DNA of 64,000 bases from Paenibacillus hamazuiensis (GTDB taxonomy: Bacteria; Bacillota; Bacilli; Paenibacillales; NBRC-103111). The stretch is from NCBI RefSeq assembly GCF_023276405.1, contig NZ_JALRMO010000001.1:5146001-5210000 (forward strand). The letters are read 5' to 3'. A program made the position numbers and the translations under genes. Below, piece by piece: positions 1 to 64,000 of the stretch (positions are counted from its first letter, which is position 1; each line of letters begins with the position of its first letter). The notes beneath the pieces are model-generated. The model was not told the origin of the DNA. It made no database searches and saw only the letters and a program-made list of their open reading frames with translations.

Positions 1-1046
1 GAAGGGTGAAAGTCCACATACCTCGGCAGTCTCATATTTACTCCCCGCTCTTTGGCGGCTCTGAAAAACAGCACCTGCAAGGGAACGATATATTCGATCG
101 GCGACAAATCCTCGTTGTCGATAAAATTCGCGCCCATGCTTCCCGGACGCAGCTCATCGCCGCGGTTGGTTACGACAAAACCGTGCGGAGTGATTTTCGC
201 GAAATAGTCGGCGAGCTGAAGCATCCGTTCCTTATCGTCGCCCGGAGCGGCCAGGTAAAAGATGTAGCTGTCCCCGTCGATCGAATTGTACGGACCATGC
301 ATAAACTCCTCGAATTCGTACACGCTGACCGGAATTCGCGACGTTTCCAGAAACTTCAGCCCGGCTTCAAGAGCGGTCCCGTAGTTGTCGCCGGTTCCCG
401 TGAAAATATAATTTTTCGCCGCAAGCAGCTCATCTTTATGCTGCAGGTACCATTCCTCCGCAGCGGCAATCGTGTGATCCATGTTGCCGATAACGGCGGT
501 TAATTGATCGATATAACGGTCGTATTCGTTTTGCGGAAGCCTGCCCGTTTCATAAGCCGTTTCGATCGCCATCAGATACAGCGTAAGCAGGTTCGATGTG
601 TAGCCCTTGGAAGTTGCGCCCGCCTTTTCTTCGCCGGAAGGAACGATCATTTTATTTTCGGCAAATTCGGTGATCAAGCTGCCGTCCTGCGACGTCACTG
701 CCACGGTAAAGAGCCCCAGCCGAACGGCCTTCTGCACACACTCCACCGCTGCCGTGCTCTCCCCGCTTTGGGAAAGGGCGAAAACCAGCGTTCGCTTGTT
801 GTATGCCCGGACGTATTTGGCATAGGTGTGGGCAAACTCCACATGCGTTTCAATCTGGAGCAGCTTTTCGATAAAATGTCTGGACGAAAGGGCAGCGTTA
901 TACGAAGAACCGGAGCCGGTCAGCACGATTTTCGATACTTCTTTTTGCTTGAAGCTGCCGATAAACGGAGCCAGTATCTCTTTACGGCGATCCAATATGC
1001 TTTTCAAAACGACAGGCTGCTCCTTAACATAGTCGATGATTTCCAC
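1..1046 (-). CDS. SIS-domain sugar-phosphate deglycase/isomerase (3' end off window)
   Basis: Partial gene, cut by the left edge; 348 residues are visible. The start is a GTG with GGAAG 11 bases upstream, giving VEIIDYVKEQP, a typical opening for this family. Two SIS folds are visible: the first has the phosphosugar loop TGSGSSYNAAL (residues 43-53) and LSQSGEST (91-98), the second TGTGDNYGTALEAG (216-229) followed by EFEEFMHGPYNS (244-255). SIS proteins of the GlmS/AgaS/FrlB type act on amino-sugar or Amadori-product phosphates in the cytoplasm. It starts 19 bases after the PTS EIIC-EIID stop, so it is the last visible gene of the PTS operon and should process the phosphorylated substrate. 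In enteric gfr operons the same gene set handles glucoselysine and fructoselysine; that substrate is only an inference here. Confidence 0.85.
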   Translation of the reverse strand, partial: MEIIDYVKEQPVVLKSILDRRKEILAPFIGSFKQKEVSKIVLTGSGSSYNAALSSRHFIEKLLQIETHVEFAHTYAKYVRAYNKRTLVFALSQSGESTAAVECVQKAVRLGLFTVAVTSQDGSLITEFAENKMIVPSGEEKAGATSKGYTSNLLTLYLMAIETAYETGRLPQNEYDRYIDQLTAVIGNMDHTIAAAEEWYLQHKDELLAAKNYIFTGTGDNYGTALEAGLKFLETSRIPVSVYEFEEFMHGPYNSIDGDSYIFYLAAPGDDKERMLQLADYFAKITPHGFVVTNRGDELRPGSMGANFIDNEDLSPIEYIVPLQVLFFRAAKERGVNMRLPRYVDFHP

Positions 1047-1065
1047 GGTATCGTTATCTTCCTTT

Positions 1066-2649
1066 CTAGTTCAAAATTTTCAGGGCGCCGAGAATGATGC
1101 CTGAAGCAATTAATCCATACATTAAGACAGTCGTTTTCATGCGCCTGCGAATAAGCCAAAACACGATCATCACGACGGCCAGCGGCAGCAGCTTCGGCAT
1201 AATGCCGTCGAGCATCGCCTGCAGCGAAATCGGGTTTTTGTCCATTTGGTAAGAAATCGGCGTCGATATTTTCAGCCAGGTTGCCGTAAGCGCCCCTACG
1301 GTCATTAGACCTGCAAGCGTTGCGGCTTCCATCATTCTCTTGATTTCTCCGGATGCCATCACGGCCAGAAACCGCTCGCGCAGGGCAAATCCTTTATTCA
1401 AGGTGTACCACCGGACTGCAACATGGACGATGTTGGTCCCCAGAAAAAACAGGACCGGCGCAAACAAGTTCCCCTGCAGGGCGAGCGCCGCCGCCGCCCC
1501 GCCCAGTACCGGCTTGAGAGTTCCGTTGAACAGCGAGTCGCCGATCCCCGCAATCGGTCCCATGAGCCCCGATTTCAGTCCTTGAATCGACTGCTCGTCA
1601 ATGTCCTCGCCCGCGGCCTTACGCGCTTCCAAATCAAGCGTCAACGCCATCACCGGTCCCGGAAGCCATGCGTGTGAATTATACAGGACAAGATGTCTTT
1701 TCATTGCGGCTGTAAATTCCTCCGGCCTGCCTTTATACAGCTTCCTCAGCATCGGGAGTACCGCCCAGATAAAACCGTACGCCTGCATCCGGTCGAAGCT
1801 GAACGCCGATTGAATGGCGAAGGAACGGAAAAAAAGGCGTCGGATGTCCTGTCTGGTAAAGACCCCCTCGGTTGGCGCCGCGGCTGTGGCGGCCTCGGCA
1901 TCGGAAACCTCATGCGCTTCCATCTCGTTTCTGCGCGACTGCATGATCAAAGCGATGCAAAATCCGAGGACGGCGACGCCGAGAATGCCCATTTTGACAT
2001 AAGCCGCGATCAAAAAACCGATGAAAAAAAACGGGAACAAACTCCTCGAGGCCAAAATGCTCAGCAGCAGAGCAAATCCCAAAGCGGGCAGCAGATTGCC
2101 CGCAACGGCAAGGCCGTCCTTCAGCCAGGACGGAATGCCCTCCACGATCGTCTTCACGATGGCCTCTCCCAGCACAAGGGCAATGAATGTCGGAATCGCA
2201 TTGGAAAGAAAATGCACCGCATTCCCGAGATGCATAAGGCGGGCGAGGTCTCTATCGTTGCCGCGATCCGCCAGCCGGTCCGCCGCACTGATGAAGAATA
2301 CGCAGACGGTTTTCGCGATCATTTCGAAAAACACGCCCAAAAGCGCCGCCGGAACGGCAATGAGCAGAGCGGTCTCCAGCCCTTGGCCGGTCGAAACGGC
2401 AAATGCCGTTCCGAGAACGCCTCCGATCGTATAATTCGGAGGAATGGAATTGCCTACATTCGTGACGCCCATGAAAATGAGTTCAAGCATCCCGCCAACG
2501 ACCAGCCCGGTGTGCAAATCCCCCATGACGAGCCCGACGATCGGCGCCAGAACGATCGGGCGTTCCAGGTAAGGATCTCCGAAGAAACGGCGGGAAAAAT
2601 AGGCAAAACCCGCTAAAAACGACAACATCACAGCTGTCATAACCGACAT
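1066..2649 (-). CDS. PTS mannose/fructose/sorbose family EIIC-EIID fusion
   Basis: Inner-membrane part of a mannose-family phosphotransferase importer. Residues 1-245 match EIIC: hydrophobic segments and the motif GLVMGDLHTGLVVGGMLELI (about 39-58), with GNSIPPNYTIGG after it. After a charged, Ala-rich linker (about 245-262) residues 265-527 match EIID: RRLFFRSFAIQSAFSFDRMQ, LYNSHAWLPGPVMAL, and the core GLKSGLMGPIAGIGDSLFNG. In most bacteria EIIC and EIID are separate genes of about 260 and 280 residues; here one uninterrupted frame covers both. A GGGGGGAC ribosome site precedes the ATG. It lies 73 bases after EIIA and just before the SIS gene. The fusion is directly visible; the sugar specificity is not. 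Confidence 0.93.
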   Translation of the reverse strand: MSVMTAVMLSFLAGFAYFSRRFFGDPYLERPIVLAPIVGLVMGDLHTGLVVGGMLELIFMGVTNVGNSIPPNYTIGGVLGTAFAVSTGQGLETALLIAVPAALLGVFFEMIAKTVCVFFISAADRLADRGNDRDLARLMHLGNAVHFLSNAIPTFIALVLGEAIVKTIVEGIPSWLKDGLAVAGNLLPALGFALLLSILASRSLFPFFFIGFLIAAYVKMGILGVAVLGFCIALIMQSRRNEMEAHEVSDAEAATAAAPTEGVFTRQDIRRLFFRSFAIQSAFSFDRMQAYGFIWAVLPMLRKLYKGRPEEFTAAMKRHLVLYNSHAWLPGPVMALTLDLEARKAAGEDIDEQSIQGLKSGLMGPIAGIGDSLFNGTLKPVLGGAAAALALQGNLFAPVLFFLGTNIVHVAVRWYTLNKGFALRERFLAVMASGEIKRMMEAATLAGLMTVGALTATWLKISTPISYQMDKNPISLQAMLDGIMPKLLPLAVVMIVFWLIRRRMKTTVLMYGLIASGIILGALKILN

Positions 2650-2722
2650 ACGTTTTGTCCCCCCTGCGAAAGTGTCAACCCTTTCAGATTCGGTTCATCC
2701 GTTTAGCCGCCGGTTATACCGC

Positions 2723-3139
2723 CTACAAATCCCCCCCTTCAAGCTGAAACATTTTATTCACGCTTACAATACCGTCCGTTCCCGAACGCAGCGCCTGCCT
2801 CATAAGCTCCTGCAAATTCATGCTCTCCCGGTACATTAAAACCTCGGCCAACATAGGCACATTCACTCCGGTTACGATCTCTATATGCTCGTTTTCCAAC
2901 AGCAAGGCCGAAACCGCCTTCGCGGGAGTACCGCCCGGCAAATCGACCAGAGCCAGGATGCCGTCGCCGGTGGAAATTTCGGCAACCGCTTCTCTGACCG
3001 CCGCCTCCAGATCTTCGCTCCCCTGACCCGGGGAAAAAGTAACCGCGCCCACGAGGTCGGTATCGCTTACAAACATCGACGCCGTTTCGAGCAAGTATTT
3101 GCTTAACTGTCCATGCGTTACAACGAGTACACCGATCAA
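2723..3139 (-). CDS. PTS mannose-family EIIA component
   Basis: A 138-residue soluble EIIA of the mannose/fructose family. The phosphorylated histidine is His9 in MIGVLVVTHGQLS, which receives phosphate from HPr and passes it to EIIB. LVDLPGGTPAKAV (residues 65-77) is the second conserved motif and VTGVNVPMLAEVL (88-100) the third. The length is standard for a stand-alone EIIA domain. It begins 13 bases after the EIIB stop, so the two are co-translated. Function and family are clear from the motifs; specificity rests on the membrane component. Confidence 0.95.
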   Translation of the reverse strand: MIGVLVVTHGQLSKYLLETASMFVSDTDLVGAVTFSPGQGSEDLEAAVREAVAEISTGDGILALVDLPGGTPAKAVSALLLENEHIEIVTGVNVPMLAEVLMYRESMNLQELMRQALRSGTDGIVSVNKMFQLEGGDL

Positions 3140-3152
3140 GCGAACCGCTCCT

Positions 3153-3638
3153 TTAGTCTAGGGATTTAATAATCTGGTTAAAATCCGCTGCCGTTCCTCC
3201 GGGAAGAAGCCGCGCCTCCATCGCCACTCCGGCCCGGTCGAGCTCCTTCCACGCTTCGATTTCCTCCGGAGAGGCCGCCACTTCTTTCGTAATCCGCTTG
3301 CGTCCCTCCTTCATGCGGATATTCGCCACATTCACCTTATCCAGCTTGAGCCCACCTTTCATGAGGTCAAGAAGCGAGCCCGGATCTCTCACCAGCAGCA
3401 GTACGTTATCGTTCGCAAATTTCCTTTCAACCAGCTGCCGAGCGGCCTCCTGCACAGGTAATACCGTCGATTTCACCCCTACCGGCGTTGCCATTTTGAG
3501 CAGCATCTTCTGAGTGTTGTCCGCCGCCGCCTGGTCGTTCGCAACGACAATATGCGTTGCGCCAAGTATTCGGGTCCAGCCTACCGCCACTTCGCCGTGA
3601 ATCAACCGATCGTCCACCCGCACCAATACAATCTTCAT
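3153..3638 (-). CDS. PTS mannose-family EIIB component
   Basis: A 161-residue EIIB; the signature VRVDDRLIHGEVAVGW carries the phosphorylated His14. VANDQAAADNTQKMLLKMA (residues 33-51) and ANIRMKEGRKRI (105-116) are also typical of the family. The frame is open upstream to about 4016, but the ATG at 3638 is the real start: it has GAGGAG before it and begins exactly at the conserved MKIVLVRVDDRLIHG. It is the first gene of the operon and lies about 50 bases downstream of the predicted sigma-54 transcription start. It takes phosphate from EIIA and gives it to the incoming sugar. Confidence 0.95.
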   Translation of the reverse strand: MKIVLVRVDDRLIHGEVAVGWTRILGATHIVVANDQAAADNTQKMLLKMATPVGVKSTVLPVQEAARQLVERKFANDNVLLLVRDPGSLLDLMKGGLKLDKVNVANIRMKEGRKRITKEVAASPEEIEAWKELDRAGVAMEARLLPGGTAADFNQIIKSLD

Positions 3639-3699
3639 AAGTGACTTCCACTCCTCGCAATAATGACAATTCGCTGTTTTACAATTCGTTAATATATGA

Positions 3700-3716
3700 T
3701 GCAAAAACCGTGCCAA
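3700..3716 (-). promoter_or_regulatory. Sigma-54 (-24/-12) promoter of the PTS operon
   Basis: Read on the minus strand the site is TTGGCACGGTTTTTGCA. It fits the sigma-54 consensus TTGGCACG-N4-TTGCW, with exactly 10 bases between the invariant GG and GC. It sits 62 bases upstream of the EIIB start, between the terminator of the LevR-type gene and the PTS operon. LevR-family activators work on precisely such promoters, so the neighbouring regulator is the expected partner. Confidence 0.93.
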
Positions 3717-3740
3717 GACACTGCGCGCGAAATGCGGCAT

Positions 3741-3775
3741 AAAAAACAAAAAAAAGACGAGAACATTGTCTCGCC
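3741..3775 (-). terminator. Rho-independent terminator of the LevR-type gene
   Basis: On the minus strand GGCGAGA and TCTCGTC form a stem around CAATGT, followed by eight T, a G and six T. A second inverted repeat (AAGACACTGG at 3780-3789 with CCAGTGTCTT at 3804-3813) overlaps the stop codon just upstream. Together they separate the regulator gene from the sigma-54 promoter. Confidence 0.85.
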
Positions 3776-3811
3776 GAACAAGACACTGGCAAGGACGCTT
3801 CTTCCAGTGTC

Positions 3812-6521
3812 TTACGATAATATAATTTGCGCCAAAAATCCGATTTCGCTTCGCGGTATGGAAACGTTCCTGGCCTGGCAGGCAGGCTGTACCGCCTGTT
3901 CCGCAATGTGCAGCAAAAAGCCGTGGCGCTCCTCCAGCTCCGGCAATTCCGCACATTCGAGTACCGGTCCATCCAAACTGAGCCTTTCCAGGGCAAAAGC
4001 GAAATGGATGACCCATCTTGCCGCCTGGCTCGGGCTGACCGTTCGCCCCATCAGCTCTTCCAGCCGTTCGAGCGACTTCTCCGCGGCATCGGCATATTTC
4101 TCCCCCTCGGGATCATCGAAGGAATCGATCACATACCGTTTGGCCAGATCGACCGAATCCTGCCTCGTAATTACTTCCGGCACCGCGTCGTCCGCGTCGT
4201 CTCCCATCGCCATGGAAATCAGCGTTTCTATGCCTTTGCCGAATAAAATTTGCTCGATGCCGATAAAAGCGACCCCGGGCAAAGACGGATCGACGGTTCC
4301 CGCCGCCGCGATCACGGTCCCGCGCCAGCCTTCGACGAGCAGTTCCGGTATTCCCGAACCGCTCTCCAAATTCACGGGCTGTACGAGCACCTTGCTTCTT
4401 AACGACTCGGGCAATGCTTCCAGCAAAAAAGCGGCAAGCTTGCGGGCCGTCCCCTGGCCTGTCAGGCAGGTCGTTATAATAACCCGTCTTCCGTCCTGGG
4501 CCGGAATGAGCTCCGCATCGTCATCCGCATAAATCTGCTTTACAGCTTTGAACATGTAAGACAGATCGATATCGCTTCTGCCGGCGAGATGTCCCGCTTC
4601 GATCACAGCCGCGGTCGTCACGAGCGGAACAACGGCGACGGGAATGCCGCAGGCCTGCTCAAGATACGGACCAAACCCGGTGAGCGACCCCATGTCGACG
4701 AGCAAAAGAATGCCTCTGGCGCTGCCGGTTTCCTGTATCCGCTGGATCGCACGCTGCAGCGTATCGTCTACGCTATGGTGAAGAGGCATGTCTACCGCAA
4801 CGACCCGTTTGTCCCCGAGCAGCTGGTTGGCAACGTCAGCCATGCTCGTGGCTGTACGATCGCCGTGGGCGATAACCAGCACTTTGTACCCGGTCGCCGC
4901 ACCGCTTGCCCTCCGGTGAGTCGCCATAAACAGCGCAAGAAATCCGATTTCCCCCGGGGATAAGCTGATGCCAAGCCCTTCCTCGAGCCGTTCCGAAAGC
5001 CCGTGCGCGACACCGTATTCCCGCGGGCAATGCGTTACCAGATCCAAAATCCGGCCCTCGTCCTGGCCCTGCGCCGCATCCGCCCTGGCCAGGTGAAGCG
5101 CCAGGCCCGTGACCGCCTGCGGTCCGAACACGCATCCGAGCTGCTTTCCCGCCTCCTCGATAAATTCGGACACCACCTCCAGAAAACGCGGCTGCAGGAC
5201 GGGAGGATCGCCCTGTTTTCCCACCAGCCTCCTTAAGTAATAATCCACATCGATTTCAATCAGCTTCCGGACCTCTTCCCGGTCCAGTCCGCTGTTAAAA
5301 TATCCGTTCATCCGCGAGCGAAGCTCGCTGTACAGATCCAGGGACGGCCGATCGTCGCGCGGCATCCGGACGGTTTGTTCCTTTTTCGGGAAGTAATGCC
5401 GGTCCTCGAGACCGATAATGCTCTCCGCCTTGGACGTATCCATATGGTTTTTCAAATAGTTCAGTTGAATCTGCGGCGCCAAATGCGTCAAATGCAGCGT
5501 CATCGTCTCCGAGCGGCTTCCTTCGGCGATATAGTGCAGAAACGCTTTGGCGCAGCCGAGAAGCACCGCGCTCCTTAACTCGCCTACATTGCCTGCCGTC
5601 CGGAAAGTCAGAAGCGCAATCAATACCAGCGGACTGACCTTGATGGAAATACCCACGCGTGCCGCTTCCTCCCGAAAAAACAGCTCGATGAGCTCCAATC
5701 TTTCTTCGATCGGTCGCCCGTCCAAATCCGGTATCGTAATCATGACCGGGAAACGACGCAGCATGGTGGCCAGCAGGGCGGAATGAGGATCCTCGGAAGT
5801 AGCGGCAATCAGCGTGACGGAGGCTTGACGCAAGGACGCTCCGTCGCCCAGCATGCGGTATACGCCGCGGTCCATCAGCAAAAAAAGCATCTCTTGCCCG
5901 TCCGGAGGCAGCCTGTGAATCTCGTCGAGGAAAAGGATGCCGTTTTCACTTTCCGCAATCAGTCCGGGAGCCGTTTTCTCCGCTCCGGTAAAGGCGCCCT
6001 TCACATATCCGAACAGCTGCGCAAGCAAAAGCTGGGGATTGGCGGCGTAATCCGCGCAATTCAACACGTTAAAGGGGGCCGAAGGACTCACTCGTCCGGC
6101 CTGCACCGCATACTGGTACATCATCCCCGCCAGGTGGCTCTTTCCCGCTCCGGTCGGTCCGACGATCAGCGTCGGAAGCCCGCGGGGAGGATACAGCATG
6201 GCCGCTTTGGCCTGCTCTACGACGGTTCGAAGACTCCCCTTCGCTCCGATGACGTGATCAAAGCAAGAAAGCTTGCGCTCGCCCGATTCCGGCAGGAAGT
6301 CCGTTGTTGACGGTGTTGACGGTCCCGTCAGCGAGCCAGAAACGTACGGGCCGTCCCCCGCTCTTTCGAATAAGCCCCTCCCGGGCCAATTCATTCAAAT
6401 CGCTGCTCGCATTATGCCGCAGTATGCCCGCCGCTTCCGCAACATCTTGAGCCGTAGCGCCCTTCGCCTCGCTGAACGCCGCCATTTCTCTCAACGTATC
6501 CAGGATTCGGTATTTTCGCAT
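3812..6521 (-). pseudogene. LevR-type sigma-54 activator with PRD domains, frameshifted near its N-terminus
   Basis: The start codon at 6521 has GAGGGGAG before it and opens MRKYRILDTLREMAAFSEAK, a winged HTH typical of LevR/ManR. That frame runs through RKSGGRPVRFWLADG to about 6310; the rest of the protein continues in the frame one base on (+1), giving TTDFLPESGERKLSCFDHVIGA and then about 820 residues. Those hold an AAA+ sigma-54 activator (GPTGAGKS, GAFTGAE, GILFLDEI), a PRD, an EIIA-Man-like domain (VLVIAHGDRTATS), an EIIB-Gat-like domain with Cys (VIITTCLTGQG) and a C-terminal PRD. The total of about 903 residues equals a normal LevR. The shift lies by a 9-bp tandem repeat (ACCGTCAAC twice on the minus strand, 6306-6323). 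It is either a broken gene or a one-base sequence error; without its HTH the protein might not find its enhancer. Expected job: activate the PTS operon in response to sugar and HPr. Confidence 0.85.
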
Positions 6522-6695
6522 GCTTGCACTCCCCTCTTCGCAAATGCGTTCAACTGAACATGTTTCTTTATTCATTCGCGGGATGGTGACAAATTCCTGT
6601 TATACACTTGCTTCGAATCAACTATTTTTAGCAATTGCTAACTATCGCGGTTCGGATGGAGTCAAGCGAATCCAACCGTTCATCGTCCTCATTTT

Positions 6696-7307
6696 TTATC
6701 TTAAAATTTGCCCAATGTAAGCTTTTATCAATCTTGTTTGAGCCAAAAAAGGGAAGGAAAGAACCTTGCATAAAAATTCTCCTTCATGAGACAATGGAAC
6801 AATTCCCAATAACAAGATCCCTGATACTGACCAGTAAACATATTCGTTATAATCAAGTGCGATTTTTATGTCCTTTATATAAGTCTTCTCCTCCTTTATA
6901 TACCGAACGTACAACCAAGATGGAACGCTCATGGAGAACAATATGTACAAAATCAGAATGATCCTATCAAAATCAAAGCGATAGGAGATATAAACACCGA
7001 TACCGGCCAAAATGAAAGGGATCGCAAAATTAATGTAATAGCTGATCAAAAATAAATTCTGTCTTGTCTTTTTTCTGTCCATCAAAAGCAGCGTCGAAAA
7101 TACCGTCACATAGAACACGCCAAAAATATCATATGGGTTCAACGTACTCCAATGATCAATAAGATATTGGCCGCCTCCCGTAACGCATAGAAGAATAAAC
7201 AGCAGAAATCTAGACCAAGGCGGGAAAAAATAATTGAATAGAGAGTTTATTGAATTACAAAGAGATCGCCGGGTTGGATTGCTTTGAACCGTTTCATTCT
7301 TTGTCAA
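6696..7307 (-). CDS. Uncharacterised multi-pass membrane protein
   Basis: Not recognised. The frame is open from a GTG at 7316, but the best start is the TTG at 7307, because AAAGGTGG lies five bases upstream of it. The ~203-residue product has an N-terminal soluble stretch and about five or six hydrophobic segments (for example FLLFILLCVTGGG, FGVFYVTVFSTLLLM, FAIPFILAGIGVYI, ILILYILFSMSVPSW, SVSGILLLGIVPL). It is AT-rich and Lys/Ile/Tyr-rich compared with neighbouring genes, which may point to acquisition. No catalytic motif is seen. It stands alone between the LevR-type gene and an MFS gene. Confidence 0.55.
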   Translation of the reverse strand: MTKNETVQSNPTRRSLCNSINSLFNYFFPPWSRFLLFILLCVTGGGQYLIDHWSTLNPYDIFGVFYVTVFSTLLLMDRKKTRQNLFLISYYINFAIPFILAGIGVYISYRFDFDRIILILYILFSMSVPSWLYVRYIKEEKTYIKDIKIALDYNEYVYWSVSGILLLGIVPLSHEGEFLCKVLSFPFLAQTRLIKAYIGQILR

Positions 7308-7421
7308 GTAGACCACCTTTTCCGGTTTATTGTTCGACCTGGCTCATCCATGTGTCTGATATATTATCGGCTTTGGTAAACAATGGCATTAGATCCAAAA
7401 GCATTGTCTAAGCAAAGGGTT

Positions 7422-7466
7422 CTAAAAAAAAGGCGCCCCGAACCATATCCGGGCGCCTCTTTTTTA
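7422..7466 (-). terminator. Terminator after the MFS gene (possibly bidirectional)
   Basis: AGGCGCCC and GGGCGCCT pair around a 12-base loop; on the minus strand the stem is followed by TTTTTTT. The MFS stop codon lies in the flanking T-run on the other side, so the hairpin could end transcription in both directions. Confidence 0.9.
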
Positions 7467-8714
7467 TTCAGCTCTTTTCGGCTGGCCGATCCCTCCGGCC
7501 AGTGCGATGACGACAAACTGGAGCAGGGATGCCGCAAGCAGCACCATCGGCAGCACGCGCCCGGTCAAATTGTCGGCGACTGCCAGCAGAAGCAAAATCG
7601 CGGTAATTCTTCCGGCATTGACGAATGCCTCGCGCATAACGATCGATTCGATGCGCAGGGCGCCCTTTAGCGGCAGCTCGCCCATCAGCCGGTAATAATA
7701 GTTCGTCAGCGAATTCCCCTGAACCACATTAAAGCTGGAATACAGCACCATAAAGATAACGATCGTCACGATATCCTGCTTCCACAAAAGCAAAAGCGAG
7801 CCGGCCGTGTAACCTGCTGCGGCCACAGCCAGATACAGCTTGGAGCGGCTTACGTTTCCCCATTTACCGAATCCGTAGCCGGTCAAAATCGCCAGCCCGG
7901 AAAACAGAACCCCCAAATAACCGACCAGGTCTTCGCGGGGAACCGCCTGATACAGCATTAAGTTCGGCAAAAAGATCATCAGCCCCTGCAGCGTGGCAAA
8001 AACGTAGTAGGCGAATAGTGAGCGGCGCCAGTTCCGGTTTTTCCGAAACGGCAGCAGCATCATATGCAAATAATAGGTTCGGTGATGCGAATGATTCGAG
8101 CGGATGCGCAAGCTTCCGATCGTCGTGAGCAGGAACATAACGAAGGCGACCGCAAATACGGCCATGTAGCCCTTCAGCCCTTCCATCCGGCTGATGATAA
8201 ACCCGGCCAGGGCGGGTCCTGCAAGACCTGCCAATGTAAAGGCGATCATGTTGAAGGACAAATAACGCATCCGGTTATGCTCGGTCGACACCTCGTACAT
8301 AAGCGTGAGATAAGCCGTCCAATAAAAGGAAGCGGCAATCGCGTTGAGCACGGCGAACAGGACGTAATATTTTGCTACTCCTTCTCCCGACAAAATGACC
8401 AGAAGGTAGAAAAACACCAAACCGATGATCCCGATCCGGTACGAGACCATCCGGTCCTTCCGCTTCGCGAACCAGCCCGCAAGCGCAAACCCGACCGGAG
8501 TCACCAAAAAGACGATCGTGTTAAACATCCCGCTTACATACAGACTGTGCGTAAGCCGCCATAAATACAAGGTCAGGAAAACGCCGGACATCGATGCGCC
8601 GAATTGAAACAAGCCGTGAAGCACGATCGACATCACAGCATCTTTAGACAACCTTTTTTCCGCGGGCACAGCGGATCTGAATCCTTGAACCCATCGTTCC
8701 CATGCCAGCCTCAT
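7464..8714 (-). CDS. MFS transporter
   Basis: A 416-residue major facilitator superfamily protein with about 12 membrane segments, for example VMSIVLHGLFQFGASMSGVF near residue 30 and an MFS loop GWFAKRKDRMVSYRIG near 80-95. A second copy of the loop pattern (GKWGNVSRSKLY) appears near 285. The ATG at 8714 has GGGGGGAC upstream. It is monocistronic, with its own terminator, and divergent from the GNAT gene. The sequence does not tell the substrate; a drug or sugar-phosphate exporter is possible. Confidence 0.85.
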   Translation of the reverse strand: MRLAWERWVQGFRSAVPAEKRLSKDAVMSIVLHGLFQFGASMSGVFLTLYLWRLTHSLYVSGMFNTIVFLVTPVGFALAGWFAKRKDRMVSYRIGIIGLVFFYLLVILSGEGVAKYYVLFAVLNAIAASFYWTAYLTLMYEVSTEHNRMRYLSFNMIAFTLAGLAGPALAGFIISRMEGLKGYMAVFAVAFVMFLLTTIGSLRIRSNHSHHRTYYLHMMLLPFRKNRNWRRSLFAYYVFATLQGLMIFLPNLMLYQAVPREDLVGYLGVLFSGLAILTGYGFGKWGNVSRSKLYLAVAAAGYTAGSLLLLWKQDIVTIVIFMVLYSSFNVVQGNSLTNYYYRLMGELPLKGALRIESIVMREAFVNAGRITAILLLLAVADNLTGRVLPMVLLAASLLQFVVIALAGGIGQPKRAE

Positions 8715-8919
8715 CCGATTTTGTCCCCCCGGGTGTGTGTCCGAACTATCCTCTTACAGGTCATTATAGCGGATGAGAGGCAGTCCCGTAACCATCTATT
8801 TTTATTTCGCTTCTCTCGGGTCATATACCATGAGCCGTCCCGCCCGATGCCACGGCATGTTGTGCTATAATGGGAATCGATATTCCCTGAACCAGCCCTA
8901 TAGGAAAGGAGCCGACATC

Positions 8920-9345
8920 ATGGAAATTAAACGCATCGGCAAAGAGCTGACATGGCCGATCCGGCACATGGTCATGTGGCCGGACAAAGATATCGAATAT
9001 GTCAAATTGAAGGACGACGAGAGCGGCCTGCATTACGGCTTGTTTGCCGAAAATAAGCTCGTTTCCGTAGTCTCCCTGTTTATCGGCCGGGACGAGGCGC
9101 AATTTCGCAAATTCGCCACGCTGCCGGAAGAGCAGGGCAAAGGCTACGGCAGCAAGCTTCTGCAGCATGTGCTGGATGAGATGCAGGCGAGCGGCGTCCG
9201 CAGAATTTGGTGCAACGCCAGACGGAGCAAAGCCGGCTACTACGCAAGGTTCGGATTGCGGGAGACCGCGGACGTTTTCAACAAAGATGGAGTCGAATAC
9301 GTGATCATGGAAATGTTTCCGCCTCGCGTTTCAATTCGTCCTTAA
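8920..9345 (+). CDS. GNAT family N-acetyltransferase
   Basis: A 141-residue cytoplasmic acetyltransferase. The acetyl-CoA pyrophosphate loop is LPEEQGKGYGSKLLQHVL (about residues 68-85), preceded by the beta-4 strand FRKFATL, and followed by RRIWCNARRSKAGYYARFGL, the usual C-terminal region with a Tyr that may act as general acid. The open frame extends upstream to 8773 but ATG 8920 has AAAGGA ten bases before it and gives the standard domain. Acceptor substrate unknown. Confidence 0.88.
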   Translation: MEIKRIGKELTWPIRHMVMWPDKDIEYVKLKDDESGLHYGLFAENKLVSVVSLFIGRDEAQFRKFATLPEEQGKGYGSKLLQHVLDEMQASGVRRIWCNARRSKAGYYARFGLRETADVFNKDGVEYVIMEMFPPRVSIRP

Positions 9346-9463
9346 TTTCAGGCGCAAGCTCCAGCCAGTGAATATTCCACAGCGCGGCTTCAAGCGCGTA
9401 AAGAGCCAGCAGGTTGATTTTATCCGGATACATGGCCTTAAGCCGTCTGTAGTGACAATTCAC
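9305..9463 (-). CDS. Short unrecognised ORF, possibly a gene remnant
   Basis: A GTG-started 52-codon frame, not recognised, reading NCHYRRLKAMYPDKINLLAL and then an alpha-helical, Leu/Glu-rich stretch ending in EAETFP. Its composition looks protein-like, not like random translation, but there is no good ribosome site, it has an upstream in-frame stop, and its 3' end overlaps the GNAT gene on the opposite strand. It may be the C-terminal scrap of a lost gene. Confidence 0.3.
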   Translation of the reverse strand: MNCHYRRLKAMYPDKINLLALYALEAALWNIHWLELAPEIKDELKREAETFP

Positions 9464-9574
9464 AGTTTAGTTTTTTAATCGAAAACTCGATGTGTATTCA
9501 CCCATACCGTATCGCGTCATTCATCATATATAAACTTGAGGATATGGCCCAATACGAAAAAAGTGGTGATCAGC

Positions 9575-10978
9575 ATGCCGGATTATTCATATAAGCTTCG
9601 TCATCGACCGGAAATTGAAATCGTACGGAGAAGGAAGAAAACGGCCCGCCGAAAGGTTCGGCTTCGGCCAAAGAGAGCTTTTCACAAAAGTGCAGCAAGG
9701 ACTTATGCCAAAAAACATCGGCCTCCGATCAAGCGGAAAAATGTTCAAGTAACCCGGATCAAGCCGCCGAATAATGAACCGAGCGTGGCGGTCAACCCGC
9801 TTAACGAGAAAGTCATCATAACCGGGTATAATGCGGATATATTCCCTCTCGGCTTCTCCCGCTCCAAGGACGGCGGGCGCTCCTATACCAATCGTTTGCT
9901 GCCTCTCCCGAAAGGATTTCGCATTGCCTCCGATGCCGTCGCAGGCTCGGGTTTCCCTTCCCGCAAGTCCGGCAAAGGCCTGTTTTTGATCGGCGGGCTT
10001 GCCTCCAACCGCGGCAAAGACGGAACCGTCATCGTCTACCGCTCGGCGAACAACGGCAAAACCTTCTCCGCCCCCATCATCGTAAACCGGGGTTTCGGCA
10101 ATAAAATTTTCAACGACAAACCTGCGTTGGCAATCGACAAATCGCCGGCCAGCCCTTACCTTGGCAATGCGTATATCAGCTTTACCCGGTTTTTCAACGA
10201 TTCCGAAGGGACCGTCATCTTTTTTCAAAGATCGCTGGATGAAGGAAAAACGTGGTCGGTGCCCGTCCGCATTTCGGACGTAAAAATCGGCTTTCCTTTC
10301 GTTCAGGGCTCAAGTATCGACGTAGGTCTCACGGGGGAAATCTTTACAGCCTGGATCGACTTCGAAGAAAAAGCCTCGTTCTTCAGGATGAGCCGTTCCG
10401 ATGACGGGGGAGCGACTTTCGGCCCGATCGTCACCGTGGCGCAGATCGATCCGATCCTGGACCCCTTGCCCGTACCGGGATGGCGGTTCCGCGTGCTGAC
10501 CTTCGCCAATATCAGGGCCGATGTATCGGGTCATTTCCCGATGACGGTATATGCGGTATGGGAAGATCGGCGATCCGGCTCCGCGCACATCTTGCTGTCG
10601 CGTTCCACCGATAATGGAGCCACATGGTCCGTCCCTATTCGCGTTGACGACAGCCCCGAAGACAGTCAAAACTTTTTCCCCGCGGTGGCCGTCTCCCCGG
10701 ATACCGGTGCCGTTAGCGTGGTCTACTACACAAACAGAGTATCGGAACGGCTCTTGGACGTATTTCTCGCCAAGTCCACGGACGGAGGGCAAACGTTCGA
10801 ACGAAACGTCCGGATCACAAGCCGATCGTTCAATCCGAACGCGGATTCTTCCCTCGGCACACCCAGCACGTTTATCGGCGACTACATCGGCACGGCGGCC
10901 AAAGGAAAGGGCAGCGTCTCCGTATGGACGGACACCCGTACCGGGCGCCAGCAAATTTTTTCAGCTATCTCGAAATAA
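9575..10978 (+). CDS. Sialidase-fold (BNR/Asp-box) repeat protein
   Basis: A 467-residue beta-propeller protein of the sialidase/BNR superfamily. Six Asp-box motifs are visible in order: SKDGGRSY, SANNGKTF, SLDEGKTW, SDDGGATF, STDNGATW and STDGGQTF. There is no signal peptide; instead the first 60 residues are extremely basic (VRRRKKTARRKVRLRPKR), which suggests binding to a polyanion such as the cell wall, DNA or a spore layer. The open frame begins at a TTG at 9536, but ATG 9575 has GTGGTGA before it and begins MPDYSYKLRHRPE. True sialidase activity is not shown: a catalytic Arg triad could not be assigned by eye. It is monocistronic, with its own terminator. Confidence 0.8.
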   Translation: MPDYSYKLRHRPEIEIVRRRKKTARRKVRLRPKRAFHKSAARTYAKKHRPPIKRKNVQVTRIKPPNNEPSVAVNPLNEKVIITGYNADIFPLGFSRSKDGGRSYTNRLLPLPKGFRIASDAVAGSGFPSRKSGKGLFLIGGLASNRGKDGTVIVYRSANNGKTFSAPIIVNRGFGNKIFNDKPALAIDKSPASPYLGNAYISFTRFFNDSEGTVIFFQRSLDEGKTWSVPVRISDVKIGFPFVQGSSIDVGLTGEIFTAWIDFEEKASFFRMSRSDDGGATFGPIVTVAQIDPILDPLPVPGWRFRVLTFANIRADVSGHFPMTVYAVWEDRRSGSAHILLSRSTDNGATWSVPIRVDDSPEDSQNFFPAVAVSPDTGAVSVVYYTNRVSERLLDVFLAKSTDGGQTFERNVRITSRSFNPNADSSLGTPSTFIGDYIGTAAKGKGSVSVWTDTRTGRQQIFSAISK

Positions 10979-10990
10979 TGGGCAATCGCC

Positions 10991-11030
10991 AAACTACCCT
11001 GACAGACTGTTGTCAGGGTAGTTGTTTTAT
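10991..11030 (+). terminator. Terminator of the BNR-repeat gene
   Basis: AACTACCCTGACA and TGTCAGGGTAGTT form a perfect 13-bp stem around a short loop, followed by GTTTTA. It lies about 13 bases after the stop codon. Confidence 0.9.
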
Positions 11031-11064
11031 GATGAAAGCATCCAATCCGGGGAGGTTATTTCCG

Positions 11065-11568
11065 ATGACACATACAGCCATTCATATGTACAACTACCAT
11101 GTATGGGCGAATAAAACGATGATGGACCGGCTCAAACAGCTGCCTCAGGACGTCTACACCCAAGAAATCCAAAGCGTGTTTCCCTCCGTATCCAAGGTGC
11201 TGCCTCACATTTACTCGGTCGATTACACCTGGTACCTCGTCTTGACGGGCACGAGCATGAACGAAGCATTGTCGCTGGCGTTCGGGTTGCAGGCTCAGCT
11301 CGAAAAGCAAAGCCTCGAAGATGTGGAGCCGGCGTTTGCCGAGCTGTCCGGCAAATTCAAGGCGTTTTTGAGCACGCAGGACAATTTGGAGCAAAAGATC
11401 GTACTCGACAATCCTTACGCCGGGGTACGGGAAACGAGTTTTGCCGAAATCGTTCTGCAAACGGTCAATCACGGCACGTACCACCGCGGCAATATTACAG
11501 CCATGTTGCGCCAAATGGGCCACGCCTCCGTCATGACGGAGTATGCGCTCTTCTGGTATGCCTCATAA
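11065..11568 (+). CDS. DinB family protein
   Basis: A 167-residue four-helix bundle of the DinB/YfiT superfamily. It opens with MYNYHVWANKTMMDRLKQLP, the typical first helix, has SVDYTWYLVLTG near residue 55 and the metal-site motif VNHGTYHRGNITAMLRQMG near 140-158, whose two histidines together with one earlier His normally bind zinc or nickel. Members are thiol-dependent enzymes or damage-induced proteins; no specific reaction can be assigned. The ATG at 11065 has GGGGAGG 8 bases upstream; earlier in-frame starts read through the preceding terminator and are rejected. Confidence 0.87.
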   Translation: MTHTAIHMYNYHVWANKTMMDRLKQLPQDVYTQEIQSVFPSVSKVLPHIYSVDYTWYLVLTGTSMNEALSLAFGLQAQLEKQSLEDVEPAFAELSGKFKAFLSTQDNLEQKIVLDNPYAGVRETSFAEIVLQTVNHGTYHRGNITAMLRQMGHASVMTEYALFWYAS

Positions 11569-11762
11569 CGCGATCAACGGGACGTTGGTTTCTTCCTTGA
11601 GCCTTGGCCCCAAAATACCCGAGAATCGGTATCTCCGATAAAATAATATTGTCCATATAAGGCACCGCGTATTTCCGATAGTTAGGATTGCCGACTCGTT
11701 CGTCAAGGTGCTGCCGTATACCCGTTATACCTGCCTTATGAGCTATTCCTTTTGTATACCCG

Positions 11763-13955
11763 CTACTTGGCATCCAGCTTAAACCAAACGCTGGCATAAT
11801 CTCCATCCAGATGAGGCAAATTCAGACCGAGCTGCATAAGCCGGTCGCCGCGGTAGCTCGTACCCAGACAGCTGATGTGATAATCAAGGCTCGTATCCAG
11901 TCCGCGAAGCTGCAGCCTTCGCAGAGGTGCGTTAGGATGCGCCATCACGCGGAAATAGAATACGACCGCTTGCTTCTTGTCCCCCGAAACGAACATCCAC
12001 GCCGTTTCGTTCCCGGAGAAAGGGCTTTTCAGCCGATACAAATCGCCGCTCTGCACAAGCCCGCGAATCTCCTTGTAATCGCTCACCTGCCGCTTCATGA
12101 TCGCCTTTTCTTCAGCGGTCAACTTCGTCAGATCCAGCTCGTAACCGAAGTTACCCGACATCGCAACATCCGCCCTGGTCGTCAGCGACGTCACGCGGCC
12201 CACCTGATGGTTCGGTACGGCCGATACATGCGAGCCCATGGTGCTAACCGGGTAGACGATGCTGGTACCATACTGGATTTTGAGCCGTTCGACTGCGTCC
12301 GTATCGTCGCTTGTCCACGTCTGCGGCATATAGTAGAGCATTCCCGGATCAAACCTTCCGCCGCCGCCCGAGCAGCTCTCGAACAGAATGTGCGGAAACG
12401 CCTTCGTCAGCTTCTCCAGAAGTTCGTACAGTCCCAAAATGTACCGGTGCGCCACTTCGGATTGACGTTCGGCCGGCAGTGCGGCGGATCCGATCTCCGT
12501 CATATTGCGGTTCATATCCCATTTGACATAAGAAACCGGTACGGTTAGGAAAATGCCGCTGAGCGCCTCAAAAATATAGTCTCTTACGTCCTGCCGGGTA
12601 TAGTCGAGAATGAGCTGGCAGCGCGCTTCCGTTCGGCGCCGTTCCGGCACGTGCAGGCACCAATCCGGATGGCGGCGGTACAGCTCGCTTTCGGGCGATA
12701 CCATCTCCGGCTCGACCCAAAGTCCGAACTGCAGACCAAGCTGATTTACTCGGGCCGCCAAATCGTCCAGGCCGCCAGGCAGCTTCTTGCGGTCGACCGT
12801 CCAATCTCCAAGGGAAGTGGTATCGTTGTCACGTTTGCCGAACCAGCCGTCGTCCAAAACGAAAAGCTCGATCCCCAACTCGGCGGCCTCGGCGGCGATC
12901 GCTTCAATCTTATCGGCGTTGAAATCGAAGTAGGTCGCCTCCCAGTTATTCACCAGAATCGGACGTTCTTGATCGCGATGAACCCCGCGGCACAGCCTTG
13001 TCCGGTACAGCTTATGGTACGTTCTCGACATGCCTCCCAAGCCTTCGGACGAATAGACGAGCACCGCTTCCGGCGTTTGGAACGACTCTCCCGGCTGAAG
13101 CAGCCAGGCAAAGTCAAACGGATTGATGCCGATCGACACCCGCGTCGTTGCAAACTGATCGACTTCGGCTTGCGCGGCAAAACTTCCGCTGTACACGAGA
13201 CTGAAGCCGTACACATCCCCCTGCTCCTCGCCGGCATCCGGCCGAAGCAAGGCAATGAACGGATTGGCCTGGTGGCTGCTGGAGCCGCGGCGGCTCTCGA
13301 TTCTTGCCGCAACGCCCGGAGTGAGCGGCCTTCTTTGCATATGCCTCTCTCTTACCCAGGCGCCCGTCAAAACCAGATAGTCGTACTCGGCATCGGCAAA
13401 ATCGACGCTTGCGCTCATGGCGCTATTCAAGCTTAGCGCTTGCTGCCCTTGGTTGATAAAACGCACGGAACGCGTAATCGCATTGAATGCGTCAAATACC
13501 GTGTAGCGGATAACTGCCGCCAGCCCGGAATACGCGTCGGCAAGCTCCAGCTCCAGCGTCATCGCTTCCTGCTCCGATTCCGCATAGACGGCCGGCAGGC
13601 CTTCCAGCGCGGGCTTGCCCCTCACGATCCGATGCGATCTGTATAACAGCTCCGTGATCCGGCTTCCGTCCTGCAGCTTCACTTGATAAGCCGGATAACG
13701 GAAATCGCTTGTTCCATACTGCGGATATTCCTGCGGCAGGGTGTCAAGCGAGATGCTTCTGTCGTCCGGCACCGGGTTGGGGCTGAACGAGCTGCGCTCC
13801 TGAAACATCAAAATATCGTCCAGGTTCCCGCCCTGCTCAAGGCGTTTCCCCCAATACACATGAGCCGGGTATCCACGCACCAACTGGATGATATAGCTCA
13901 TATCCTTGGACTGCAAATGAAACTGCCGCTTATTTTCGTTGTAATAAATATTCAT
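11763..13955 (-). CDS. Alpha-galactosidase, glycoside hydrolase family 36
   Basis: A 730-residue cytoplasmic retaining alpha-galactosidase of the GH36 type, almost the same length as the Geobacillus AgaA enzymes (about 729). Catalytic motifs are intact: nucleophile Asp480 in SYVKWDMNRN, acid/base Asp550 in TWTSDDTDA, substrate-binding FVLDDGWFGKRDND (about 365-378) and SCSGGGGRFD (about 528-537). An N-terminal beta-supersandwich precedes the (beta/alpha)8 barrel. No signal peptide. It hydrolyses terminal alpha-1,6 galactose from melibiose and raffinose-type sugars. It lies 39 bases downstream of a truncated sugar-permease gene, the leftover of an alpha-galactoside import operon, with a LacI regulator upstream. 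Confidence 0.96.
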   Translation of the reverse strand: MNIYYNENKRQFHLQSKDMSYIIQLVRGYPAHVYWGKRLEQGGNLDDILMFQERSSFSPNPVPDDRSISLDTLPQEYPQYGTSDFRYPAYQVKLQDGSRITELLYRSHRIVRGKPALEGLPAVYAESEQEAMTLELELADAYSGLAAVIRYTVFDAFNAITRSVRFINQGQQALSLNSAMSASVDFADAEYDYLVLTGAWVRERHMQRRPLTPGVAARIESRRGSSSHQANPFIALLRPDAGEEQGDVYGFSLVYSGSFAAQAEVDQFATTRVSIGINPFDFAWLLQPGESFQTPEAVLVYSSEGLGGMSRTYHKLYRTRLCRGVHRDQERPILVNNWEATYFDFNADKIEAIAAEAAELGIELFVLDDGWFGKRDNDTTSLGDWTVDRKKLPGGLDDLAARVNQLGLQFGLWVEPEMVSPESELYRRHPDWCLHVPERRRTEARCQLILDYTRQDVRDYIFEALSGIFLTVPVSYVKWDMNRNMTEIGSAALPAERQSEVAHRYILGLYELLEKLTKAFPHILFESCSGGGGRFDPGMLYYMPQTWTSDDTDAVERLKIQYGTSIVYPVSTMGSHVSAVPNHQVGRVTSLTTRADVAMSGNFGYELDLTKLTAEEKAIMKRQVSDYKEIRGLVQSGDLYRLKSPFSGNETAWMFVSGDKKQAVVFYFRVMAHPNAPLRRLQLRGLDTSLDYHISCLGTSYRGDRLMQLGLNLPHLDGDYASVWFKLDAK

Positions 13956-13994
13956 GGTGCTTCTCCCTCACTCTGATCATGATAAATATGTTTT

Positions 13995-14409
13995 TTACGA
14001 TTTCACCGCACCGCGAATGACACCGCTGATGATCCAGCGTTGGGCGACAAGATAAACGGCCACCATCGGCAGCAGTGCCATCAAGTAGGATGCAAACGCA
14101 TAATTGTAATGGACGCCGAATTTCGACTGAAAAATGTACTGTGCGAGCGGCAGCGTGGCCATCGCCGGCTTGCTCAAAATGATGAGCGGCAGCAGGAAAT
14201 CGTTCCACGCCCAAATGCACGTGAGGATGTCGACGATGGCGTTGATCGGCCCGAGCAGCGGGAAAATGACTCTCCAGAACGTTCCCAAAATCGAAGCGCC
14301 GTCCATCACCGCCGCCTCTTCGAGCTCTGCCGGGATGCTCTTCAAATAACCGACGTACAGGAACATATTAAAAGCAATGCCATAAACGACGTAAAGAATG
14401 ATGAGGCCC
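13995..14409 (-). pseudogene. ABC sugar permease (MalG/MsmG type), 5' part missing
   Basis: The C-terminal half of an inner-membrane permease of a carbohydrate ABC importer. The EAA loop is intact (IPAELEEAAVMDGASILGTF), followed by membrane segments and the usual end QRWIISGVIRGAVKS. Coding similarity begins abruptly at about 14409 (LGGLIILYVVYGIAFNMFLY); about 130-150 residues with the first membrane helices, and any partner permease or binding protein, are missing. A frame from ATG 14366 remains open but would give only 123 residues. The break borders a sequence with an orphan terminator, so a deletion or rearrangement removed the 5' part of an alpha-galactoside transport operon. Confidence 0.85.
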
Positions 14410-14646
14410 CCTAATCGTCAAGATTTGTTTGAAACTCCACTTACATTTCGATACAATAAAGCTGCATGTTTTTTTCTTTGTCCCCCAGCTTCCGGCTGGG
14501 GTCTTTTTTTTCTGTACATTTCTGTTGACTCTGAGCCGTTACGTTCATACAATTCACTGCAAGTTACCGTCCATGTCTCACCGCCTTATCGGAATCTTAC
14601 TTGCAGACCCTACTAACTGCTGCAACTTCTTGCTTCTTTTCTTGAT
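14410..14646. other. Non-coding junction next to the truncated permease
   Basis: No convincing gene is seen. The stretch is AT-rich and contains only a plus-strand terminator-like hairpin (14483-14511). It begins exactly where similarity to sugar permeases ends and runs up to the LacI gene stop, so it looks like foreign or rearranged DNA left after a deletion. Confidence 0.5.
14483..14511 (+). terminator. Orphan terminator-like hairpin
   Basis: CCCCAGC and GCTGGGG pair around TTCCG and are followed by TCTTTTTTTT on the plus strand. No plus-strand gene precedes it, so it is probably a relic of a lost gene or mobile element. Confidence 0.6.
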
Positions 14647-15726
<1,080 letters not shown>

Positions 15727-15863
15727 CACAAACAAGGAAATGCAAGCCTTTTCATATTAATGATCCCCGCATTCAACCTACTAAAACTGTTCATTTGCGA
15801 ACAAACCGGAAAATTATTAGTTAATTTATTTAGTAAATTCAATCCGGATCATAGATATGAATA

Positions 15864-15925
15864 ATCCAATAAAAAAAACCGCGGCAGCATAGGACTGGAA
15901 AATAAAGTCCCAGACTGTTACGGTT
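15864..15925 (-). terminator. Terminator after the diguanylate cyclase gene
   Basis: On the minus strand AACCG...CGGTT encloses an inner GGGACT/AGTCC hairpin and is followed by a run of eight T. It lies about 25 bases after the stop. Confidence 0.65.
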
Positions 15926-15950
15926 CGATTGAACTAACGTCGGAAAACAT

Positions 15951-17054
15951 CTATAACTTTGTCATATTTTCTCCACCATAAACCGTCACCTTATTTTTCC
16001 CCGTCCGTTTCGAGACGTACAGCGCCTCATCGGCGCCTTTGAACAGCTCTTCTTTCCCTTTGCCGGGCATAAAGGCGTTTAGTCCGCAGCTCACGGTAAC
16101 CCCGCCCCCGCCAAGCTCCGGATAAGTGTCTCTTTCAACCCTTTGGCGGACGGCCTCCATCAGCTCGTAACAGTCCTCCGCCTTCCTGTTTTCGAAAATA
16201 ACGGCAAATTCTTCACCGCCGTAGCGGGCCACGATATCGTTCGGGCCGGCTTCCTCCCGAATCGCCCTCGCGACATTTTTAAGCACCACATCGCCTGCCC
16301 AGTGCCCGTACGTGTCGTTTATTTTTTTAAAATTATCGATGTCCAGAATGGCCAAATGCACGCAGCGATCGCCGCTCCAGCCCTCCATCAGCTTATCCAA
16401 ATATTCATGAAACGCTTTATGATTGAAGCATTCGGTGAGCGCATCGGTTTTCGCCAATTTATCCATCATCACATTTTTCACCATCAGTTCCTGCTGGGCG
16501 AATACGGTGCTGCGAAGATCTTTCACGAGCTCGACCCCGCGGTTCACAATGTGGATGGAAACGAAATATGCGGAAATAACCATACTCTCCGCTGCCGTTA
16601 TAATTAACAGATGGTTTCTATTGGAGAAATGGGGGTGAACCGCGTAGATGACAAACACGGCGGCAATGGAAATGGCGAAAGTAAACAGCATCCGGCTCCT
16701 GGAGAAATAAAACATGCAGATGATAAAAGGCAAAAACAGCATTCCGTGGATCGGAGGCAAAGAGACGTGCGCCCAGACCAGAATCGATGCGAGAAATAAA
16801 GACGTTGTGATAATGATATAATCGGCCGCCCGCTTAAACAGCCTTGTTGCCGTTTCGGCCAATATCAGCACGGCAAGCATCAGCGATGTCGGAACGGCTA
16901 CGCTGTCGATCAGGTATTGGGCCGGCGCTGCGCGGGTGACAAATATCAGCATAAGCTCGACGACAAAAGAGAGCGCCGCAGTCATCCAGCATATATTCAT
17001 AATTTTGCGGTTCCATCTGTCCACATTCATTCGCATATTAACAAGCTTTTCCAA
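15951..17054 (-). CDS. Membrane-anchored diguanylate cyclase (GGDEF)
   Basis: A 367-residue protein that makes cyclic di-GMP from two GTP. Residues 20-185 form about six membrane segments without an obvious sensory domain; a short helix (VKDLRSTVFAQQELMVKN) leads to the GGDEF domain at about 200-360. The active-site motif is RYGGEEF, a fully functional variant, with the metal/GTP-binding ILDIDNFKKINDTYGHWAGD before it. No clear RxxD inhibitory site precedes the GGEEF. The TTG at 17054 has GGAGGAGA 6-8 bases upstream and is taken as the start. Monocistronic. Confidence 0.94.
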   Translation of the reverse strand: MEKLVNMRMNVDRWNRKIMNICWMTAALSFVVELMLIFVTRAAPAQYLIDSVAVPTSLMLAVLILAETATRLFKRAADYIIITTSLFLASILVWAHVSLPPIHGMLFLPFIICMFYFSRSRMLFTFAISIAAVFVIYAVHPHFSNRNHLLIITAAESMVISAYFVSIHIVNRGVELVKDLRSTVFAQQELMVKNVMMDKLAKTDALTECFNHKAFHEYLDKLMEGWSGDRCVHLAILDIDNFKKINDTYGHWAGDVVLKNVARAIREEAGPNDIVARYGGEEFAVIFENRKAEDCYELMEAVRQRVERDTYPELGGGGVTVSCGLNAFMPGKGKEELFKGADEALYVSKRTGKNKVTVYGGENMTKL

Positions 17055-17130
17055 CTATATTCTCCTCCGGCAAGGAACAAGATCGCAACGATCATTTATT
17101 CGACACCGTTCAACAAAATTCCTTTATTGC

Positions 17131-17161
17131 GAAAAAAGCCCAAGAGCGTCGCTCTTGAGCT
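17131..17161 (-). terminator. Terminator downstream of the polysaccharide lyase gene
   Basis: On the minus strand GCTCAAGAGCG and CGCTCTTGGGC pair around a tiny loop and are followed by TTTTTT. It lies about 125 bases after the lyase stop codon. Confidence 0.85.
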
Positions 17162-17286
17162 TTTGCATGGTTTCGCCGGGCGGCACCGTTATGGCTGCGC
17201 TTGCTTGCCGGAATGGTCGAACGGCGCGTCGACCGCCGCCATGGCGGACGCCTGCAGTTCCGTCACTGAAGATCGGCTCCGTTCCG

Positions 17287-20200
17287 CTACTTTCGCGCAA
17301 GAAGCAGATCTGCGTCCCGAAGCAGGAATCCTGCCGCTTCGGCGGCAATATGTTTGCCGCTCTGCGCCCGGACTTCGTTTACGAAGCTGCCGATATCGCC
17401 ATGCTCCAGCTTTTTCAGCAAGCTGTTTGCGATGCCCTTGTTGTCAATTGAGCCGCTCCCCGCAAAACGCGCGACCAGCTCCGCCAGCGAAGAGACGCTC
17501 GTTTCCGTTGTGAACGAAATCGTCGCGCTGCCGGTATTCCCGGCCATGTCGGCTGTCTTTACGGTCAGCGAATGCGGACCAAGCGGCAGCGTATACAGCG
17601 GGATGACCGCTCCGCGCTGCACCGGTTTGCCGTCCAGCTGCAGAGCTGTTTTGCCATCGTCCGGTCCCGACCAGGGGTCGTTCAGCTCAAGCTGCACCGT
17701 CAAATCCTGGGAATCGGGATACCGGCCGCCCTGTTCCGGGGAGATCGCCTTCACTCCGGGAGGCGCCGTGTCCCGGGCGATAGCAAGCGATTTCTCCTCC
17801 TCCGCATTGCCCTCCTTGTCCGTCGAATAATACCGCAGCTCGTATTTGCCGTCCCGCGTGATCGCGATAGGCCCGTCATACTGCAGCCAGCCGTCGCCCG
17901 GCCCGTATGCCGACTGCGTTACGGTGGGCGAATAGGTGGAACCGGTGACCGTCAGCTTGTAGAAGGTCGAAGCGACGCCGGATTCGTCATCGGCCGCTTG
18001 GAGCTTCACGGCGACCGCATCCGTATACCAGCCGTTGTTCACCGAGCCTTCCGCGGAGGCTGCAGTGACCGGCGGCGTCACATCCTTCGTTCGGCTGAAA
18101 TCGATCCGGAAGGCCGGCACATTCTCGAACGTGCGCTTCGGCCGCAGCAGCTCGGACGTTTTGCCGTTTTGGATCGACAGCGCATGATCCTCCGCCGTGA
18201 CGATGTAGGTCAGCCCGCCGCGCCGTTCGACGCGATCGATCCGGAACATTTCGCTCATCCCCGTCTGTTCCTTGATATTCGAAGGGTATTTGCCGCTGCC
18301 GTCCGGCACGACCTTATACGTGCCGAAGTTCAGGGAAAGCCACTTTCCTTTGAGCGCATCCCCTTCCGGCAAAAGCTCCGGCGTAATCAGCGCATCGACA
18401 TCCGCTCCCTCCGCCTTGCGCACCGCACCGGTAATCGTGCCGGCGACGGAAGGGGTCTCCAGCGTCAGTTTATCGCCGCCATAGCGGAGGCTGCCGCCCG
18501 CGATGAGATACGGCGTTTGCACGCCGCTCCGTCCTACGGCGATGCCGATTCGCCCTTCCAGCTCGTAGTTTCCGTCAGCGGTTGCGACCGGTTTGTCCAC
18601 CGACGCGCTTCCTGCAGCGCCCGGCTGATTCATATTAACCAGTATGACGTCTTCACGCCCGTCCTTAAACTTGACGGAGAGCGCTACATGCTCCGGATTC
18701 GCTTCTTTCAGCGGCAGCCTCTCGATGCCGGATATCGCCGACTCGCCGTGCAGCGGCTCAACGACGCCGACGAACAGGCTGTCCAGCTTCGTCTGATTCG
18801 GATCTTCGCGCTTGACTATCAACGAAGGACGCCAAAATTGATAAATATCGTCGTACAGCTTGTCGCGGTAAGAATGCGGGCTTTTCCCGAGATAGACCTG
18901 GCTTTTGCCGTCATCCGCCATCCAAATGCGCGTCCCGACCCCGCTGCCGCCGGCGTCCTTGTAGGTGACGTCCCATTTGCCGGGAGACTTTCCGGTGCTC
19001 ACGTCTCTAAACAACCCATACCAGTTGCGGTTATCGTTTTCGCTGACCGGATCGGTCCACGTGACGTTGTCCGGGAGCAGCGGGTACGGCTTGTCGATCT
19101 TTTGCAGCGGAAAACTCGCTTCGGCCGTTTCGTCAAATTGGGTGGATCCATGAAGAACATATTCATGCGTCTTGCCCCCCGTCACTTTAAACAAATCGAT
19201 CAAATACGGATGGTCGGGATCGATCGTGTTCAAAATGTTCAGCCGCTGGTATCTGTCTACCGTGCCCGGATAAGCCCATTTGCTGTACACCTCGGAAGCC
19301 TCAATTCCTTTCAGTCCGGGCTCGTACAATGACAATATGCCTTGATTGAACAGATGACCGGCGTTGCTGGAGCCTTCCTGCTTGGTGCTGCGGTACTGGC
19401 TTGTCCCGTTCACCACCACGGTATTGTCCGCAAGCGTACTCCGCGAAAAATTGCGGGTCGGAATCCGCGAATACCGGATGCCTCCGATAAGCTCTTTGCC
19501 GAATCCGTACAGCGTCGCCGCCAGCACGTTCGGATGAACGTGGTTTGCGTAATCGTTAAAATGAATGTTGAACTGCGTCTGCCGATCGCCGGTGCCGTCG
19601 CCCAGCATCAAATGCCCATATGCCGGAAGCAGCCGGGACACCGTCGCATCCCGCCGGGACGCTCCGCCCTTGGTCGTATCGTCGAACGGAGGCAAATCGC
19701 CGTCCGGGAAGGCGACCGTTTTCTGCACCTCCTTCGCTTTGGCGAGAAACGCCAGGTGGGTTTTTACTTTTTTCTCCAGCTCCCTCAGCTTGTCGGTATC
19801 CGCCTGATACACCTGAAAATAATAGTCGACCTCCTGCGCGATCGTGTAGTTCGTAGACGCGTAACCCGCGTGGTAGGAAAACGCCTCGGGGAACATGCCG
19901 TCCCGTTTGAAGTTGTCGCCTACCGTAATGTCCAGGTACCGGTCCAGCCATTCCATATACTCCGGCTTTTTCAAAACGACGGCCACCTTCGCGATCGCAT
20001 CCACGCCGCCGGATAAATTCGTCGACGTGTGCACCTTCATCGATTGGTAGTTGATCAGCCACCCCGTCACATTCAGGAACAAATCGTTTGCAATATGGTC
20101 CTTGACGTCATACCCTTTCTCCTGCGATAGCACGTTTAAAGCCGCGCTGTTATAGATCCGGTCGAATGCATAGATTTCGCCCGAGTGCATTTCGTGGGCG

Positions 20201-20895
20201 ATGCCGTTATGGTCGCTCGCCCGCTGGATGTCGGTGTCGTAATATTGAGCGATATCGTCGGCGCTGATCAGCGTGCCGCTGTTTTTGCCGGTCATGTAAA
20301 AATCGGGTGCCGCATTCGCCCACGCATCGAGCGCCAGCGCCACTCTCCGGGCGTATTTTTCGTCGCCGGTTTTGAGGTAAGCGGTTGCAATGACGGGAAG
20401 GTTGCGGGTCATGAAATTCGCCTTCTCATAATCGATTCTCGACTGCACCAGCACCTGCTTCCCGGCATACTCGACGTAGGCCGCATTTACCGTCTTTCCG
20501 CTCATAACCTTGATCGGCTTGTAGCGGTACGGATACTGCGCGCTCGGCAGCACAAGCCCTTTGTCCGTAGCGATCCGGTCCGGGTCCGCCGGATTCCACA
20601 CCCAGCCTTCGCTACCGTCCGGCGGATCGTTGCCGTCGGACCTCGGCGACTGCTTCGGCGCGAGATTGATCCACTGCTCCTCCGTATAGGCGGCCAGCAG
20701 TTGGTCCGCCTTGGCGACGGCCGTTTGCATTTCGGATTCGTCCGGAGGGAAGTACGGACGCTGAACGGCCGTTTCCCCCACCGCCGCAGCGGCTTGCGTC
20801 CTGTCAATCAGCTCTCCGCCTCCCCCTGCCAACAATAATTGAACCGACAGTGCGGCTGCCGCCGCCCTGGACCACAACTTGCGATGCTTTTTCAC
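17287..20895 (-). CDS. Secreted heparinase II/III-like polysaccharide lyase with Ig-like and FIMAH domains
   Basis: A 1202-residue exported enzyme. A signal peptide is clear (KKHRKLWSRAAAAALSVQLL, cleavage after about residue 35). Residues 50-430 form an alpha/alpha toroid typical of heparinase II/III and alginate lyases (NFMTRNLPVIATAYLKTGDE; HTSTNLSGGVDAIAKVAVVL; FPEAFSYHAGYASTNYTIAQ, with catalytic-type Tyr and His). Residues 440-880 give the beta-sandwich part (NDYANHVHPNVLAATLYGFG, with a second His). Then come two Ig-like modules (VTPPVTAASAEGSVNNGWYT near 935; an Ig-like fold to about 1120) and a C-terminal FIMAH domain (LAELVARFAGSGSIDNKGIA). It would cleave an acidic polysaccharide outside the cell; the exact substrate is unknown. 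The neighbouring AraC gene is its likely regulator. Confidence 0.88.
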   Translation of the reverse strand: MKKHRKLWSRAAAAALSVQLLLAGGGGELIDRTQAAAAVGETAVQRPYFPPDESEMQTAVAKADQLLAAYTEEQWINLAPKQSPRSDGNDPPDGSEGWVWNPADPDRIATDKGLVLPSAQYPYRYKPIKVMSGKTVNAAYVEYAGKQVLVQSRIDYEKANFMTRNLPVIATAYLKTGDEKYARRVALALDAWANAAPDFYMTGKNSGTLISADDIAQYYDTDIQRASDHNGIAHEMHSGEIYAFDRIYNSAALNVLSQEKGYDVKDHIANDLFLNVTGWLINYQSMKVHTSTNLSGGVDAIAKVAVVLKKPEYMEWLDRYLDITVGDNFKRDGMFPEAFSYHAGYASTNYTIAQEVDYYFQVYQADTDKLRELEKKVKTHLAFLAKAKEVQKTVAFPDGDLPPFDDTTKGGASRRDATVSRLLPAYGHLMLGDGTGDRQTQFNIHFNDYANHVHPNVLAATLYGFGKELIGGIRYSRIPTRNFSRSTLADNTVVVNGTSQYRSTKQEGSSNAGHLFNQGILSLYEPGLKGIEASEVYSKWAYPGTVDRYQRLNILNTIDPDHPYLIDLFKVTGGKTHEYVLHGSTQFDETAEASFPLQKIDKPYPLLPDNVTWTDPVSENDNRNWYGLFRDVSTGKSPGKWDVTYKDAGGSGVGTRIWMADDGKSQVYLGKSPHSYRDKLYDDIYQFWRPSLIVKREDPNQTKLDSLFVGVVEPLHGESAISGIERLPLKEANPEHVALSVKFKDGREDVILVNMNQPGAAGSASVDKPVATADGNYELEGRIGIAVGRSGVQTPYLIAGGSLRYGGDKLTLETPSVAGTITGAVRKAEGADVDALITPELLPEGDALKGKWLSLNFGTYKVVPDGSGKYPSNIKEQTGMSEMFRIDRVERRGGLTYIVTAEDHALSIQNGKTSELLRPKRTFENVPAFRIDFSRTKDVTPPVTAASAEGSVNNGWYTDAVAVKLQAADDESGVASTFYKLTVTGSTYSPTVTQSAYGPGDGWLQYDGPIAITRDGKYELRYYSTDKEGNAEEEKSLAIARDTAPPGVKAISPEQGGRYPDSQDLTVQLELNDPWSGPDDGKTALQLDGKPVQRGAVIPLYTLPLGPHSLTVKTADMAGNTGSATISFTTETSVSSLAELVARFAGSGSIDNKGIANSLLKKLEHGDIGSFVNEVRAQSGKHIAAEAAGFLLRDADLLLARK

Positions 20896-21009
20896 TAATC
20901 GTCACTCCTTTCGCCTTGTTTGAACCTATATTACCTTTCAGGCGCGGAGGATGAATACGGACGGAATATCCTTAATGTATGAGAAAATTAACCTTCCTGC
21001 CGCCGGCTG

Positions 21010-21855
21010 TCATGGCCCCGCATTATTTTGGGCATAGACGTTCCGGAATTCCGAAGGAGAAACACCGCTTTTCCTTTTGAACGAAGCCGAAAAGTAAGAC
21101 ACATCGTTGAACCCGGTCCTGTGGGCGACTTCGTTGACGGTCATGTCGGTGGAGGCCAGCAGATGCTCCGCTTTCTCCAACCGGCGTTCGTGGATGTACC
21201 GCTTGGGCGGCATGCCGAGGTGTCTTTTGAAAACGCGGATCAGGTAGTTCGGATGGAAATGGGCGATCCGCGCCAGCTCCTCGACCGAAATCTCTTTATA
21301 CAGATTGGCGTCGATGAAATTGACCGTATCGAGCAGCTTGCGGATGGAGACGGACGGCAGGTCGCTCCGTTTTTCCATAATCGCCCGTTCGATGAAAAAA
21401 GCGACGATGGCCAGCAGCGCGGATTGGATTTTGAGCGAAGAAGCAGGCCCGTCGTTGCCGCGATGTTCGATTAACTGGCGAAAACAATGCAGCAGCTCCG
21501 CCGCATCTTCGACCGCAACGATATGCGAAATGCCGAACCACCGAAGCAGCTGCATAAACGCGATGTTGGAATTGAAATGGCACCAATACATCGTGTAAGG
21601 CGTGCCTTCCGTCGCGGAAAAGGACTGCATCGTTCCGGCCGGAATAAACATCAGCTCGCCCGGCTTCGGCCTAAAATGATCATTCCCGATTTTGATCCAG
21701 CCCTCTCCGTCACATATGTAATAAAACTTATTGTAAGTAGGGGAAAAGTTAAATCTTTTCCAATTGGAGTTGCAAACCGAAAGCTTGGAGGCGACCAAGG
21801 TCACCCGCAAACTGGACAGGTGGTGATTCAGCAGCTGCTTCTTGCTCATCTCCAC
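21010..21855 (-). CDS. AraC family transcriptional regulator
   Basis: About 281 residues: an N-terminal cupin-like ligand-binding fold (FYYICDGEGWIKIGNDHFRP, PGELMFIPAGTMQSF) and a C-terminal double HTH (ISVEELARIAHFHPNYLIRV, DMTVNEVAHRTGFNDVSYFS). Of several possible starts GTG 21855 is best, as AAAGGAGG lies seven bases upstream; ATG 21849 is also possible. AraC proteins with this cupin usually sense sugars. Its stop lies 115 bases before the start of the polysaccharide lyase on the same strand, so it probably controls that gene. Confidence 0.92.
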   Translation of the reverse strand: MEMSKKQLLNHHLSSLRVTLVASKLSVCNSNWKRFNFSPTYNKFYYICDGEGWIKIGNDHFRPKPGELMFIPAGTMQSFSATEGTPYTMYWCHFNSNIAFMQLLRWFGISHIVAVEDAAELLHCFRQLIEHRGNDGPASSLKIQSALLAIVAFFIERAIMEKRSDLPSVSIRKLLDTVNFIDANLYKEISVEELARIAHFHPNYLIRVFKRHLGMPPKRYIHERRLEKAEHLLASTDMTVNEVAHRTGFNDVSYFSASFKRKSGVSPSEFRNVYAQNNAGP

Positions 21856-21936
21856 TCCGCATCCTCCTTTGCAAACGTTGTCATGTATAAATTTACCTGC
21901 CTTAATCACGGTTTGTCAAAGCCGAAAAAACTTTAA

Positions 21937-21974
21937 AATATTCCTTGACAGGAATATTCCTTATCAGGTATATT
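21937..21974 (+). promoter_or_regulatory. Promoter with overlapping palindromic operator, upstream of doxX
   Basis: TTGACA (21945-21950) and TATATT (21969-21974) are 18 bases apart. The -35 box is exactly the centre of a perfect inverted repeat, AATATTCC-TTGACA-GGAATATT (21937-21958). A regulator bound here would block RNA polymerase. The site lies between the divergent AraC and doxX genes; which regulator binds is unknown. The rest of the 21856-22164 gap holds a 21-codon ATG frame (21981-22046) without a ribosome site and nothing else recognisable. Confidence 0.8.
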
Positions 21975-22164
21975 ATAGACATGAAGAACAAACCGCTTCC
22001 AAGACGAAACAATCGAACGGTTGAACGGCAACTCCAGGAACTTTAAAAGAAGGGAAGTGAGTGTCAGCGGAAATTGTTTTCTTTTCGAAAGATGATTTAC
22101 CTGTGGCATAAATGAAAAAATTTATGTAAAAAATCTACCATTTCAAGGAGGAGAATTTTATATT

Positions 22165-22584
22165 ATGAAGAAGATACTAGTAGGTTATTGGGTGTTTACA
22201 GGTTTGTTGATTGTGCTTATGGGCATGGGTACGATTCCCGACATTATGTACGATCCCAGCGCGGTTGAATTATTCAAGAAACTCGGTTACCCCGATTACC
22301 TGCTTCCGTTTCTCGGCTACGCCAAACTGCTGGGAATCATCGCGATCCTGATCCCGGGTTTTCCGCGGATCAAGGAATGGGTTTATGCCGGCTTCACTTT
22401 CGATCTGCTCGGCGCTATGTATTCGGTCATAGCGACAGGCGATATTGCCAGCTCCGCGTTTTTCATTATCGGTTTCGCTTTGATCGCCGGCTCCTATATT
22501 TTCCACCACAAGCGGCTAAGAGCGGCAGCAGCCGGCCGTCGCACCGGCGAAGCAACTTCGGCTAACTTGCAGTTCCAACAATAA
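22165..22584 (+). CDS. DoxX-like family membrane protein
   Basis: A 139-residue protein with four predicted membrane segments (YWVFTGLLIVLMGMG; LLPFLGYAKLLGIIAILIPG; VYAGFTFDLLGAMYSVIATG; FFIIGFALIAGSYIF), the normal DoxX-like layout. FLGYAKLLGIIAIL is the family's characteristic second helix. The ATG has AAGGAGGAG upstream. It lies 29 bases before an AHSA1-type gene, a pairing common in Bacillota, often under a small HTH repressor. The biochemical role of such DoxX proteins is not settled. Confidence 0.9.
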   Translation: MKKILVGYWVFTGLLIVLMGMGTIPDIMYDPSAVELFKKLGYPDYLLPFLGYAKLLGIIAILIPGFPRIKEWVYAGFTFDLLGAMYSVIATGDIASSAFFIIGFALIAGSYIFHHKRLRAAAAGRRTGEATSANLQFQQ

Positions 22585-22613
22585 ATAATCTATCATTCAG
22601 GAGGAAATTAACG

Positions 22614-23117
22614 ATGTCCGAAAATCAAGCAATCCATGAGCTTGTCATTACCCGTACCTTCAATGCGCCGCGCGATCTTGTGTTCAAGATGTGGACCGAA
22701 GCGGAGCACCTGGAGCACTGGTGGGGCCCGAAGGGTCTCAAACTGACTGTCGTCAAGCTGGATGTCCGACCGGACGGCATTTTCCACTACAAGATGAGCA
22801 ACGCCGAAGGCCTCGAAATGTGGGGCAAGTTTGTATACCGGGAGGTTGATGCGCCGGAGAAGCTTGAGTACGTCAGTTCCTTCTCCGATCCGGAAGGCAA
22901 TACGGTTAGCTCCCTGATTGCGCCAGGCTTCCCTTTGGAGGTTAGAAATGTAGTTACCTTCGACGAACACGATGGCAAAACGATCCTGACGCTGCGCGGA
23001 GGACCTATCAACGCAACGGAGGAAGAGCTCAAGTTCTACGAATCGATGCACGGCTCCATGCAGCAAGGTTTCGCCGGAACGTTCAGCCAACTCGACGAAT
23101 ACTTGGCTTCACTATAA
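22614..23117 (+). CDS. SRPBCC/AHSA1 family protein
   Basis: A 167-residue START/Bet v1-like fold of the AHSA1 group: VITRTFNAPRDLVFKMWTEA at the start, EHLEHWWGPKGLKL next, and the C-terminal helix GSMQQGFAGTFSQLDEYLAS. Members bind hydrophobic ligands or act in stress responses; the exact ligand is unknown. AGGAGG stands 10 bases before the ATG. It is the second gene of an operon with doxX and is followed by a strong terminator. Confidence 0.92.
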   Translation: MSENQAIHELVITRTFNAPRDLVFKMWTEAEHLEHWWGPKGLKLTVVKLDVRPDGIFHYKMSNAEGLEMWGKFVYREVDAPEKLEYVSSFSDPEGNTVSSLIAPGFPLEVRNVVTFDEHDGKTILTLRGGPINATEEELKFYESMHGSMQQGFAGTFSQLDEYLASL

Positions 23118-23122
23118 GCTTT

Positions 23123-23160
23123 ACATCCCCCATCCGGTTAACGGAGGGGGATGTTTTTTT
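23123..23160 (+). terminator. Terminator of the doxX-AHSA1 operon
   Basis: ACATCCCCC and GGGGGATGT pair around a 14-base loop and are followed by seven T. Confidence 0.93.
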
Positions 23161-23250
23161 GGGGATACGGGCGCCCTTGCCCCCTCCTGTTCAACCGGCG
23201 CGCCGAGCAAGTATAATGTTGCTATCAACCTGTCCGAATGGAGAATTCTC

Positions 23251-23949
23251 ATGGCACGTTACAACCTCGAACAACATATTTTGTGCGAAACGTTCCCCTG
23301 CTTCCGGTCGCTTTCTCCCGACGAATGGTCCGCCGCCCAGCCCAGGCTGCGGACGTTTCCGGCGAAATCGGCGTTGTTCCGCGGCGAAGATGCCGTAGAG
23401 TACGCCTTGTTTCTAATTTCGGGAACGGTGCGGATTTCCTACGTGACGGAGGATGGCTCCGAAGCGGTATCCGGCCGGCTGTCCGCCGGCGACATCTGTG
23501 CCTTGATGGTGCTCAGCGGCCTCAGCGAGCGCGAATATCCCGGAACGATGACCGCGGAGACCGAGGTCACGGCGCTATTTGTCGCCAAAGGGGCGTTCCT
23601 GCGCTGGATTCAGACGTATGCGCCGATCCGAAATGCGGTATTCGGCAATATTTTGGACGGATTTATTGACATAGGCAGGCTGCTTGCCGGCAAGATGTCG
23701 CTGCCGCTCGACTCGCGGCTTGCCGGAGTTCTGCTCCGGCTGACGACGGAGCGCGAGCCGGCGGCCCGGATTACGCACAGGCAGCTGGCGGCCGAGCTGG
23801 GATCGGCCCGCGAAGTCGTCAGCCGCGCGCTGGGGAAAATGCAAAAGGCCGGATGGATCGAGACCGGGAGAGGTTCGGTCATCATCCGTCAGCGAAAGGC
23901 GCTCGAGGCGCTCGCCGATGATGTTGGTGACCGGGTCACAGATACATAA
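23251..23949 (+). CDS. Crp/Fnr family transcriptional regulator
   Basis: A 232-residue regulator: an N-terminal cyclic-nucleotide-binding-like jelly roll (about 20-130, with FLISGTVRISYVTEDGSEAV and LSAGDICALMVLSGL), a dimer helix, and a Crp-type winged HTH (ITHRQLAAELGSAREVVSRA; about 175-215). Cysteines occur at 11, 17 and 85 but not as an Fnr-type four-Cys cluster, so an iron-sulfur sensor is not evident. The ligand is unknown. It is followed by the peroxiredoxin gene, which may be a target. Confidence 0.92.
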   Translation: MARYNLEQHILCETFPCFRSLSPDEWSAAQPRLRTFPAKSALFRGEDAVEYALFLISGTVRISYVTEDGSEAVSGRLSAGDICALMVLSGLSEREYPGTMTAETEVTALFVAKGAFLRWIQTYAPIRNAVFGNILDGFIDIGRLLAGKMSLPLDSRLAGVLLRLTTEREPAARITHRQLAAELGSAREVVSRALGKMQKAGWIETGRGSVIIRQRKALEALADDVGDRVTDT

Positions 23950-23965
23950 ATCAGCCCTTGATAAA

Positions 23966-23999
23966 ATGAGATCAGCCGGGTTTCATCGGCTGATCTCAT
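23966..23999 (+). terminator. Hairpin between the Crp/Fnr and peroxiredoxin genes
   Basis: ATGAGATCAGCC and GGCTGATCTCAT form a perfect 12-bp stem around a 10-base loop. No T-run follows, so it may be an RNA-stability or processing element rather than a terminator. Confidence 0.5.
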
Positions 24000-24023
24000 A
24001 CCATGTTCAGGAGGCTTATCGCA

Positions 24024-24593
24024 ATGAGAATCTCGTTAACCACCGGGGAAGCCGCCCCCGATTTCACATTCGTGGATGCCGGCGGCAAATCCGTCCGCTT
24101 AAGCGACTTGCGGGGCCGCAAGGTGCTGCTTGCTTTTTTCCGCAATGCCGCCTGCGCGCTCTGCAATTTGCGGGTGCGGCATTTTATCCGCCGTTATGAC
24201 TTGTGGCAAAGGGATGGGCTGGAGGTCATCGCCGTGTTCGAATCGCCTGATGCGAGCATGTCCCGGCATGTCGGCACGCAGGAAGCGCCGTTCCCTTTGA
24301 TCGCCGATCCGGAAGGCAAGCTGTACGGCCGGTACGGCGTCGAGGTGTCCGAAGAGAAGGTGCAGGCGACGATGGCCGATGCGGCCACACAGTCGTTCGT
24401 TAAGGAGGCGGCGGCCGAAGGTTTCGCTTTGACTCATGAGGAAGGCTCGAACTTCTACCGGATCCCGGCCGAATTTCTGATCGACGAGCGCGGCATCATC
24501 CAGGTTGCGCATTACGGCCGGCTCGTGACGGATCATTTGCCGCTGGAGGAGATCGATCGGTTCGCCGCCGGGAGCAGCGGCGAAGCGCACTAG
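24024..24593 (+). CDS. Peroxiredoxin-like (AhpC/TSA, redoxin) protein
   Basis: A 189-residue thioredoxin-fold protein: GEAAPDFTFVDAGGKSVRLS is the standard AhpC/TSA entry and LLAFFRNAACALCNLRVRHF carries a Cys-x-x-Cys pair (CALC) at the active-site helix, instead of the single peroxidatic Cys in the usual PxxxT/SxxC. It thus belongs to the redoxin-like group that may act as a thiol peroxidase or reductase. ATG 24024 is used because AGGAGG lies 9 bases upstream; the ATG at 24003 has no such site. Its stop is the last coding signal before the 113-bp repeat array. Confidence 0.88.
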   Translation: MRISLTTGEAAPDFTFVDAGGKSVRLSDLRGRKVLLAFFRNAACALCNLRVRHFIRRYDLWQRDGLEVIAVFESPDASMSRHVGTQEAPFPLIADPEGKLYGRYGVEVSEEKVQATMADAATQSFVKEAAAEGFALTHEEGSNFYRIPAEFLIDERGIIQVAHYGRLVTDHLPLEEIDRFAAGSSGEAH

Positions 24594-24636
24594 GTCTGTT
24601 TGGCCATTTTCCGCGGGCGCGCAGCATTCTCTCAAC

Positions 24637-25698
24637 CCGAGAGCGCTTTATCGCGCTCTCGGACCACGGCCGAGCGACTCTTCGCGGCCGAGCGAGTCTT
24701 CGCGGCCGAGAGACGCTTTTTCACGCTCTCGGCCTTCCTTCACGCTCTTCGCTCAGCCCAAGCCCGCCCGAGAGCGCTTTTTCACGCTCTCGGGCGATGG
24801 CCGAGCGAGTCTTCGCGGCCGAGCGACGCTTTTTCCCGCTCTCGGCATTCCTTCCCGCTCTTCGCTCAGCCCAAGTCCGTCCGAGAGCGCTTTTTCCCGC
24901 TCTCGGACCACGGCCGAGCGACTCTTCGCGGCCGAGAGACGCTTTTTCCGCCTCTCGGCATTCCTTCACGCTCCTCGCTCAGCCCGAACCCGCCCGAGAG
25001 CGCTTTTTTACGCTCTCGGGCGATGGCCGAGCGAGTTTTCGCGGCCGAGAGACGCTTTTTCCGCCTCTCGGCATTCCTTCACGCTCCTCGCTCAGCCTAA
25101 GCCCGCCCGAGAGCGCTTTTTCTCGCTCTCGGGCGATGGCCGAGCGAGTTTTCGCGGCCGAGAGACGCTTTTTCCGCCTCTCGGCCTTCCTTCACGCTCT
25201 TCGCTCAGCCCAAGTCCGCCCGAGAGCGCTTTTTCCCGCTCTCGGGCGATGGCCGAGCGAGTTTTCGCGGCCGAGAGACGCTTTTTCCGCCTCTCGGCCT
25301 TCCTTCACGCTCCTCGCTTCGCCAAAACTCGCCCGAGAGCGCTTTTTTACGCTCTCGGGCGATGGCCGAGCGACTCTTCGCGGCCGAGAGACGCTTTTTC
25401 CGCCTCTCGGCCTTCCTTCACGCTCTTCGCTCAGCCCAAGTCCGCCCGAGAACGCTTTTTCCCGCTCTCGGACCACGGCCGAGCGACTCTTCGCGGCGGA
25501 GAGACGCTTTTTCCGGCTCTCGGCCTTCCTTCACGCTCTTCGCTCAGCCCGAACCCGCCCGAGAGCGCTTTTTCCCGCTCTCGGACCACGGCCGAGCGAC
25601 TCTTCGCGGCGGAGAGACGCTTTTTCCGCCTCTCGGCCTTCCTTCACGCTCTTCGCTTCGCCCAAACCTGCCCGAGAGACGCTTTTTCCGCCTCTCGG
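24637..25698. repeat. Array of 113-bp tandem repeats built from hairpins
   Basis: Nine tandem units start at 24637, 24768, 24881, 24994, 25107, 25220, 25333, 25446 and 25559, and a shortened tenth at 25672. The period is exactly 113 bp except for the first unit (131 bp), which has an 18-bp internal duplication. Each unit holds two related hairpins: A, CCGAGAGCG-loop-CGCTCTCGG, and B, CCGAGAG-(ACGCTTTTTCCGC)-CTCTCGG. They are separated alternately by a short spacer of about 24 bases and a long one of about 36, so about 19 hairpins occur in 1.06 kb. Stems are nearly invariant, while changes gather in the loops (CTTTTTCAC, CTTTTTCCC, CTTTTTTAC, CTTTTTCTC) and spacers. The array fills the space between the convergent peroxiredoxin and SDR genes. 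Because stops are absent, several frames on both strands stay open and give false proteins. Function unknown. Confidence 0.97.
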
Positions 25699-25708
25699 CC
25701 TTCCTTCC

Positions 25709-26434
25709 CTACTTAAGCCGTAAACCGCCGTCAACCTCAAGCACCGTACCGGTCACAAACGTGTTGTCGATCAAATAACATATCGCTTTGGCGATATCCT
25801 CCGGCTGTCCGACTCTTCCGACGGGCGCCTGGTCTTCGTAAAACTTCAGCGCGGCGGCCCGCTGTTCTTCCGGCAGCCAGTTCCACCACGGCGTGTCCAC
25901 AACTCCCGGGGACACCGCGTTTACCCGCAGAGGCGCCAGCTCAACCGCCAAAATGGGCACCATAGCTTCTATCGCGGCATTGATGGCGGCGAGTCCGGAA
26001 ATACCCGGAGAAACGTTGCGGGCCGAAATCGCGGTAAGAAACGTGATGGAGCCGTTGCTGTTGATCGTATCCAGGCTGAGCTGCGCGGACATGATCTGCG
26101 GCCAAAATTTCGCTTCGAAACCTCCGCGCAATTCATTCAGCGGAAGCTCGCGGAAGTTCCCCGCTCCTTTGGCTCCGGAGACGGTGATCACGAGATGGTC
26201 GAAGCCGCTTTGACGGGAATAAAAAGCTTTCAGATCGTCGGCGGAGGAAGCATCGACCTGCTCCCCGCGCGCCTTGGGGCCGAGCAGCTGAAGTGCGGCA
26301 TCGATCTTGGCTCCGTCGCGGCCGGCTACAACGACCTCCGCTCCCTCTTCGACCAGCAAACGGGCCGCTGCAAGCCCGATTCCCGACGTTCCTCCCATAA
26401 CGATCGCGCGTTGTCCCACCATACCATTTGCCAT
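25709..26434 (-). CDS. SDR family oxidoreductase
   Basis: A 241-residue short-chain dehydrogenase. The NAD(P)-binding motif is GGTSGIGLAAARLL (about 15-28), with VVAGRDGAKIDA after the second strand. The usual Tyr-xxx-Lys is not clear: the segment after SITFLTAIS reads ARNVSPGISGLAAINAAIEA, with Asn where Lys is expected and no Tyr, so catalysis may be altered or lost. The C-terminal part is normal (RVNAVSPGVVDTPWW, GQPEDIAKAICYLIDNTFVT, LEVDGGLRLK). Divergent from the tetR gene and under a promoter with the TetR-type palindrome in its spacer. Its stop abuts the 113-bp array. Confidence 0.9.
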   Translation of the reverse strand: MANGMVGQRAIVMGGTSGIGLAAARLLVEEGAEVVVAGRDGAKIDAALQLLGPKARGEQVDASSADDLKAFYSRQSGFDHLVITVSGAKGAGNFRELPLNELRGGFEAKFWPQIMSAQLSLDTINSNGSITFLTAISARNVSPGISGLAAINAAIEAMVPILAVELAPLRVNAVSPGVVDTPWWNWLPEEQRAAALKFYEDQAPVGRVGQPEDIAKAICYLIDNTFVTGTVLEVDGGLRLK

Positions 26435-26476
26435 AAGTTATCCGCCTCGCTTCTCTTGATATAATTGCTTGAATGA

Positions 26477-26506
26477 ATTATAATACGTTACGTAACGTAT
26501 TGTCAA
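26477..26506 (-). promoter_or_regulatory. SDR promoter with TetR-type operator in the spacer
   Basis: On the minus strand TTGACA (26501-26506) and TATAAT (26477-26482) are perfect sigma-A boxes 18 bases apart. Between them lies a perfect 20-bp palindrome, AATACGTTAC-GTAACGTATT (26482-26501). The adjacent divergent tetR gene is the obvious source of the repressor. Confidence 0.92.
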
Positions 26507-26536
26507 ACGCATTTTTTAACGAGGGGGTTCTCGCCA

Positions 26537-27118
26537 ATGGACGAAAAACAAAAAAAATCGGCGCCGGCTGGAAGACCGAGGAGCCGGAAAGCATGGGAAG
26601 CCGTTATGACGGCGACGCTGAACCTGCTGAAAACAACCGGATATAAAAATTTGACGATGGAACGAATCGCCAAAGAAGCCGGCGTCGGAAAACCGACTTT
26701 ATACCGGTGGTGGCCCGGCGTCCCTTTTATCGTCATGGAGGCGCTCAAACTTCAGGCGGAAACCGAAATCGCTCTTCCGGATACGGGCCGGCTCAAAAGC
26801 GACGTGCTTCAATATATGAGGCAAACGTTCCGTACTCTTGCGGACGGTTCGGACGAAATCGTGTGCAGCCTCATGGCGGAGGCGCAGTTTAATCCCGAAT
26901 TCGCCGCCGCATTTCGCGAAACGTTCATTTCGTCGAGGCGAGCGGCGCTCATCCGCCTACTGCAGCGCGGCGCAGAGCGCGGGGAACTGCCGGAAAATGC
27001 CGATTTGGAGCTTGTCGCCGACTTATGTTACGGGCCGATGTGGTATCGCCTGCTGAATCGGCATGCTGCGTTAGAGGAGCCTTTTGCCGACTCCCTCGTA
27101 TCGTATTTGTTCGATTAG
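26537..27118 (+). CDS. TetR/AcrR family transcriptional repressor
   Basis: A 193-residue TetR protein. The HTH is NLTMERIAKEAGVGKPTLYR followed by WWPGVPFIVMEAL (about 38-70); the remaining helices form the ligand-binding domain, with a C-terminal region (LELVADLCYGPMWYRLLNRH) typical of the TetR_C group. The ATG at 26537 has GAGGGGG upstream. It is divergent from the SDR gene, with a perfect palindrome in the shared promoter region, so it likely represses both. The inducer is unknown. Confidence 0.94.
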   Translation: MDEKQKKSAPAGRPRSRKAWEAVMTATLNLLKTTGYKNLTMERIAKEAGVGKPTLYRWWPGVPFIVMEALKLQAETEIALPDTGRLKSDVLQYMRQTFRTLADGSDEIVCSLMAEAQFNPEFAAAFRETFISSRRAALIRLLQRGAERGELPENADLELVADLCYGPMWYRLLNRHAALEEPFADSLVSYLFD

Positions 27119-27338
27119 CCCGGCGTCCGGGCTTCCGCTCAGCTTGCATTATTACCCGGCATCGTCCCGACGAAAAGCCGAAGCGCCGCCCTCCACGATA
27201 CGAAACGGCGGCGTCAGGCTTTGTCTGAATGTCACGAAAGCGCTTTACAACTGCGGTCCGGTGCCATACAATTTGGAATAGACTAGAGGAATCCGGCTGC
27301 ACAAGGCGCGCACAATCGGTTTGCAGGGGGACACGGAC

Positions 27339-29694
27339 GTGAGAATTTTCCCGCAAAGCTTGAAAACCTTCAAGCATAAGAGCATTTTTGTCAAAATGCT
27401 GTTTTTCTTCAATGCGTTCATTCTCGCGGCGATCCTTGTGTTCGGGTACGTATCGTATTCCAAGTCGTCCTCGCTGCTGATCGAGGAAGTCGTCAGCTCC
27501 AACAACAAATATATCGAGCAGGCGCGAAACAACATCGACCAGGCGCTTCATTCGTGGGATGTGCTGTCTTTCCAGATCTCGCTGCAAAATCAAATCCGCC
27601 GCGCGCTGTATTTATCGGACCAAACGTGGGATCTCGACCAGATGCTGTTTCTGGATATTATCCAGTATCTGAAAAGCGTCAAGCTGTCGAATCCGCTGAT
27701 CTCGGACATTTGGCTGCAGCCTTACCGCTATCCGGTCGTCCTGAACCACGAATCGAAATACAACGCGGACTACTTCTACAGCCGGCTGTACACCACAACT
27801 CCGCAGCTCGACTGGCAAAAGACGCCGACGAGCCATTTCGGCATCTCTTACATCGGCCGGTTCGACGCCGTCACGGACGGGGTCCCTTCGTCCGTCATCA
27901 CCTTTGCCCGCACGGTCCCGCTGAACGAGCTGACTCCGACCGGCATCCTCTACATGAACGTCAAAACCGACGATTTGTCCCGCATGCTGCAAAGCATCAG
28001 CGACCCATACCCCGCATTCATTTACGCCGTCGACGCATCCGGCCGGCTCGTCATTCACAGCGCGGTCCGTTCCGATCTGATGAGCTGATATACTCCGTCA
28101 AAGGAATCATCGCAGACAAAGTGAAGGCCAGCGGAGCGACGGAAGGATATTTGCAGGAGACGATTTCCGGCAAAAGCTACCAAATCGTCTACACATCGTC
28201 CCGGGTGAACGATTGGACGTACATCAGCGCGGTGCCGACCGCCTTTATCACGGAAAAAGCGAACAAATTCCGCCAGTTCACGCTGATCGCCGCAGCCGTC
28301 TGCCTGGCCGTCGGCGTGGTCATCTCTTATTTTTTGACCGACCGCATTTACAGACCGATCAACAACATCGTCGCCTATTTGAACCTGTTCGAACGGAGGA
28401 AAGAAGAAGGCGCAAGCGGACGGAAAGAGGATGAGCTCGGCTTCATCGACCGGATCATCAACTACGTTTACTACGAAAATCATCACTTGAAGGACGAATT
28501 TGAGAAAAACCTGCCCGCACTGCAGACGAAGTTTCTGTACGATTTGCTGGAAGGCCGGGTAACGGACGATAAAATGGACGAGGCTGCGGAGAAGCTTCAT
28601 CTGCCTTTCGCCTCCCGCGCGTTTCAGATCATCGTGTTCGAAACCGTCGATTTTTCCGTCGATGAAAAAATCAGTCCGTTTGACCATGACATTTTGGGCA
28701 TGATCGATGATATGGCCAACGAGTTCGATGCAGCTCATTTTTCCGTCAAATCGCTCAAGAAGAGAAGCAACAAAATCGTCTCGGTCGTTGGTCTCGATTC
28801 GCAGAATCCGAAACCGGAGCTGGTCGGCGATTTTATCCGCAAAGTGACGTCCTGCTTCGAGCGGGAGTACGGCCGCACGTTTACGGTCGGCGTCGGCAAA
28901 GTGTACGGTAGGGCTGAGGACGTTCCTTTCTCCTACGTGGACGCGCTTTCCGCGCTGCAATATAAAATGGTCAAGGGGCAAGGGTCCGTCATTTACGTAG
29001 ACGAAGTGCGCAATCTTCCCGAGCGTTCGTTTGTCTACTCGCTCGACCTGGAGAAGCGGATCATGGGTGCGGTAAAAACCGGCAATACGGACGCTCTAAC
29101 CGAACTGCTTCGCACGCTGTGGGGAGATAATCTGGAGGCCGGCGAGCCGACTCCGGAAATCGTTCACCATCTGTTCCACGCGCTGGCGGGGACGGCCATT
29201 CGCACCATTTATGAAATCGGTTCCACTTCGGAGGAAATATTCGGCCGATCGTTCAGCCTGTACCGGGAGCTTGATCGGCTGCCCGGCATGCGGAGAAAAA
29301 AGACTGCATCGGGAATGCGTTCCTCACGATCTGCGAATGGATCCAGAGCAAGAAACACGGACAGTACAGTCAATTGCTTGCCAAGATCGAAGTTTATGTG
29401 GGGAGCCATTACCATCAAGATATTTCCCTCACGGTTCTCGGAGATGCAATTGGGCTTTCCTCCTCTTATTTAAGCAGCATCTTCAAAGATATTACCGGCA
29501 TGAGCTTCGTCGATTACATCAATTCGAAGCGGATCGAACAGGCCAAACTGCTGCTCGGGAGCACGAGCCTTTCCGTGGCCGACATATCCGATCGGGTCGG
29601 ATTTGCGAGCTCCAACACTTTTATTCGCGTGTTCAAACGCCACGAAGGCATCACGCCGGGACAATTTCGTCAATGGAGCGAGACCGGCTCGTAA
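27339..29694 (+). pseudogene. AraC-type regulator with extracellular sensor (YesN-like), two frameshifts
   Basis: Three consecutive frames together encode one protein of about 785 residues. Frame 1 (GTG 27339, GGGGGA upstream, to about 28080) gives a membrane helix (VKMLFFFNAFILAAILVFGY) and an extracellular sensor domain. Frame 2 (about 28080-29300) gives GYLQETISGKSYQIVYTSSR, a second membrane helix (FTLIAAAVCLAVGVVISYFL), a HAMP-like linker and a large cytoplasmic region. Frame 3 (about 29300-29694) ends with the double HTH DISLTVLGDAIGLSSSYLSS and LSVADISDRVGFASSNTFIR. Both shifts are -1, as if one base were lost each time. The second falls on A-AAA-AAG (29296-29302). Paenibacillus has many such intact regulators of sugar-uptake operons; here no such operon is adjacent. 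Confidence 0.85.
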
Positions 29695-30608
29695 GGCCGG
29701 GCGGGTCGTCCGAAATGCTCCAGCAGCTTGCTGCGCAGCACTTGGGACGGGGTATTCAGCACCCGGTCTCTATGGCGGATCAGTCCGTGTGTCAGCCGGA
29801 CCCGCTGCTGCTGCGACAGCGGAAGCGGCAGACGGACCACCGTGCCTTCGGCCAGCTCCCGCTCCACGGCGATCTCGGGAACGAAGGCGACGCCAAGCCC
29901 GCACGAAACCATTTGGCGAATCAGCTCCATGCTGGGGAACTCCGCCAGCCGGGCATCCGCACGCATCCCCATCTCGGCCAGCAGCTTGTTCCCGTCGGTT
30001 TGGTATACGCAGCGCTGGCCGAAGCCGATCACCTGCACCCCGTCCAGCATCTCCCACCCTTTAGTGAGGATCAGCTCAGCCAGCTGTTTGGAAGCGACCA
30101 TCGCCATATCCTCCTCGATGAGCGGCTCGAAGACCAGATCGTCCCGGCCCGGATCCTTCGGCACGATGCCGAAATCGACCGCATGAGACAGCACCTGCTC
30201 GACGGTATCCCCCTGAAAGCCGGTTTCCAGCAGCAGCCTCACCTCGGGATATTCCGCAAAAAAAGGCCGCAAAAACCCGGACAGCCGCGTGACGCAAAAC
30301 GATTCCAGCGCACGCACCCGCACGGTGCCACGCGGCTGATCCAGGCTGCCCATCGCCTCCTCCAGCGATTGCCCGAGCCGGACAAATTGGCGGGCGAATA
30401 CCGCCAGTTTCTGGCCGGCATCCGTCAGCTGCACGCCCCGGGGCAGACGATGAAACAGCTTCTGTTTGCAGCTTTGCTCAAGCAGCTGAATTTGCGAGGT
30501 GACGGTCGACTGCACGTATCCGAGCTTTTCCGCGGCGCGGCTGAAGCTCCCCTCCTCCATCACGGTCAAAAAAGTGATCAGAAACCGCCCTTCCAGCATC
30601 TCTAACAT
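29670..30608 (-). CDS. LysR family transcriptional regulator
   Basis: A 312-residue LysR protein: winged HTH at about 5-65 (FLTVMEEGSFSRAAEKLGYV, STVTSQIQLLEQSCKQKLFH) and a periplasmic-binding-protein-like effector domain (GTVRVRALESFCVTRLSGFL; PSMELIRQMVSCGLGVAFVP). GAGGAG lies 8 bases before the ATG. It is divergent from the PNPOx-DsrE gene pair, the classic LysR arrangement, and its last 25 bases overlap the end of the AraC-type gene on the other strand. The effector is unknown. Confidence 0.94.
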   Translation of the reverse strand: MLEMLEGRFLITFLTVMEEGSFSRAAEKLGYVQSTVTSQIQLLEQSCKQKLFHRLPRGVQLTDAGQKLAVFARQFVRLGQSLEEAMGSLDQPRGTVRVRALESFCVTRLSGFLRPFFAEYPEVRLLLETGFQGDTVEQVLSHAVDFGIVPKDPGRDDLVFEPLIEEDMAMVASKQLAELILTKGWEMLDGVQVIGFGQRCVYQTDGNKLLAEMGMRADARLAEFPSMELIRQMVSCGLGVAFVPEIAVERELAEGTVVRLPLPLSQQQRVRLTHGLIRHRDRVLNTPSQVLRSKLLEHFGRPARPYEPVSLH

Positions 30609-30804
30609 ATGACTTGCTCCTCCTCATAATAGGTATCGGTAATTTCGATATATCACATCGTATATTTTCGTTTTTCGAATCGGTAATTCCATGATAGCAT
30701 AACACTCAAGCCGGATACACGATTTTATGAAGAATGGAGAGATAGGATGGAGAAATTCAGAGTCCGGCAATCGCCGGGAGAAGCGGAAAAGAGGAAGATG
30801 GACC

Positions 30805-31683
30805 ATGTACCACGCCGGTGAGCTTATGATGCAGAAGCTGGCAGGAGCCGAAGGCGCCGCGCAGCAAAACGGAAAGACCGTCCGAAGCAGCATTCCCCAA
30901 GGGGCCGCTGCCTTTTTGGCGGCGCAAACTCTGGTTATCGCCGCTTCCGTCGACGCTCGCGGGAACGTATGGTGTTCGCTGCTGACCGGCGAACCGGGTT
31001 TTATCAAAGCAGCTGACGAGCGTACAGTAACGATTCGTTCCCAACCGGCGAAAAGCGATCCGCTGCTGCAAAATCTGCTGTCGAATCATGAGCTCGGCCT
31101 GCTGGTGATTGACCTCGGCAGGAGGAACAGGCTGAGAATAAACGGCAATGGCCGCTTCGATGAAGAACGCCGGCTTGTCGTTACGATCGAGCAAATATAC
31201 GGCAACTGTCCCAAGTACATTCGGAGAAGGGCCTTGCACCCGCACGGTGTTCTCCGTAGGGAAGAGCATTCGGCGCACCGCAGCTCCCGGCTTGATTCCG
31301 AACAGCTGGCCTGCATTCGAAATGCCGACACCTTCTTCATCGGAAGCGTCAGTTCCGAAGGAAAAGCGGACGCCTCCCATCGCGGAGGGCCGCCCGGGTT
31401 CATCCGTGCGGAAGGTGACCGCATCCTTATTTTTCCCGATTACTACGGCAATTCGATGTTCAACACGCTCGGAAATATATACAGTGACCCGCACTGCGGC
31501 TTGTTATTTATCGATTTCGATCACGGACATACGCTGCAGCTAACCGGTCGTGCCGTTATCGTCTGGGACGAGGAGATGATTTCTCTTTTTCCCGGTGCGG
31601 AACGGCTCGTTCGGTTCGAGATGGATGAGGCGCTTTTTACGCAAAACGATACTCCGTTCGGCTGGAGGCTCATTGAAGATTGA
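30805..31683 (+). CDS. Pyridoxamine 5'-phosphate oxidase-family flavin-binding protein
   Basis: About 292 residues with a split-barrel FMN-binding fold present twice: AAQTLVIAASVDARGNVWCS with LLTGEPGFIK in the N-terminal half, and IRNADTFFIGSVSSEGKADA with SHRGGPPGFIR in the C-terminal half, followed by FPDYYGNSMFNTLGNIYSDP. Proteins of this family bind flavin and are often annotated as PNPOx-related oxidoreductases; true PNPOx activity is doubtful. The ATG 30805 is chosen over 30727 because GAGGAAG precedes it and MYHAGELMMQKLAG is the usual family start. It overlaps the frame before the DsrE gene and is divergent from the LysR gene. Confidence 0.85.
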   Translation: MYHAGELMMQKLAGAEGAAQQNGKTVRSSIPQGAAAFLAAQTLVIAASVDARGNVWCSLLTGEPGFIKAADERTVTIRSQPAKSDPLLQNLLSNHELGLLVIDLGRRNRLRINGNGRFDEERRLVVTIEQIYGNCPKYIRRRALHPHGVLRREEHSAHRSSRLDSEQLACIRNADTFFIGSVSSEGKADASHRGGPPGFIRAEGDRILIFPDYYGNSMFNTLGNIYSDPHCGLLFIDFDHGHTLQLTGRAVIVWDEEMISLFPGAERLVRFEMDEALFTQNDTPFGWRLIED

Positions 31684-31703
31684 AAAACCAAGGAGGCACA
31701 AAT

Positions 31704-32069
31704 ATGGCGGCAACCAAATATTTAATCGTGATTCAAGCGAATCAAAGCGATGTAGGCAAAGCGGTGCACGGCTTGTTGTATGGGCAAGAGCTGCACGAAG
31801 CCGGCTTTGAGGTGGAGATTGTTTTTGACGGACTGGGCACGCAGTGGCCCGACGAATTCAGCAAACCGGAGCATCCGTTCAATTCATTATACAGGGAAGT
31901 CTTGAAGGCGGGAATCGTTAAAGGCGGCTGCCAAGCTTGCTCGGCATTTTTCGAGGTGAGCGAAAAGGTAGAGAAAGCCGGCGTCCCGCTGCTGGGATAT
32001 GAAACGACCGGCGGGCATATCCCGTTTGCTCAATATATGAAGGATGGCTTCACTCCGATTATTCTTTAA
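31704..32069 (+). CDS. DsrE family protein
   Basis: A 121-residue DsrE/YchN-like protein (KYLIVIQANQSDVGKAVHGL at the start, GFEVEIVFDGLGTQW next). A Cys pair, GGCQACSAFFEV (about 80-91), lies where sulfur-relay members have their active Cys. The ATG at 31704 has AAGGAGG 8 bases upstream and lies 20 bases after the PNPOx stop, so the two form an operon. Role in sulfur transfer is possible but not shown. Confidence 0.85.
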   Translation: MAATKYLIVIQANQSDVGKAVHGLLYGQELHEAGFEVEIVFDGLGTQWPDEFSKPEHPFNSLYREVLKAGIVKGGCQACSAFFEVSEKVEKAGVPLLGYETTGGHIPFAQYMKDGFTPIIL

Positions 32070-32081
32070 CAGACCAAGGAC

Positions 32082-32129
32082 AAACGGCATCCCGGAAAAG
32101 ATCCGGAATGCCGTTTTTGTCCTTTTTTT
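32082..32129 (+). terminator. Terminator after the DsrE gene
   Basis: AAACGGCAT with ATGCCGTTT, and inner CCGGA/TCCGG, form a long hairpin followed by TTTTTGTCCTTTTTTT. A nearly identical hairpin recurs at 35164-35202 on the other side of the ABC operon. Confidence 0.9.
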
Positions 32130-32153
32130 GCCGATCTACCCGGATAACCGACT

Positions 32154-32798
32154 TTAACCTCCAACTTCCGAAACCTTCCCCGCATTTAATTTATAAACTT
32201 CATGACATAACGTTTCGATATCCGCTTTATGGTGCGAAGTTAATAATACGGTGGCGCCGCGGGCGTTTTCTTTTTTTATAAGCTCGTAGACGTTGCTCAC
32301 GGAATCCTCGTCCAATCCATTCATCGGTTCGTCGAGTAAAATGAGCTCCGGCTCCTCCATGATAGCTTGGGCGATCGCCAATTTCTGTTTCATCCCGAGC
32401 GAATACGCCTTCACTTTCCGCTTATCTTCCGGGTCCAGACCCACTTGGCGAATGGCCGTCTTGATGCGCTCGGGGCCGATCTTCCCTCGAATGTCGGCGA
32501 GAAACTTCAAATTATCGTAACCGGAGTATTGCTCCAAAAATCCGGGTTTTTCCAAAATCACGCTGGCGCTTCTCGGAAAAGAGATCGTGCGATGCAGCGT
32601 TTCCCCGAAAAGCGATACCTCGCCGGAAGTCGGTATTACAAGTCCTGTTATGATTCGGAATAACATCGATTTCCCCGAACCGTTGTGCCCGACAAACCCG
32701 ACGATTTTACCTTTTTCAATGGTTAGCGTCACTTCGCTTAATACCTCTCGGCCTTTTATCGATTTGCTTACGTTATTCATTTGAATGGCGATCGCCAT
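32154..32798 (-). CDS. ABC transporter ATP-binding protein
   Basis: About 214 residues: Walker A GHNGSGKS, ABC signature YSLGMKQKL, Walker B LILLDEPMNGLD and the switch HisHis in LLTSHHKADIE. The ATG at 32798 (AGGGGG about 10 bases upstream) starts MAIAIQMNNVSK; the longer frame to 32846 has no ribosome site. It powers the three membrane proteins encoded just upstream in the same operon. The signature and general layout resemble Bacillota ABC-2-like exporters for peptides or drugs, but no substrate gene is adjacent. Confidence 0.93.
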   Translation of the reverse strand: MAIAIQMNNVSKSIKGREVLSEVTLTIEKGKIVGFVGHNGSGKSMLFRIITGLVIPTSGEVSLFGETLHRTISFPRSASVILEKPGFLEQYSGYDNLKFLADIRGKIGPERIKTAIRQVGLDPEDKRKVKAYSLGMKQKLAIAQAIMEEPELILLDEPMNGLDEDSVSNVYELIKKENARGATVLLTSHHKADIETLCHEVYKLNAGKVSEVGG

Positions 32799-32811
32799 GA
32801 CACTCGGCCCC

Positions 32812-33516
32812 CTAAAACAAATCTTGCTTTTTAACCCTTCGTTCAATTAAAGCTGTCAACATAATTATGATCAAACATTCGATGGCAAACGTCGTCATCA
32901 ACAAGTACGGCTGCAAATGGTCTTTCATGGCGTAGTAAAGCGGAATATACGGTGCCACGACCCGCACGCCGGCATAAAACAGAAGACCCACGACAATAAC
33001 GGCCGCTTCCACTAACGCATAAACCTTGAGCGCAAGCCAAATTAACGCATGGATATACAAGTTCAAGGTCAGGCATATAAAGACGGTTAGCCACCCGGCG
33101 TCCCAAATCGGTTGAGCTTTCATTATTAAAGAAGCCGCGAATGTTACGGCGAGACTGCAAAACACATAAAAGACGGTCAGCAGGAACCCCGCCATAAATT
33201 TGATCCGCCAATACAGGCGCATATTTTGATAACGAAGCACCTGATAGATCTCAAACATACGAACGTTCGGCTTCCAAACGATTTGCAGCAGCAGCAAGTA
33301 ACCGAAGCATAGAAATATCCAATAAATCCAGCTCATCGGAAAATTCCGAACTGAGCCGAACATCAGTCCCAAAACCTGGCTTGTCGTCGATCCGGAGGAA
33401 ATAACCCCGTTTCCCGCAAAAAGCAAAAAATTCAGAACGGGGATGCCGAAGGACAACGAAACGAATTTGAGTAAGTCTTCCCGCAACAATCGGCTTTCCA
33501 ACAGAAGTAATTTCAA
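32812..33516 (-). CDS. ABC transporter membrane subunit
   Basis: A 234-residue protein with about six membrane segments (SWIYWIFLCFGYLLLLQIVW, FMAGFLLTVFYVFCSLAVTF, LNLYIHALIWLALKVYALVE, EAAVIVVGLLFYAGVRVVAP, ECLIIIMLTALIERR). The TTG start overlaps the stop of the preceding gene by TTGA, a sign of translational coupling, with GGATGAGAG before it. Not recognised as a specific family; its role is inferred from the operon with an ATPase. Confidence 0.75.
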   Translation of the reverse strand: MKLLLLESRLLREDLLKFVSLSFGIPVLNFLLFAGNGVISSGSTTSQVLGLMFGSVRNFPMSWIYWIFLCFGYLLLLQIVWKPNVRMFEIYQVLRYQNMRLYWRIKFMAGFLLTVFYVFCSLAVTFAASLIMKAQPIWDAGWLTVFICLTLNLYIHALIWLALKVYALVEAAVIVVGLLFYAGVRVVAPYIPLYYAMKDHLQPYLLMTTFAIECLIIIMLTALIERRVKKQDLF

Positions 33517-34190
33517 TGGCTCTCATCCTTGCCGTAATAATCCTTGCCTTTCATCTGGAACACAATGATGAACGATATCAAACCAATAACAAGAAGCAAG
33601 ACGCATGCCGCTGTTGAAGGATTGACATTTTGCCCATAAAATATAGACGGGATGATGGCGGCAGTAAATCGATCAAGAACGACCAAAGCAATCAGGATGA
33701 TAGACGATATAACCTTGCTACTCGCCGCTCCAACCGATAGAAATAATAAGCCGATCGATACGGTGACCAGATAGAACAGCCCCGCGAACACGAGCAGGGA
33801 GGGAATTTCAGTAAAAGGTTGATGCAAAACCATGTTGTAAATCAAGGTTCCCGACATGAAAACGACCAGCATGAAGCAGAAAGCATAGAATAGAATGAAA
33901 CAAATTTCATAACCCGCCATCTCGCCTCTCCGGGTATATCTTCTGATCATTACCCATTCGCCCGGCTGGCTGCTCATTCCGATCATCAGAATGAACAACG
34001 GATTGTGAAAAAATTCAAATCGAAGCGACAAAATAAACCGCCCTGCATCCGAAGCATTTTGGACATAAGGGTTCAGCCATACGCCTAATATATAAAGTGC
34101 CGGAATGACGCCAAGGACGACGGCAATTCCTTTTCTTCTTAGCTTTAGGTCCTGAACGACAAATGGGGGGATTTTACGCCAGGATGTCAC
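33513..34190 (-). CDS. ABC transporter membrane subunit
   Basis: A 225-residue, six-segment membrane protein (AVVLGVIPALYILGVWLNPY, GYEICFILFYAFCFMLVVFM, LLVFAGLFYLVTVSIGLLFL, TAACVLLLVIGLISFIIVFQ). GTG start with GGTGAG eight bases upstream; the start overlaps the preceding stop by 17 bases. The second of three membrane proteins in the ABC operon. The family is not recognised. Confidence 0.75.
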   Translation of the reverse strand: MTSWRKIPPFVVQDLKLRRKGIAVVLGVIPALYILGVWLNPYVQNASDAGRFILSLRFEFFHNPLFILMIGMSSQPGEWVMIRRYTRRGEMAGYEICFILFYAFCFMLVVFMSGTLIYNMVLHQPFTEIPSLLVFAGLFYLVTVSIGLLFLSVGAASSKVISSIILIALVVLDRFTAAIIPSIFYGQNVNPSTAACVLLLVIGLISFIIVFQMKGKDYYGKDESH

Positions 34191-35049
34191 GAGTTTTTCT
34201 CACCCCCAGCATATATAAAAAAGCGACTGCCAGCATCAGCATACCGAAGTCAATAACGACGGGAAGAACATGCAGTCCGTTCACAGGCTGACGCGGGTCC
34301 AAAAAATTAAAAGGATCCCACGGCAGCAAACGAAGAAGGGTAAATATCATCCAACCTCCCAAGTAGAGACATAGCGGCATGATCAAAATCAGGTACCGGT
34401 TTTGAACAAAGAAAGAAAGCGCCAGCCCGAAGCACGAATAAGCGCCGGCATATAGACCTCCGATGATGTAGTAGACCATGATATATGCGTATGGCGAAAC
34501 GCTCAGTAAATCTGAAAATAGCTCTTTCTTAAGGGAAAGAGACGTTGAATCCCCAAGAACCGCAGTTCCGCGAATCAGTTTATCGTAAGCTGCCGAGAAG
34601 CCGGTGTAATCCCAAGTTCCCGTCAGCAAGTTCACCAAGCCAACCCCTATCAGCAGAGGAATCACGAAAAATACAAACGAGATAACAAAAGTAAAAATAA
34701 ACTTGTTCCAAAAATAAGCTCTTCGATTCGTGCGAATCATTTGGTAATGGAGGTTTCCGCTAACTTGTTCGTTGTAAATGGTATCCACTATCGGCAAGGC
34801 GACAAGAAGCGGGAAAATAAAATAATAAAATGACGAAAAGAATGCATTGGAAAGTCCGATCCAATATTGGTGCGGCGAAATGAGAGCTACAGCGTCGGGA
34901 AAATGTCCATTCACTCTCTTGATGACATCGTATTCGCTTCGAAACATGCCGGCCCCCGACCAGGCAGCCAGCCCAACCACAAGGATTAGTGCGCTAAGGC
35001 TAATATAAGTGGCTTTATTTTTTAGCAGCTTTTGCCATTCGATCAGCAT
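34174..35049 (-). CDS. ABC transporter permease-like membrane protein
   Basis: A 291-residue protein with about six membrane segments; the N-terminal part, MLIEWQKLLKNKATYISLSA, followed by a long loop with a FRSEYDVIKRVNGHFP segment, resembles ABC-2 type permeases. Loop DTIYNEQVSGNLHYQMIRTN carries the typical NEQ-xGN pattern seen in bacitracin/lantibiotic-type exporters. GAGGTG lies five bases before the ATG. First gene of a four-gene operon (three membrane proteins, then ATPase). A promoter must lie between 35050 and 35160 but none stands out. Confidence 0.85.
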   Translation of the reverse strand: MLIEWQKLLKNKATYISLSALILVVGLAAWSGAGMFRSEYDVIKRVNGHFPDAVALISPHQYWIGLSNAFFSSFYYFIFPLLVALPIVDTIYNEQVSGNLHYQMIRTNRRAYFWNKFIFTFVISFVFFVIPLLIGVGLVNLLTGTWDYTGFSAAYDKLIRGTAVLGDSTSLSLKKELFSDLLSVSPYAYIMVYYIIGGLYAGAYSCFGLALSFFVQNRYLILIMPLCLYLGGWMIFTLLRLLPWDPFNFLDPRQPVNGLHVLPVVIDFGMLMLAVAFLYMLGVRKTRDILA

Positions 35050-35163
35050 GGTTGCACCTCAAACAGAATGATCGGGGTGTTCAAGCCCCTACACCAATAA
35101 AGACGTCACTTGCAGGCCGAATGTAACATTTCCCCATAATTTTTTTCCAACAATAAACTCGGC

Positions 35164-35202
35164 AAAAAAAACGGCATCCCGGAAAAGATCCGGATGCCGT
35201 TT
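35164..35202 (-). terminator. Terminator of the first ECF sigma/anti-sigma operon
   Basis: On the minus strand AAACGGCATCC...GGATGCCGTTT closes a long hairpin followed by TTTTTTTT. The 26 bases from AAACGGCATCC to TCCGGA are identical to the arm of the terminator at 32082-32129. Confidence 0.9.
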
Positions 35203-35211
35203 CCCGATTTT

Positions 35212-35925
35212 CTATCTGCTTTGCCGCGATTGCCGTATTTTGCTCTCCAGCTCTTTCAGGCTTCGCTTCGTCTCCTCGTAGGCGGTGTAGTACTTCTCCG
35301 GCAAATTCTGCTCAATGCGGCCGACGCTCGGATCGACTCCGGCCTGCGCTAGAATGGATTCCCGCTGCATTTGCAGGGCGATATACTTGTCGTATTCTTC
35401 GGGAGACAGCGCATCACGCGCGACCGGCTCGTGGTTCAAGCGGTCAAAGTAAGGCTGAATGTCGGCGTACAGCCGGTTTAATTCCGCATAGGTTTCCGGG
35501 CTGAGCGCCGAGAAATCGATTTGCCAGTTTTTATCGCCATAGTCCACTTTGGCGGCTACCATTTGCTTCGACAGCTGTTCGAAAGCCGGATAATCGCTGC
35601 CCAGCTCTTTGGCAGCGCCGGCGAATTTCATGCCGATTTTTTGATACTGCTGCATCGATACGGTAACCACTTTCTTTTTCAGCTCCTCATACGAGCCGTA
35701 AATGCGGTCAGCGAAATTAGGAGCGGCAAACGCCGTGCCCGTAAGGATCACGCCGCCGATCGCCATGCAGACCGCGATGCGCTGCACGGTTCGCATTCGT
35801 TTTCGGCCGGTACTCTTCGACGTGTTGAAGATTTGCTTCGCCACCCTGTCGCCGAGCTCCGGCGGAACCGTCATTCTGCGGGAAGCATGCTGAAAAGACT
35901 TACGGATTTGTTGTTCGAACGCCAT
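35212..35925 (-). CDS. Anti-sigma factor-like membrane protein (DUF3600-like)
   Basis: A 237-residue protein with one membrane segment (IAVCMAIGGVILTGTAFAA, about residues 49-67) preceded by a basic cytoplasmic part and followed by an outer helical domain (YEELKKKVVTVSMQQYQKIG, ALSPETYAELNRLYADIQPY). This matches DUF3600-type partners of ECF sigma factors in Paenibacillus. Its start overlaps the sigma gene by 26 bases, so they are translationally coupled. Anti-sigma function is inferred from topology and context. Confidence 0.8.
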   Translation of the reverse strand: MAFEQQIRKSFQHASRRMTVPPELGDRVAKQIFNTSKSTGRKRMRTVQRIAVCMAIGGVILTGTAFAAPNFADRIYGSYEELKKKVVTVSMQQYQKIGMKFAGAAKELGSDYPAFEQLSKQMVAAKVDYGDKNWQIDFSALSPETYAELNRLYADIQPYFDRLNHEPVARDALSPEEYDKYIALQMQRESILAQAGVDPSVGRIEQNLPEKYYTAYEETKRSLKELESKIRQSRQSR

Positions 35926-36484
35926 GAATATCCCCTGCCTTATCCTCTTGATTATTCTTCCAGGTCTTGCGCAATTTCTCCACTGCCGCGTGGTGCCGGG
36001 ATTTGACGGTGCCTACAGGTACTCCCAGCAGCGCTGCAATCTCCTCAAAGCTGTAATCCTGGTAGTAACGCAGGACGAGTACGGTCCGCAGCTTTCGGGA
36101 TAACTTCATCATCAATTGAAGCAGCTCGTCCTCAGACTCCACGTCCTTGAGCGAAGAATGGCCCGCCGCAGCGGCAAGCGATAACTTTTTCTTTTCAAAC
36201 AGACGGAATTTGCGCCATAAGCTTCTCCGGTGATTGCTCGCCAGTTTCGCCACGATGCCGTGCAGCCAAAACCGGAAAGGCCGGCTTCCGTCGTAGGAAC
36301 CAAGCGACTTCCAAAGCTGCACATATACTTCGTTCGCCACTTCCATGGCATCGTGCGCATCAGGGATCAGAAACGCCACCATCCGGTAAACATCCTGGCA
36401 CGTCTCGTTATAGAGCTGGCCGAACGCCGTCTCATCCCCTTCCGCCACCCGCCTGAGCAGCTCATGAACATTGACTTCCTCCAT
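35900..36484 (-). CDS. ECF sigma factor
   Basis: A 194-residue sigma-70-like factor: region 2 at about 10-75 (LYNETCQDVYRMVAFLIPDA, DAMEVANEVYVQLWKSLGSY) and region 4 at about 120-175 (LVLRYYQDYSFEEIAALLGV, PVGTVKSRHHAAVEKLRKTW). The frame is open to 36616, but ATG 36484 with GGGAGGG upstream is the normal family start. The overlap with the anti-sigma gene and a shared promoter motif 32 bases upstream suggest autoregulation. The signal is unknown. Confidence 0.94.
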   Translation of the reverse strand: MEEVNVHELLRRVAEGDETAFGQLYNETCQDVYRMVAFLIPDAHDAMEVANEVYVQLWKSLGSYDGSRPFRFWLHGIVAKLASNHRRSLWRKFRLFEKKKLSLAAAAGHSSLKDVESEDELLQLMMKLSRKLRTVLVLRYYQDYSFEEIAALLGVPVGTVKSRHHAAVEKLRKTWKNNQEDKAGDIHGVRTTNP

Positions 36485-36515
36485 CAAGGGGGCCCTCCCT
36501 AGGAAAATTTCTGAC

Positions 36516-36548
36516 ATCCCATATTGGCTGAATTCGGCCAAAAAGTTC
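36516..36548 (-). promoter_or_regulatory. Candidate autoregulated ECF promoter 1
   Basis: On the minus strand GAACTTTTTGGCCG (36535-36548) and, starting 23 bases after its first base, AATATGGGAT (36516-36525). The other sigma gene of the window has GAACCTTTCGGCCG and TTTATAAGGT at the same spacing. A GAAC-type -35 is usual for ECF sigma factors. Confidence 0.6.
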
Positions 36549-36734
36549 GGTTTTTTTGAAAAAAACTTTCTCCTGCCGCTTCTCCCGCAGCCTGACAGCG
36601 CAAGAGCGCCAACCATGAGGCTTCAAGTTTCCCGGTCCACGCAGTAAAATATTTTTGGTAAAAAGCACCGACGGCTTTCGCATACATACCTTAAATCGAG
36701 AAACGTTTAAAGGAGTCCAAAGGGGCAGGTTCAT

Positions 36735-37241
36735 GTGGAACTATTCTTAACTCCTCTAAAAAATTCCCGGATCTTGAAAGTTTGTTATTGCGATAAGGCG
36801 GCTTTGGCGAAAGATACTTATCATCTTCCGGTCGATTCGACGGCGAATCTGCCCATGTTCGAAGGATTCCGGTATTTTTCGCCGATCGATATCGCGAGCC
36901 TGGAGAGGCATACGCAATTTATTTGCGGATACATGGACGATCGGATCGTCGGCGTTTTGAAGTTTCATCGCTGCAAAGCGGATACGCACGAGCTGATCGG
37001 CGAGCAGGACAAAGCTGCGGTCCCCAATTATTTGGAGGTCCGGTACGTGGACGTTGACCGGCGATGGCACAATATCGGGGTGGCGACCGCGTTAATCCAA
37101 GGGTTTTCGGCGCGAATGACCGGGCCGGAAACCGTCGTCGTCTCGCCGCTCACCGCGGACGGCAGGAGGGCGAATTTGCTTGGCAAATTCCGCGAACATT
37201 TGAGCCGCTCCGCAGAGGGACCCATTTTGTCCGTCAGCTGA
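36735..37241 (+). CDS. GNAT-like acetyltransferase
   Basis: About 168 residues with a GNAT-like core: FICGYMDDRIVGVLKFHRCK (strands 3-4), NYLEVRYVDVDRRWHNIGVA followed by TALIQGFSARM, in which VDRRWHNIGVATALI replaces the usual R/Q-x-x-G-x-G/A loop. A GTG start with AAAGGGG about nine bases upstream is used. It is divergent from the first sigma operon and lies tail-to-tail with the second anti-sigma gene. Substrate unknown. Confidence 0.7.
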   Translation: MELFLTPLKNSRILKVCYCDKAALAKDTYHLPVDSTANLPMFEGFRYFSPIDIASLERHTQFICGYMDDRIVGVLKFHRCKADTHELIGEQDKAAVPNYLEVRYVDVDRRWHNIGVATALIQGFSARMTGPETVVVSPLTADGRRANLLGKFREHLSRSAEGPILSVS

Positions 37242-37313
37242 CAAGTGCGAAATAAATCCTTATCTTTTTCTCGACTTGCTTCCGAATTCCTTTTCCTGAC
37301 AATCGGTGCGGAA

Positions 37314-37343
37314 AAGAAAAAGCTCGCCCAACTTGGGGCAAGC
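37314..37343 (-). terminator. Terminator of the second ECF sigma/anti-sigma operon
   Basis: On the minus strand GCTTGCCC and GGGCGAGC (one G-T pair) form a stem followed by TTTTTC. It lies 22 bases after the stop codon. Confidence 0.85.
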
Positions 37344-37364
37344 CTATGATACCGATTTGTTTGT

Positions 37365-39011
37365 TTACTTATCCTGCCCGTACAGCGGAACGCGCAGCTC
37401 CTTGTCCGGTGTTTCCGTGTAGTACCAGAAAATATGAAGCTCCGCTTCGGTTCCGGTAAAATCCGGATACTCGTCGATCGCGCGGTTGTTGCCGTCTCCC
37501 ATAAAGTTCGTCGTCACCGGCTTGCCGATGAGCCGGTTTCCGTCCTTCATGATATACGTTTGGTTAATGCCGCCAAAGCTGGGATCGGCACATTCGCTCT
37601 GCACATAAAGCTTGCCGTCCTGTTTGTAGTAAGTCCACAGGACGGAATAACCTCCGACCTTCGTTGTGAGCGTCATCTTCCGCTCGCCGATATCGGTCAG
37701 CTTGATCGGTTCGGTGGCGTCCTTATGCTCCAGCACCTCGTATTTCGCTGCAAAAGATACCGGCGTTTGCTCCGTTACTTTCACTCCGGGCGGCAGCTCG
37801 AACCGGAACGTCGTCTTTTCCGGATCCTCGTTCGGCCATGTTCCCCCGTCCAGGAGCGTGCCGTTCACATCGAGCGCAAACCGGAGATACGGTATGCGCA
37901 TATACTTTTCGTGGCTTGCTATGATACGGATTTGCGTCGGCGTGACGATCATTTCCTCCAGCGTCATCCGGCCTGCGGGAAATTCGACCGGAACGTTCAT
38001 GCCGTGTTTGACGGTGCCGCTGAGCATCTGCTTTTTGTCCAAATGAAGGGCAAATGCCCAGTCCTTGTCGATCCTCCGCTCCTCGCGCGTGTAGAGCAGT
38101 TTGAAGGTTGCGGAGGATCCCTGCAAATCGCCGAGCTGATAATACTGCTTGCCGGTGTATTCCCCATGCTCGCCGGGCTTGCCGAATGCGCCGGGTCCTG
38201 CTTCCTTGACCAGAGCGCCGTCCTTATAAACGCCGATGCGCGGGAACGTCCACTTCATGGCATCCTGCCGCTCAAATTCGACGGCGGTATCCAGCAGCAT
38301 CTTCTCTCCCTGCACAAAAGGCCGCACCGTCAACCGCCCGATACCGTCCTGCCGGATATCGAAAGTTTGCAGCTTATCCTGGGACGGATCGAGCGCAATG
38401 TCGCGTTCTGCCGAAGAGAACGATTGCAGCGTGCTCGCCGTCAGCTGCACGTCCGCCTCCAGCCCGTCCGGCGTCCACTCCGTTTCAAAGTAACCGCTGA
38501 ACGTCTTGCTGTCTTTATCCCAAAACTGGCTGTGCCGCCCTTCGATGGTCCGGCCATCCGCATCCTTCAGCTCCATGGCGGAAAAATACAGGCTTTCCGG
38601 CGTCCCGCCTTCTGCGCTCAGGCTGTAAAGCAGCACCGTACGGTTATCGTCAACGATGGCGGTATGTATGGTCATCGTCACGCCGTCGATCGTCACCGAT
38701 TTTCCGATGTTCTGCCCGAGCCCCTGCTCCAGCGCCGATTGAACGCCGCTTCGGAACGATAAAATGTGCTCCCAGTTATATGAAATGGCCGCGATCACCG
38801 GACTGGCTGCAAGCACCGCGGTCAACGAAGCGATCAGCGTCAATTTGCGCAGCCGCTTTCGCCGCGGCGCGGACATGTCGACCGGCGCCAGCTTGGTGCC
38901 CGCCGCGGGGATGTTCTTCTCGATCCGGCTCCACATCGCGTCGAAATCCGGATAATCCAGCTGCTTGTCATCTTCTAAAAACCGAGTAAACGTTTGTTCG
39001 GCCTTTTCCAT
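37365..39011 (-). CDS. DUF4179 domain-containing anti-sigma-type membrane protein
   Basis: About 548 residues. A short cytoplasmic part ending in a basic stretch (APRRKRLRKLTLIASLTAVL) leads to one membrane segment (LTLIASLTAVLAASPVIAAI) and a large outer domain. NWEHILSFRSGVQSALEQGL and the following SVTIDGVTMTIHTAIVDDNR, VLLYSLSAEGG are typical of DUF4179, which accompanies ECF sigma factors in Bacillota. The start ATG 39011 (MEKAEQTFTRFLEDDK) is preferred because GGTGG lies five bases upstream; an alternative ATG is at 39035. It overlaps the sigma gene by 44 bases. Anti-sigma function is inferred. Confidence 0.87.
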   Translation of the reverse strand: MEKAEQTFTRFLEDDKQLDYPDFDAMWSRIEKNIPAAGTKLAPVDMSAPRRKRLRKLTLIASLTAVLAASPVIAAISYNWEHILSFRSGVQSALEQGLGQNIGKSVTIDGVTMTIHTAIVDDNRTVLLYSLSAEGGTPESLYFSAMELKDADGRTIEGRHSQFWDKDSKTFSGYFETEWTPDGLEADVQLTASTLQSFSSAERDIALDPSQDKLQTFDIRQDGIGRLTVRPFVQGEKMLLDTAVEFERQDAMKWTFPRIGVYKDGALVKEAGPGAFGKPGEHGEYTGKQYYQLGDLQGSSATFKLLYTREERRIDKDWAFALHLDKKQMLSGTVKHGMNVPVEFPAGRMTLEEMIVTPTQIRIIASHEKYMRIPYLRFALDVNGTLLDGGTWPNEDPEKTTFRFELPPGVKVTEQTPVSFAAKYEVLEHKDATEPIKLTDIGERKMTLTTKVGGYSVLWTYYKQDGKLYVQSECADPSFGGINQTYIMKDGNRLIGKPVTTNFMGDGNNRAIDEYPDFTGTEAELHIFWYYTETPDKELRVPLYGQDK

Positions 39012-39516
39012 AAGCGCCACCATCCTTTCCGTCATTTGCCGGCTCCGCCATCCGCTTCATCAGCTTGAGTCCCTTGTTCAGCCGGGACTTCACCGTTCCG
39101 ACCGGGATGCTCAAAATATCCGCCACCTCGTTCAGACTGCACTCGCTTATAAAGCGCAGCGAAACGGCGGCTCTTATTTTCCCGGGCAGGCGGCTTAACA
39201 ATTGCACGCATTCCTTGGCCGCCTCCCGTTCCTCGGCAACCGTTTCCGCCGCTTTTTCCGCAGGCGGCGCAAGCTGCTGAAGCCGCTTTTCGTTAGCCTG
39301 CGCGCGGCTGTTTTTTTTCAAATGGTTCAGGCAATGGTTCACCGTCACGCGCATCAGCCAAGTCTTCAAATGCTCGACCCGCCTCCAGTCGTGCCGGAAC
39401 ACGGTCAAAAACACCTCCTGGCATACGTCCTCCGCATCCGCGGCGTGATGCAGCATGAAATAACACGTTTTGTAAACGTCTTTGTTATACGTTTCAAACA
39501 GCTCTTTCTCGGTCAA
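38968..39516 (-). CDS. ECF sigma factor
   Basis: A 182-residue ECF factor: region 2 (LFETYNKDVYKTCYFMLHHA, DAEDVCQEVFLTVFRHDWRR, RVEHLKTWLMRVTVNHCLNH) and region 4 (AVSLRFISECSLNEVADILS, PVGTVKSRLNKGLKLMKRMA). TTG start with AGGGGGAG upstream, 24 bases from a candidate self-regulated promoter. It forms an operon with the overlapping DUF4179 gene. Confidence 0.94.
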   Translation of the reverse strand: MTEKELFETYNKDVYKTCYFMLHHAADAEDVCQEVFLTVFRHDWRRVEHLKTWLMRVTVNHCLNHLKKNSRAQANEKRLQQLAPPAEKAAETVAEEREAAKECVQLLSRLPGKIRAAVSLRFISECSLNEVADILSIPVGTVKSRLNKGLKLMKRMAEPANDGKDGGAYGKGRTNVYSVFRR

Positions 39517-39539
39517 ACCTTCTCCCCCTTTCCGCTTTT

Positions 39540-39572
39540 ACCTTATAAACAACCTCACCGGCCGAAAGGTTC
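39540..39572 (-). promoter_or_regulatory. Candidate autoregulated ECF promoter 2
   Basis: On the minus strand GAACCTTTCGGCCG (39559-39572) and TTTATAAGGT (39540-39549), in the same spacing as at the first sigma gene. Shared positions are GAACyTTTyGGCCG in the -35 part and TAT..GG in the -10 part. Confidence 0.6.
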
Positions 39573-39583
39573 ATTTTTTTCGC

Positions 39584-39624
39584 AAAAAAACCCAAAGTGC
39601 CGAATTCCGCCCGGCGCCTTTGGG
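39584..39624 (-). terminator. Terminator upstream of the second ECF operon
   Basis: On the minus strand CCCAAAGGCGCCG and CGGCACTTTGGG pair with one bulge and are followed by TTTTTTT. It ends transcription coming from the MFS direction and insulates the sigma promoter. Confidence 0.88.
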
Positions 39625-39646
39625 CCTGATCCCGATATGCTTCCTC

Positions 39647-39800
39647 TCAATAGACCATCGTCCAATGCTTCCCCGCGTTCGTGCGGATTATGAAATCCCG
39701 CATTGCGTCGAACAATTCTTTATACGGTGAGGGGGATCCCTTCGGGAAGACGGATTTCGCTGCCGTTGGAGCACTCCCCCGACTAATGGCAGAGATTCAG
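39647..39800 (-). pseudogene. Protein-coding remnant before the terminator
   Basis: Not recognised. A minus-strand frame ending in KELFDAMRDFIIRTNAGKHW and then TMVY before a stop looks like a genuine protein C-terminus, and a good terminator follows 23 bases later. Upstream the frame is blocked within about 150 bases and no start is found. It is probably the tail of a lost gene. The remaining bases of the 39516-39895 gap show nothing else. Confidence 0.35.
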
Positions 39801-39894
39801 GGGCCATCTATTTCAGTTATTCCACGCACAGATCAGGCGTACATTCCTCATCAAACATTGCCTCTTCAGCAAACGGTTTAAAATAAAACGTGCA

Positions 39895-41202
39895 TTATAC
39901 CTTCTTCCTGGACCACAGGACAACCGGTATAAGAAGCAAAGACAGGAATCCTCCGGCCAGGGAGAGTGTCGAATAGCTGGACTGAGCCACCACCATGCCG
40001 GACAATGCACCTCCGGATGCCCCGGCAAGAGCAACCAAAACGTCCACCGTTCCTTGTGTCTTGGCACGTATATGTGGAGGTGTGGCATCGACAATCGCTG
40101 CTGTTCCGCTGATCAGACCAAAATTCCACCCCAATCCAAGTAGCGCAAGCGCAAGAACAAGCAGTACCATGGAGTCACCGGATGCAAATGCAGCGAGTAA
40201 GCCGGCCAAGAGCAAAGTCACTCCAGAGGCATAGGACATCGGCATCCGTCCGTACTTATCGACGAGAATGCCGGTGAGCAGTGAGGGCAGATACATTGCG
40301 GCAACATGAATTCCGATCACGACACCAACCTCGCCAAGTCCATGTCCGTGATGCTTCATGTGAACCGGTGTCATGGTCATAATACCAACCATCACAATCT
40401 GGGTTAACACCATCACCGACGCACCAACAATTATCCCCCGTTTATTCACACCCGTTATAAGAGTATGGGATTGCTGTGCGTGGTTCCGGCTATCTTGTGC
40501 ACGTTGTGTTTCTGCAATAGCTTTGGCCACGATTAAAGGATCTGGCCGCAAGAATATGAGCAATACGAAACCTGCCAATATATAAGCAACAGCTGCCAGC
40601 ATGAATGGACCGGATAACGTAGGAGCGCCTAACAAAGTCGCAATTCGACCTGTAATATTTACGAGATTCGGTCCTGCAACCGCACCAAATGTCGTGAAGA
40701 CCATGGCCGTACTAATCGCTTTGGCCCGCTGTGTCGGGAGTGCCAGATCCGTACCGGCATATCTGGCCTGCAGGTTGGTAGCCGTCCCTGCTCCATAGAC
40801 CAGCAGCGAAACGAAGAGCAGCACTATACTATTGAAAACAGCTGCCAGGACGACGCCTGCAGCACCAAGTCCGCCTGTTAAGAAACCCGCGGCCAAGCCC
40901 GCACGACGCCCCAAACGTTGAGATAAGCGGCCGACGACGAGCGCCGCGGCAGCAGAGCCTAACGTAAACAGTGCCGTCGGAACACCAGCATAGCTGTCTG
41001 TTCCGAGCATATCCTGTGCAAGCAGTGCCCCTACTGTGATCCCTGCAGCCAGACCCGCCCCGCCAAACACCTGGGAAGCAATGACGATGATCATCGTTCT
41101 TTTGTACAGCTGACGCTGATTCTCAGGGGAATCCACATATGGCCTAAGTGATTTTCCCATACCATTTATTGGTTTTCCAACGAATACCGTCTCGTTCGAC
41201 AT
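39895..41202 (-). CDS. MFS transporter
   Basis: A 435-residue major facilitator with 12 likely membrane segments; the conserved loop is GRLSQRLGRRAGLAAGFLTG (about residues 91-110) and, after the second half starts, GILVDKYGRMPMSYASGVTL (about 315-334). A long His/Gln-rich cytoplasmic loop (ETQRAQDSRNHAQQSHTL) connects the halves. It is the third gene of a block with an amine oxidase and an alcohol dehydrogenase on the same strand and may move the substrate or product of those enzymes. Confidence 0.92.
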   Translation of the reverse strand: MSNETVFVGKPINGMGKSLRPYVDSPENQRQLYKRTMIIVIASQVFGGAGLAAGITVGALLAQDMLGTDSYAGVPTALFTLGSAAAALVVGRLSQRLGRRAGLAAGFLTGGLGAAGVVLAAVFNSIVLLFVSLLVYGAGTATNLQARYAGTDLALPTQRAKAISTAMVFTTFGAVAGPNLVNITGRIATLLGAPTLSGPFMLAAVAYILAGFVLLIFLRPDPLIVAKAIAETQRAQDSRNHAQQSHTLITGVNKRGIIVGASVMVLTQIVMVGIMTMTPVHMKHHGHGLGEVGVVIGIHVAAMYLPSLLTGILVDKYGRMPMSYASGVTLLLAGLLAAFASGDSMVLLVLALALLGLGWNFGLISGTAAIVDATPPHIRAKTQGTVDVLVALAGASGGALSGMVVAQSSYSTLSLAGGFLSLLLIPVVLWSRKKV

Positions 41203-41229
41203 GTATCTATCCCCCTATTCTATAACCCT

Positions 41230-42198
41230 TCAGTTGCCATCATAAATATGGAGAACGGCCCGAAACCGAGTGGAGGCCGCCATCATCTTGTCATAGGCTT
41301 CGCTTGCACGTTCAAGCGGAAAGCACTCAATCATCGGCCGTACATCAGTAAGCACACTGAAATTAACGGCATCCTGGATTTCCGGCGCATGTCCAGTAAA
41401 ATAACCTCTAACCGTATTCGGTCCTTTTAAGAAATCGCTGGCCGACAATTCTAGTTTCTCCCCTGAGCCGGCGACAATAATGAGTTCACCGTCCGATCCA
41501 AGCCCCTTGATCAGAGAAGAGATTGCTTTGGCGTTCGGCGCAGTAGCCAAAATGACTTTGGCGCCACCCAATGCCTGTAAGGCTCGAGCCGGATCCTCCT
41601 CATCGGAATCGATATAGTGATGTGCTCCAAGCTGGCGGATCAACGCTTCTTTGTCACGGCCACGTGAGATCGCAACCGTGCGGAAGCCGGCTTTCTTTGC
41701 ATACTGAGCCGCTAGATGCCCCAGTCCGCCAATGCCTTGGATCGCGACAAGATCCCCAGCCCGAGCTTTACTATTTCGAAGAGCACTAAATGTTGTTTCA
41801 CCTGCACACATAAGTGGTGCTGCTTCTACTGCGGACAATCCATCCGGAATGCGGGACAAACTATCCTCATAAGCCACCATGTATTCTGCGTACCCACCGT
41901 CGATAGTCAAGCCTGTTACATGGTTGTTCCCACCGTGCCATCCAATCCCGACACGCTCGCCGATGTTCCATTTCGTCGAACCGAGGCCCAGTTGTTCCAC
42001 AATCCCAACGACCTCATGACCAGGGATGCGGGGATACGCGGGGGAGGCGCCTCTAATGGCGACCGCGTCGCCATGACATACGCCACATGCTTCTACTCGA
42101 AGCAATACTTGCTTTTCGCCCGGCTGTGGCACTGGAATCTGTATGAGTGTCATCTTTTCCCCTTTGGACGGAATTTGCATGGCGTTCATCATTTTCAC
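41230..42198 (-). CDS. Zinc-type alcohol dehydrogenase lacking the structural zinc lobe
   Basis: About 322 residues. Catalytic-zinc ligands are present (ACGVCHGDAVAIRG, GHEVVG), and the NAD(P) motif is IQGIGGLGHLAAQYAKKAG. Where most relatives carry the four-Cys structural-zinc loop between VGVGWHGG and the xxVTGxxxDGGYAEYM segment, this protein reads GWHGGNNHVTGLTIDGGYAE, about 20 residues shorter and with no Cys. GTG 42198 with GGAGGTC nine bases upstream is the start; it overlaps the stop of the amine oxidase gene (GTGA). The substrate is probably an aldehyde or alcohol made by the neighbouring oxidase. Confidence 0.9.
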   Translation of the reverse strand: MKMMNAMQIPSKGEKMTLIQIPVPQPGEKQVLLRVEACGVCHGDAVAIRGASPAYPRIPGHEVVGIVEQLGLGSTKWNIGERVGIGWHGGNNHVTGLTIDGGYAEYMVAYEDSLSRIPDGLSAVEAAPLMCAGETTFSALRNSKARAGDLVAIQGIGGLGHLAAQYAKKAGFRTVAISRGRDKEALIRQLGAHHYIDSDEEDPARALQALGGAKVILATAPNAKAISSLIKGLGSDGELIIVAGSGEKLELSASDFLKGPNTVRGYFTGHAPEIQDAVNFSVLTDVRPMIECFPLERASEAYDKMMAASTRFRAVLHIYDGN

Positions 42199-43298
42199 CG
42201 TACGTGACCTCCTAACCATGTTTGGATCTCTGAAACGACCCTTTCTGCTGACTGAAGTGCACCTTCCAGATGCCCGCCGAATTGCGTATTCGTCTCTGTA
42301 CCTGCAAAAGCGATTTTCTTCTCCCATACACCGGTTGCCGATGGTTGACCATAGATCGGGACATCTATCAGGGGGATAAAGTCTTGCTCTACTGCTGTTT
42401 CGGTATCCTGTGACCAATCCTTATAAAGAAAAGCACTGACTTGGTCGGCTGAGGGTCCAAACAGCCTAACCATTTGGCCTATGACCAATTGTTCAATCTC
42501 ATCCTGCCCCAATTCATGGCGCATACTTGCCGGTATTCCGAAGAAACCGAATAGCGCACCAGAGCCTGTATCCGGCGAAGCATCATGGATTTCCTGCAAC
42601 GGGCCGACCCGGCTCGATACGAATCCGGAAAGGCCTAATTCTCTCCAAAAAGGTCGATCATAGATGACAACTGCCTTCGCCTGTCCCGCCATCCACGTAG
42701 GCTTGTTAACAAGGTCTGTCATCAGATCTGAAGGAAGAGGCGGTGAAAATTCCAGATATCGCGCTGCAATCCGGGGTGGTAACGCTAGGATAACCGCGCT
42801 TGCTGAGATTCGTTCCCTTGCTCCGTCTGCTTCAACCGTGATCCCACCATTCTGATCCAGGCTGATCGCAGTAACCCGTGTTTTTAACTCGATTGTCCCG
42901 GGCGGAATCGTATCTGCAACCGCCTCAATTAGCGACTGCACACCTCCGGCGAATCGAATTGAACTTACATTTGCATTGGCTGGCAGCATATATCGCTCTG
43001 GCGATTCATTGTCGGACCGTTCTAATAACATTGCCCCTTGGGAGTATTGGACAAAAGTTTCCAAATTCAATTCATGAACAAGATGGGTAATCGTACTCTC
43101 ATACTGCGGCCAGAACCATGTCGGTCCAAGGTCAAATTTCCCCAGTTCAGGCCGATTTAAAACAGAACTGCTTAAGATCCTGCCGCCAATCCGATCTCTA
43201 GCCTCCAGAACCCTACACGGGATACCTTGTACATGAAGTAGAGAAGCAGCCCGAAGGCCGCTTAAACCGGCTCCGACAATGACCACCGAATTGTGCAT
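42195..43298 (-). CDS. FAD-dependent amine oxidase-like protein
   Basis: A 367-residue flavoprotein of the monoamine/polyamine oxidase group. N-terminal FAD motif VVIVGAGLSGLRAASLLHVQ, then VLEARDRIGGRI; a substrate-side helix (KFDLGPTWFWPQYESTITHL), a central FAGGVQSLIEAVADTI, and the C-terminal FAD motif IAFAGTETNTQFGGHLEGAL with the last helix following. It is shorter than eukaryotic MAO (no membrane anchor) and likely cytoplasmic. Translationally coupled to the dehydrogenase gene. It may deaminate an amine to an aldehyde that the dehydrogenase then converts. Confidence 0.9.
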   Translation of the reverse strand: MHNSVVIVGAGLSGLRAASLLHVQGIPCRVLEARDRIGGRILSSSVLNRPELGKFDLGPTWFWPQYESTITHLVHELNLETFVQYSQGAMLLERSDNESPERYMLPANANVSSIRFAGGVQSLIEAVADTIPPGTIELKTRVTAISLDQNGGITVEADGARERISASAVILALPPRIAARYLEFSPPLPSDLMTDLVNKPTWMAGQAKAVVIYDRPFWRELGLSGFVSSRVGPLQEIHDASPDTGSGALFGFFGIPASMRHELGQDEIEQLVIGQMVRLFGPSADQVSAFLYKDWSQDTETAVEQDFIPLIDVPIYGQPSATGVWEKKIAFAGTETNTQFGGHLEGALQSAERVVSEIQTWLGGHVR

Positions 43299-43370
43299 AT
43301 TGTTACCTCTTTCCTATACAAAGGGCTGCTCGTTACCCTCCAACAAGATTTGCCCCATCATAACACGCAT

Positions 43371-43401
43371 AAAAAAACCATACAATACTAAAATTGTATG
43401 G
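43371..43401 (-). terminator. Terminator of the MocR-type gene
   Basis: On the minus strand CCATACAAT and ATTGTATGG form a perfect 9-bp stem followed by TTTTTTT, 13 bases after the MocR stop. Confidence 0.92.
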
Positions 43402-43413
43402 CAAACAATATTA

Positions 43414-44805
43414 TTATAAAGTCAGTTCTTGAAGTAAAGATTGAATGATCGTCAATCCTTCCTCCAGCTCTTCCAGTGTTTCCGGTGCACAAACGGAAAT
43501 CCTAACAGCCCGCTCCGGAGAACTGTTCCCAACGACAAATCGATCAGCCGCATACACTTGTACCCCCTGCCGTGCAGCTAACGTCTCAAATTCCGCCCCT
43601 GTAATCTTGCCTGGTAAGAGCAGCCAACGGAAGATCCCAGTATCGACACCTAGACACGTATAGTCTGCCAGATACCGGTTTACGATTTGATTTCTGCGAA
43701 TCGCTTGTTCCCGATGTCCCTCAATCAAGCTCTCGAATTGATTCGATACAATCGTACGCGCTGCCAGTTCTGCAAATAATGGCGGCACGGAAACATTTAG
43801 ATTATAAAGTGCTTTTGCGATTGGCTCTTTGAAGGCGCTAGGAACGGCTACATAAGCAAGTCGCAACCCCGGTGCGATCGATTTGGATAAACTGGCGATA
43901 TAGATAGCCTGTTCCGGCGCAAATGATGCAACGGCTGGGAGCGGTTTTTCGCACAGGAGACTGTACGACGCATCTTCGATAATGAACTGATTATATTTTT
44001 GGGCAACTGCTGCAATCCTTTTGCGATTTTCTGCAGGCATCATGCTAGCTGTCGGATTATGATAATCGGGAATCAAGTAAATCCCTTTAATATCGTCATT
44101 CTTACACGCATACTCCAAGGCGGTTGGACTCATCACATCGTTCTCGGATTTGATTGGTACGATTTGGATGCTGAGCATCGCTGCAGCCGTTTTTAAACCA
44201 GGGTAAGTGTGAGGATCGGCACCTATGCGGTCTCCGGGCTTACATAAACTCGCAAGTGTGGCCGCAATCGCATTTTGCCCCCCATTTGCCAATAAAATGC
44301 GATCAACTGTTGTTTCAAGGCCGCTCCTTCGGATCAGCTTCAAAGCTGCGTCCTTTTGCCAAAGATTTTCGCCTGAACGACCATAACCAAACCATTTTTC
44401 ATAATCCGGCTCTTGCAGCATACTTCTCAGCTGGAGCAGCAGCGGCTCGTAGGAAGCATTATCGGGTAGTGTTGCTCCCATCTCAATTAAATGCTTCGGT
44501 TTGGTATCCTCAAGTAAATACGCATTCGATACCGCACCATACGATACGAATGTCCCACTACCCACTGCAGCGCTTAATAAGCCTTTCAACTCGCACATTT
44601 TAAACGCTTTCGATACGGTGCTCAAATTTAAGTCCAGGAAATCGGCCAATTCACGCTGTGAGGGAAGTCTTGTTCCAGGTAATAAAACTCCGTTTAGAAT
44701 ATCCTGTTGTAATTGTCTCGCGAGTACTTTATAAATAGGTTTATGGGTTCTATCGATCGATGGTTTCCAGCTCATTGGATAGTTGTCAAACGAATTAATA
44801 GGCAT
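43414..44805 (-). CDS. MocR-type regulator (GntR HTH fused to an aminotransferase fold)
   Basis: About 463 residues. N-terminal GntR wHTH (PIYKVLARQLQQDILNGVLL, LPSQRELADFLDLNLSTVSK) and a C-terminal class I aminotransferase fold with the PLP Lys in IASLSKSIAPGLRLAYVAVP; LIPDYHNPTASMM is the usual Asn/Asp-binding region. The ATG at 44805 has AAAAGG nine bases upstream; ATG 44814 is too close to it. MocR proteins sense PLP, amino acids or amines. The oxidase-dehydrogenase-MFS genes follow on the same strand, which fits amine catabolism as its target. Confidence 0.93.
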   Translation of the reverse strand: MPINSFDNYPMSWKPSIDRTHKPIYKVLARQLQQDILNGVLLPGTRLPSQRELADFLDLNLSTVSKAFKMCELKGLLSAAVGSGTFVSYGAVSNAYLLEDTKPKHLIEMGATLPDNASYEPLLLQLRSMLQEPDYEKWFGYGRSGENLWQKDAALKLIRRSGLETTVDRILLANGGQNAIAATLASLCKPGDRIGADPHTYPGLKTAAAMLSIQIVPIKSENDVMSPTALEYACKNDDIKGIYLIPDYHNPTASMMPAENRKRIAAVAQKYNQFIIEDASYSLLCEKPLPAVASFAPEQAIYIASLSKSIAPGLRLAYVAVPSAFKEPIAKALYNLNVSVPPLFAELAARTIVSNQFESLIEGHREQAIRRNQIVNRYLADYTCLGVDTGIFRWLLLPGKITGAEFETLAARQGVQVYAADRFVVGNSSPERAVRISVCAPETLEELEEGLTIIQSLLQELTL

Positions 44806-44882
44806 GATCGGCATCCTTTTACGAAGTGCTAGTTTTAAGAAAACGGTATGCTTTATTATAACCTTTTGCCCGTTAGAGCAAC

Positions 44883-44906
44883 AAAGCTGCCGATCATCGC
44901 GGCAGC
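44883..44906 (-). terminator. Weak terminator after the ROK gene
   Basis: On the minus strand GCTGCCG and CGGCAGC pair around CGATGAT and are followed by TTTGTTG. The T-run is short, so confidence is limited. Confidence 0.55.
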
Positions 44907-44949
44907 CTCGTCAAGATATAATCTCCGCTAAAAAATATTATTGGGTCGC

Positions 44950-46230
44950 TCAGTTCGCGCCCCCTCCTGGAAGATGCTCATCAAAGCTGGGAGCGTCGTG
45001 GTCGCCGATGCCGTTCAGCCGGCTGCGTGTGAGCCAAGCTTTCGCATCTTCAGCCGATATATGAACCGGGTCAAGGAGCCATTGGTGAAAAACAAGGGAC
45101 GCGGCTCCGATGCCACCGTTGTTTTGATCGTAATCGGAAATATAAAGAGGGGTCCGGTCATTCGGGATGCTGACGGTTTGCCTCATTTCGTCCAGCATCG
45201 GCTGCTCGAGCCAGCTTCTGGCTTTGGTCAGCTCTCCCCCGACAATGATGCACTCGGGATTTAACAAGTTAACCGCATTTCCTATGGCAAATCCAAGGTG
45301 ACGGCCCGCCTCTTCGAATAACTCGCTTTTCGCTTCTTCATTCAAATGATGCAGCATTTCATCGAAATCCCGGTAATGGCCGCCGGCAAGCGAAAGCAAG
45401 ACCGGGATGGAAATGTGGGCTTCCACGCATCCTTTTTTGCCGCACCGGCACGCCCTGCCGTTTCTTACGACTTTCGTATGGCCGAACTTCCCGGCCTGCC
45501 AATCGTTTCCCGTATACAGCTTGCCGTCGATTAAAATGGCACCGCCAACCGCTTGATCGGCATAAACGCACAATACGTGCCTCCAGGCTTGATGGCGCTT
45601 CCTCCATATTTCGCCGGCCGCAAAAGCACGGACCAGATTGTCGACGCAGATGATAAAAGGAAACTCTTTGCTGAACAGTTCCTTTAAAGGATAATCAAAC
45701 AATTTTAAATACCGGGAAAACTTCACCCTGCCGCCGCTGCCGTCTATAATCCCCTGCAGTCCGATCCCGGCGCCCATAAAGCAGCTGTCTGCCGGAAGAC
45801 GGCTCAGCAGCGTATGGATGGTCGACCGGATGCGCGACACGACCTGGCTGCCGCCGTCTTCGCGTTCCATCATTTCGGGCTCCAGTTCCGTTTGCGTCTC
45901 GTATAACACCGTTGCGTCAAGATCAAGCAGGATGCCGCGAATATAGGATGGCGTCACTTGAATGCCTGCGGCCGTCAGCTTCTCGCGCCTGAAACGCAAA
46001 TAAACGGGAGGCCTGCCCACCCCGGCGGCTCCTTTCGAAGCCTCTTCGGCAACGAGCTGTTGGGTGAGCAGCTCCTGAATAATATTGGTGACCGTCTGTT
46101 TGGTCAAACCGGTCAGCTCCGCAAGCTTCACCCGGGTCATATGCGGCTGCTCCTGCAGCAATCGCAATACATGCGCCCGATTATCCTGCTTCATGCGCTG
46201 GTGGCTGTTTGACTCTGATCTGACCTGCAC
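44950..46230 (-). CDS. ROK family transcriptional repressor (NagC/XylR type)
   Basis: A 426-residue ROK repressor: N-terminal HTH (HVLRLLQEQPHMTRVKLAEL, TGLTKQTVTNIIQELLTQQL) and an actin-like sugar-kinase fold. The zinc-binding site is present as CRCGKKGCVEAH. The ATP-binding motifs are degenerate, as is usual for the repressor group. GTG start with GGAGGAA five bases upstream. It is the last gene downstream of the Ugp-like operon, and the operon promoter carries a XylR/NagC-like operator, so it is its probable repressor. The inducer is a sugar or polyol phosphate. Confidence 0.92.
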   Translation of the reverse strand: MQVRSESNSHQRMKQDNRAHVLRLLQEQPHMTRVKLAELTGLTKQTVTNIIQELLTQQLVAEEASKGAAGVGRPPVYLRFRREKLTAAGIQVTPSYIRGILLDLDATVLYETQTELEPEMMEREDGGSQVVSRIRSTIHTLLSRLPADSCFMGAGIGLQGIIDGSGGRVKFSRYLKLFDYPLKELFSKEFPFIICVDNLVRAFAAGEIWRKRHQAWRHVLCVYADQAVGGAILIDGKLYTGNDWQAGKFGHTKVVRNGRACRCGKKGCVEAHISIPVLLSLAGGHYRDFDEMLHHLNEEAKSELFEEAGRHLGFAIGNAVNLLNPECIIVGGELTKARSWLEQPMLDEMRQTVSIPNDRTPLYISDYDQNNGGIGAASLVFHQWLLDPVHISAEDAKAWLTRSRLNGIGDHDAPSFDEHLPGGGAN

Positions 46231-46262
46231 CTGGATTCCTCCGTCATTTCATAGTGCTCTTA

Positions 46263-46979
46263 TTATAGCACGCGGCGCAATGCCTCCGTTAATTTGTCGG
46301 GAAAGTTGATCGTCATGCCGTCGACGCCGCACTCAAGGCAGTGATGCATAAGCGCTTCGTCCCGGACTCTCCAGGCCCGTACCTCCAGACCGGCAGCCTT
46401 GAGACGGTTTACCCCGTCCTTCGTAATTGTTTCGGCCGTCAGGCAAATTTGCTGTGCGGAAATCTCTTTAAGCTCGGCTAAGATTTCTTCCGTATACTGC
46501 TTAACCAGGAAGCCGATGCGCACCGCGGAATCGAGCCTGCGGACCATTCGCAAAATCCCCTGCTGAAACGAGGTAATCGTCACTCTGTTCGAAATCCCGT
46601 ACTTCGCGAGCAGCCTGAGCGTATCTTCCTCCAGCCCCTCCTCCTTCATCTCCAAAGCAAGATGAATCGGCTTTCTTGCGAAGAAGTGCAGAAAAGTCTC
46701 CAGGCTAACCAGACGTTCCCCCGCATACGCCGCCGCAAACCAGGAGCCCGCATCCAGCTCCTGCAGTTCCTTCCATGTATATTCGCTTGCCCTGCCCGTT
46801 CCGTTCGTCGTCCGCTCCAGCCGTTCATCATGCAGCAAAAAAACGATGCCGTCCCTGGATAACCGAAGATCGGTTTCCAGTCCGCTTGCTCCCATTTCCA
46901 AACCTTTGTAAAACGCGGCTAACGTATTTTCCGGGGCGTACTCCGACGCTCCCCGGTGCGCCAAATTCATCATCGCCAA
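46263..46979 (-). CDS. Glycerophosphodiester phosphodiesterase
   Basis: A 238-residue cytoplasmic GDPD. The active-site motif LAHRGASEYAPENTLAAF includes the catalytic His8; ETDLRLSRDG carries metal-binding Glu/Asp and FLLHDERLERTTNGTGRA the second catalytic His. Normal length for bacterial UgpQ-like enzymes without a signal peptide. It hydrolyses glycerophosphodiesters to glycerol-3-phosphate and an alcohol. Being in line with an ABC importer, it points to glycerophosphodiester import. Confidence 0.94.
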   Translation of the reverse strand: MAMMNLAHRGASEYAPENTLAAFYKGLEMGASGLETDLRLSRDGIVFLLHDERLERTTNGTGRASEYTWKELQELDAGSWFAAAYAGERLVSLETFLHFFARKPIHLALEMKEEGLEEDTLRLLAKYGISNRVTITSFQQGILRMVRRLDSAVRIGFLVKQYTEEILAELKEISAQQICLTAETITKDGVNRLKAAGLEVRAWRVRDEALMHHCLECGVDGMTINFPDKLTEALRRVL

Positions 46980-47046
46980 TTCTCTCCTTTATGCCAAAAA
47001 GATGGCATCGGCAGAGACCTCGTCCCGCCGATGCCGCCGATCGGAT

Positions 47047-48333
47047 TTATTTGTAGGTCTTCATATATTCGACAACTTCGGCCTGAAGTTTGTCCAGCAC
47101 CGCCTGAGGATCGGCTTTCGGATCGTTGTGGACCGTTTCGATCGCTTTAACGATCCCCGACCAGATGATCGCGTCGGCCGGATGGATGCCCTCCCCGCGC
47201 AAATATTGCGTTTGATCGATCGCCACCTTGAAATTCGGGTCTTTCTCCAAATGCGCCTTAAACTGCGGAAGCTCGAAGGCGGCTTTTTTGACCGGAATGT
47301 AGCCGGTCGCCATTGAATTGGCGGCGGTTACCTCCTTGCTCGTCAAATAGGAGACCAGCTTCCAGGAAGCCTCCTCGTGCAGCTTGTCCGACTTGAAAAT
47401 ACCGAGCCCGTTGCCGCCGATCGGAACCCAGCGCTCGTTCACTTTCGGGAGGAAAGCGACGCCGATTTCGAATTTATCCCCGACCTGCTTCTTGAGGCCG
47501 GCCAGCGAAGCGCCGGAACGGAGCAAAAACGCCAGCTTCCCTGCGACAAAATCTTCCCCGGACGATTTGATCTGATTTTGCGGCATCACTTTGGATTGAT
47601 GGACCAGATCCTGTATCGATCTAAGCGTCTCGACGGCTTCCTTGCCGTTCACGTTCGGCGTCCCGTCTTTTTGGATCAATTGGCCGCCGCGATTCCATAC
47701 CATCGGCTGGAAATACCACGGGCTGTCGCTGTTTACGTTGAATCCCCAAGTTCCGTCCTTGCTCAGCTTTTTGCCCGCTTCAACCAAATCATCCCACGTA
47801 TCCGGCACCTTCAGCCCGTTTTTTTCGAGCATTGTCTTATTATAATACATGACCGGAGTGCTGCTTTGAAACGGAATGACCCATTTTTTCCCTTTGTACG
47901 TGTAGCGCTGCCAAAAACCCGGGAGCACATCGGCCATTTCCTCCTGCGTCATAAAACTTTCGATCGGCAGCAGCTTGCCGCTGTCGGCTATTTGCGGGAT
48001 CGCATGCCGCTGCCCCAGCTGCACGACATGAGGAAGGCTTCCGGATACAATGCCCGCCTGTACCTTCTTGGCCATTTCATCATAATCGCCCATAAATTCC
48101 GCTTCGACTTTAATATTGGAATTGGCTGCATGGAACGAATCCAAGTAGTCTTTAAGCAAATCTTTTTCTGTCGTCCACAGTTTCAGCGTCACGGTCTGGT
48201 TTGCGGAAGCCGCTTGCTCCCCGCCTGCTGCGGCGTTTCCTCCCGTTGACGCCGTGCCGCCGCCGCACCCGGTTATTGAACTTACGACCGCAGTCGCGAT
48301 CAAGGAGGCCGAAATACGTTTCCATCGTCTCAT
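47047..48333 (-). CDS. ABC transporter sugar/glycerol-phosphate-binding lipoprotein (UgpB-like)
   Basis: About 428 residues. N-terminal lipoprotein signal with lipobox SITGC (RISASLIATAVVSSITGCGG), then an extracellular solute-binding family 1 fold (LKLWTTEKDLLKDYLDSFHA, WVIPFQSSTPVMYYNKTMLE, GLGIFKSDKLHEEASWKLVS). The ATG at 48333 has AAAGGAG about 11 bases upstream; the longer frame lacks one. It binds substrate outside the cell and hands it to the two permeases. With the GDPD gene the best guess is glycerol-3-phosphate or glycerophosphodiesters, but a plain sugar is possible. Confidence 0.9.
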   Translation of the reverse strand: MRRWKRISASLIATAVVSSITGCGGGTASTGGNAAAGGEQAASANQTVTLKLWTTEKDLLKDYLDSFHAANSNIKVEAEFMGDYDEMAKKVQAGIVSGSLPHVVQLGQRHAIPQIADSGKLLPIESFMTQEEMADVLPGFWQRYTYKGKKWVIPFQSSTPVMYYNKTMLEKNGLKVPDTWDDLVEAGKKLSKDGTWGFNVNSDSPWYFQPMVWNRGGQLIQKDGTPNVNGKEAVETLRSIQDLVHQSKVMPQNQIKSSGEDFVAGKLAFLLRSGASLAGLKKQVGDKFEIGVAFLPKVNERWVPIGGNGLGIFKSDKLHEEASWKLVSYLTSKEVTAANSMATGYIPVKKAAFELPQFKAHLEKDPNFKVAIDQTQYLRGEGIHPADAIIWSGIVKAIETVHNDPKADPQAVLDKLQAEVVEYMKTYK

Positions 48334-48391
48334 TTCTGTTACATCTCCTTTGTATGTAGGATCCTGCAATGCCAGCCGACTTGGAGGCAGG

Positions 48392-49303
48392 TTATTTCAA
48401 TCCGCTTTGCACCATGCCGCGAACGAAATATTTTTGCAAAAACACAAACAGCAAAACGATCGGCAAAATAATAAAGGTGGAAGCAGCCAGCATTTGCGGC
48501 CATTGCGTGCCCAGCTCCTTGTCCACCATATAGCGAAGACCGACCTGCACCGTTCTCATGCCCGTTGTGTTCGTGACCAGCAGCGGCCATAAATAACTGT
48601 TCCAGGCATGAATAAAGGCGAATAAACTCAAGGTGGCCGCTATCGTTTGGGATAAGGGAACCACGATCCTTAGCAGAATGCCGGCATGCGAGCAGCCGTC
48701 TATCTTCGCCGCATCGAGCAGGTCCCTCGGAATGGTCAGGAAAAACTGGCGGAGCAGGAAAATGCCAAATACGCTGGTGGCGCTCGGCAAAATCATCGCC
48801 AAATGCGTATTCATAAGCCCCAGCCACTTGATCACCAAATACGAAGGAATCATCGTCGATTCAAACGGAATCATCGTCGTCGCGATAAAAATCAGAAAAA
48901 GCGTTTGTTTCGCCTTGAAATTCACGCAGGCAAAGGCATATGCCGCCATGCTGCAGGTGATTAACTGAGCGATGACCGTGCTGACCGATACGAGGGCGCT
49001 GTTTATAAAAAATCGATCGAACGGAGCCCGCTTCCAAGCTTCGGCATAATGCTCCCACCGCCATTCGCTCGGAAGCCGCCATATGCCCCCTGAGAAAATC
49101 TCGTCAGGCAGCTTCAAAGAACCGAGGAACATCCATAAAAAAGGAAACGCCATCACAAGCGAGCCCCCGATTAGAAGCGCGTGCTTCGCCGTCAGCAAAC
49201 CGATCGTGCCCAGCTTTGGCCAAAGCGAAAACCGGCTGCGCGCCTCCGCTTTTTTACGGAACATCGGTTTGCCCCAAGTTTCCAGATTTGCGTTTGTCCC
49301 CAT
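48392..49303 (-). CDS. ABC transporter permease (UgpE/MalG-like)
   Basis: A 303-residue inner-membrane permease with six segments. The EAA loop, IPRDLLDAAKIDGCSHAGIL, and the family end RGMVQSGLK are present; LIGGSLVMAFPFLWMFLGSL is the first segment. Standard length. It forms the pore with the UgpA-like permease and needs a shared MsmK/UgpC-type ATPase, which is not encoded in the window. Confidence 0.95.
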   Translation of the reverse strand: MGTNANLETWGKPMFRKKAEARSRFSLWPKLGTIGLLTAKHALLIGGSLVMAFPFLWMFLGSLKLPDEIFSGGIWRLPSEWRWEHYAEAWKRAPFDRFFINSALVSVSTVIAQLITCSMAAYAFACVNFKAKQTLFLIFIATTMIPFESTMIPSYLVIKWLGLMNTHLAMILPSATSVFGIFLLRQFFLTIPRDLLDAAKIDGCSHAGILLRIVVPLSQTIAATLSLFAFIHAWNSYLWPLLVTNTTGMRTVQVGLRYMVDKELGTQWPQMLAASTFIILPIVLLFVFLQKYFVRGMVQSGLK

Positions 49304-49317
49304 CTCTTCCCTCCTTC

Positions 49318-50202
49318 CTACTGGTAATGAACCTTGCGGCCGGCAGATCGCATTTGCACCCAGGTCAGCAGCAGAATAATGACAAGCAGCACCATGGCAA
49401 TAGCGGAGGCATAGCCCATTTGGAATCGTTCAAAGGCGTAATTATACAAATGCATAACGATCAGCTCGGTGCTGCCTGCCGGTCCTCCCTTGGTCATGAC
49501 ATCGACTTGGGCGAAGGTTTGCAGCTGCTCGATGGTCAAATACACGACCAGAAAAAATACGGTCGGCGTCAGCAAAGGCAGTTTGATGCTCGCAAGAACG
49601 CGGTACCTTCCGGCTCCGTCCACTTTGGCGGCTTCCTCAAGCTCGGCCGGAATCCCCTGCAACCCGGCCAGGTAAATGATGACGCAAAAGCCGATCTGCT
49701 TCCATACGGCCATGATCGCAAGCGACAGAAGCGCGGTGCTCGACGCGTTAAGCCATTTTAACGGTTGAAGTCCGAGCGATTGGAGCACGGAGTTCGCCAG
49801 ACCGTAATCCGGGTGGTAAATAAACATCCAGACAACGGAAATCGCTACCGTCGAAGTAATGATCGGGGCGAAAAAAAGCGTGCGGTAAATCGTAATCAGG
49901 CTGCGCACTCCCTTGTCCAGCAGGATCGCAAAAGCCAGAGAAATCGTCATTGCCGCCGGCACGGTCAGCACCGTGTACAGCAGCGTTCGGGTCAGCGTGC
50001 TGTAAAAAGCGGGATTGCCGAAAAGATGCACGTAGTTGTCGAAGCCTACGAAGGTCGGAGACGGCCTCATCATATCCCACGAAAACAAACTCAAGCACGC
50101 GCTGTAGCCGATCGGAATGACGACAAATACGAATAAGATCAGCAGGGAGGGTGACAACAGCATAAATCCGGCGGCATTTTCCCTCAGCCTTACGGCAGAC
50201 AC
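49318..50202 (-). CDS. ABC transporter permease (UgpA/MalF-like)
   Basis: About 294 residues: six segments (GFMLLSPSLLILFVFVVIPI first) and an EAA loop, IPAELEEAAKVDGAGRYRVL. First gene of the importer operon; GTG 50202 is preferred to GTG 50211 because GAGG lies eight bases upstream of it. Together with the MalG-like partner, the lipoprotein and the GDPD it makes a glycerol-phosphate-type import operon under ROK control. Confidence 0.93.
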   Translation of the reverse strand: MSAVRLRENAAGFMLLSPSLLILFVFVVIPIGYSACLSLFSWDMMRPSPTFVGFDNYVHLFGNPAFYSTLTRTLLYTVLTVPAAMTISLAFAILLDKGVRSLITIYRTLFFAPIITSTVAISVVWMFIYHPDYGLANSVLQSLGLQPLKWLNASSTALLSLAIMAVWKQIGFCVIIYLAGLQGIPAELEEAAKVDGAGRYRVLASIKLPLLTPTVFFLVVYLTIEQLQTFAQVDVMTKGGPAGSTELIVMHLYNYAFERFQMGYASAIAMVLLVIILLLTWVQMRSAGRKVHYQ

Positions 50203-50220
50203 AAGCTTCACCTCTTTTTA

Positions 50221-50243
50221 ATTAGTAAAATGATTTGACTAAT
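50221..50243 (-). promoter_or_regulatory. ROK-type operator at the Ugp-like operon
   Basis: ATTAGTAAAAT-G-ATTTGACTAAT (read on the plus strand) is an inverted repeat with 11-bp arms and a single mismatch. Its outer TTAGT...ACTAA halves match the known XylR/ROK operator pattern. A TACAAT -10-like box lies just upstream in the direction of transcription, so binding would block the operon. The ROK repressor at 44950-46230 is the likely binder. Confidence 0.8.
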
Positions 50244-50384
50244 AAGGTCATTGTAGCGCCCGTTTGTTTTCGATTTGTCATGCCGTTATAAAGATTTTGT
50301 TGCGATTCCGGTTGAAGCCGCATCCGACTTTTCGAAAAATAAGACTGCCATTGTTGGCAGCCCCGCTTCTTCTTCCATAAGATC

Positions 50385-50867
50385 TCAAGAGTTCGAGTTG
50401 AACTCCAACGCCGGATTGCCTGCGTACGTTGTTTCTATACAATTACCCTTCGAGTAATCTGCAATTGATTTCGTCCAAAATCGCTTGGCAGGCAAATTGT
50501 TTTCCAACCAAAATACACTCCATCGTCCTTTAAACATATCGAACGTTTTATACGCCGCTTCCTTTCCAATTCCTTGCCCTCGGTACTTTTTTAAAATGAA
50601 AAACTCAGCCAGCGAAAACTTAGTCGTTTCATTGACATGCCCGATAATTTCTCTGACCAAAACAAACCCCGCCAGTTTCCCCGATTTCATAACAAAAAAT
50701 GGATGGCGGCCTTCTTCCGTCCAGTAGTGGTCGAGATACTTGTAGTCAAAGAGACCATATTCGTTGACATCGTTATCTTCCTCAAATTCACTCATGTCGT
50801 ATTGATATAACTCCATGAGATTTCGCAGCACAGCCTTTTTTTCAAATGAAACCTTTACCAATTCCAT
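50385..50867 (-). CDS. GNAT family N-acetyltransferase
   Basis: A 160-residue acetyltransferase. Acetyl-CoA loop LKKYRGQGIGKEAAYKTFDM (about 93-112), preceded by KLAGFVLVREIIGH and followed by SVFWLENNLPAKRFWTKSIA. The ATG at 50867 is used because AAGGTGA lies 9 bases upstream; the frame upstream reads into the merR promoter. The acceptor is unknown. Confidence 0.85.
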   Translation of the reverse strand: MELVKVSFEKKAVLRNLMELYQYDMSEFEEDNDVNEYGLFDYKYLDHYWTEEGRHPFFVMKSGKLAGFVLVREIIGHVNETTKFSLAEFFILKKYRGQGIGKEAAYKTFDMFKGRWSVFWLENNLPAKRFWTKSIADYSKGNCIETTYAGNPALEFNSNS

Positions 50868-50977
50868 GTGTAAATCACCTTGTTTCTGAAGTTTCTCCCA
50901 TTTTACCGCAAATATGGGTTTCCTCATATGTAAAAATTTATTATATGCCAACGTTACCTCGGCCATTAACTTTTTTG

Positions 50978-51008
50978 TTGACTTAAACCATGGTTTAAGT
51001 CGTATCAT
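50978..51008 (+). promoter_or_regulatory. MerR-type promoter with a perfect palindrome
   Basis: TTGACT (50978-50983) and TATCAT (51003-51008) are separated by 19 bases, the elongated spacer characteristic of MerR-activated promoters. A perfect 22-bp palindrome (50980-51001; half-site GACTTAAACCA) fills the spacer. It lies 42 bases upstream of the merR start. Confidence 0.92.
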
Positions 51009-51049
51009 ATTCCTGTTGACGTCAAAAGATAAAATTTGGAGGCCTCCTG

Positions 51050-51418
51050 ATGAAGTATTTTTCAATTAGCGAAGCTTCGGCTATGTTGAATATTCCGGAA
51101 TCAACGATACGTTATTATGAAAAAAAAGGACTGCTCCCCCTGATCGAACGGGATGAAGCCGGCAGGCGGTTATTTTCAGATGATCAAATTTCGCTTCTAG
51201 AAACCGTCATTCGTTTAAAAAATACGCACATGCCCATAAGCGGTATCAAGCAATACATTGATTGGGTAATTGAAGGAGAAAGCACCACCCGGCTCCGGCT
51301 CGAAATGATGAAGAAACACAAGCAAGCTGTATTGGCGGAAATTTCGTTGATGACAGAATCCTTAAAAGGAATTGACGTAAAAATTACACGTTATACAAAA
51401 CGTCTTCAGGAGGAATGA
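51050..51418 (+). CDS. MerR family transcriptional regulator
   Basis: A 122-residue MerR protein: wHTH FSISEASAMLNIPESTIRYY, then EKKGLLPLIERDEAGRRLFS, and a coiled-coil dimer helix (RLEMMKKHKQAVLAEISLMT). It has no Cys, so it is not a metal sensor. It is coupled to an SDR gene three bases downstream and is autoregulated by the palindromic 19-bp-spacer promoter. Members of this type often answer to thiols, aldehydes or drugs. Confidence 0.95.
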   Translation: MKYFSISEASAMLNIPESTIRYYEKKGLLPLIERDEAGRRLFSDDQISLLETVIRLKNTHMPISGIKQYIDWVIEGESTTRLRLEMMKKHKQAVLAEISLMTESLKGIDVKITRYTKRLQEE

Positions 51419-51420
51419 TC

Positions 51421-52182
51421 ATGAAACTTTCAGGAAATACAATACTGATCACAGGCGGAAGTTCCGGTATCGGACTCGCTTTTGCAGAGCGCTTTATAAA
51501 GGCCGGAAATCAAGTCATTGTTTGCGGACGACGCGAACATGTACTTCAAGATGCGAAGGAAAAATTCCCCGGCCTCATTACCCGTGTTTGTGATTTGGAT
51601 GTAGAATCCGAGCGTGCAGCCTTGTTTGATTGGGTAACGGCGAACTATCCGGAAGTGAATGTGTTAGTTAACAATGCGGGGATTCAGCAACGCTTTAATG
51701 TATTAAAAGCAGATGCGAAGAACAATTGGAGTTATTTCAATAAAGAAATTATAACCAACATGGAAGCGCCTTTCCATCTCTCTATGCTGTTCGCTCCATT
51801 TTTTGCGGCAAAAGAAGAGGCGGCTATCATTAACGTGACATCCGGGTTAGCTTTTACACCGTTTGCGATTGCCCCGATTTATTCGGCAACCAAAGCGGCG
51901 CTTCATTCATTTACAATGAGTCTAAGACACCAGCTTTCCGATACATCGGTAGAAGTCATCGAAGTCGCTCCGCCGGCGGTGAATACGGATTTAGGCGGAA
52001 CCGGTCTGCATATCCATGGAGAACCGTTAGATGCCTTCGCAGATGGAATTTTCAAAGGCTTGGAAGAAGGTAAACAGGAAATCGGATACGGCACTTCCGT
52101 GAGTCGCTTACGCATGTCGCGGGATGAAGTCGACGAATACACGGAAAAAATGTATAAGTCAATGAAACACGCAATTGAGTAA
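51421..52182 (+). CDS. SDR family oxidoreductase (DltE-like)
   Basis: A 253-residue short-chain dehydrogenase: GGSSGIGLAFAERF cofactor motif, NNAG (VLVNNAGIQQRF), catalytic Ser in INVTSGLAFTPF and Tyr/Lys in YSATKAALHSF. The group resembles B. subtilis YvrD/DltE-type proteins. ATG 51421 has AGGAGG 8 bases upstream. Second gene of the merR operon, so probably a detoxifying reductase under MerR control. Confidence 0.92.
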   Translation: MKLSGNTILITGGSSGIGLAFAERFIKAGNQVIVCGRREHVLQDAKEKFPGLITRVCDLDVESERAALFDWVTANYPEVNVLVNNAGIQQRFNVLKADAKNNWSYFNKEIITNMEAPFHLSMLFAPFFAAKEEAAIINVTSGLAFTPFAIAPIYSATKAALHSFTMSLRHQLSDTSVEVIEVAPPAVNTDLGGTGLHIHGEPLDAFADGIFKGLEEGKQEIGYGTSVSRLRMSRDEVDEYTEKMYKSMKHAIE

Positions 52183-52224
52183 ACATCCATTCCTTGTTCA
52201 ACTAAACTGCCCCGATAGCTTAAC

Positions 52225-52254
52225 AAGGCTGCCGACTCGATCATCGGCAGCCTT
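52225..52254. terminator. Hairpin between convergent genes
   Basis: AAGGCTGCCGA and TCGGCAGCCTT form a perfect 11-bp stem around eight bases. It has no long T-run on either strand, but lies between the converging SDR and phosphotransferase genes where a terminator is expected. Confidence 0.5.
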
Positions 52255-52364
52255 GAAGCTAGCAGCTCGTCTTATAAGTTTATATTGCACATTCGCGAAA
52301 AGTCCAAATCAATATATGGTGTGTTATTCAGCAAATTTCCTGCGGTGGAAAAAATTCGCCCTGC

Positions 52365-53162
52365 TTAGCTGAGCTGCCGCTGTATTATAGCGAGCAGAGT
52401 GCGCTGCTCCTCCTCCGGAACGCTCTCGCCCAGGCGCGCCGCCATAAGCGGAAGCTCCCACTTGGCAAGCTCCTCCCGGCCGCAGCCGGTCAGTTTGAGA
52501 TAGGCGTCCTCATACGCTTGCAGCAATACGGTTCGAAGCTGAGCAAACGTCCGGATAACGACCTCGGGAAGCTCTGACGGTAAGACCGCATGACGAAGTA
52601 TCATAATCGTCCTGGCTGCATCTGCTTGTGCCGGACCACATACTGCGGTCATCCAGTCGATCACGACAGGACCCCGCTGACTTAACATCACATTGCCGGG
52701 ATGGAAGTCGCCGTGGCAAAGATGATCATCCTCGGGAAGCTCGGACAGACGGCTTACGATCGCCTCTCGTAACGGCTCGAAACCGGCATGACGAATGCCG
52801 CTGATCATATAAGCCAGTCGGCTTTTAATGGATTGCAGCCGCCCGGTTGCCTTGACGCTATGCAACTTGGCGTGAAGCTGAGCCAGCTCGCGGCCGTATT
52901 CTGCAGCTTTTTCCGGCTTGCCTATCAGCATCTCCAGCATGGAAGGTCCCTGGATCCTCTCATATGCGAGTCCGGTAATACCGTCAACTTCTACGGTACC
53001 GTAAAATGCCGGGGCGCCTACCGCCAACTCCTCAATAACGGTACTGATCCTCCGCTCCAAGTCCAGTAATTGGGGGTCGCGAAATACTTTAACAACCCGA
53101 TCCGACCCTAGTACATAAATATCCGCAGTGTTGCCTCTGCCAATCCGCTCTCCCAATCCCAT
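52365..53162 (-). CDS. Phosphotransferase/aminoglycoside-kinase-like protein
   Basis: A 265-residue APH-superfamily kinase. Gly-rich start LGERIGRGNTADIYVLGSDR, Lys in VVKVF, and the catalytic loop LCHGDFHPGNVMLSQRGPVV followed by IDWM (the metal-binding Asp). Normal length for choline kinase/APH-like proteins. ATG 53162 with AGGGTG upstream. Monocistronic. Antibiotic or small-molecule phosphorylation is possible; no substrate can be read. Confidence 0.87.
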   Translation of the reverse strand: MGLGERIGRGNTADIYVLGSDRVVKVFRDPQLLDLERRISTVIEELAVGAPAFYGTVEVDGITGLAYERIQGPSMLEMLIGKPEKAAEYGRELAQLHAKLHSVKATGRLQSIKSRLAYMISGIRHAGFEPLREAIVSRLSELPEDDHLCHGDFHPGNVMLSQRGPVVIDWMTAVCGPAQADAARTIMILRHAVLPSELPEVVIRTFAQLRTVLLQAYEDAYLKLTGCGREELAKWELPLMAARLGESVPEEEQRTLLAIIQRQLS

Positions 53163-53228
53163 GAAAAACACCCTAATCCTATTTAGAATCTATGCGGCTA
53201 TCGTCCCCGTTCACTGCCGGCTTCACGT

Positions 53229-53552
53229 TTAGTACAACCCGCGGAGCGATTCAATTAGACTCTTAAAACGGTCAGGCTTTAAGAGATAATAAATCCGTTT
53301 CCCCTCCCTGCACTCCTGAATGAAACCTTCGTCCTTCAATTCCTTCAAATGATATGACAGCTTCGACGACGAAATGTCACCCAAACCGAGCTTCAGATCC
53401 TCCGGACAGATCGCATGAGCAAAGGCCGAACAGACAGGCGCCTGGTAAACCTCCTGCCTGCCCTCTTTAAGAAGCATCAATATTTTGAGCCGTATCGGAT
53501 CGCTGAGTACTTTAGCCGCTTGGGCTACTGCAAATTCATCAATTTGTCTCAT
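53229..53552 (-). CDS. ArsR family transcriptional regulator
   Basis: A 107-residue wHTH repressor: AVAQAAKVLSDPIRLKILML, then DISSSKLSYHLKELKDEGFI as recognition helix. Cys at 41 and 49 (PVCSAFAHAICPEDL) lie near the classic metal site but not as a CxC motif, so metal sensing is doubtful. It is divergent from the DHA2 exporter, with two identical-pattern operators between the genes. Confidence 0.93.
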   Translation of the reverse strand: MRQIDEFAVAQAAKVLSDPIRLKILMLLKEGRQEVYQAPVCSAFAHAICPEDLKLGLGDISSSKLSYHLKELKDEGFIQECREGKRIYYLLKPDRFKSLIESLRGLY

Positions 53553-53575
53553 GATAAAATTATATCATCCCCCTC

Positions 53576-53636
53576 TTGACATTTCAATTATTTTTGAAAT
53601 ATAATCACCTCAGATCATTTCAAAAAAAGTTGAAAT
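53576..53636 (+). promoter_or_regulatory. DHA2-exporter promoter with two ArsR-type operators
   Basis: TTGACA (53576-53581) and TATAAT (53600-53605) are 18 bases apart. Two 20-bp inverted repeats share ATTTCAA-N6-TTGAAAT: 53581-53600, which fills the promoter spacer, and 53617-53636, at the start of the transcript. The neighbouring ArsR regulator is the likely binder of both. Confidence 0.92.
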
Positions 53637-53653
53637 AAAGGAGGTCTCTATTC

Positions 53654-55096
53654 ATGTCTACCGATCAACAAACTCGGCTTCATGCCGCAGCACCGGAAAT
53701 GGCTGCCGTTCAAAAGCGGGCATTAGGATGGAGTTTGGCTCTGCTCGCCCTGGCCCAACTCATTTACTCGCTTGACATCAATATCGTTTACGTTGCTCTC
53801 CCGGAAATTGGCCAAGGACTCGGTTTTTCGAAGCAGTCGCTGCAATGGGTGGTCAGCGCTTATACGATTTTCTGCGGAGGGTTTCTGCTTCTTGGGGGGC
53901 GTGCCGCCGATTTGCTGGGACATAAGAGGATGTTTGTTTTCGCTTTGCTTCTCTATGCAGTTTCGTCATTACTCGGTGGACTCGCTTGGAACGCGCCAGT
54001 CATTATCATCGCCCGCGCGATCCAAGGCATCGGTGCGGCGTTTCTCTTTCCGGCCACTTTGTCGCTGATCAACCGATTGTTTGAAGAAGGACCGCGCCGT
54101 AACCGCGCCCTTGCCATATGGGGCGGAGCTGGCGCCAGCGGACTGACGTTAGGTTCGCTATTGGGCGGATTGCTGACCGATGCCTTCGGCTGGGAAGCCG
54201 TCTTTTATGTCAATGTGCCGCTCGCAGGTATCGTCGCGCTGGTCGCCACGTTTATTATTCCCCGCGACGAGCCGAAGGTACGGAAGCGCCGCTTTGATAT
54301 ACCCGGGGCCGTCACAGTGACCGCAGGCGCCACACTCTTGGTTTATGTTCTCGTGCAGGGGCCTGAATTCGGTTGGACTTCTCCGAATATGATTGTATGC
54401 GCCATTCTTTCCTTAATGCTCCTAGCGGGGTTTACTTTAATCCAGGCCCGGAGCGCCGATCCGTTAATGCCTTTGCAGCTATTCCGCAATCGCAGCCTGG
54501 TTGCAGGCACTATCATCACTTTCATTTTTATGGGAACGTACGGCGCGCTGCCGTATTTCCTTACGATACTTTTTCAAAACGTACACGGATACAGTGCTCT
54601 GAATGCCGGACTTGCCTTTATTATCCCTTCTCTGGCCATAGCGGCGGGCACCCAGCTCGGCGAAAGGCTGGCCACCCGTCTGGAGGCACGCAATACGCTG
54701 CTGATCGGCCTGCTCATCGGAGTTGCCGGTACGGTACTGATTCCGGTAGGCGTGTATTCCGGCAGCAGTTATCTTATCATCGTTCCGGGCATCGTTATCT
54801 CCGGTATCGGCCAAGGGATTACATGGACCGGCATGTGGGTCGCCGCCTCCAGCGGCGTAGCCGAGGAAGACCAAGGCGTCGCATCCGGTATTGCGTCAAC
54901 CACGTTAAATATCGGCAACGCCGTAGGCCTTGCCATTCTGATAGCCGTTGCCAATATGGGTATTCAAGGAAAAACCGGCGATGCTCTGCGTGAAGCCATC
55001 GCTGCGGGTGAGCGGACAGCCATTTATTTGGCGGCGCTCGGCATTCTTCTCGGTGCGGTTGTCGCTTTGTTTTTGCCTCGAAAACAAACCCGTTAA
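53654..55096 (+). CDS. DHA2 family MFS drug exporter (EmrB/QacA type)
   Basis: A 480-residue exporter with about 14 membrane segments. Motif GLGFSKQSLQWVVSAYTIFC and the loop GGRAADLLGHKRMFVFALLL are typical; ARAIQGIGAAFLFPATLSLI is the next signature. Multidrug proton antiporter of the QacA/EmrB type. AAAGGAGG lies nine bases before the ATG. Expression is likely released when the ArsR-type repressor binds its ligand. Confidence 0.94.
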   Translation: MSTDQQTRLHAAAPEMAAVQKRALGWSLALLALAQLIYSLDINIVYVALPEIGQGLGFSKQSLQWVVSAYTIFCGGFLLLGGRAADLLGHKRMFVFALLLYAVSSLLGGLAWNAPVIIIARAIQGIGAAFLFPATLSLINRLFEEGPRRNRALAIWGGAGASGLTLGSLLGGLLTDAFGWEAVFYVNVPLAGIVALVATFIIPRDEPKVRKRRFDIPGAVTVTAGATLLVYVLVQGPEFGWTSPNMIVCAILSLMLLAGFTLIQARSADPLMPLQLFRNRSLVAGTIITFIFMGTYGALPYFLTILFQNVHGYSALNAGLAFIIPSLAIAAGTQLGERLATRLEARNTLLIGLLIGVAGTVLIPVGVYSGSSYLIIVPGIVISGIGQGITWTGMWVAASSGVAEEDQGVASGIASTTLNIGNAVGLAILIAVANMGIQGKTGDALREAIAAGERTAIYLAALGILLGAVVALFLPRKQTR

Positions 55097-55219
55097 CTTA
55101 ATGGGGCCGCCTGAATCTTGCCCACAGCGGCCCCATGATGTTTTTCTGTGCTTTGTCTCTGTCAGGTTAATCGTAAACATGCAAGGGATCGGTTCCATCG
55201 CCGTGTTATATGTTCGCAG

Positions 55220-55912
55220 TTACTTCAAAAGATATTGGTAATTGGGGAGGAAGTCATCCTTATTGGGTCCTTTAAGATGCTCATAATTTTTAATTTCAAC
55301 TCCAGCCGACGAGATCCGAAATGTAAATACATCTTCGCCGACAGGTATATGAGGACCGACCATTGGTTGAGCATCTATGGTGATTAAAAAATCAAAACCA
55401 CGGAAAGCAGCTACCCTTTCAATGTTCTTCACATTGACGGAATCCGGATGAATTACTGGTGGTATTGTAATTATATCTGCATATACCTCAGCAAGTTTCT
55501 CTTGCATATGCGGAAGTAGACTTATGACAAGCATATCTTGCAGCTGCAGTTCCCGTGAGTCCTCAAGCGGCTTACTACCGGCTGCATTTGAAGTTTGCTC
55601 GGAAAAAGCTTTTTCAGCAGCATAGCGAACGTCTATTTGATGTTTGTTATCCGTCTCAGGAGAGGCTTGCGTGTATTTTACAAGAGCACCGCTGCTCTCA
55701 GCGAATAAACGAAGAGGTACATATGCCTTATTGTTGTAGCTAAGCACCTCTTCGCCTTCCTGAAGCTGTACTTCTTTGGAAAGTCCGTTGGCTAGAAAAA
55801 AAGTAACTTTACTTGGAAAGATTATTGCTTCGATTGCACTCGAAGCAAATACAGAAGTTGCTGCCATTAAGAAGGCACCGCACAGCACTCCTACAATAAA
55901 ATGTTTTTTCAA
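55220..55912 (-). CDS. Secreted stalk-domain protein with DUF3888-like C-terminus
   Basis: A 230-residue exported protein: signal peptide FIVGVLCGAFLMAATSVFAS, then a copper-amine-oxidase-N-like 'stalk' domain (EVLSYNNKAYVPLRLFAESS, GALVKYTQ) and a C-terminal part (LQDMLVISLLPHMQEKLAEV, VPVGEDVFTF-like strand) resembling DUF3888. It probably sits at the cell surface. Monocistronic. The stalk domain is a common non-catalytic module in Paenibacillus surface proteins. Confidence 0.8.
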   Translation of the reverse strand: MKKHFIVGVLCGAFLMAATSVFASSAIEAIIFPSKVTFFLANGLSKEVQLQEGEEVLSYNNKAYVPLRLFAESSGALVKYTQASPETDNKHQIDVRYAAEKAFSEQTSNAAGSKPLEDSRELQLQDMLVISLLPHMQEKLAEVYADIITIPPVIHPDSVNVKNIERVAAFRGFDFLITIDAQPMVGPHIPVGEDVFTFRISSAGVEIKNYEHLKGPNKDDFLPNYQYLLK

Positions 55913-56106
55913 TTCGTCCTCTCCCTTTCAAATGTCAATTCTTTCTATACTAATTGACGAAGCCAATGTACTATTAGTTACAAACGACCATAAATAAATA
56001 TCGCCAACTCGAACGATTCTGTCCGTGGGACCTAGATTCCCGAGAGCTTTTCAATTCATCACTGGCCCCGGATCACATCGATAGTGTGGTTAGACTGGCG
56101 GTTTCT

Positions 56107-57211
56107 TCAGCTGTCTTCAGTAGAGAACAGGCTGAGAACGTAATGCCTTTGGCCGTCGCTGCATCCATCCAGAAAAAGCCGTCTTCCACTCCAGGGTGTC
56201 TCTTCCCATGTCATGGACTTGCAGGAAACCTTGTAAGCTTTCTCCACCGTCATTTTGTCCCGTGAGGGATCGAATTGCATCCGGATGTTATCATCCCATA
56301 TAAATGGGTCCGGAATCTATGGAATAGCGAACAACGCGCATATTATCAGGCACCTTATTGTTAACGTTTTTCTGAAAATTCTCGAGCTTACCGAAGTTTT
56401 CTATTTTTAACGGCACGCTGACAACGGCATTGTTATCTTTGAGAGTAACGGAGCGATCATGATCATTCCAGATTACGCTAAAATCCAATTCCTCCATAAG
56501 GTCACGAAGCGGCGCATAAACGATTCCGTCATCCCGGAAGCTAATCGTATCCAGATATTTGGGTCCATTTTTCAGTATGAGGATGTTGCTTCCTGTAATG
56601 ACGGTAACATTCTTATTTCCTTTGGCTAATTTGATTTGCTCGTGGTCGTCCGGATGACTCGTTCGCTCGATTCCTAGTTCTTTTAACAAGTCATCCCGAA
56701 GAGGCAGTACGGCCTTGTTTCTGGGATCTATGCGGACAGCACTAATTTTTTCGTGATGATAGCGCAGCTTGACGTCACTTACGGCCATTGAGGAATTATG
56801 TTCATACGTCTGCACTGGTTTGCCCAAAAGACTTTCGTCCAGCGGCTTCTCATCGTTTACGGCTCCGGTGCCGGAACAAAGTGAAGTAGTCCCATCAGCA
56901 TCTTTGAATACAAGATACGATTTGCCAAACTGAAAAGAAATACCACAAGCCGCACTACTGGAATAAACGTGCGTAAACGAAGGGACGTCTCCTTTATAAA
57001 CGCTCGAAACCTCAAACTCCACATTGACTTGAACGAGCTGTTTACTGTGCCATATTCCCACCACCTTGCCGATAAAAACCTGCTCCGCGCGCTCGACCTT
57101 CTGTTCAAAGGTTAGCGGTATACAGCTGCAAGCATAGCAGGTCGCTCCTGAAATTAGCAGCGAAACCAGCAGTCCAACCAGCAGAGTCGGTACGGATCGT
57201 TTAATATTCAA
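56107..57211 (-). pseudogene. Secreted protein with TIMP/NTR-like and stalk domains, apparent C-terminal frameshift
   Basis: The main frame (56291-57211) gives 306 residues: signal peptide ending near GATCYA, then a Cys-led netrin/TIMP-like domain (CSCIPLTFEQKVERAEQVFI) with conserved VYSSSAACGISFQFGKSYLV, and a stalk domain (IVYAPLRDLMEELDFSVIWN). It stops after DSGPIYMG. One base further along, another frame continues with protein-like sequence PFIWDDNIRMQFDPSRDKMT, through EETPWSGRRLFLDGCSDGQR to a stop at 56107, as if the natural C-terminus were split off by a +1 shift. The gene may work without it. The gap between 55912 and 56107 holds nothing else. Confidence 0.6.
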
Positions 57212-57296
57212 ATTTCTTCACCTCCACCTCTTGATACGCCCATATAATGGTAAATGTTTCGCAGGAACATTGAAAAATATTGAAGTTAATCGAAAG

Positions 57297-57323
57297 AGGC
57301 AGCCGATGTTTATACGGCTGCCT
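57297..57323. terminator. Hairpin downstream of the SDR gene
   Basis: AGGCAGCCG and CGGCTGCCT form a 9-bp stem, followed by ACGTTTTCTT on the plus strand and CTTTCG on the minus strand. It lies between the SDR stop (57408) and the start of the stalk-domain gene. Confidence 0.55.
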
Positions 57324-57407
57324 ACGTTTTCTTATTTCGTTATCGTCGTCTCCGTCAGCGGAGCAATCGGTGCTTAAGCTTATTTAATCGCCGTTCTATT
57401 CATGTCT

Positions 57408-58199
57408 TTAGATGATAAAGTTGCCGCCATCCACTGTGAGATAGGCTCCGGTTACAAATGAGGCTTGATTGGAGGCCAGATAGGTGATGGCAGAAGCCAT
57501 ATCTTCAGGTCGGCCATTCCTCCGCAAAGGAGTCATTTGAGCTATCTGGTTTTTTATCTCCTGTGGCGCTCCGGCGTTTAGATCGGTAAGAATCATTCCT
57601 CCACCCACCGTATTGACCCTAATGCCTGCGGGCCCCAGTTCGAGTGCCATATGCTGCATCATCGCCTCCACGCTGGCCTTGGCTACGGCAACGGCTACAG
57701 CTATTCCTCCCTCGTTGGGTCGGCGGGCATGGGTAGCACTGACGAAAATGATACTTCCTCGTTGTTGCTTCATCATATCCGGAAGAACCGCCTGGCTCGG
57801 AAAGTAAGCTGCTTGTAATTGACCTCGAACGAATGACTCCAAAATACCCCAATGACTTGCTGTGAAAGGAGCGAGGATAGCTTGAAGCTGTTCGTGGGCA
57901 GGAATCTCGGAAGAGGAGCTGCTTGACGCTGGAGCATTGAGAACCAATGTATCAATTGATCCGAGAGTCTCACGAACGTGCGAAACCATTTGTTCAACTT
58001 CCTCCTGCTTCGTGACGTCCGCTTGAACGGCAATTGCCTTGCCTCCGGCGCTCTCAATAATTTCTACTACTTCTTGAGCAGCCGTTTTATTACGGTAGTA
58101 GTTAACGGCCACACGGGCACCGTGCTGTCCAAGTTGAATCGCTGTTGCTGCACCAATGCCACGACTTCCTCCTGTCACTAAGGCAATACGATCTTTCAT
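57408..58199 (-). CDS. SDR-fold protein without the catalytic Tyr
   Basis: A 263-residue short-chain dehydrogenase fold: GGSRGIGAATAIQLGQHG at the start and the C-terminal TYLASNQASFVTGAYLTVDG. The Ser is present in IFVSATHARRPN, but the YxxxK segment reads GGIAVAVAVAKASVEA: Lys remains, Tyr is replaced by Val. Also, the NNAG motif is LNAPAS. It is therefore probably a weak or non-enzymatic SDR. ATG 58199 has AAGGAAG 8 bases upstream. It follows the MarR gene and has a MarR-type operator before it. Confidence 0.88.
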   Translation of the reverse strand: MKDRIALVTGGSRGIGAATAIQLGQHGARVAVNYYRNKTAAQEVVEIIESAGGKAIAVQADVTKQEEVEQMVSHVRETLGSIDTLVLNAPASSSSSSEIPAHEQLQAILAPFTASHWGILESFVRGQLQAAYFPSQAVLPDMMKQQRGSIIFVSATHARRPNEGGIAVAVAVAKASVEAMMQHMALELGPAGIRVNTVGGGMILTDLNAGAPQEIKNQIAQMTPLRRNGRPEDMASAITYLASNQASFVTGAYLTVDGGNFII

Positions 58200-58245
58200 C
58201 GAGGGAACTTCCTTTTTCATACATATCCATCCTATCTTTTTTAAT

Positions 58246-58263
58246 AGTTTGCCGGCAAAGTAA
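58246..58263 (-). promoter_or_regulatory. MarR-type operator 1 (SDR gene)
   Basis: On the minus strand TTACTTTGCCGGCAAACT contains the palindrome TTTGCCGGCAAA. The 13-mer TTACTTTGCCGGC is repeated before the marR gene (58733-58745). It lies 47 bases upstream of the SDR start. Confidence 0.8.
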
Positions 58264-58290
58264 AATTACCTATAAAGCGAATCTCTCCCT

Positions 58291-58713
58291 TTAGGAAAGA
58301 TTCGCCAGACCTTGTTGAAGCAGCCGACGAAACAAAGCCTGCTCAAGCTCAGTCATATTGAGACAGATGCGAGCATCAAGATTTTTCCATACTTGCATGG
58401 CTGGCTCATAGAGTTCGCGCCCGGATTCGGTAAGATAGACACGAGAAATACGTGTGTCCTGCTCGTCAACATGACGCTTTACCAAGCCGATACGTTCCAT
58501 TCGCTGCACAGATTTAGTGATAGTCGGAAGTTCCAGCTTGAGGCGAGCCGCGAGTTGAGATTGAGATAGGCCATCTTCTTCCCAGAGCAAAAAAAGTACA
58601 AACTCTTGCGCTGCATGCAAACCCAACTGCTTAAGTGCTTCCTCGGCCTGCCTGCGGTGTTCTTTGATCAATTGAATGAGAGCGTAAGATACATCATTTT
58701 TAAATGAGTTCAT
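58291..58713 (-). CDS. MarR family transcriptional regulator
   Basis: A 140-residue wHTH regulator: helices ALIQLIKEHRRQAEEALKQL, recognition helix DGLSQSQLAARLKLELPTIT followed by KSVQRMERIGLVKRHVDEQD, and the wing RISRVYLTESGRELYEPAMQ. The ATG 58713 has GAGGGAC upstream; the longer frame reads through the operator. It precedes the SDR gene, and a common operator lies in front of both. Confidence 0.93.
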   Translation of the reverse strand: MNSFKNDVSYALIQLIKEHRRQAEEALKQLGLHAAQEFVLFLLWEEDGLSQSQLAARLKLELPTITKSVQRMERIGLVKRHVDEQDTRISRVYLTESGRELYEPAMQVWKNLDARICLNMTELEQALFRRLLQQGLANLS

Positions 58714-58732
58714 AGGTACTGTCCCTCGTTTT

Positions 58733-58748
58733 TTACTTTGCCGGCTAT
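58733..58748 (-). promoter_or_regulatory. MarR-type operator 2 (marR gene)
   Basis: TTACTTTGCCGGC on the plus strand (58733-58745), the same 13-mer as the operator before the SDR gene, followed by TATTT; it lies 20 bases upstream of the marR start. Confidence 0.78.
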
Positions 58749-58914
58749 TTAAAACCAAATATAACTGTTTAGATTCCGAATGTCAAGGCCGAACTTTGAG
58801 ACTTCCATCAAACGCTATCTCGCGGAACAACTTTGCTTTCCGTTAAACGACTCATTTTCAAATGTAAATATGCCTTGTTTTCAACACATTTATTAAACTA
58901 TCCTGCCCATAGCG

Positions 58915-58956
58915 CCACGACGGCAGCCGATCTTTTCCGGCCGGCCACCGTCGTGG
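58915..58956. terminator. Orphan hairpin in a decayed region
   Basis: CCACGACGG and CCGTCGTGG form a perfect 9-bp stem across a 24-base loop. No T-run follows. It lies downstream of the chemoreceptor fragment and may be what remains of its terminator. Confidence 0.45.
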
Positions 58957-58972
58957 TCCGTCAAAGTTCTTG

Positions 58973-59107
58973 TCATCCGACATTCAGCTTCATTTCACGG
59001 GCAGCTTCAATAGCGGCATTTAAACCAAGCAAGTGGGTTTGACTGGCAAAGTCATGGATCACTCGCACTATGTTTTGAACCGAGCTGGATTTATGCTCCA
59101 ATTCGAG
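58973..59107 (-). pseudogene. Fragment of a methyl-accepting chemotaxis protein
   Basis: About 44 codons read LELEHKSSSVQNIVRVIHDF and then ASQTHLLGLNAAIEAAREMK before a stop. This is the conserved hairpin core of the MCP signalling domain (QTxLLxLNAAIEAAR). The rest of the receptor is absent; in particular the usual GxGFAVVA follows nowhere. Confidence 0.85.
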
Positions 59108-59274
59108 CAAGAATCGGAACAATCCCAAAATAATACGGGTCATTCGCCATAATGAAAGTTAAATACCATGCTCGTAACGGAAACGATGATGGGTAGCTGC
59201 GAGCTGAGTGTATCAGGAATGATTGAGACGAGAGCACCCGCCATCGCGTCCATCATTTTTGCCCCTTGTGTCAT
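59091..59274 (-). pseudogene. Fragment of a CitMHS-type citrate/anion transporter
   Basis: From ATG 59274 the frame reads MMDAMAGALVSIIPDTLSSQ and LPIIVSVTSM, then breaks; in a second frame MANDPYYFGIVPILARIGA follows to a stop at 59091. Both match the conserved region of CitMHS transporters (MP/S-NDxYYFGxxPxLA). The copy is frameshifted and lacks both ends. It joins the MCP fragment directly, so this region is a patchwork of gene scraps. Confidence 0.8.
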
Positions 59275-59359
59275 TCGATTTATTTATCTCCTTTTCGCAA
59301 TCTCTCACCGATGGCCAGCACTTCTTCCTTTGACCGCCACATGCATCCGTTTAATCATG

Positions 59360-59782
59360 TCATTTCCCTTCTCTCACAAACAACTCGATGCGATCTTTAA
59401 TCGAATCGCGCACTTCCCGGAATTTTGCCATGATTTCTTCTTCGGTTCCGATCGCTTTCGCAGGGTCTTCAAATCCCCAGTGCCATTTAACCACATTTTT
59501 GTTCAAGATGACGGGACAATGCTCATCGGCATGGCCGCACAAGGTGATGACGTAGTCCGCTCTGTTCAATATCTCTGGATCAATCACGTCCGATGTATGG
59601 TTCGAAATGTCTACACCTGCTTCTTTCATAACAGAAACGGCGCGAGGGTTCAAGCCATGTGCTTCCAGGCCGGCGCTCTTCACTTCGTACTTGTCGCCGC
59701 CAAACGATTTCAAGAATCCGTCAGCGATCTGGCTTCTGCAGGAGTTTCCGGTGCAAAGAAAATATACTAATTTTTTGTCCAT
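59360..59782 (-). CDS. arsC: Arsenate reductase (thioredoxin type)
   Basis: A 140-residue low-molecular-weight-phosphatase-like arsenate reductase. P-loop with nucleophile is [16 protein letters not shown] (Cys10, Arg16); redox Cys at about 82 in [14 protein letters not shown] is followed by a second Cys at 89, the disulfide-relay pair of the B. subtilis ArsC type. It reduces arsenate to arsenite with thioredoxin. ATG 59782 has AAAGGGG upstream. Third gene of an arsR-aquaporin-arsC operon, 16 bases after the aquaporin gene. Confidence 0.95.
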
Positions 59783-59798
59783 TGAGAAATTCCCCTTT

Positions 59799-60440
59799 TT
59801 ATTCATGGATGGTTTGATAAACCAAGGAGGCAGCAATAGCCCCAAGGATGGTCGCCACAATATAAAGCCATAGATGCTGTGTAGCACCCGAAACAAGAGC
59901 CGGACCTAGCGAGCGCGCAGGATTCATGGAAGCTCCGCAAATCGGACCCGCAAACATGGCCATGAGTCCAACAGTTCCTCCGATAGCAATACCGGCGAAG
60001 CTTTTAACCGCTTTTCCATGTACGGCCGACCCTAAAATAACCATCATCAGCACGAACGTCAATATAAACTCCAAGACAAAAGATTGTATTTCTGATGATC
60101 TAGGAAGTGTTGCACCTAAATTCGCGACGTTGCCAAACAGAAGAAGCAGCGTATAGCTTGCAAATAGCGCCGCGGCGAATTGGATCACAATATAAAACAA
60201 GCTGTCTCGGAGTGAAATATCTTTCCGCACCAGAAAGGCAATCGTAACGGCGGGATTAAAATGAGCCCCCGACACATGCCCAAAACAATAAATGAGTGCC
60301 ATAACGACAAGCCCAAAGGTTAAAGCGACGCCGACATGCGTAATATCTTTGGTAATTTGATCAATGACCATAGCTCCTGGGCCTGCAAAGACTAAGAAAT
60401 AAGTACCTATAAATTCAGCAATTAACTTTTTACGCAGCAT
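59799..60440 (-). CDS. MIP-family aquaporin/aquaglyceroporin in an ars operon
   Basis: A 213-residue channel with six membrane segments and both NPA motifs ([11 protein letters not shown] and [12 protein letters not shown]). GxxxG-rich half-helix repeats are typical of MIP channels. It lies between arsR and arsC, with 16 and 12 base gaps. In Sinorhizobium meliloti the analogous AqpS lets arsenite flow out after ArsC action, replacing an active pump; the same role is inferred here since neither ArsB nor Acr3 is nearby. Confidence 0.92.
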
Positions 60441-60452
60441 TCCTGTTTCCCC

Positions 60453-60764
60453 TTACTCGCATTCACAGGTTAGTTGTTCGACTCGCTCTTTTTGGCTTGG
60501 CAGATGCTTTAACAAGTCCACGAGGAAAGGCTTATCGTCTATGGCCAAAGAGTAATACACCCATTGACCTCTTTTGGATTCTTTGACCAAACCTCCATCC
60601 TTTAATTTACGCATGTGCTGACTGATATTGGGCTGGCTGGTTTGCAAGATCTCAACCATTTCACATACGCAAAGTTCTTTTTCCTGAAGCAATAGCAAGA
60701 TCGTTAACCTGGATTTGTCAGCCGCGAGCTTTAAAATTTCGACCATTTTTTCAATTTCTACCAT
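60453..60764 (-). CDS. arsR: ArsR arsenic-responsive repressor
   Basis: A 103-residue SmtB/ArsR protein. The metal site is ELCVCEMVEIL (CxC within the HTH), followed by LQTSQPNISQHMRKLKDGGL; the C-terminus has a CECE tail with further Cys. AAAGGAG lies six bases before ATG 60764. First gene of the ars operon, autoregulated through the inverted repeat at 60909-60934. Confidence 0.95.
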   Translation of the reverse strand: MVEIEKMVEILKLAADKSRLTILLLLQEKELCVCEMVEILQTSQPNISQHMRKLKDGGLVKESKRGQWVYYSLAIDDKPFLVDLLKHLPSQKERVEQLTCECE

Positions 60765-60775
60765 ATGGGGCTCCT

Positions 60776-60889
60776 TTATACAGGCACATTCAATCCTTTG
60801 AGTAAATCAATGACCTTTTTCTCGATTTCATTTCTTGTTTTGCGGAGTGCTTCAAGTAGATGCGGACTGCCTTTTTCATGATAATTCAA
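60776..60889 (-). pseudogene. Short ORF in the arsR leader, possibly an arsC-like remnant
   Basis: A TTG-led 37-codon frame, reading NYHEKGSPHLLEALRKTRNE and IEKKVIDLLKGLNVPV, ends 11 bases before the arsR start. Its end resembles the C-terminal helix of phosphatase-type arsenate reductases (FRxxRDxIxxK). It might be a remnant of a former first gene or a translated leader. Confidence 0.35.
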
Positions 60890-60908
60890 CCATTCTCATT
60901 TGTAAATA

Positions 60909-60934
60909 ATTATATAAGAAAATACTTATATAAT
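60909..60934 (-). promoter_or_regulatory. ArsR operator of the ars operon
   Basis: ATTATATAAG-N6-CTTATATAAT is a perfect inverted repeat with 10-bp arms, about 145 bases upstream of arsR; it resembles operators of Bacillota ArsR/SmtB repressors and overlaps A/T-rich promoter-like sequence. Confidence 0.82.
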
Positions 60935-61053
60935 GTAGCGAAGAATTTGTAGAAGTCCCCTCAGAATTTCCGTGATGGTCACTCCGCTATGTCTTCCTCG
61001 CCAACTTTGTATTCTTAGGAATCCTTTATGTGGCTGCTTTCGCCCGTAGCCGG

Positions 61054-61431
61054 TCAACCAAATCTGAAATATTGCAGCAATACAATACCAGCGCCTAAAG
61101 CAATTTCAAAGACCATGATAAAATCAAAATATTTCCCTGCCGAGCCAACTTTGATTCTTGAATACAACCTGCCGAGACCCGAGCAAATAACGACAATACC
61201 AATGAAATAGATTAAATCGGTAAGCTCGTGAAAACGAAAAACAGTCCAGGCCATCAGGAAGCCAAGGCCGAAATAAATGCCGCTCAGAAACCGGACCAGG
61301 TTATCTAAGACGCGTTGTGGCGGGGTTGTATTTGGCAAGAAATAGCCCGCTCCTTTTGTCAACAGGTTTAAACCTCCTGCCCGGCATATCAAGGCGACCA
61401 GACCCAGAAAAATCCTTAGCGTCAATTCCAT
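61054..61431 (-). CDS. DUF4345 family membrane protein
   Basis: A 125-residue protein with four membrane segments (IFLGLVALICRAGGLNLLTK; LDNLVRFLSGIYFGLGFLMA; LIYFIGIVVICSGLGRLYSR; FIMVFEIALGAGIVLLQYFR), the normal DUF4345 layout. AGGGAGAG precedes the ATG. It is alone. Function unknown. Confidence 0.85.
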   Translation of the reverse strand: MELTLRIFLGLVALICRAGGLNLLTKGAGYFLPNTTPPQRVLDNLVRFLSGIYFGLGFLMAWTVFRFHELTDLIYFIGIVVICSGLGRLYSRIKVGSAGKYFDFIMVFEIALGAGIVLLQYFRFG

Positions 61432-61946
61432 TGCTTCTCTCTCCCTTGATTTGCGTTGTTCTAGAACTTATCTACTTTGGCGATTTTACACCAAGTGTGA
61501 AGATCGAGTAAATGCTTCATTGCCTAGTGCCCCACTCCCGCCTCGACGAGAGGAATGGCGGACTGCGGTTGTTTGTAGATGGGGTACCACCTGCCAAATA
61601 ACACAAAACCCCCGTCGAGGAAATTTTCACCAAAATTAAAGTCGATTTTCCTGCGCTAAGGATTATATTCTAGTTTCATTTGCCACTTCGTATTCCCAGT
61701 CTTGGGTAAATGGATCTGGTTCAGGCAAATTCAACCTTCTATGAAATATAAGATTTGGATTGGACAATTCCTATGGCCTTCATAAGTAGACTTCGTCATC
61801 TAAATAATACCACATATTGGAACTATTCTACCCGTTCGCTTATCGGGGCCACCCGTTTATTATCCATGGCGGCCTCACGATTTGTTTTCTGCGCTATCGT
61901 ACCCGTTAGTTCAACCCCGTTAACTGATTAGGTAATGCAAACTACT
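61432..61946. other. Intergenic region with one short coding remnant
   Basis: No full gene. Between 61663 and 61776 on the minus strand a 36-codon frame reads LSNPNLIFHRRLNLPEPDPF and then TQDWEYEVANETRI before a stop, which looks like a genuine protein C-terminus whose 5' part is gone (a stop lies just upstream). Nothing else is recognisable. Confidence 0.45.
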
Positions 61947-62528
61947 TTACGTGGCACTATCCCTCTGGTAATAGAGACCAATGGCTCCGGAATTGAAAGT
62001 TTTATTTTCGATAAGTTTAAGATTGGTCTTCTCTTGAAGTCCTTGAAACAACGGCAGCCCGCTGCCGAGCAGGACAGGAGAAACTGTGATTTTGTACTCA
62101 TCGATTAGATCAAGACCCATCACGTGGTGCGCAAACCTGGGACTGCCGAGGATGACAATATCCTTTCCTGACTGCTCTTTCAAGTTCAGGATTTCTTCCT
62201 TGACATTCTCTTTCACCAGTCTGGAATTGTTCCATTCCACTTTATCAAGCGTCTTGGAAAAAACAATTTTGGATGTTTGCTCAATCCACGCGGCATGCTC
62301 CAGTTCATGCTGTGAACTTGAGGGGTTCGACGGCACCATGGGCCAATAGCTGAACATTAGTTGATAAGTGCCCCTACCCCAAAGGACGGTGTCGGCCGTA
62401 CTCAAAATTTGCGCCGCGTGTTTCGCTAAATCCTCATCATATGAAACCCAGCCAATGTCCATTGCGCCATTAGGCCCTTCTACAAAACCGTCAAGCGATG
62501 CATGCAAAAATAAAACAAGCTTTCTCAT
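61947..62528 (-). CDS. Dihydrofolate-reductase-like / RibD C-terminal domain protein
   Basis: A 193-residue protein of the DHFR/RibD_C reductase fold: LVLFLHASLDGFVEGPNGAM at the start, TADTVLWGRGTYQLMFSYWP, KDIVILGSPRFAHHVM and the end LLGSGLPLFQGL. Length and sequence are typical of the many YyaP/YwjB-like reductases in Bacillota; the substrate is unknown. AAGGAGAG lies before the ATG. Confidence 0.92.
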   Translation of the reverse strand: MRKLVLFLHASLDGFVEGPNGAMDIGWVSYDEDLAKHAAQILSTADTVLWGRGTYQLMFSYWPMVPSNPSSSQHELEHAAWIEQTSKIVFSKTLDKVEWNNSRLVKENVKEEILNLKEQSGKDIVILGSPRFAHHVMGLDLIDEYKITVSPVLLGSGLPLFQGLQEKTNLKLIENKTFNSGAIGLYYQRDSAT

Positions 62529-62854
62529 ATAAGGCTCTCCTTTGTTTATGTGATGTAATGTATTGACTACATGTTACCATGTAAAGCTTTAACTTCCCAG
62601 CTGTTTCCCTTAGCGTAAATTCCCTAATTTGAATCCAATTTATTAATATATGTTACATCGCGTGCTGACTGGAAGGATAAACGTCTGTGTGGGATTTATC
62701 ACAGCACTAAATATGTATAAATTAGTCAATTCGATCCCTTTAGATTCCCATTGATCTTTAGGCCAATTCGCTGACAATGCACTGAAAAAGAGCAGGTTGC
62801 CGTAGCGCCTGCTCCGAAACAATCTAATTATCTATCATTCTCCGTTAGTTTTCC
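62529..62854. other. Intergenic region without a gene
   Basis: AT-rich spacer; no coding frame, RNA gene or repeat is seen apart from the terminator at 62785-62814 that belongs to the gene on its right. Confidence 0.6.
62785..62814 (-). terminator. Terminator of the VOC gene
   Basis: GAGCAGG and CCTGCTC pair around 11 bases and are followed on the minus strand by TTTTTC. It lies 41 bases after the stop. Confidence 0.88.
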
Positions 62855-63340
62855 TTATTTATTACCGAGTTGTTCCGCCAAACCGATTAGAAGTCCTTCA
62901 ATTCCACGAATGTAGCAGAGCCGATACGAGTCCTCGTATTGAACCACTTCGCCAACGAGCTGAGCACCATACTTAGTGAGTCTGGATACCATTTCGTCAA
63001 TGTCTTCAACGGCGAACATGACGCGTAGATAACCGAGGGCATTTACAGGAGCAGTTCGGTGATCTGATATAGTAGGTGGGGTGAGAAATCGCGAAAGTTC
63101 AAGTCGGCTGTGGCCATCCGGGGTAACCATCATAGCAATCTCTACACACTGTGAACCCAGCCCGGTTATGCGACCAGCCCATTCACCTTCGACTGTAGCA
63201 CGCCCTTCGAGCTTCAAGCCAATCTCCTCGAAGAAAGAGATTGCGTCATCTAGGGATTCTACAACGATGCCAACATTGTCCATTCTTAGTAATTTATTTT
63301 TATGAACGGCAGATGTTTCCCCTTTTGATTCATTGGACAT
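62855..63340 (-). CDS. VOC/glyoxalase-fold protein
   Basis: A 161-residue protein with a single vicinal-oxygen-chelate module: MDNVGIVVESLDDAISFFEE, LKLEGRATVEGEWA, GHSRLELSRFLTPP, and LGYLRVMFAVEDIDEMVSRL, followed by GYLYxRGxEGLLIGLAE-like end. His/Glu metal ligands of the fold are only partly evident. GGAGGATT stands before the ATG. Function could be dioxygenase, isomerase or resistance protein; not assignable. Confidence 0.85.
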   Translation of the reverse strand: MSNESKGETSAVHKNKLLRMDNVGIVVESLDDAISFFEEIGLKLEGRATVEGEWAGRITGLGSQCVEIAMMVTPDGHSRLELSRFLTPPTISDHRTAPVNALGYLRVMFAVEDIDEMVSRLTKYGAQLVGEVVQYEDSYRLCYIRGIEGLLIGLAEQLGNK

Positions 63341-63431
63341 GTTAATGAATCCTCCTTGTCTGCTCTCCTCTTATTTTTTCAAATTTCAAGTGTGAACTCA
63401 TGAAGGCTCCTTCTCTACGCTTACTCGCCGT

Positions 63432-63881
63432 CTACTGTTTCTGGTCACGCAGGTGCGTCATCAGATCGTCCAGCGCATTGGACCAGCCGTCGTAAAAGAA
63501 CTTATCGCCAGGTTGACCGGCCAATCCGCGCAGGTGAAAGATCATCTCGGTGCGGTCGCCTTGTGCAGTGAGGGTTAGGGTCACGACAGGGGAATCCTCG
63601 ATGGGAGCATCGGGGTGACCCCAGGTGAATACGAGCCGTTCGAAAGGTACGACATCGAGGAATACACCTCCGGTGTGATACTCCTCGCCGGTTTTGACAT
63701 TGACCATTGTGTAGCGGTAGCGTCCGCCTTCGCGGACATCGAAGGAGATGGACTCCAGAGGTGTCGAAGGCAACCAGGCGGCGAGTTCATTCTTCTCGGT
63801 CCAGGCGCGCCACACGAGATCGCGGCGGACATTCAGGGTTCGGGTGATGGTAAACTCTGGTACGGATGTGGACATGGTCAT
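63432..63881 (-). CDS. SRPBCC/AHSA1 family protein
   Basis: A 149-residue START/Bet v1-like protein: FTITRTLNVRRDLVWRAWTE, NELAAWLPSTPLESISFDVR, and the C-terminal helix GDKFFYDGWSNALDDLMTHL. ATG 63881 has AAGGAGG 10 bases upstream and overlaps the stop of the preceding ArsR-type gene (ATGA), a coupling known for this pair of families. Confidence 0.92.
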   Translation of the reverse strand: MTMSTSVPEFTITRTLNVRRDLVWRAWTEKNELAAWLPSTPLESISFDVREGGRYRYTMVNVKTGEEYHTGGVFLDVVPFERLVFTWGHPDAPIEDSPVVTLTLTAQGDRTEMIFHLRGLAGQPGDKFFYDGWSNALDDLMTHLRDQKQ

Positions 63882-64000
63882 GTTGATTGTTCCTCCTTTT
63901 TGATCATGGACTTGAGGTGTTCTTCCAGTGCGTCGATGCGCAGGTTCCACTCACGGCGGTGTTTCTCGACCCAGGCCGATGCCTCATCGAGAGGTTCGGT
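63878..64000 (-). CDS. ArsR-family regulator, C-terminal end (5' part off window)
   Basis: Only the last 40 codons are inside: EPLDEASAWVEKHRREWNLR followed by IDALEEHLKSMIKKEEQST. This Trp/Arg-rich coiled tail is typical of ArsR regulators translationally coupled to an AHSA1 gene, which is exactly the neighbour. The HTH lies beyond the right edge. Confidence 0.8.
   Translation of the reverse strand, partial: TEPLDEASAWVEKHRREWNLRIDALEEHLKSMIKKEEQST

Follow-up and report, generated by a model that had tools for sequence, protein, structure and literature searches.

Helically phased, replication-oriented hairpin arrays in Paenibacillus hamazuiensis and its relatives: a possible DNA-level scaffold

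At plasmid centromeres and iterons, evenly spaced sites on one face of the helix nucleate a nucleoprotein filament, while FtsK/SpoIIIE-type and Chi-type skewed motifs are single short DNA signals oriented along the replichores. CRISPR arrays combine regular repeats with unique spacers, and REP/BIME elements are short extragenic palindromes, often clustered and present in many copies per genome. REP families carry tags such as GTAG or CGTC at the palindrome end and have a cognate RAYT/TnpA-REP (PMC3733652). Borg tandem repeats are described as fast-evolving repeats of archaeal elements with perfect-copy units, many of them intergenic and with a strand-biased composition per replichore (PMC9879509).

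The array described here lies in a 64-kb window (the whole stretch of Paenibacillus hamazuiensis DNA analysed, 64,000 nucleotides) and belongs to a family of arrays which resembles each of these systems in part. The even spacing of sites on one helix face is shared with plasmid centromeres and iterons, but here dozens of chromosomal arrays exist and their sites can form hairpins. Replichore orientation is common to the FtsK/SpoIIIE- and Chi-type motifs, which are single and short, whereas the present arrays are large and phased. Like REP/BIME elements, the arrays consist of extragenic palindromes of 20–40 bp, as judged with a rough ORF caller; unlike them, each array keeps one orientation, linkers differ between arrays, and spacing in helical turns and a replichore bias are found. 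Fast evolution, intergenic sites and a replichore-linked strand bias also recall the Borg repeats, which are, however, archaeal and built of perfect-copy units, and helical phasing is absent from the passages on them (PMC9879509). CRISPR was ruled out, in accordance with the first-pass annotation of the window, because linkers are homogeneous within an array instead of being unique spacers. To our knowledge, no known repeat class unites spacing by whole turns, orientation along the replichores and stems that covary around a conserved core, and no earlier description of such arrays was found among the titles and abstract openings of the literature searched.

The nine 113-bp repeats with a lengthened first unit, as proposed in the first-pass annotation, were recovered by TRF (period 113, 9.0 copies, 91% matches, no indels, score 1609), together with an extra 18-bp repeat (Table 1). 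About 19 hairpins of two kinds had been claimed as well: a script search found 18 of the 19 with a T4–T6 loop, the first one, read from the sequence, has the loop TTTA, and the span from GAGAG to CTCTC alternates between 22 and 23 nt. The two alternating conserved spacers correspond to linkers of 29 and 39 bp, homogeneous within the array. Accordingly, hairpin centres in the regular part advance by alternating steps of 51.5 and 61.5 bp, the final step being 62 bp; the first two centres, read from the sequence, are about 69.5 bp apart and fall outside this rhythm because of the 18-bp duplication, which breaks the helical phase. The view that stems are almost invariant held (conservation among units 0.93–1.00 in the arms), while the variation ascribed to loops and linkers was overstated (0.99 and 0.93 in the loops, 0.92 in the linkers). 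A coding repeat was rejected, again as annotated. Spurious ORFs of up to 308 aa lie within 24797–25723 of the window and carry a risk of mistaken gene annotation.

Table 1. Coordinates of the array, its parts and its neighbouring genes in the window.
Feature	Position	Strand	Remarks
Left neighbour, AhpC/TSA-redoxin family protein	24003..24593	+	converges on array
Whole array	24637..25698	+	19 hairpins, 18 with T-run loop, unit 113 bp; T-strand on +
First hairpin, type A, loop TTTA	24637..24662	+	read from sequence
18-bp tandem duplication, 2.9 copies	24667..24718	+	TRF; lengthens first unit
Regular part, nine 113-bp units	24686..25698	+	TRF and hairpin script
Representative type B hairpin CCGAGAGACGC-TTTTT-..CTCTCGG	24706..24732	+	hairpin script
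Representative type A hairpin CCGAGAGCGC-TTTTT-..GCTCTCGG	24768..24793	+	type A recurs at 113-bp steps up to 25559-25584
Other type B copies	113-bp steps up to 25610; last copy at 25672-25698	+	
Right neighbour, short-chain dehydrogenase/reductase	25709..26434	-	converges on array

This genome carries at least 35 such arrays (132 modules of the covariance model R1): grouping of the R1 modules by hand gave 34 for the 8.77-Mb contig, and a 25-kb contig has a single one. These numbers are a lower bound, since scoring covered 150 of the 6215 first-look candidates. When 40 genomes, P. hamazuiensis included, were searched at the DNA level, related arrays turned up in P. hamazuiensis only. At the 18 sites examined first, the linker measured exactly 29 bp in 77 and exactly 39 bp in 67 of the 159 gaps. 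Linkers are divergent between arrays, and their consensus sequences share 39–40% identity compared with 30–32% for shuffled letters, which makes a distant common origin likely; the 113-bp unit may consequently be inherited rather than selected anew in each array, and the spacing would then be partly inherited. Linkers are strongly C-rich in P. hamazuiensis (skew -0.215) and mildly so elsewhere (-0.064). The positions of the arrays along the chromosome are not regular (coefficient of variation of the gaps 1.19, compared with 0.96 for random positions). Besides its one array, the 25-kb contig has ORFs whose translations resemble phosphoglucose isomerase, transketolase and nitrite reductase, as well as a transposase-like ORF close to its end; judged by the translations, it gives the impression of an unplaced chromosome segment.

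One of three prominent properties of the family is its spacing. In 128 arrays (131 minus three doubled loci, 18 of them from P. hamazuiensis, and each with at least one distance of 49–53 bp), T-centred palindromes mostly lie 41, 50–53 or 61–63 bp apart, i.e., about four, five or six turns of B-DNA, which places them on one side of the helix, with a spacing in integral helical turns as in phased arrays. This count comes from the looser of two T-run detectors, whose peaks are those of the other one. The latter, which asks for a T-run with complementary arms and by which some overlapping loci were counted twice, gave distances of 41, 49–53, 61–62, 93 and 100 bp, the interval from 53 to 61 bp being empty. 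In a pattern scan of the family that allowed 39–69 bp, all 34 matches (in 7 of the 104 genomes) were spaced by 50–52 or 62–63 bp, and a control with the reversed pattern returned none. Among the 58 non-modal array-distances of 35–49 or 53–76 bp, 48 were found at 41–42 or 61–63 bp and 10 elsewhere; outside P. hamazuiensis, the share was 21 of 28. For all 111 non-modal distances, some of which are sums across a missed hairpin, the best period tried was 10.35–10.4 bp with a phase near 0 (R = 0.71; like the other phase statistics given here, this value ignores shared ancestry), while periods of 10 to 11 bp fit the 35–76 bp set alone about equally. Larger units are composed of the same steps, with 113/114 = 52+62, 144 = 52+41+51 and 155 = 52+62+41. 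Off-phase distances occur as well (36.5, 45.5, 47, 47.5, 54, 59, 66, 73.5 and 75.5 bp, and some shorter or longer ones), although the looser detector also reports 6.7 chance hairpins per 10 kb of reversed sequence.

The first-pass annotation had taken the conserved stems as a sign that structure is selected and had asked for compensatory changes. The core AGNCGNTTTTTNCGNCT is present in many relatives, with GAGAG...CTCTC stems in P. hamazuiensis. An earlier count on hairpins chosen by palindromy was biased and was therefore repeated on 101 array groups chosen by the core pattern: at positions left free by the search pattern, 458 of 606 cells pair where 274 are expected (reached in none of 1000 shuffles), and the signal ends about 12 bp from the palindrome centre. 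One stem position shows a recurrent T.T mismatch in 30 of the 101 groups. Stems thus covary between arrays of different species, and structure matters in this sense. Within P. hamazuiensis the expectation was borne out only weakly: pairs changed on both sides number 7 compared with a shuffled mean of 7.0. Three other measures slightly exceed the shuffles, among them the covariation score (0.115 compared with 0.100, reached in 9 of 500 shuffles), an excess that kinship among the sequences alone can produce, and the stem of this genome rather appears conserved than clearly covarying.

A second property is polarity. In P. hamazuiensis, the T-strand is located on the lagging, C-rich strand in 33 of the 34 chromosomal arrays (p = 4e-9), being the + strand in 18/18 arrays of one replichore and the - strand in 15/16 of the other. 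In this genome, dnaA lies at 6.861 Mb, and GC skew, sampled at 20 points, changes its sign in the interval from 2.32 to 2.74 Mb, while a single sample, at 7.58 Mb, deviates; the sign of the local skew agrees with the T-strand in 32 of the 34 arrays. The only misoriented array occupies 7,480,898–7,481,102; in the region of about 7.48–7.60 Mb nearby, skew is reversed at 7.58 Mb and almost vanishes at 7.50 and 7.65 Mb, and perhaps the array sits beside a small inversion. In other species, the T-strand is the C-rich strand of the 8-kb locus in 74 of 87 arrays, though this measure depends in part on the direction of the genes. Among the matches listed for five complete relatives, 40 of 55 arrays agree with the replichore (p = 0.001; 19/24, 12/17, 5/6, 3/5 and 1/3 per genome, and 36/47 without the two mixed genomes), where positions were taken by eye, the terminus was assumed to lie opposite dnaA and one match in relative G119 stands outside the count. 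The orientation bias is hence strong in P. hamazuiensis, moderate in one relative and singly not significant in the others, two of which show no bias when taken alone.

Across the family, R1 matched 18 of the 104 genomes in 5 of 22 genera, and the matched relatives differ in stems and linkers while having a similar anatomy. A second model, R2, built from 55 diverse modules and applied at E 1e-6 with strict filters, matched 38 of the 104 genomes in 12 of 22 genera, leaving 66 without a match at this setting. The one same-genus genome searched, the draft G001, gave no match to R1 or R2. Together, these absences make any function look dispensable and limit how essential it can be. At class level, R2 matched 10 of 398 genomes, namely P. 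hamazuiensis itself, four genomes from a different family within the order (one of which gave a single match), a more distant one that gave 12 matches and four in which there is one weak match each. With a free-gap pattern, named GTDB genomes yielded at least 120 stretches, 94 of those listed being from Cohnella and Paenibacillus; the matches listed also include six from a MAG labelled Alicyclobacillus and 20 from unrelated taxa, the latter being taken as chance and dropped before the covariation, spacing, local-skew, linker-skew and ortholog comparisons. Arrays with other cores may escape the models and patterns used.

The array of the window is located between convergent genes (Table 1), as originally annotated. 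For the chromosomal arrays of P. hamazuiensis, a convergent setting was found in 12 of 34 compared with 28 of 134 background gaps, an excess which is not significant (p = 0.11) and in which the two ORF callers compared differ slightly in minimum length. Close relatives of the redoxin (61–74% identity) are encoded in 5 of 10 genomes searched. Downstream of this gene, Cohnella xylanilytica carries an array of five hairpins, 51–52 bp apart and with yet another stem, while in the other four redoxin-bearing genomes, including G001, no array was found within the stretch of about 1.5 kb that the loci cover. Between the redoxin gene and the array of C. xylanilytica, similar repeats form a further run, in which T-centred hairpins are lacking (locus L228, ~2040–2430).

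Of the options offered in the first-pass annotation, a DNA-level scaffold for a protein is favoured, a structured RNA is weakened by spacing and replichore orientation, and a selfish repeat became a serious rival. Spacing by whole turns and orientation along the replichores belong to double-stranded DNA and to replication, not to a transcript, which points to DNA rather than RNA. We tentatively regard the arrays, with a confidence somewhat short of an even chance, as a dispersed DNA-level element whose hairpins face one helix side and which would probably serve as scaffold for a putative dimeric protein. Each unit carries a T-centred palindrome able to form a hairpin, and successive palindromes, about whole turns apart, present the same DNA face. 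Most likely, the palindrome would act as docking or extrusion site of the putative dimeric DNA-binding protein, and dimers on the same face could touch their neighbours to give a continuous filament or a bend. The direction of the T-strand relative to the replication fork would set the polarity of such a filament, which may have a role in chromosome organisation, in replication or in the protection of gene ends. Turnover keeps the units within an array alike, so that linkers shift while spacing, core and polarity persist. Rather unlikely in its full extent, though in keeping with this scaffold reading, is a polar chromosome element of the Paenibacillaceae and relatives, selected for geometry and polarity, in which the one-face hairpin sites would nucleate an oriented filament, mark the direction of replication and organise or protect the chromosome at gene ends, while its sequence would turn over freely. 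A protein reading the core alone would not need covariation of the outer stem, which counts against a scaffold, as do the apparent dispensability, the possible inheritance of the 113-bp unit, the weaker orientation in relatives, the off-phase distances and the break of phase at the 18-bp duplication.

A selfish or neutral hairpin minisatellite, expanded by replication, with inherited unit length and without host function, is quite possible, even if we rank it behind the phased scaffold. Hairpins on the nascent lagging strand favour expansion and those on the template favour loss, so that arrays with T-strand hairpins would survive in one orientation; template-switch correction of imperfect palindromes could keep the arms complementary and thereby yield stem covariation. 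In other systems, hairpin repeats are known to be unstable in an orientation-dependent way (PMC3310812). Orientation, turnover and patchiness, including the lack of a match in G001, are accounted for in this way. Turnover is fast: at an orthologous intergenic site of Paenibacillus sp. Soil766 and Soil750, whose flanks are 89–90% identical, a 51-bp and a 52-bp array share core and orientation but differ in linkers and outer stems, and orthologous sites can hence hold wholly different units. The weak relatedness of the linkers in P. hamazuiensis fits as well, and on the T-strand G.T mismatches (31 where 70 are expected) are tolerated more than C.A mismatches (10 where 54 are expected), the pattern predicted when it is the T-strand hairpin that counts. 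What a selfish repeat leaves unexplained are the changes of distance by about one turn (41, 52, 62) that make up the 48 of 58 non-modal array-distances mentioned above.

Intrinsically curved DNA, in which T-tracts every 4–6 turns would sum to a planar bend and hairpin symmetry would be secondary, appears improbable. T-runs do stand in phase at the palindrome centres, where their universality is partly due to detectors that required a T-run, but covariation of a stem of 10–11 bp would be superfluous for curvature.

Still less probable is a structured RNA, i.e., a many-hairpin transcript acting as RNA scaffold or as protector of 3' ends. Covarying stems would suit it, as would the position of many arrays past gene ends, according to the rough ORF caller, with 12 of 34 in convergent settings, and very stable folding: the 231 nt at 24960–25190 fold far below shuffles on both strands (z -8.5 on + and -11.1 on -). 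An RNA would, however, explain neither helical-turn spacing nor the replichore orientation kept by the five tandem arrays beside head-on genes, and the G.U-tolerant T-strand is antisense to its neighbours in most tandem settings (13 of 18 in P. hamazuiensis, 25 of 32 in other species). A known RNA family was rejected, with no Rfam match at the gathering score in the whole 64-kb window.

REP- or IS200-like single-strand mobile elements, which a Y1 transposase would insert in the template of the lagging strand, would likewise be palindromic, extragenic and replication-oriented, and P. hamazuiensis has four PF01797 (Y1_Tnp) matches, but we consider them very improbable and disfavour the mobile REP model, since PF01797 had no match in the five array-bearing relatives searched (nor in G001), by which IS200/IS605 relics were rejected too, and no constant tetranucleotide of the GTAG/CGTC type adjoins the hairpins across arrays, as judged by eye. 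Consistent with the original annotation, the window array contains no IS.

The combination of features suggests that in many large-genome Firmicutes DNA geometry, rather than sequence, is kept, and it opens the search for a putative DNA-binding protein, architectural or linked to replication, to direct testing. Should the arrays be selfish instead, they would preserve a natural record of how hairpin repeats expand in bacteria depending on their orientation. Among the minor observations, the arrays of the MAG labelled Alicyclobacillus are spaced by about 52 bp, and a two-core match at 51–52 bp is found on three IMG/VR viral contigs. Several family genomes, finally, harbour a sub-family with three hairpins per unit and periods of 144 and 155 bp.
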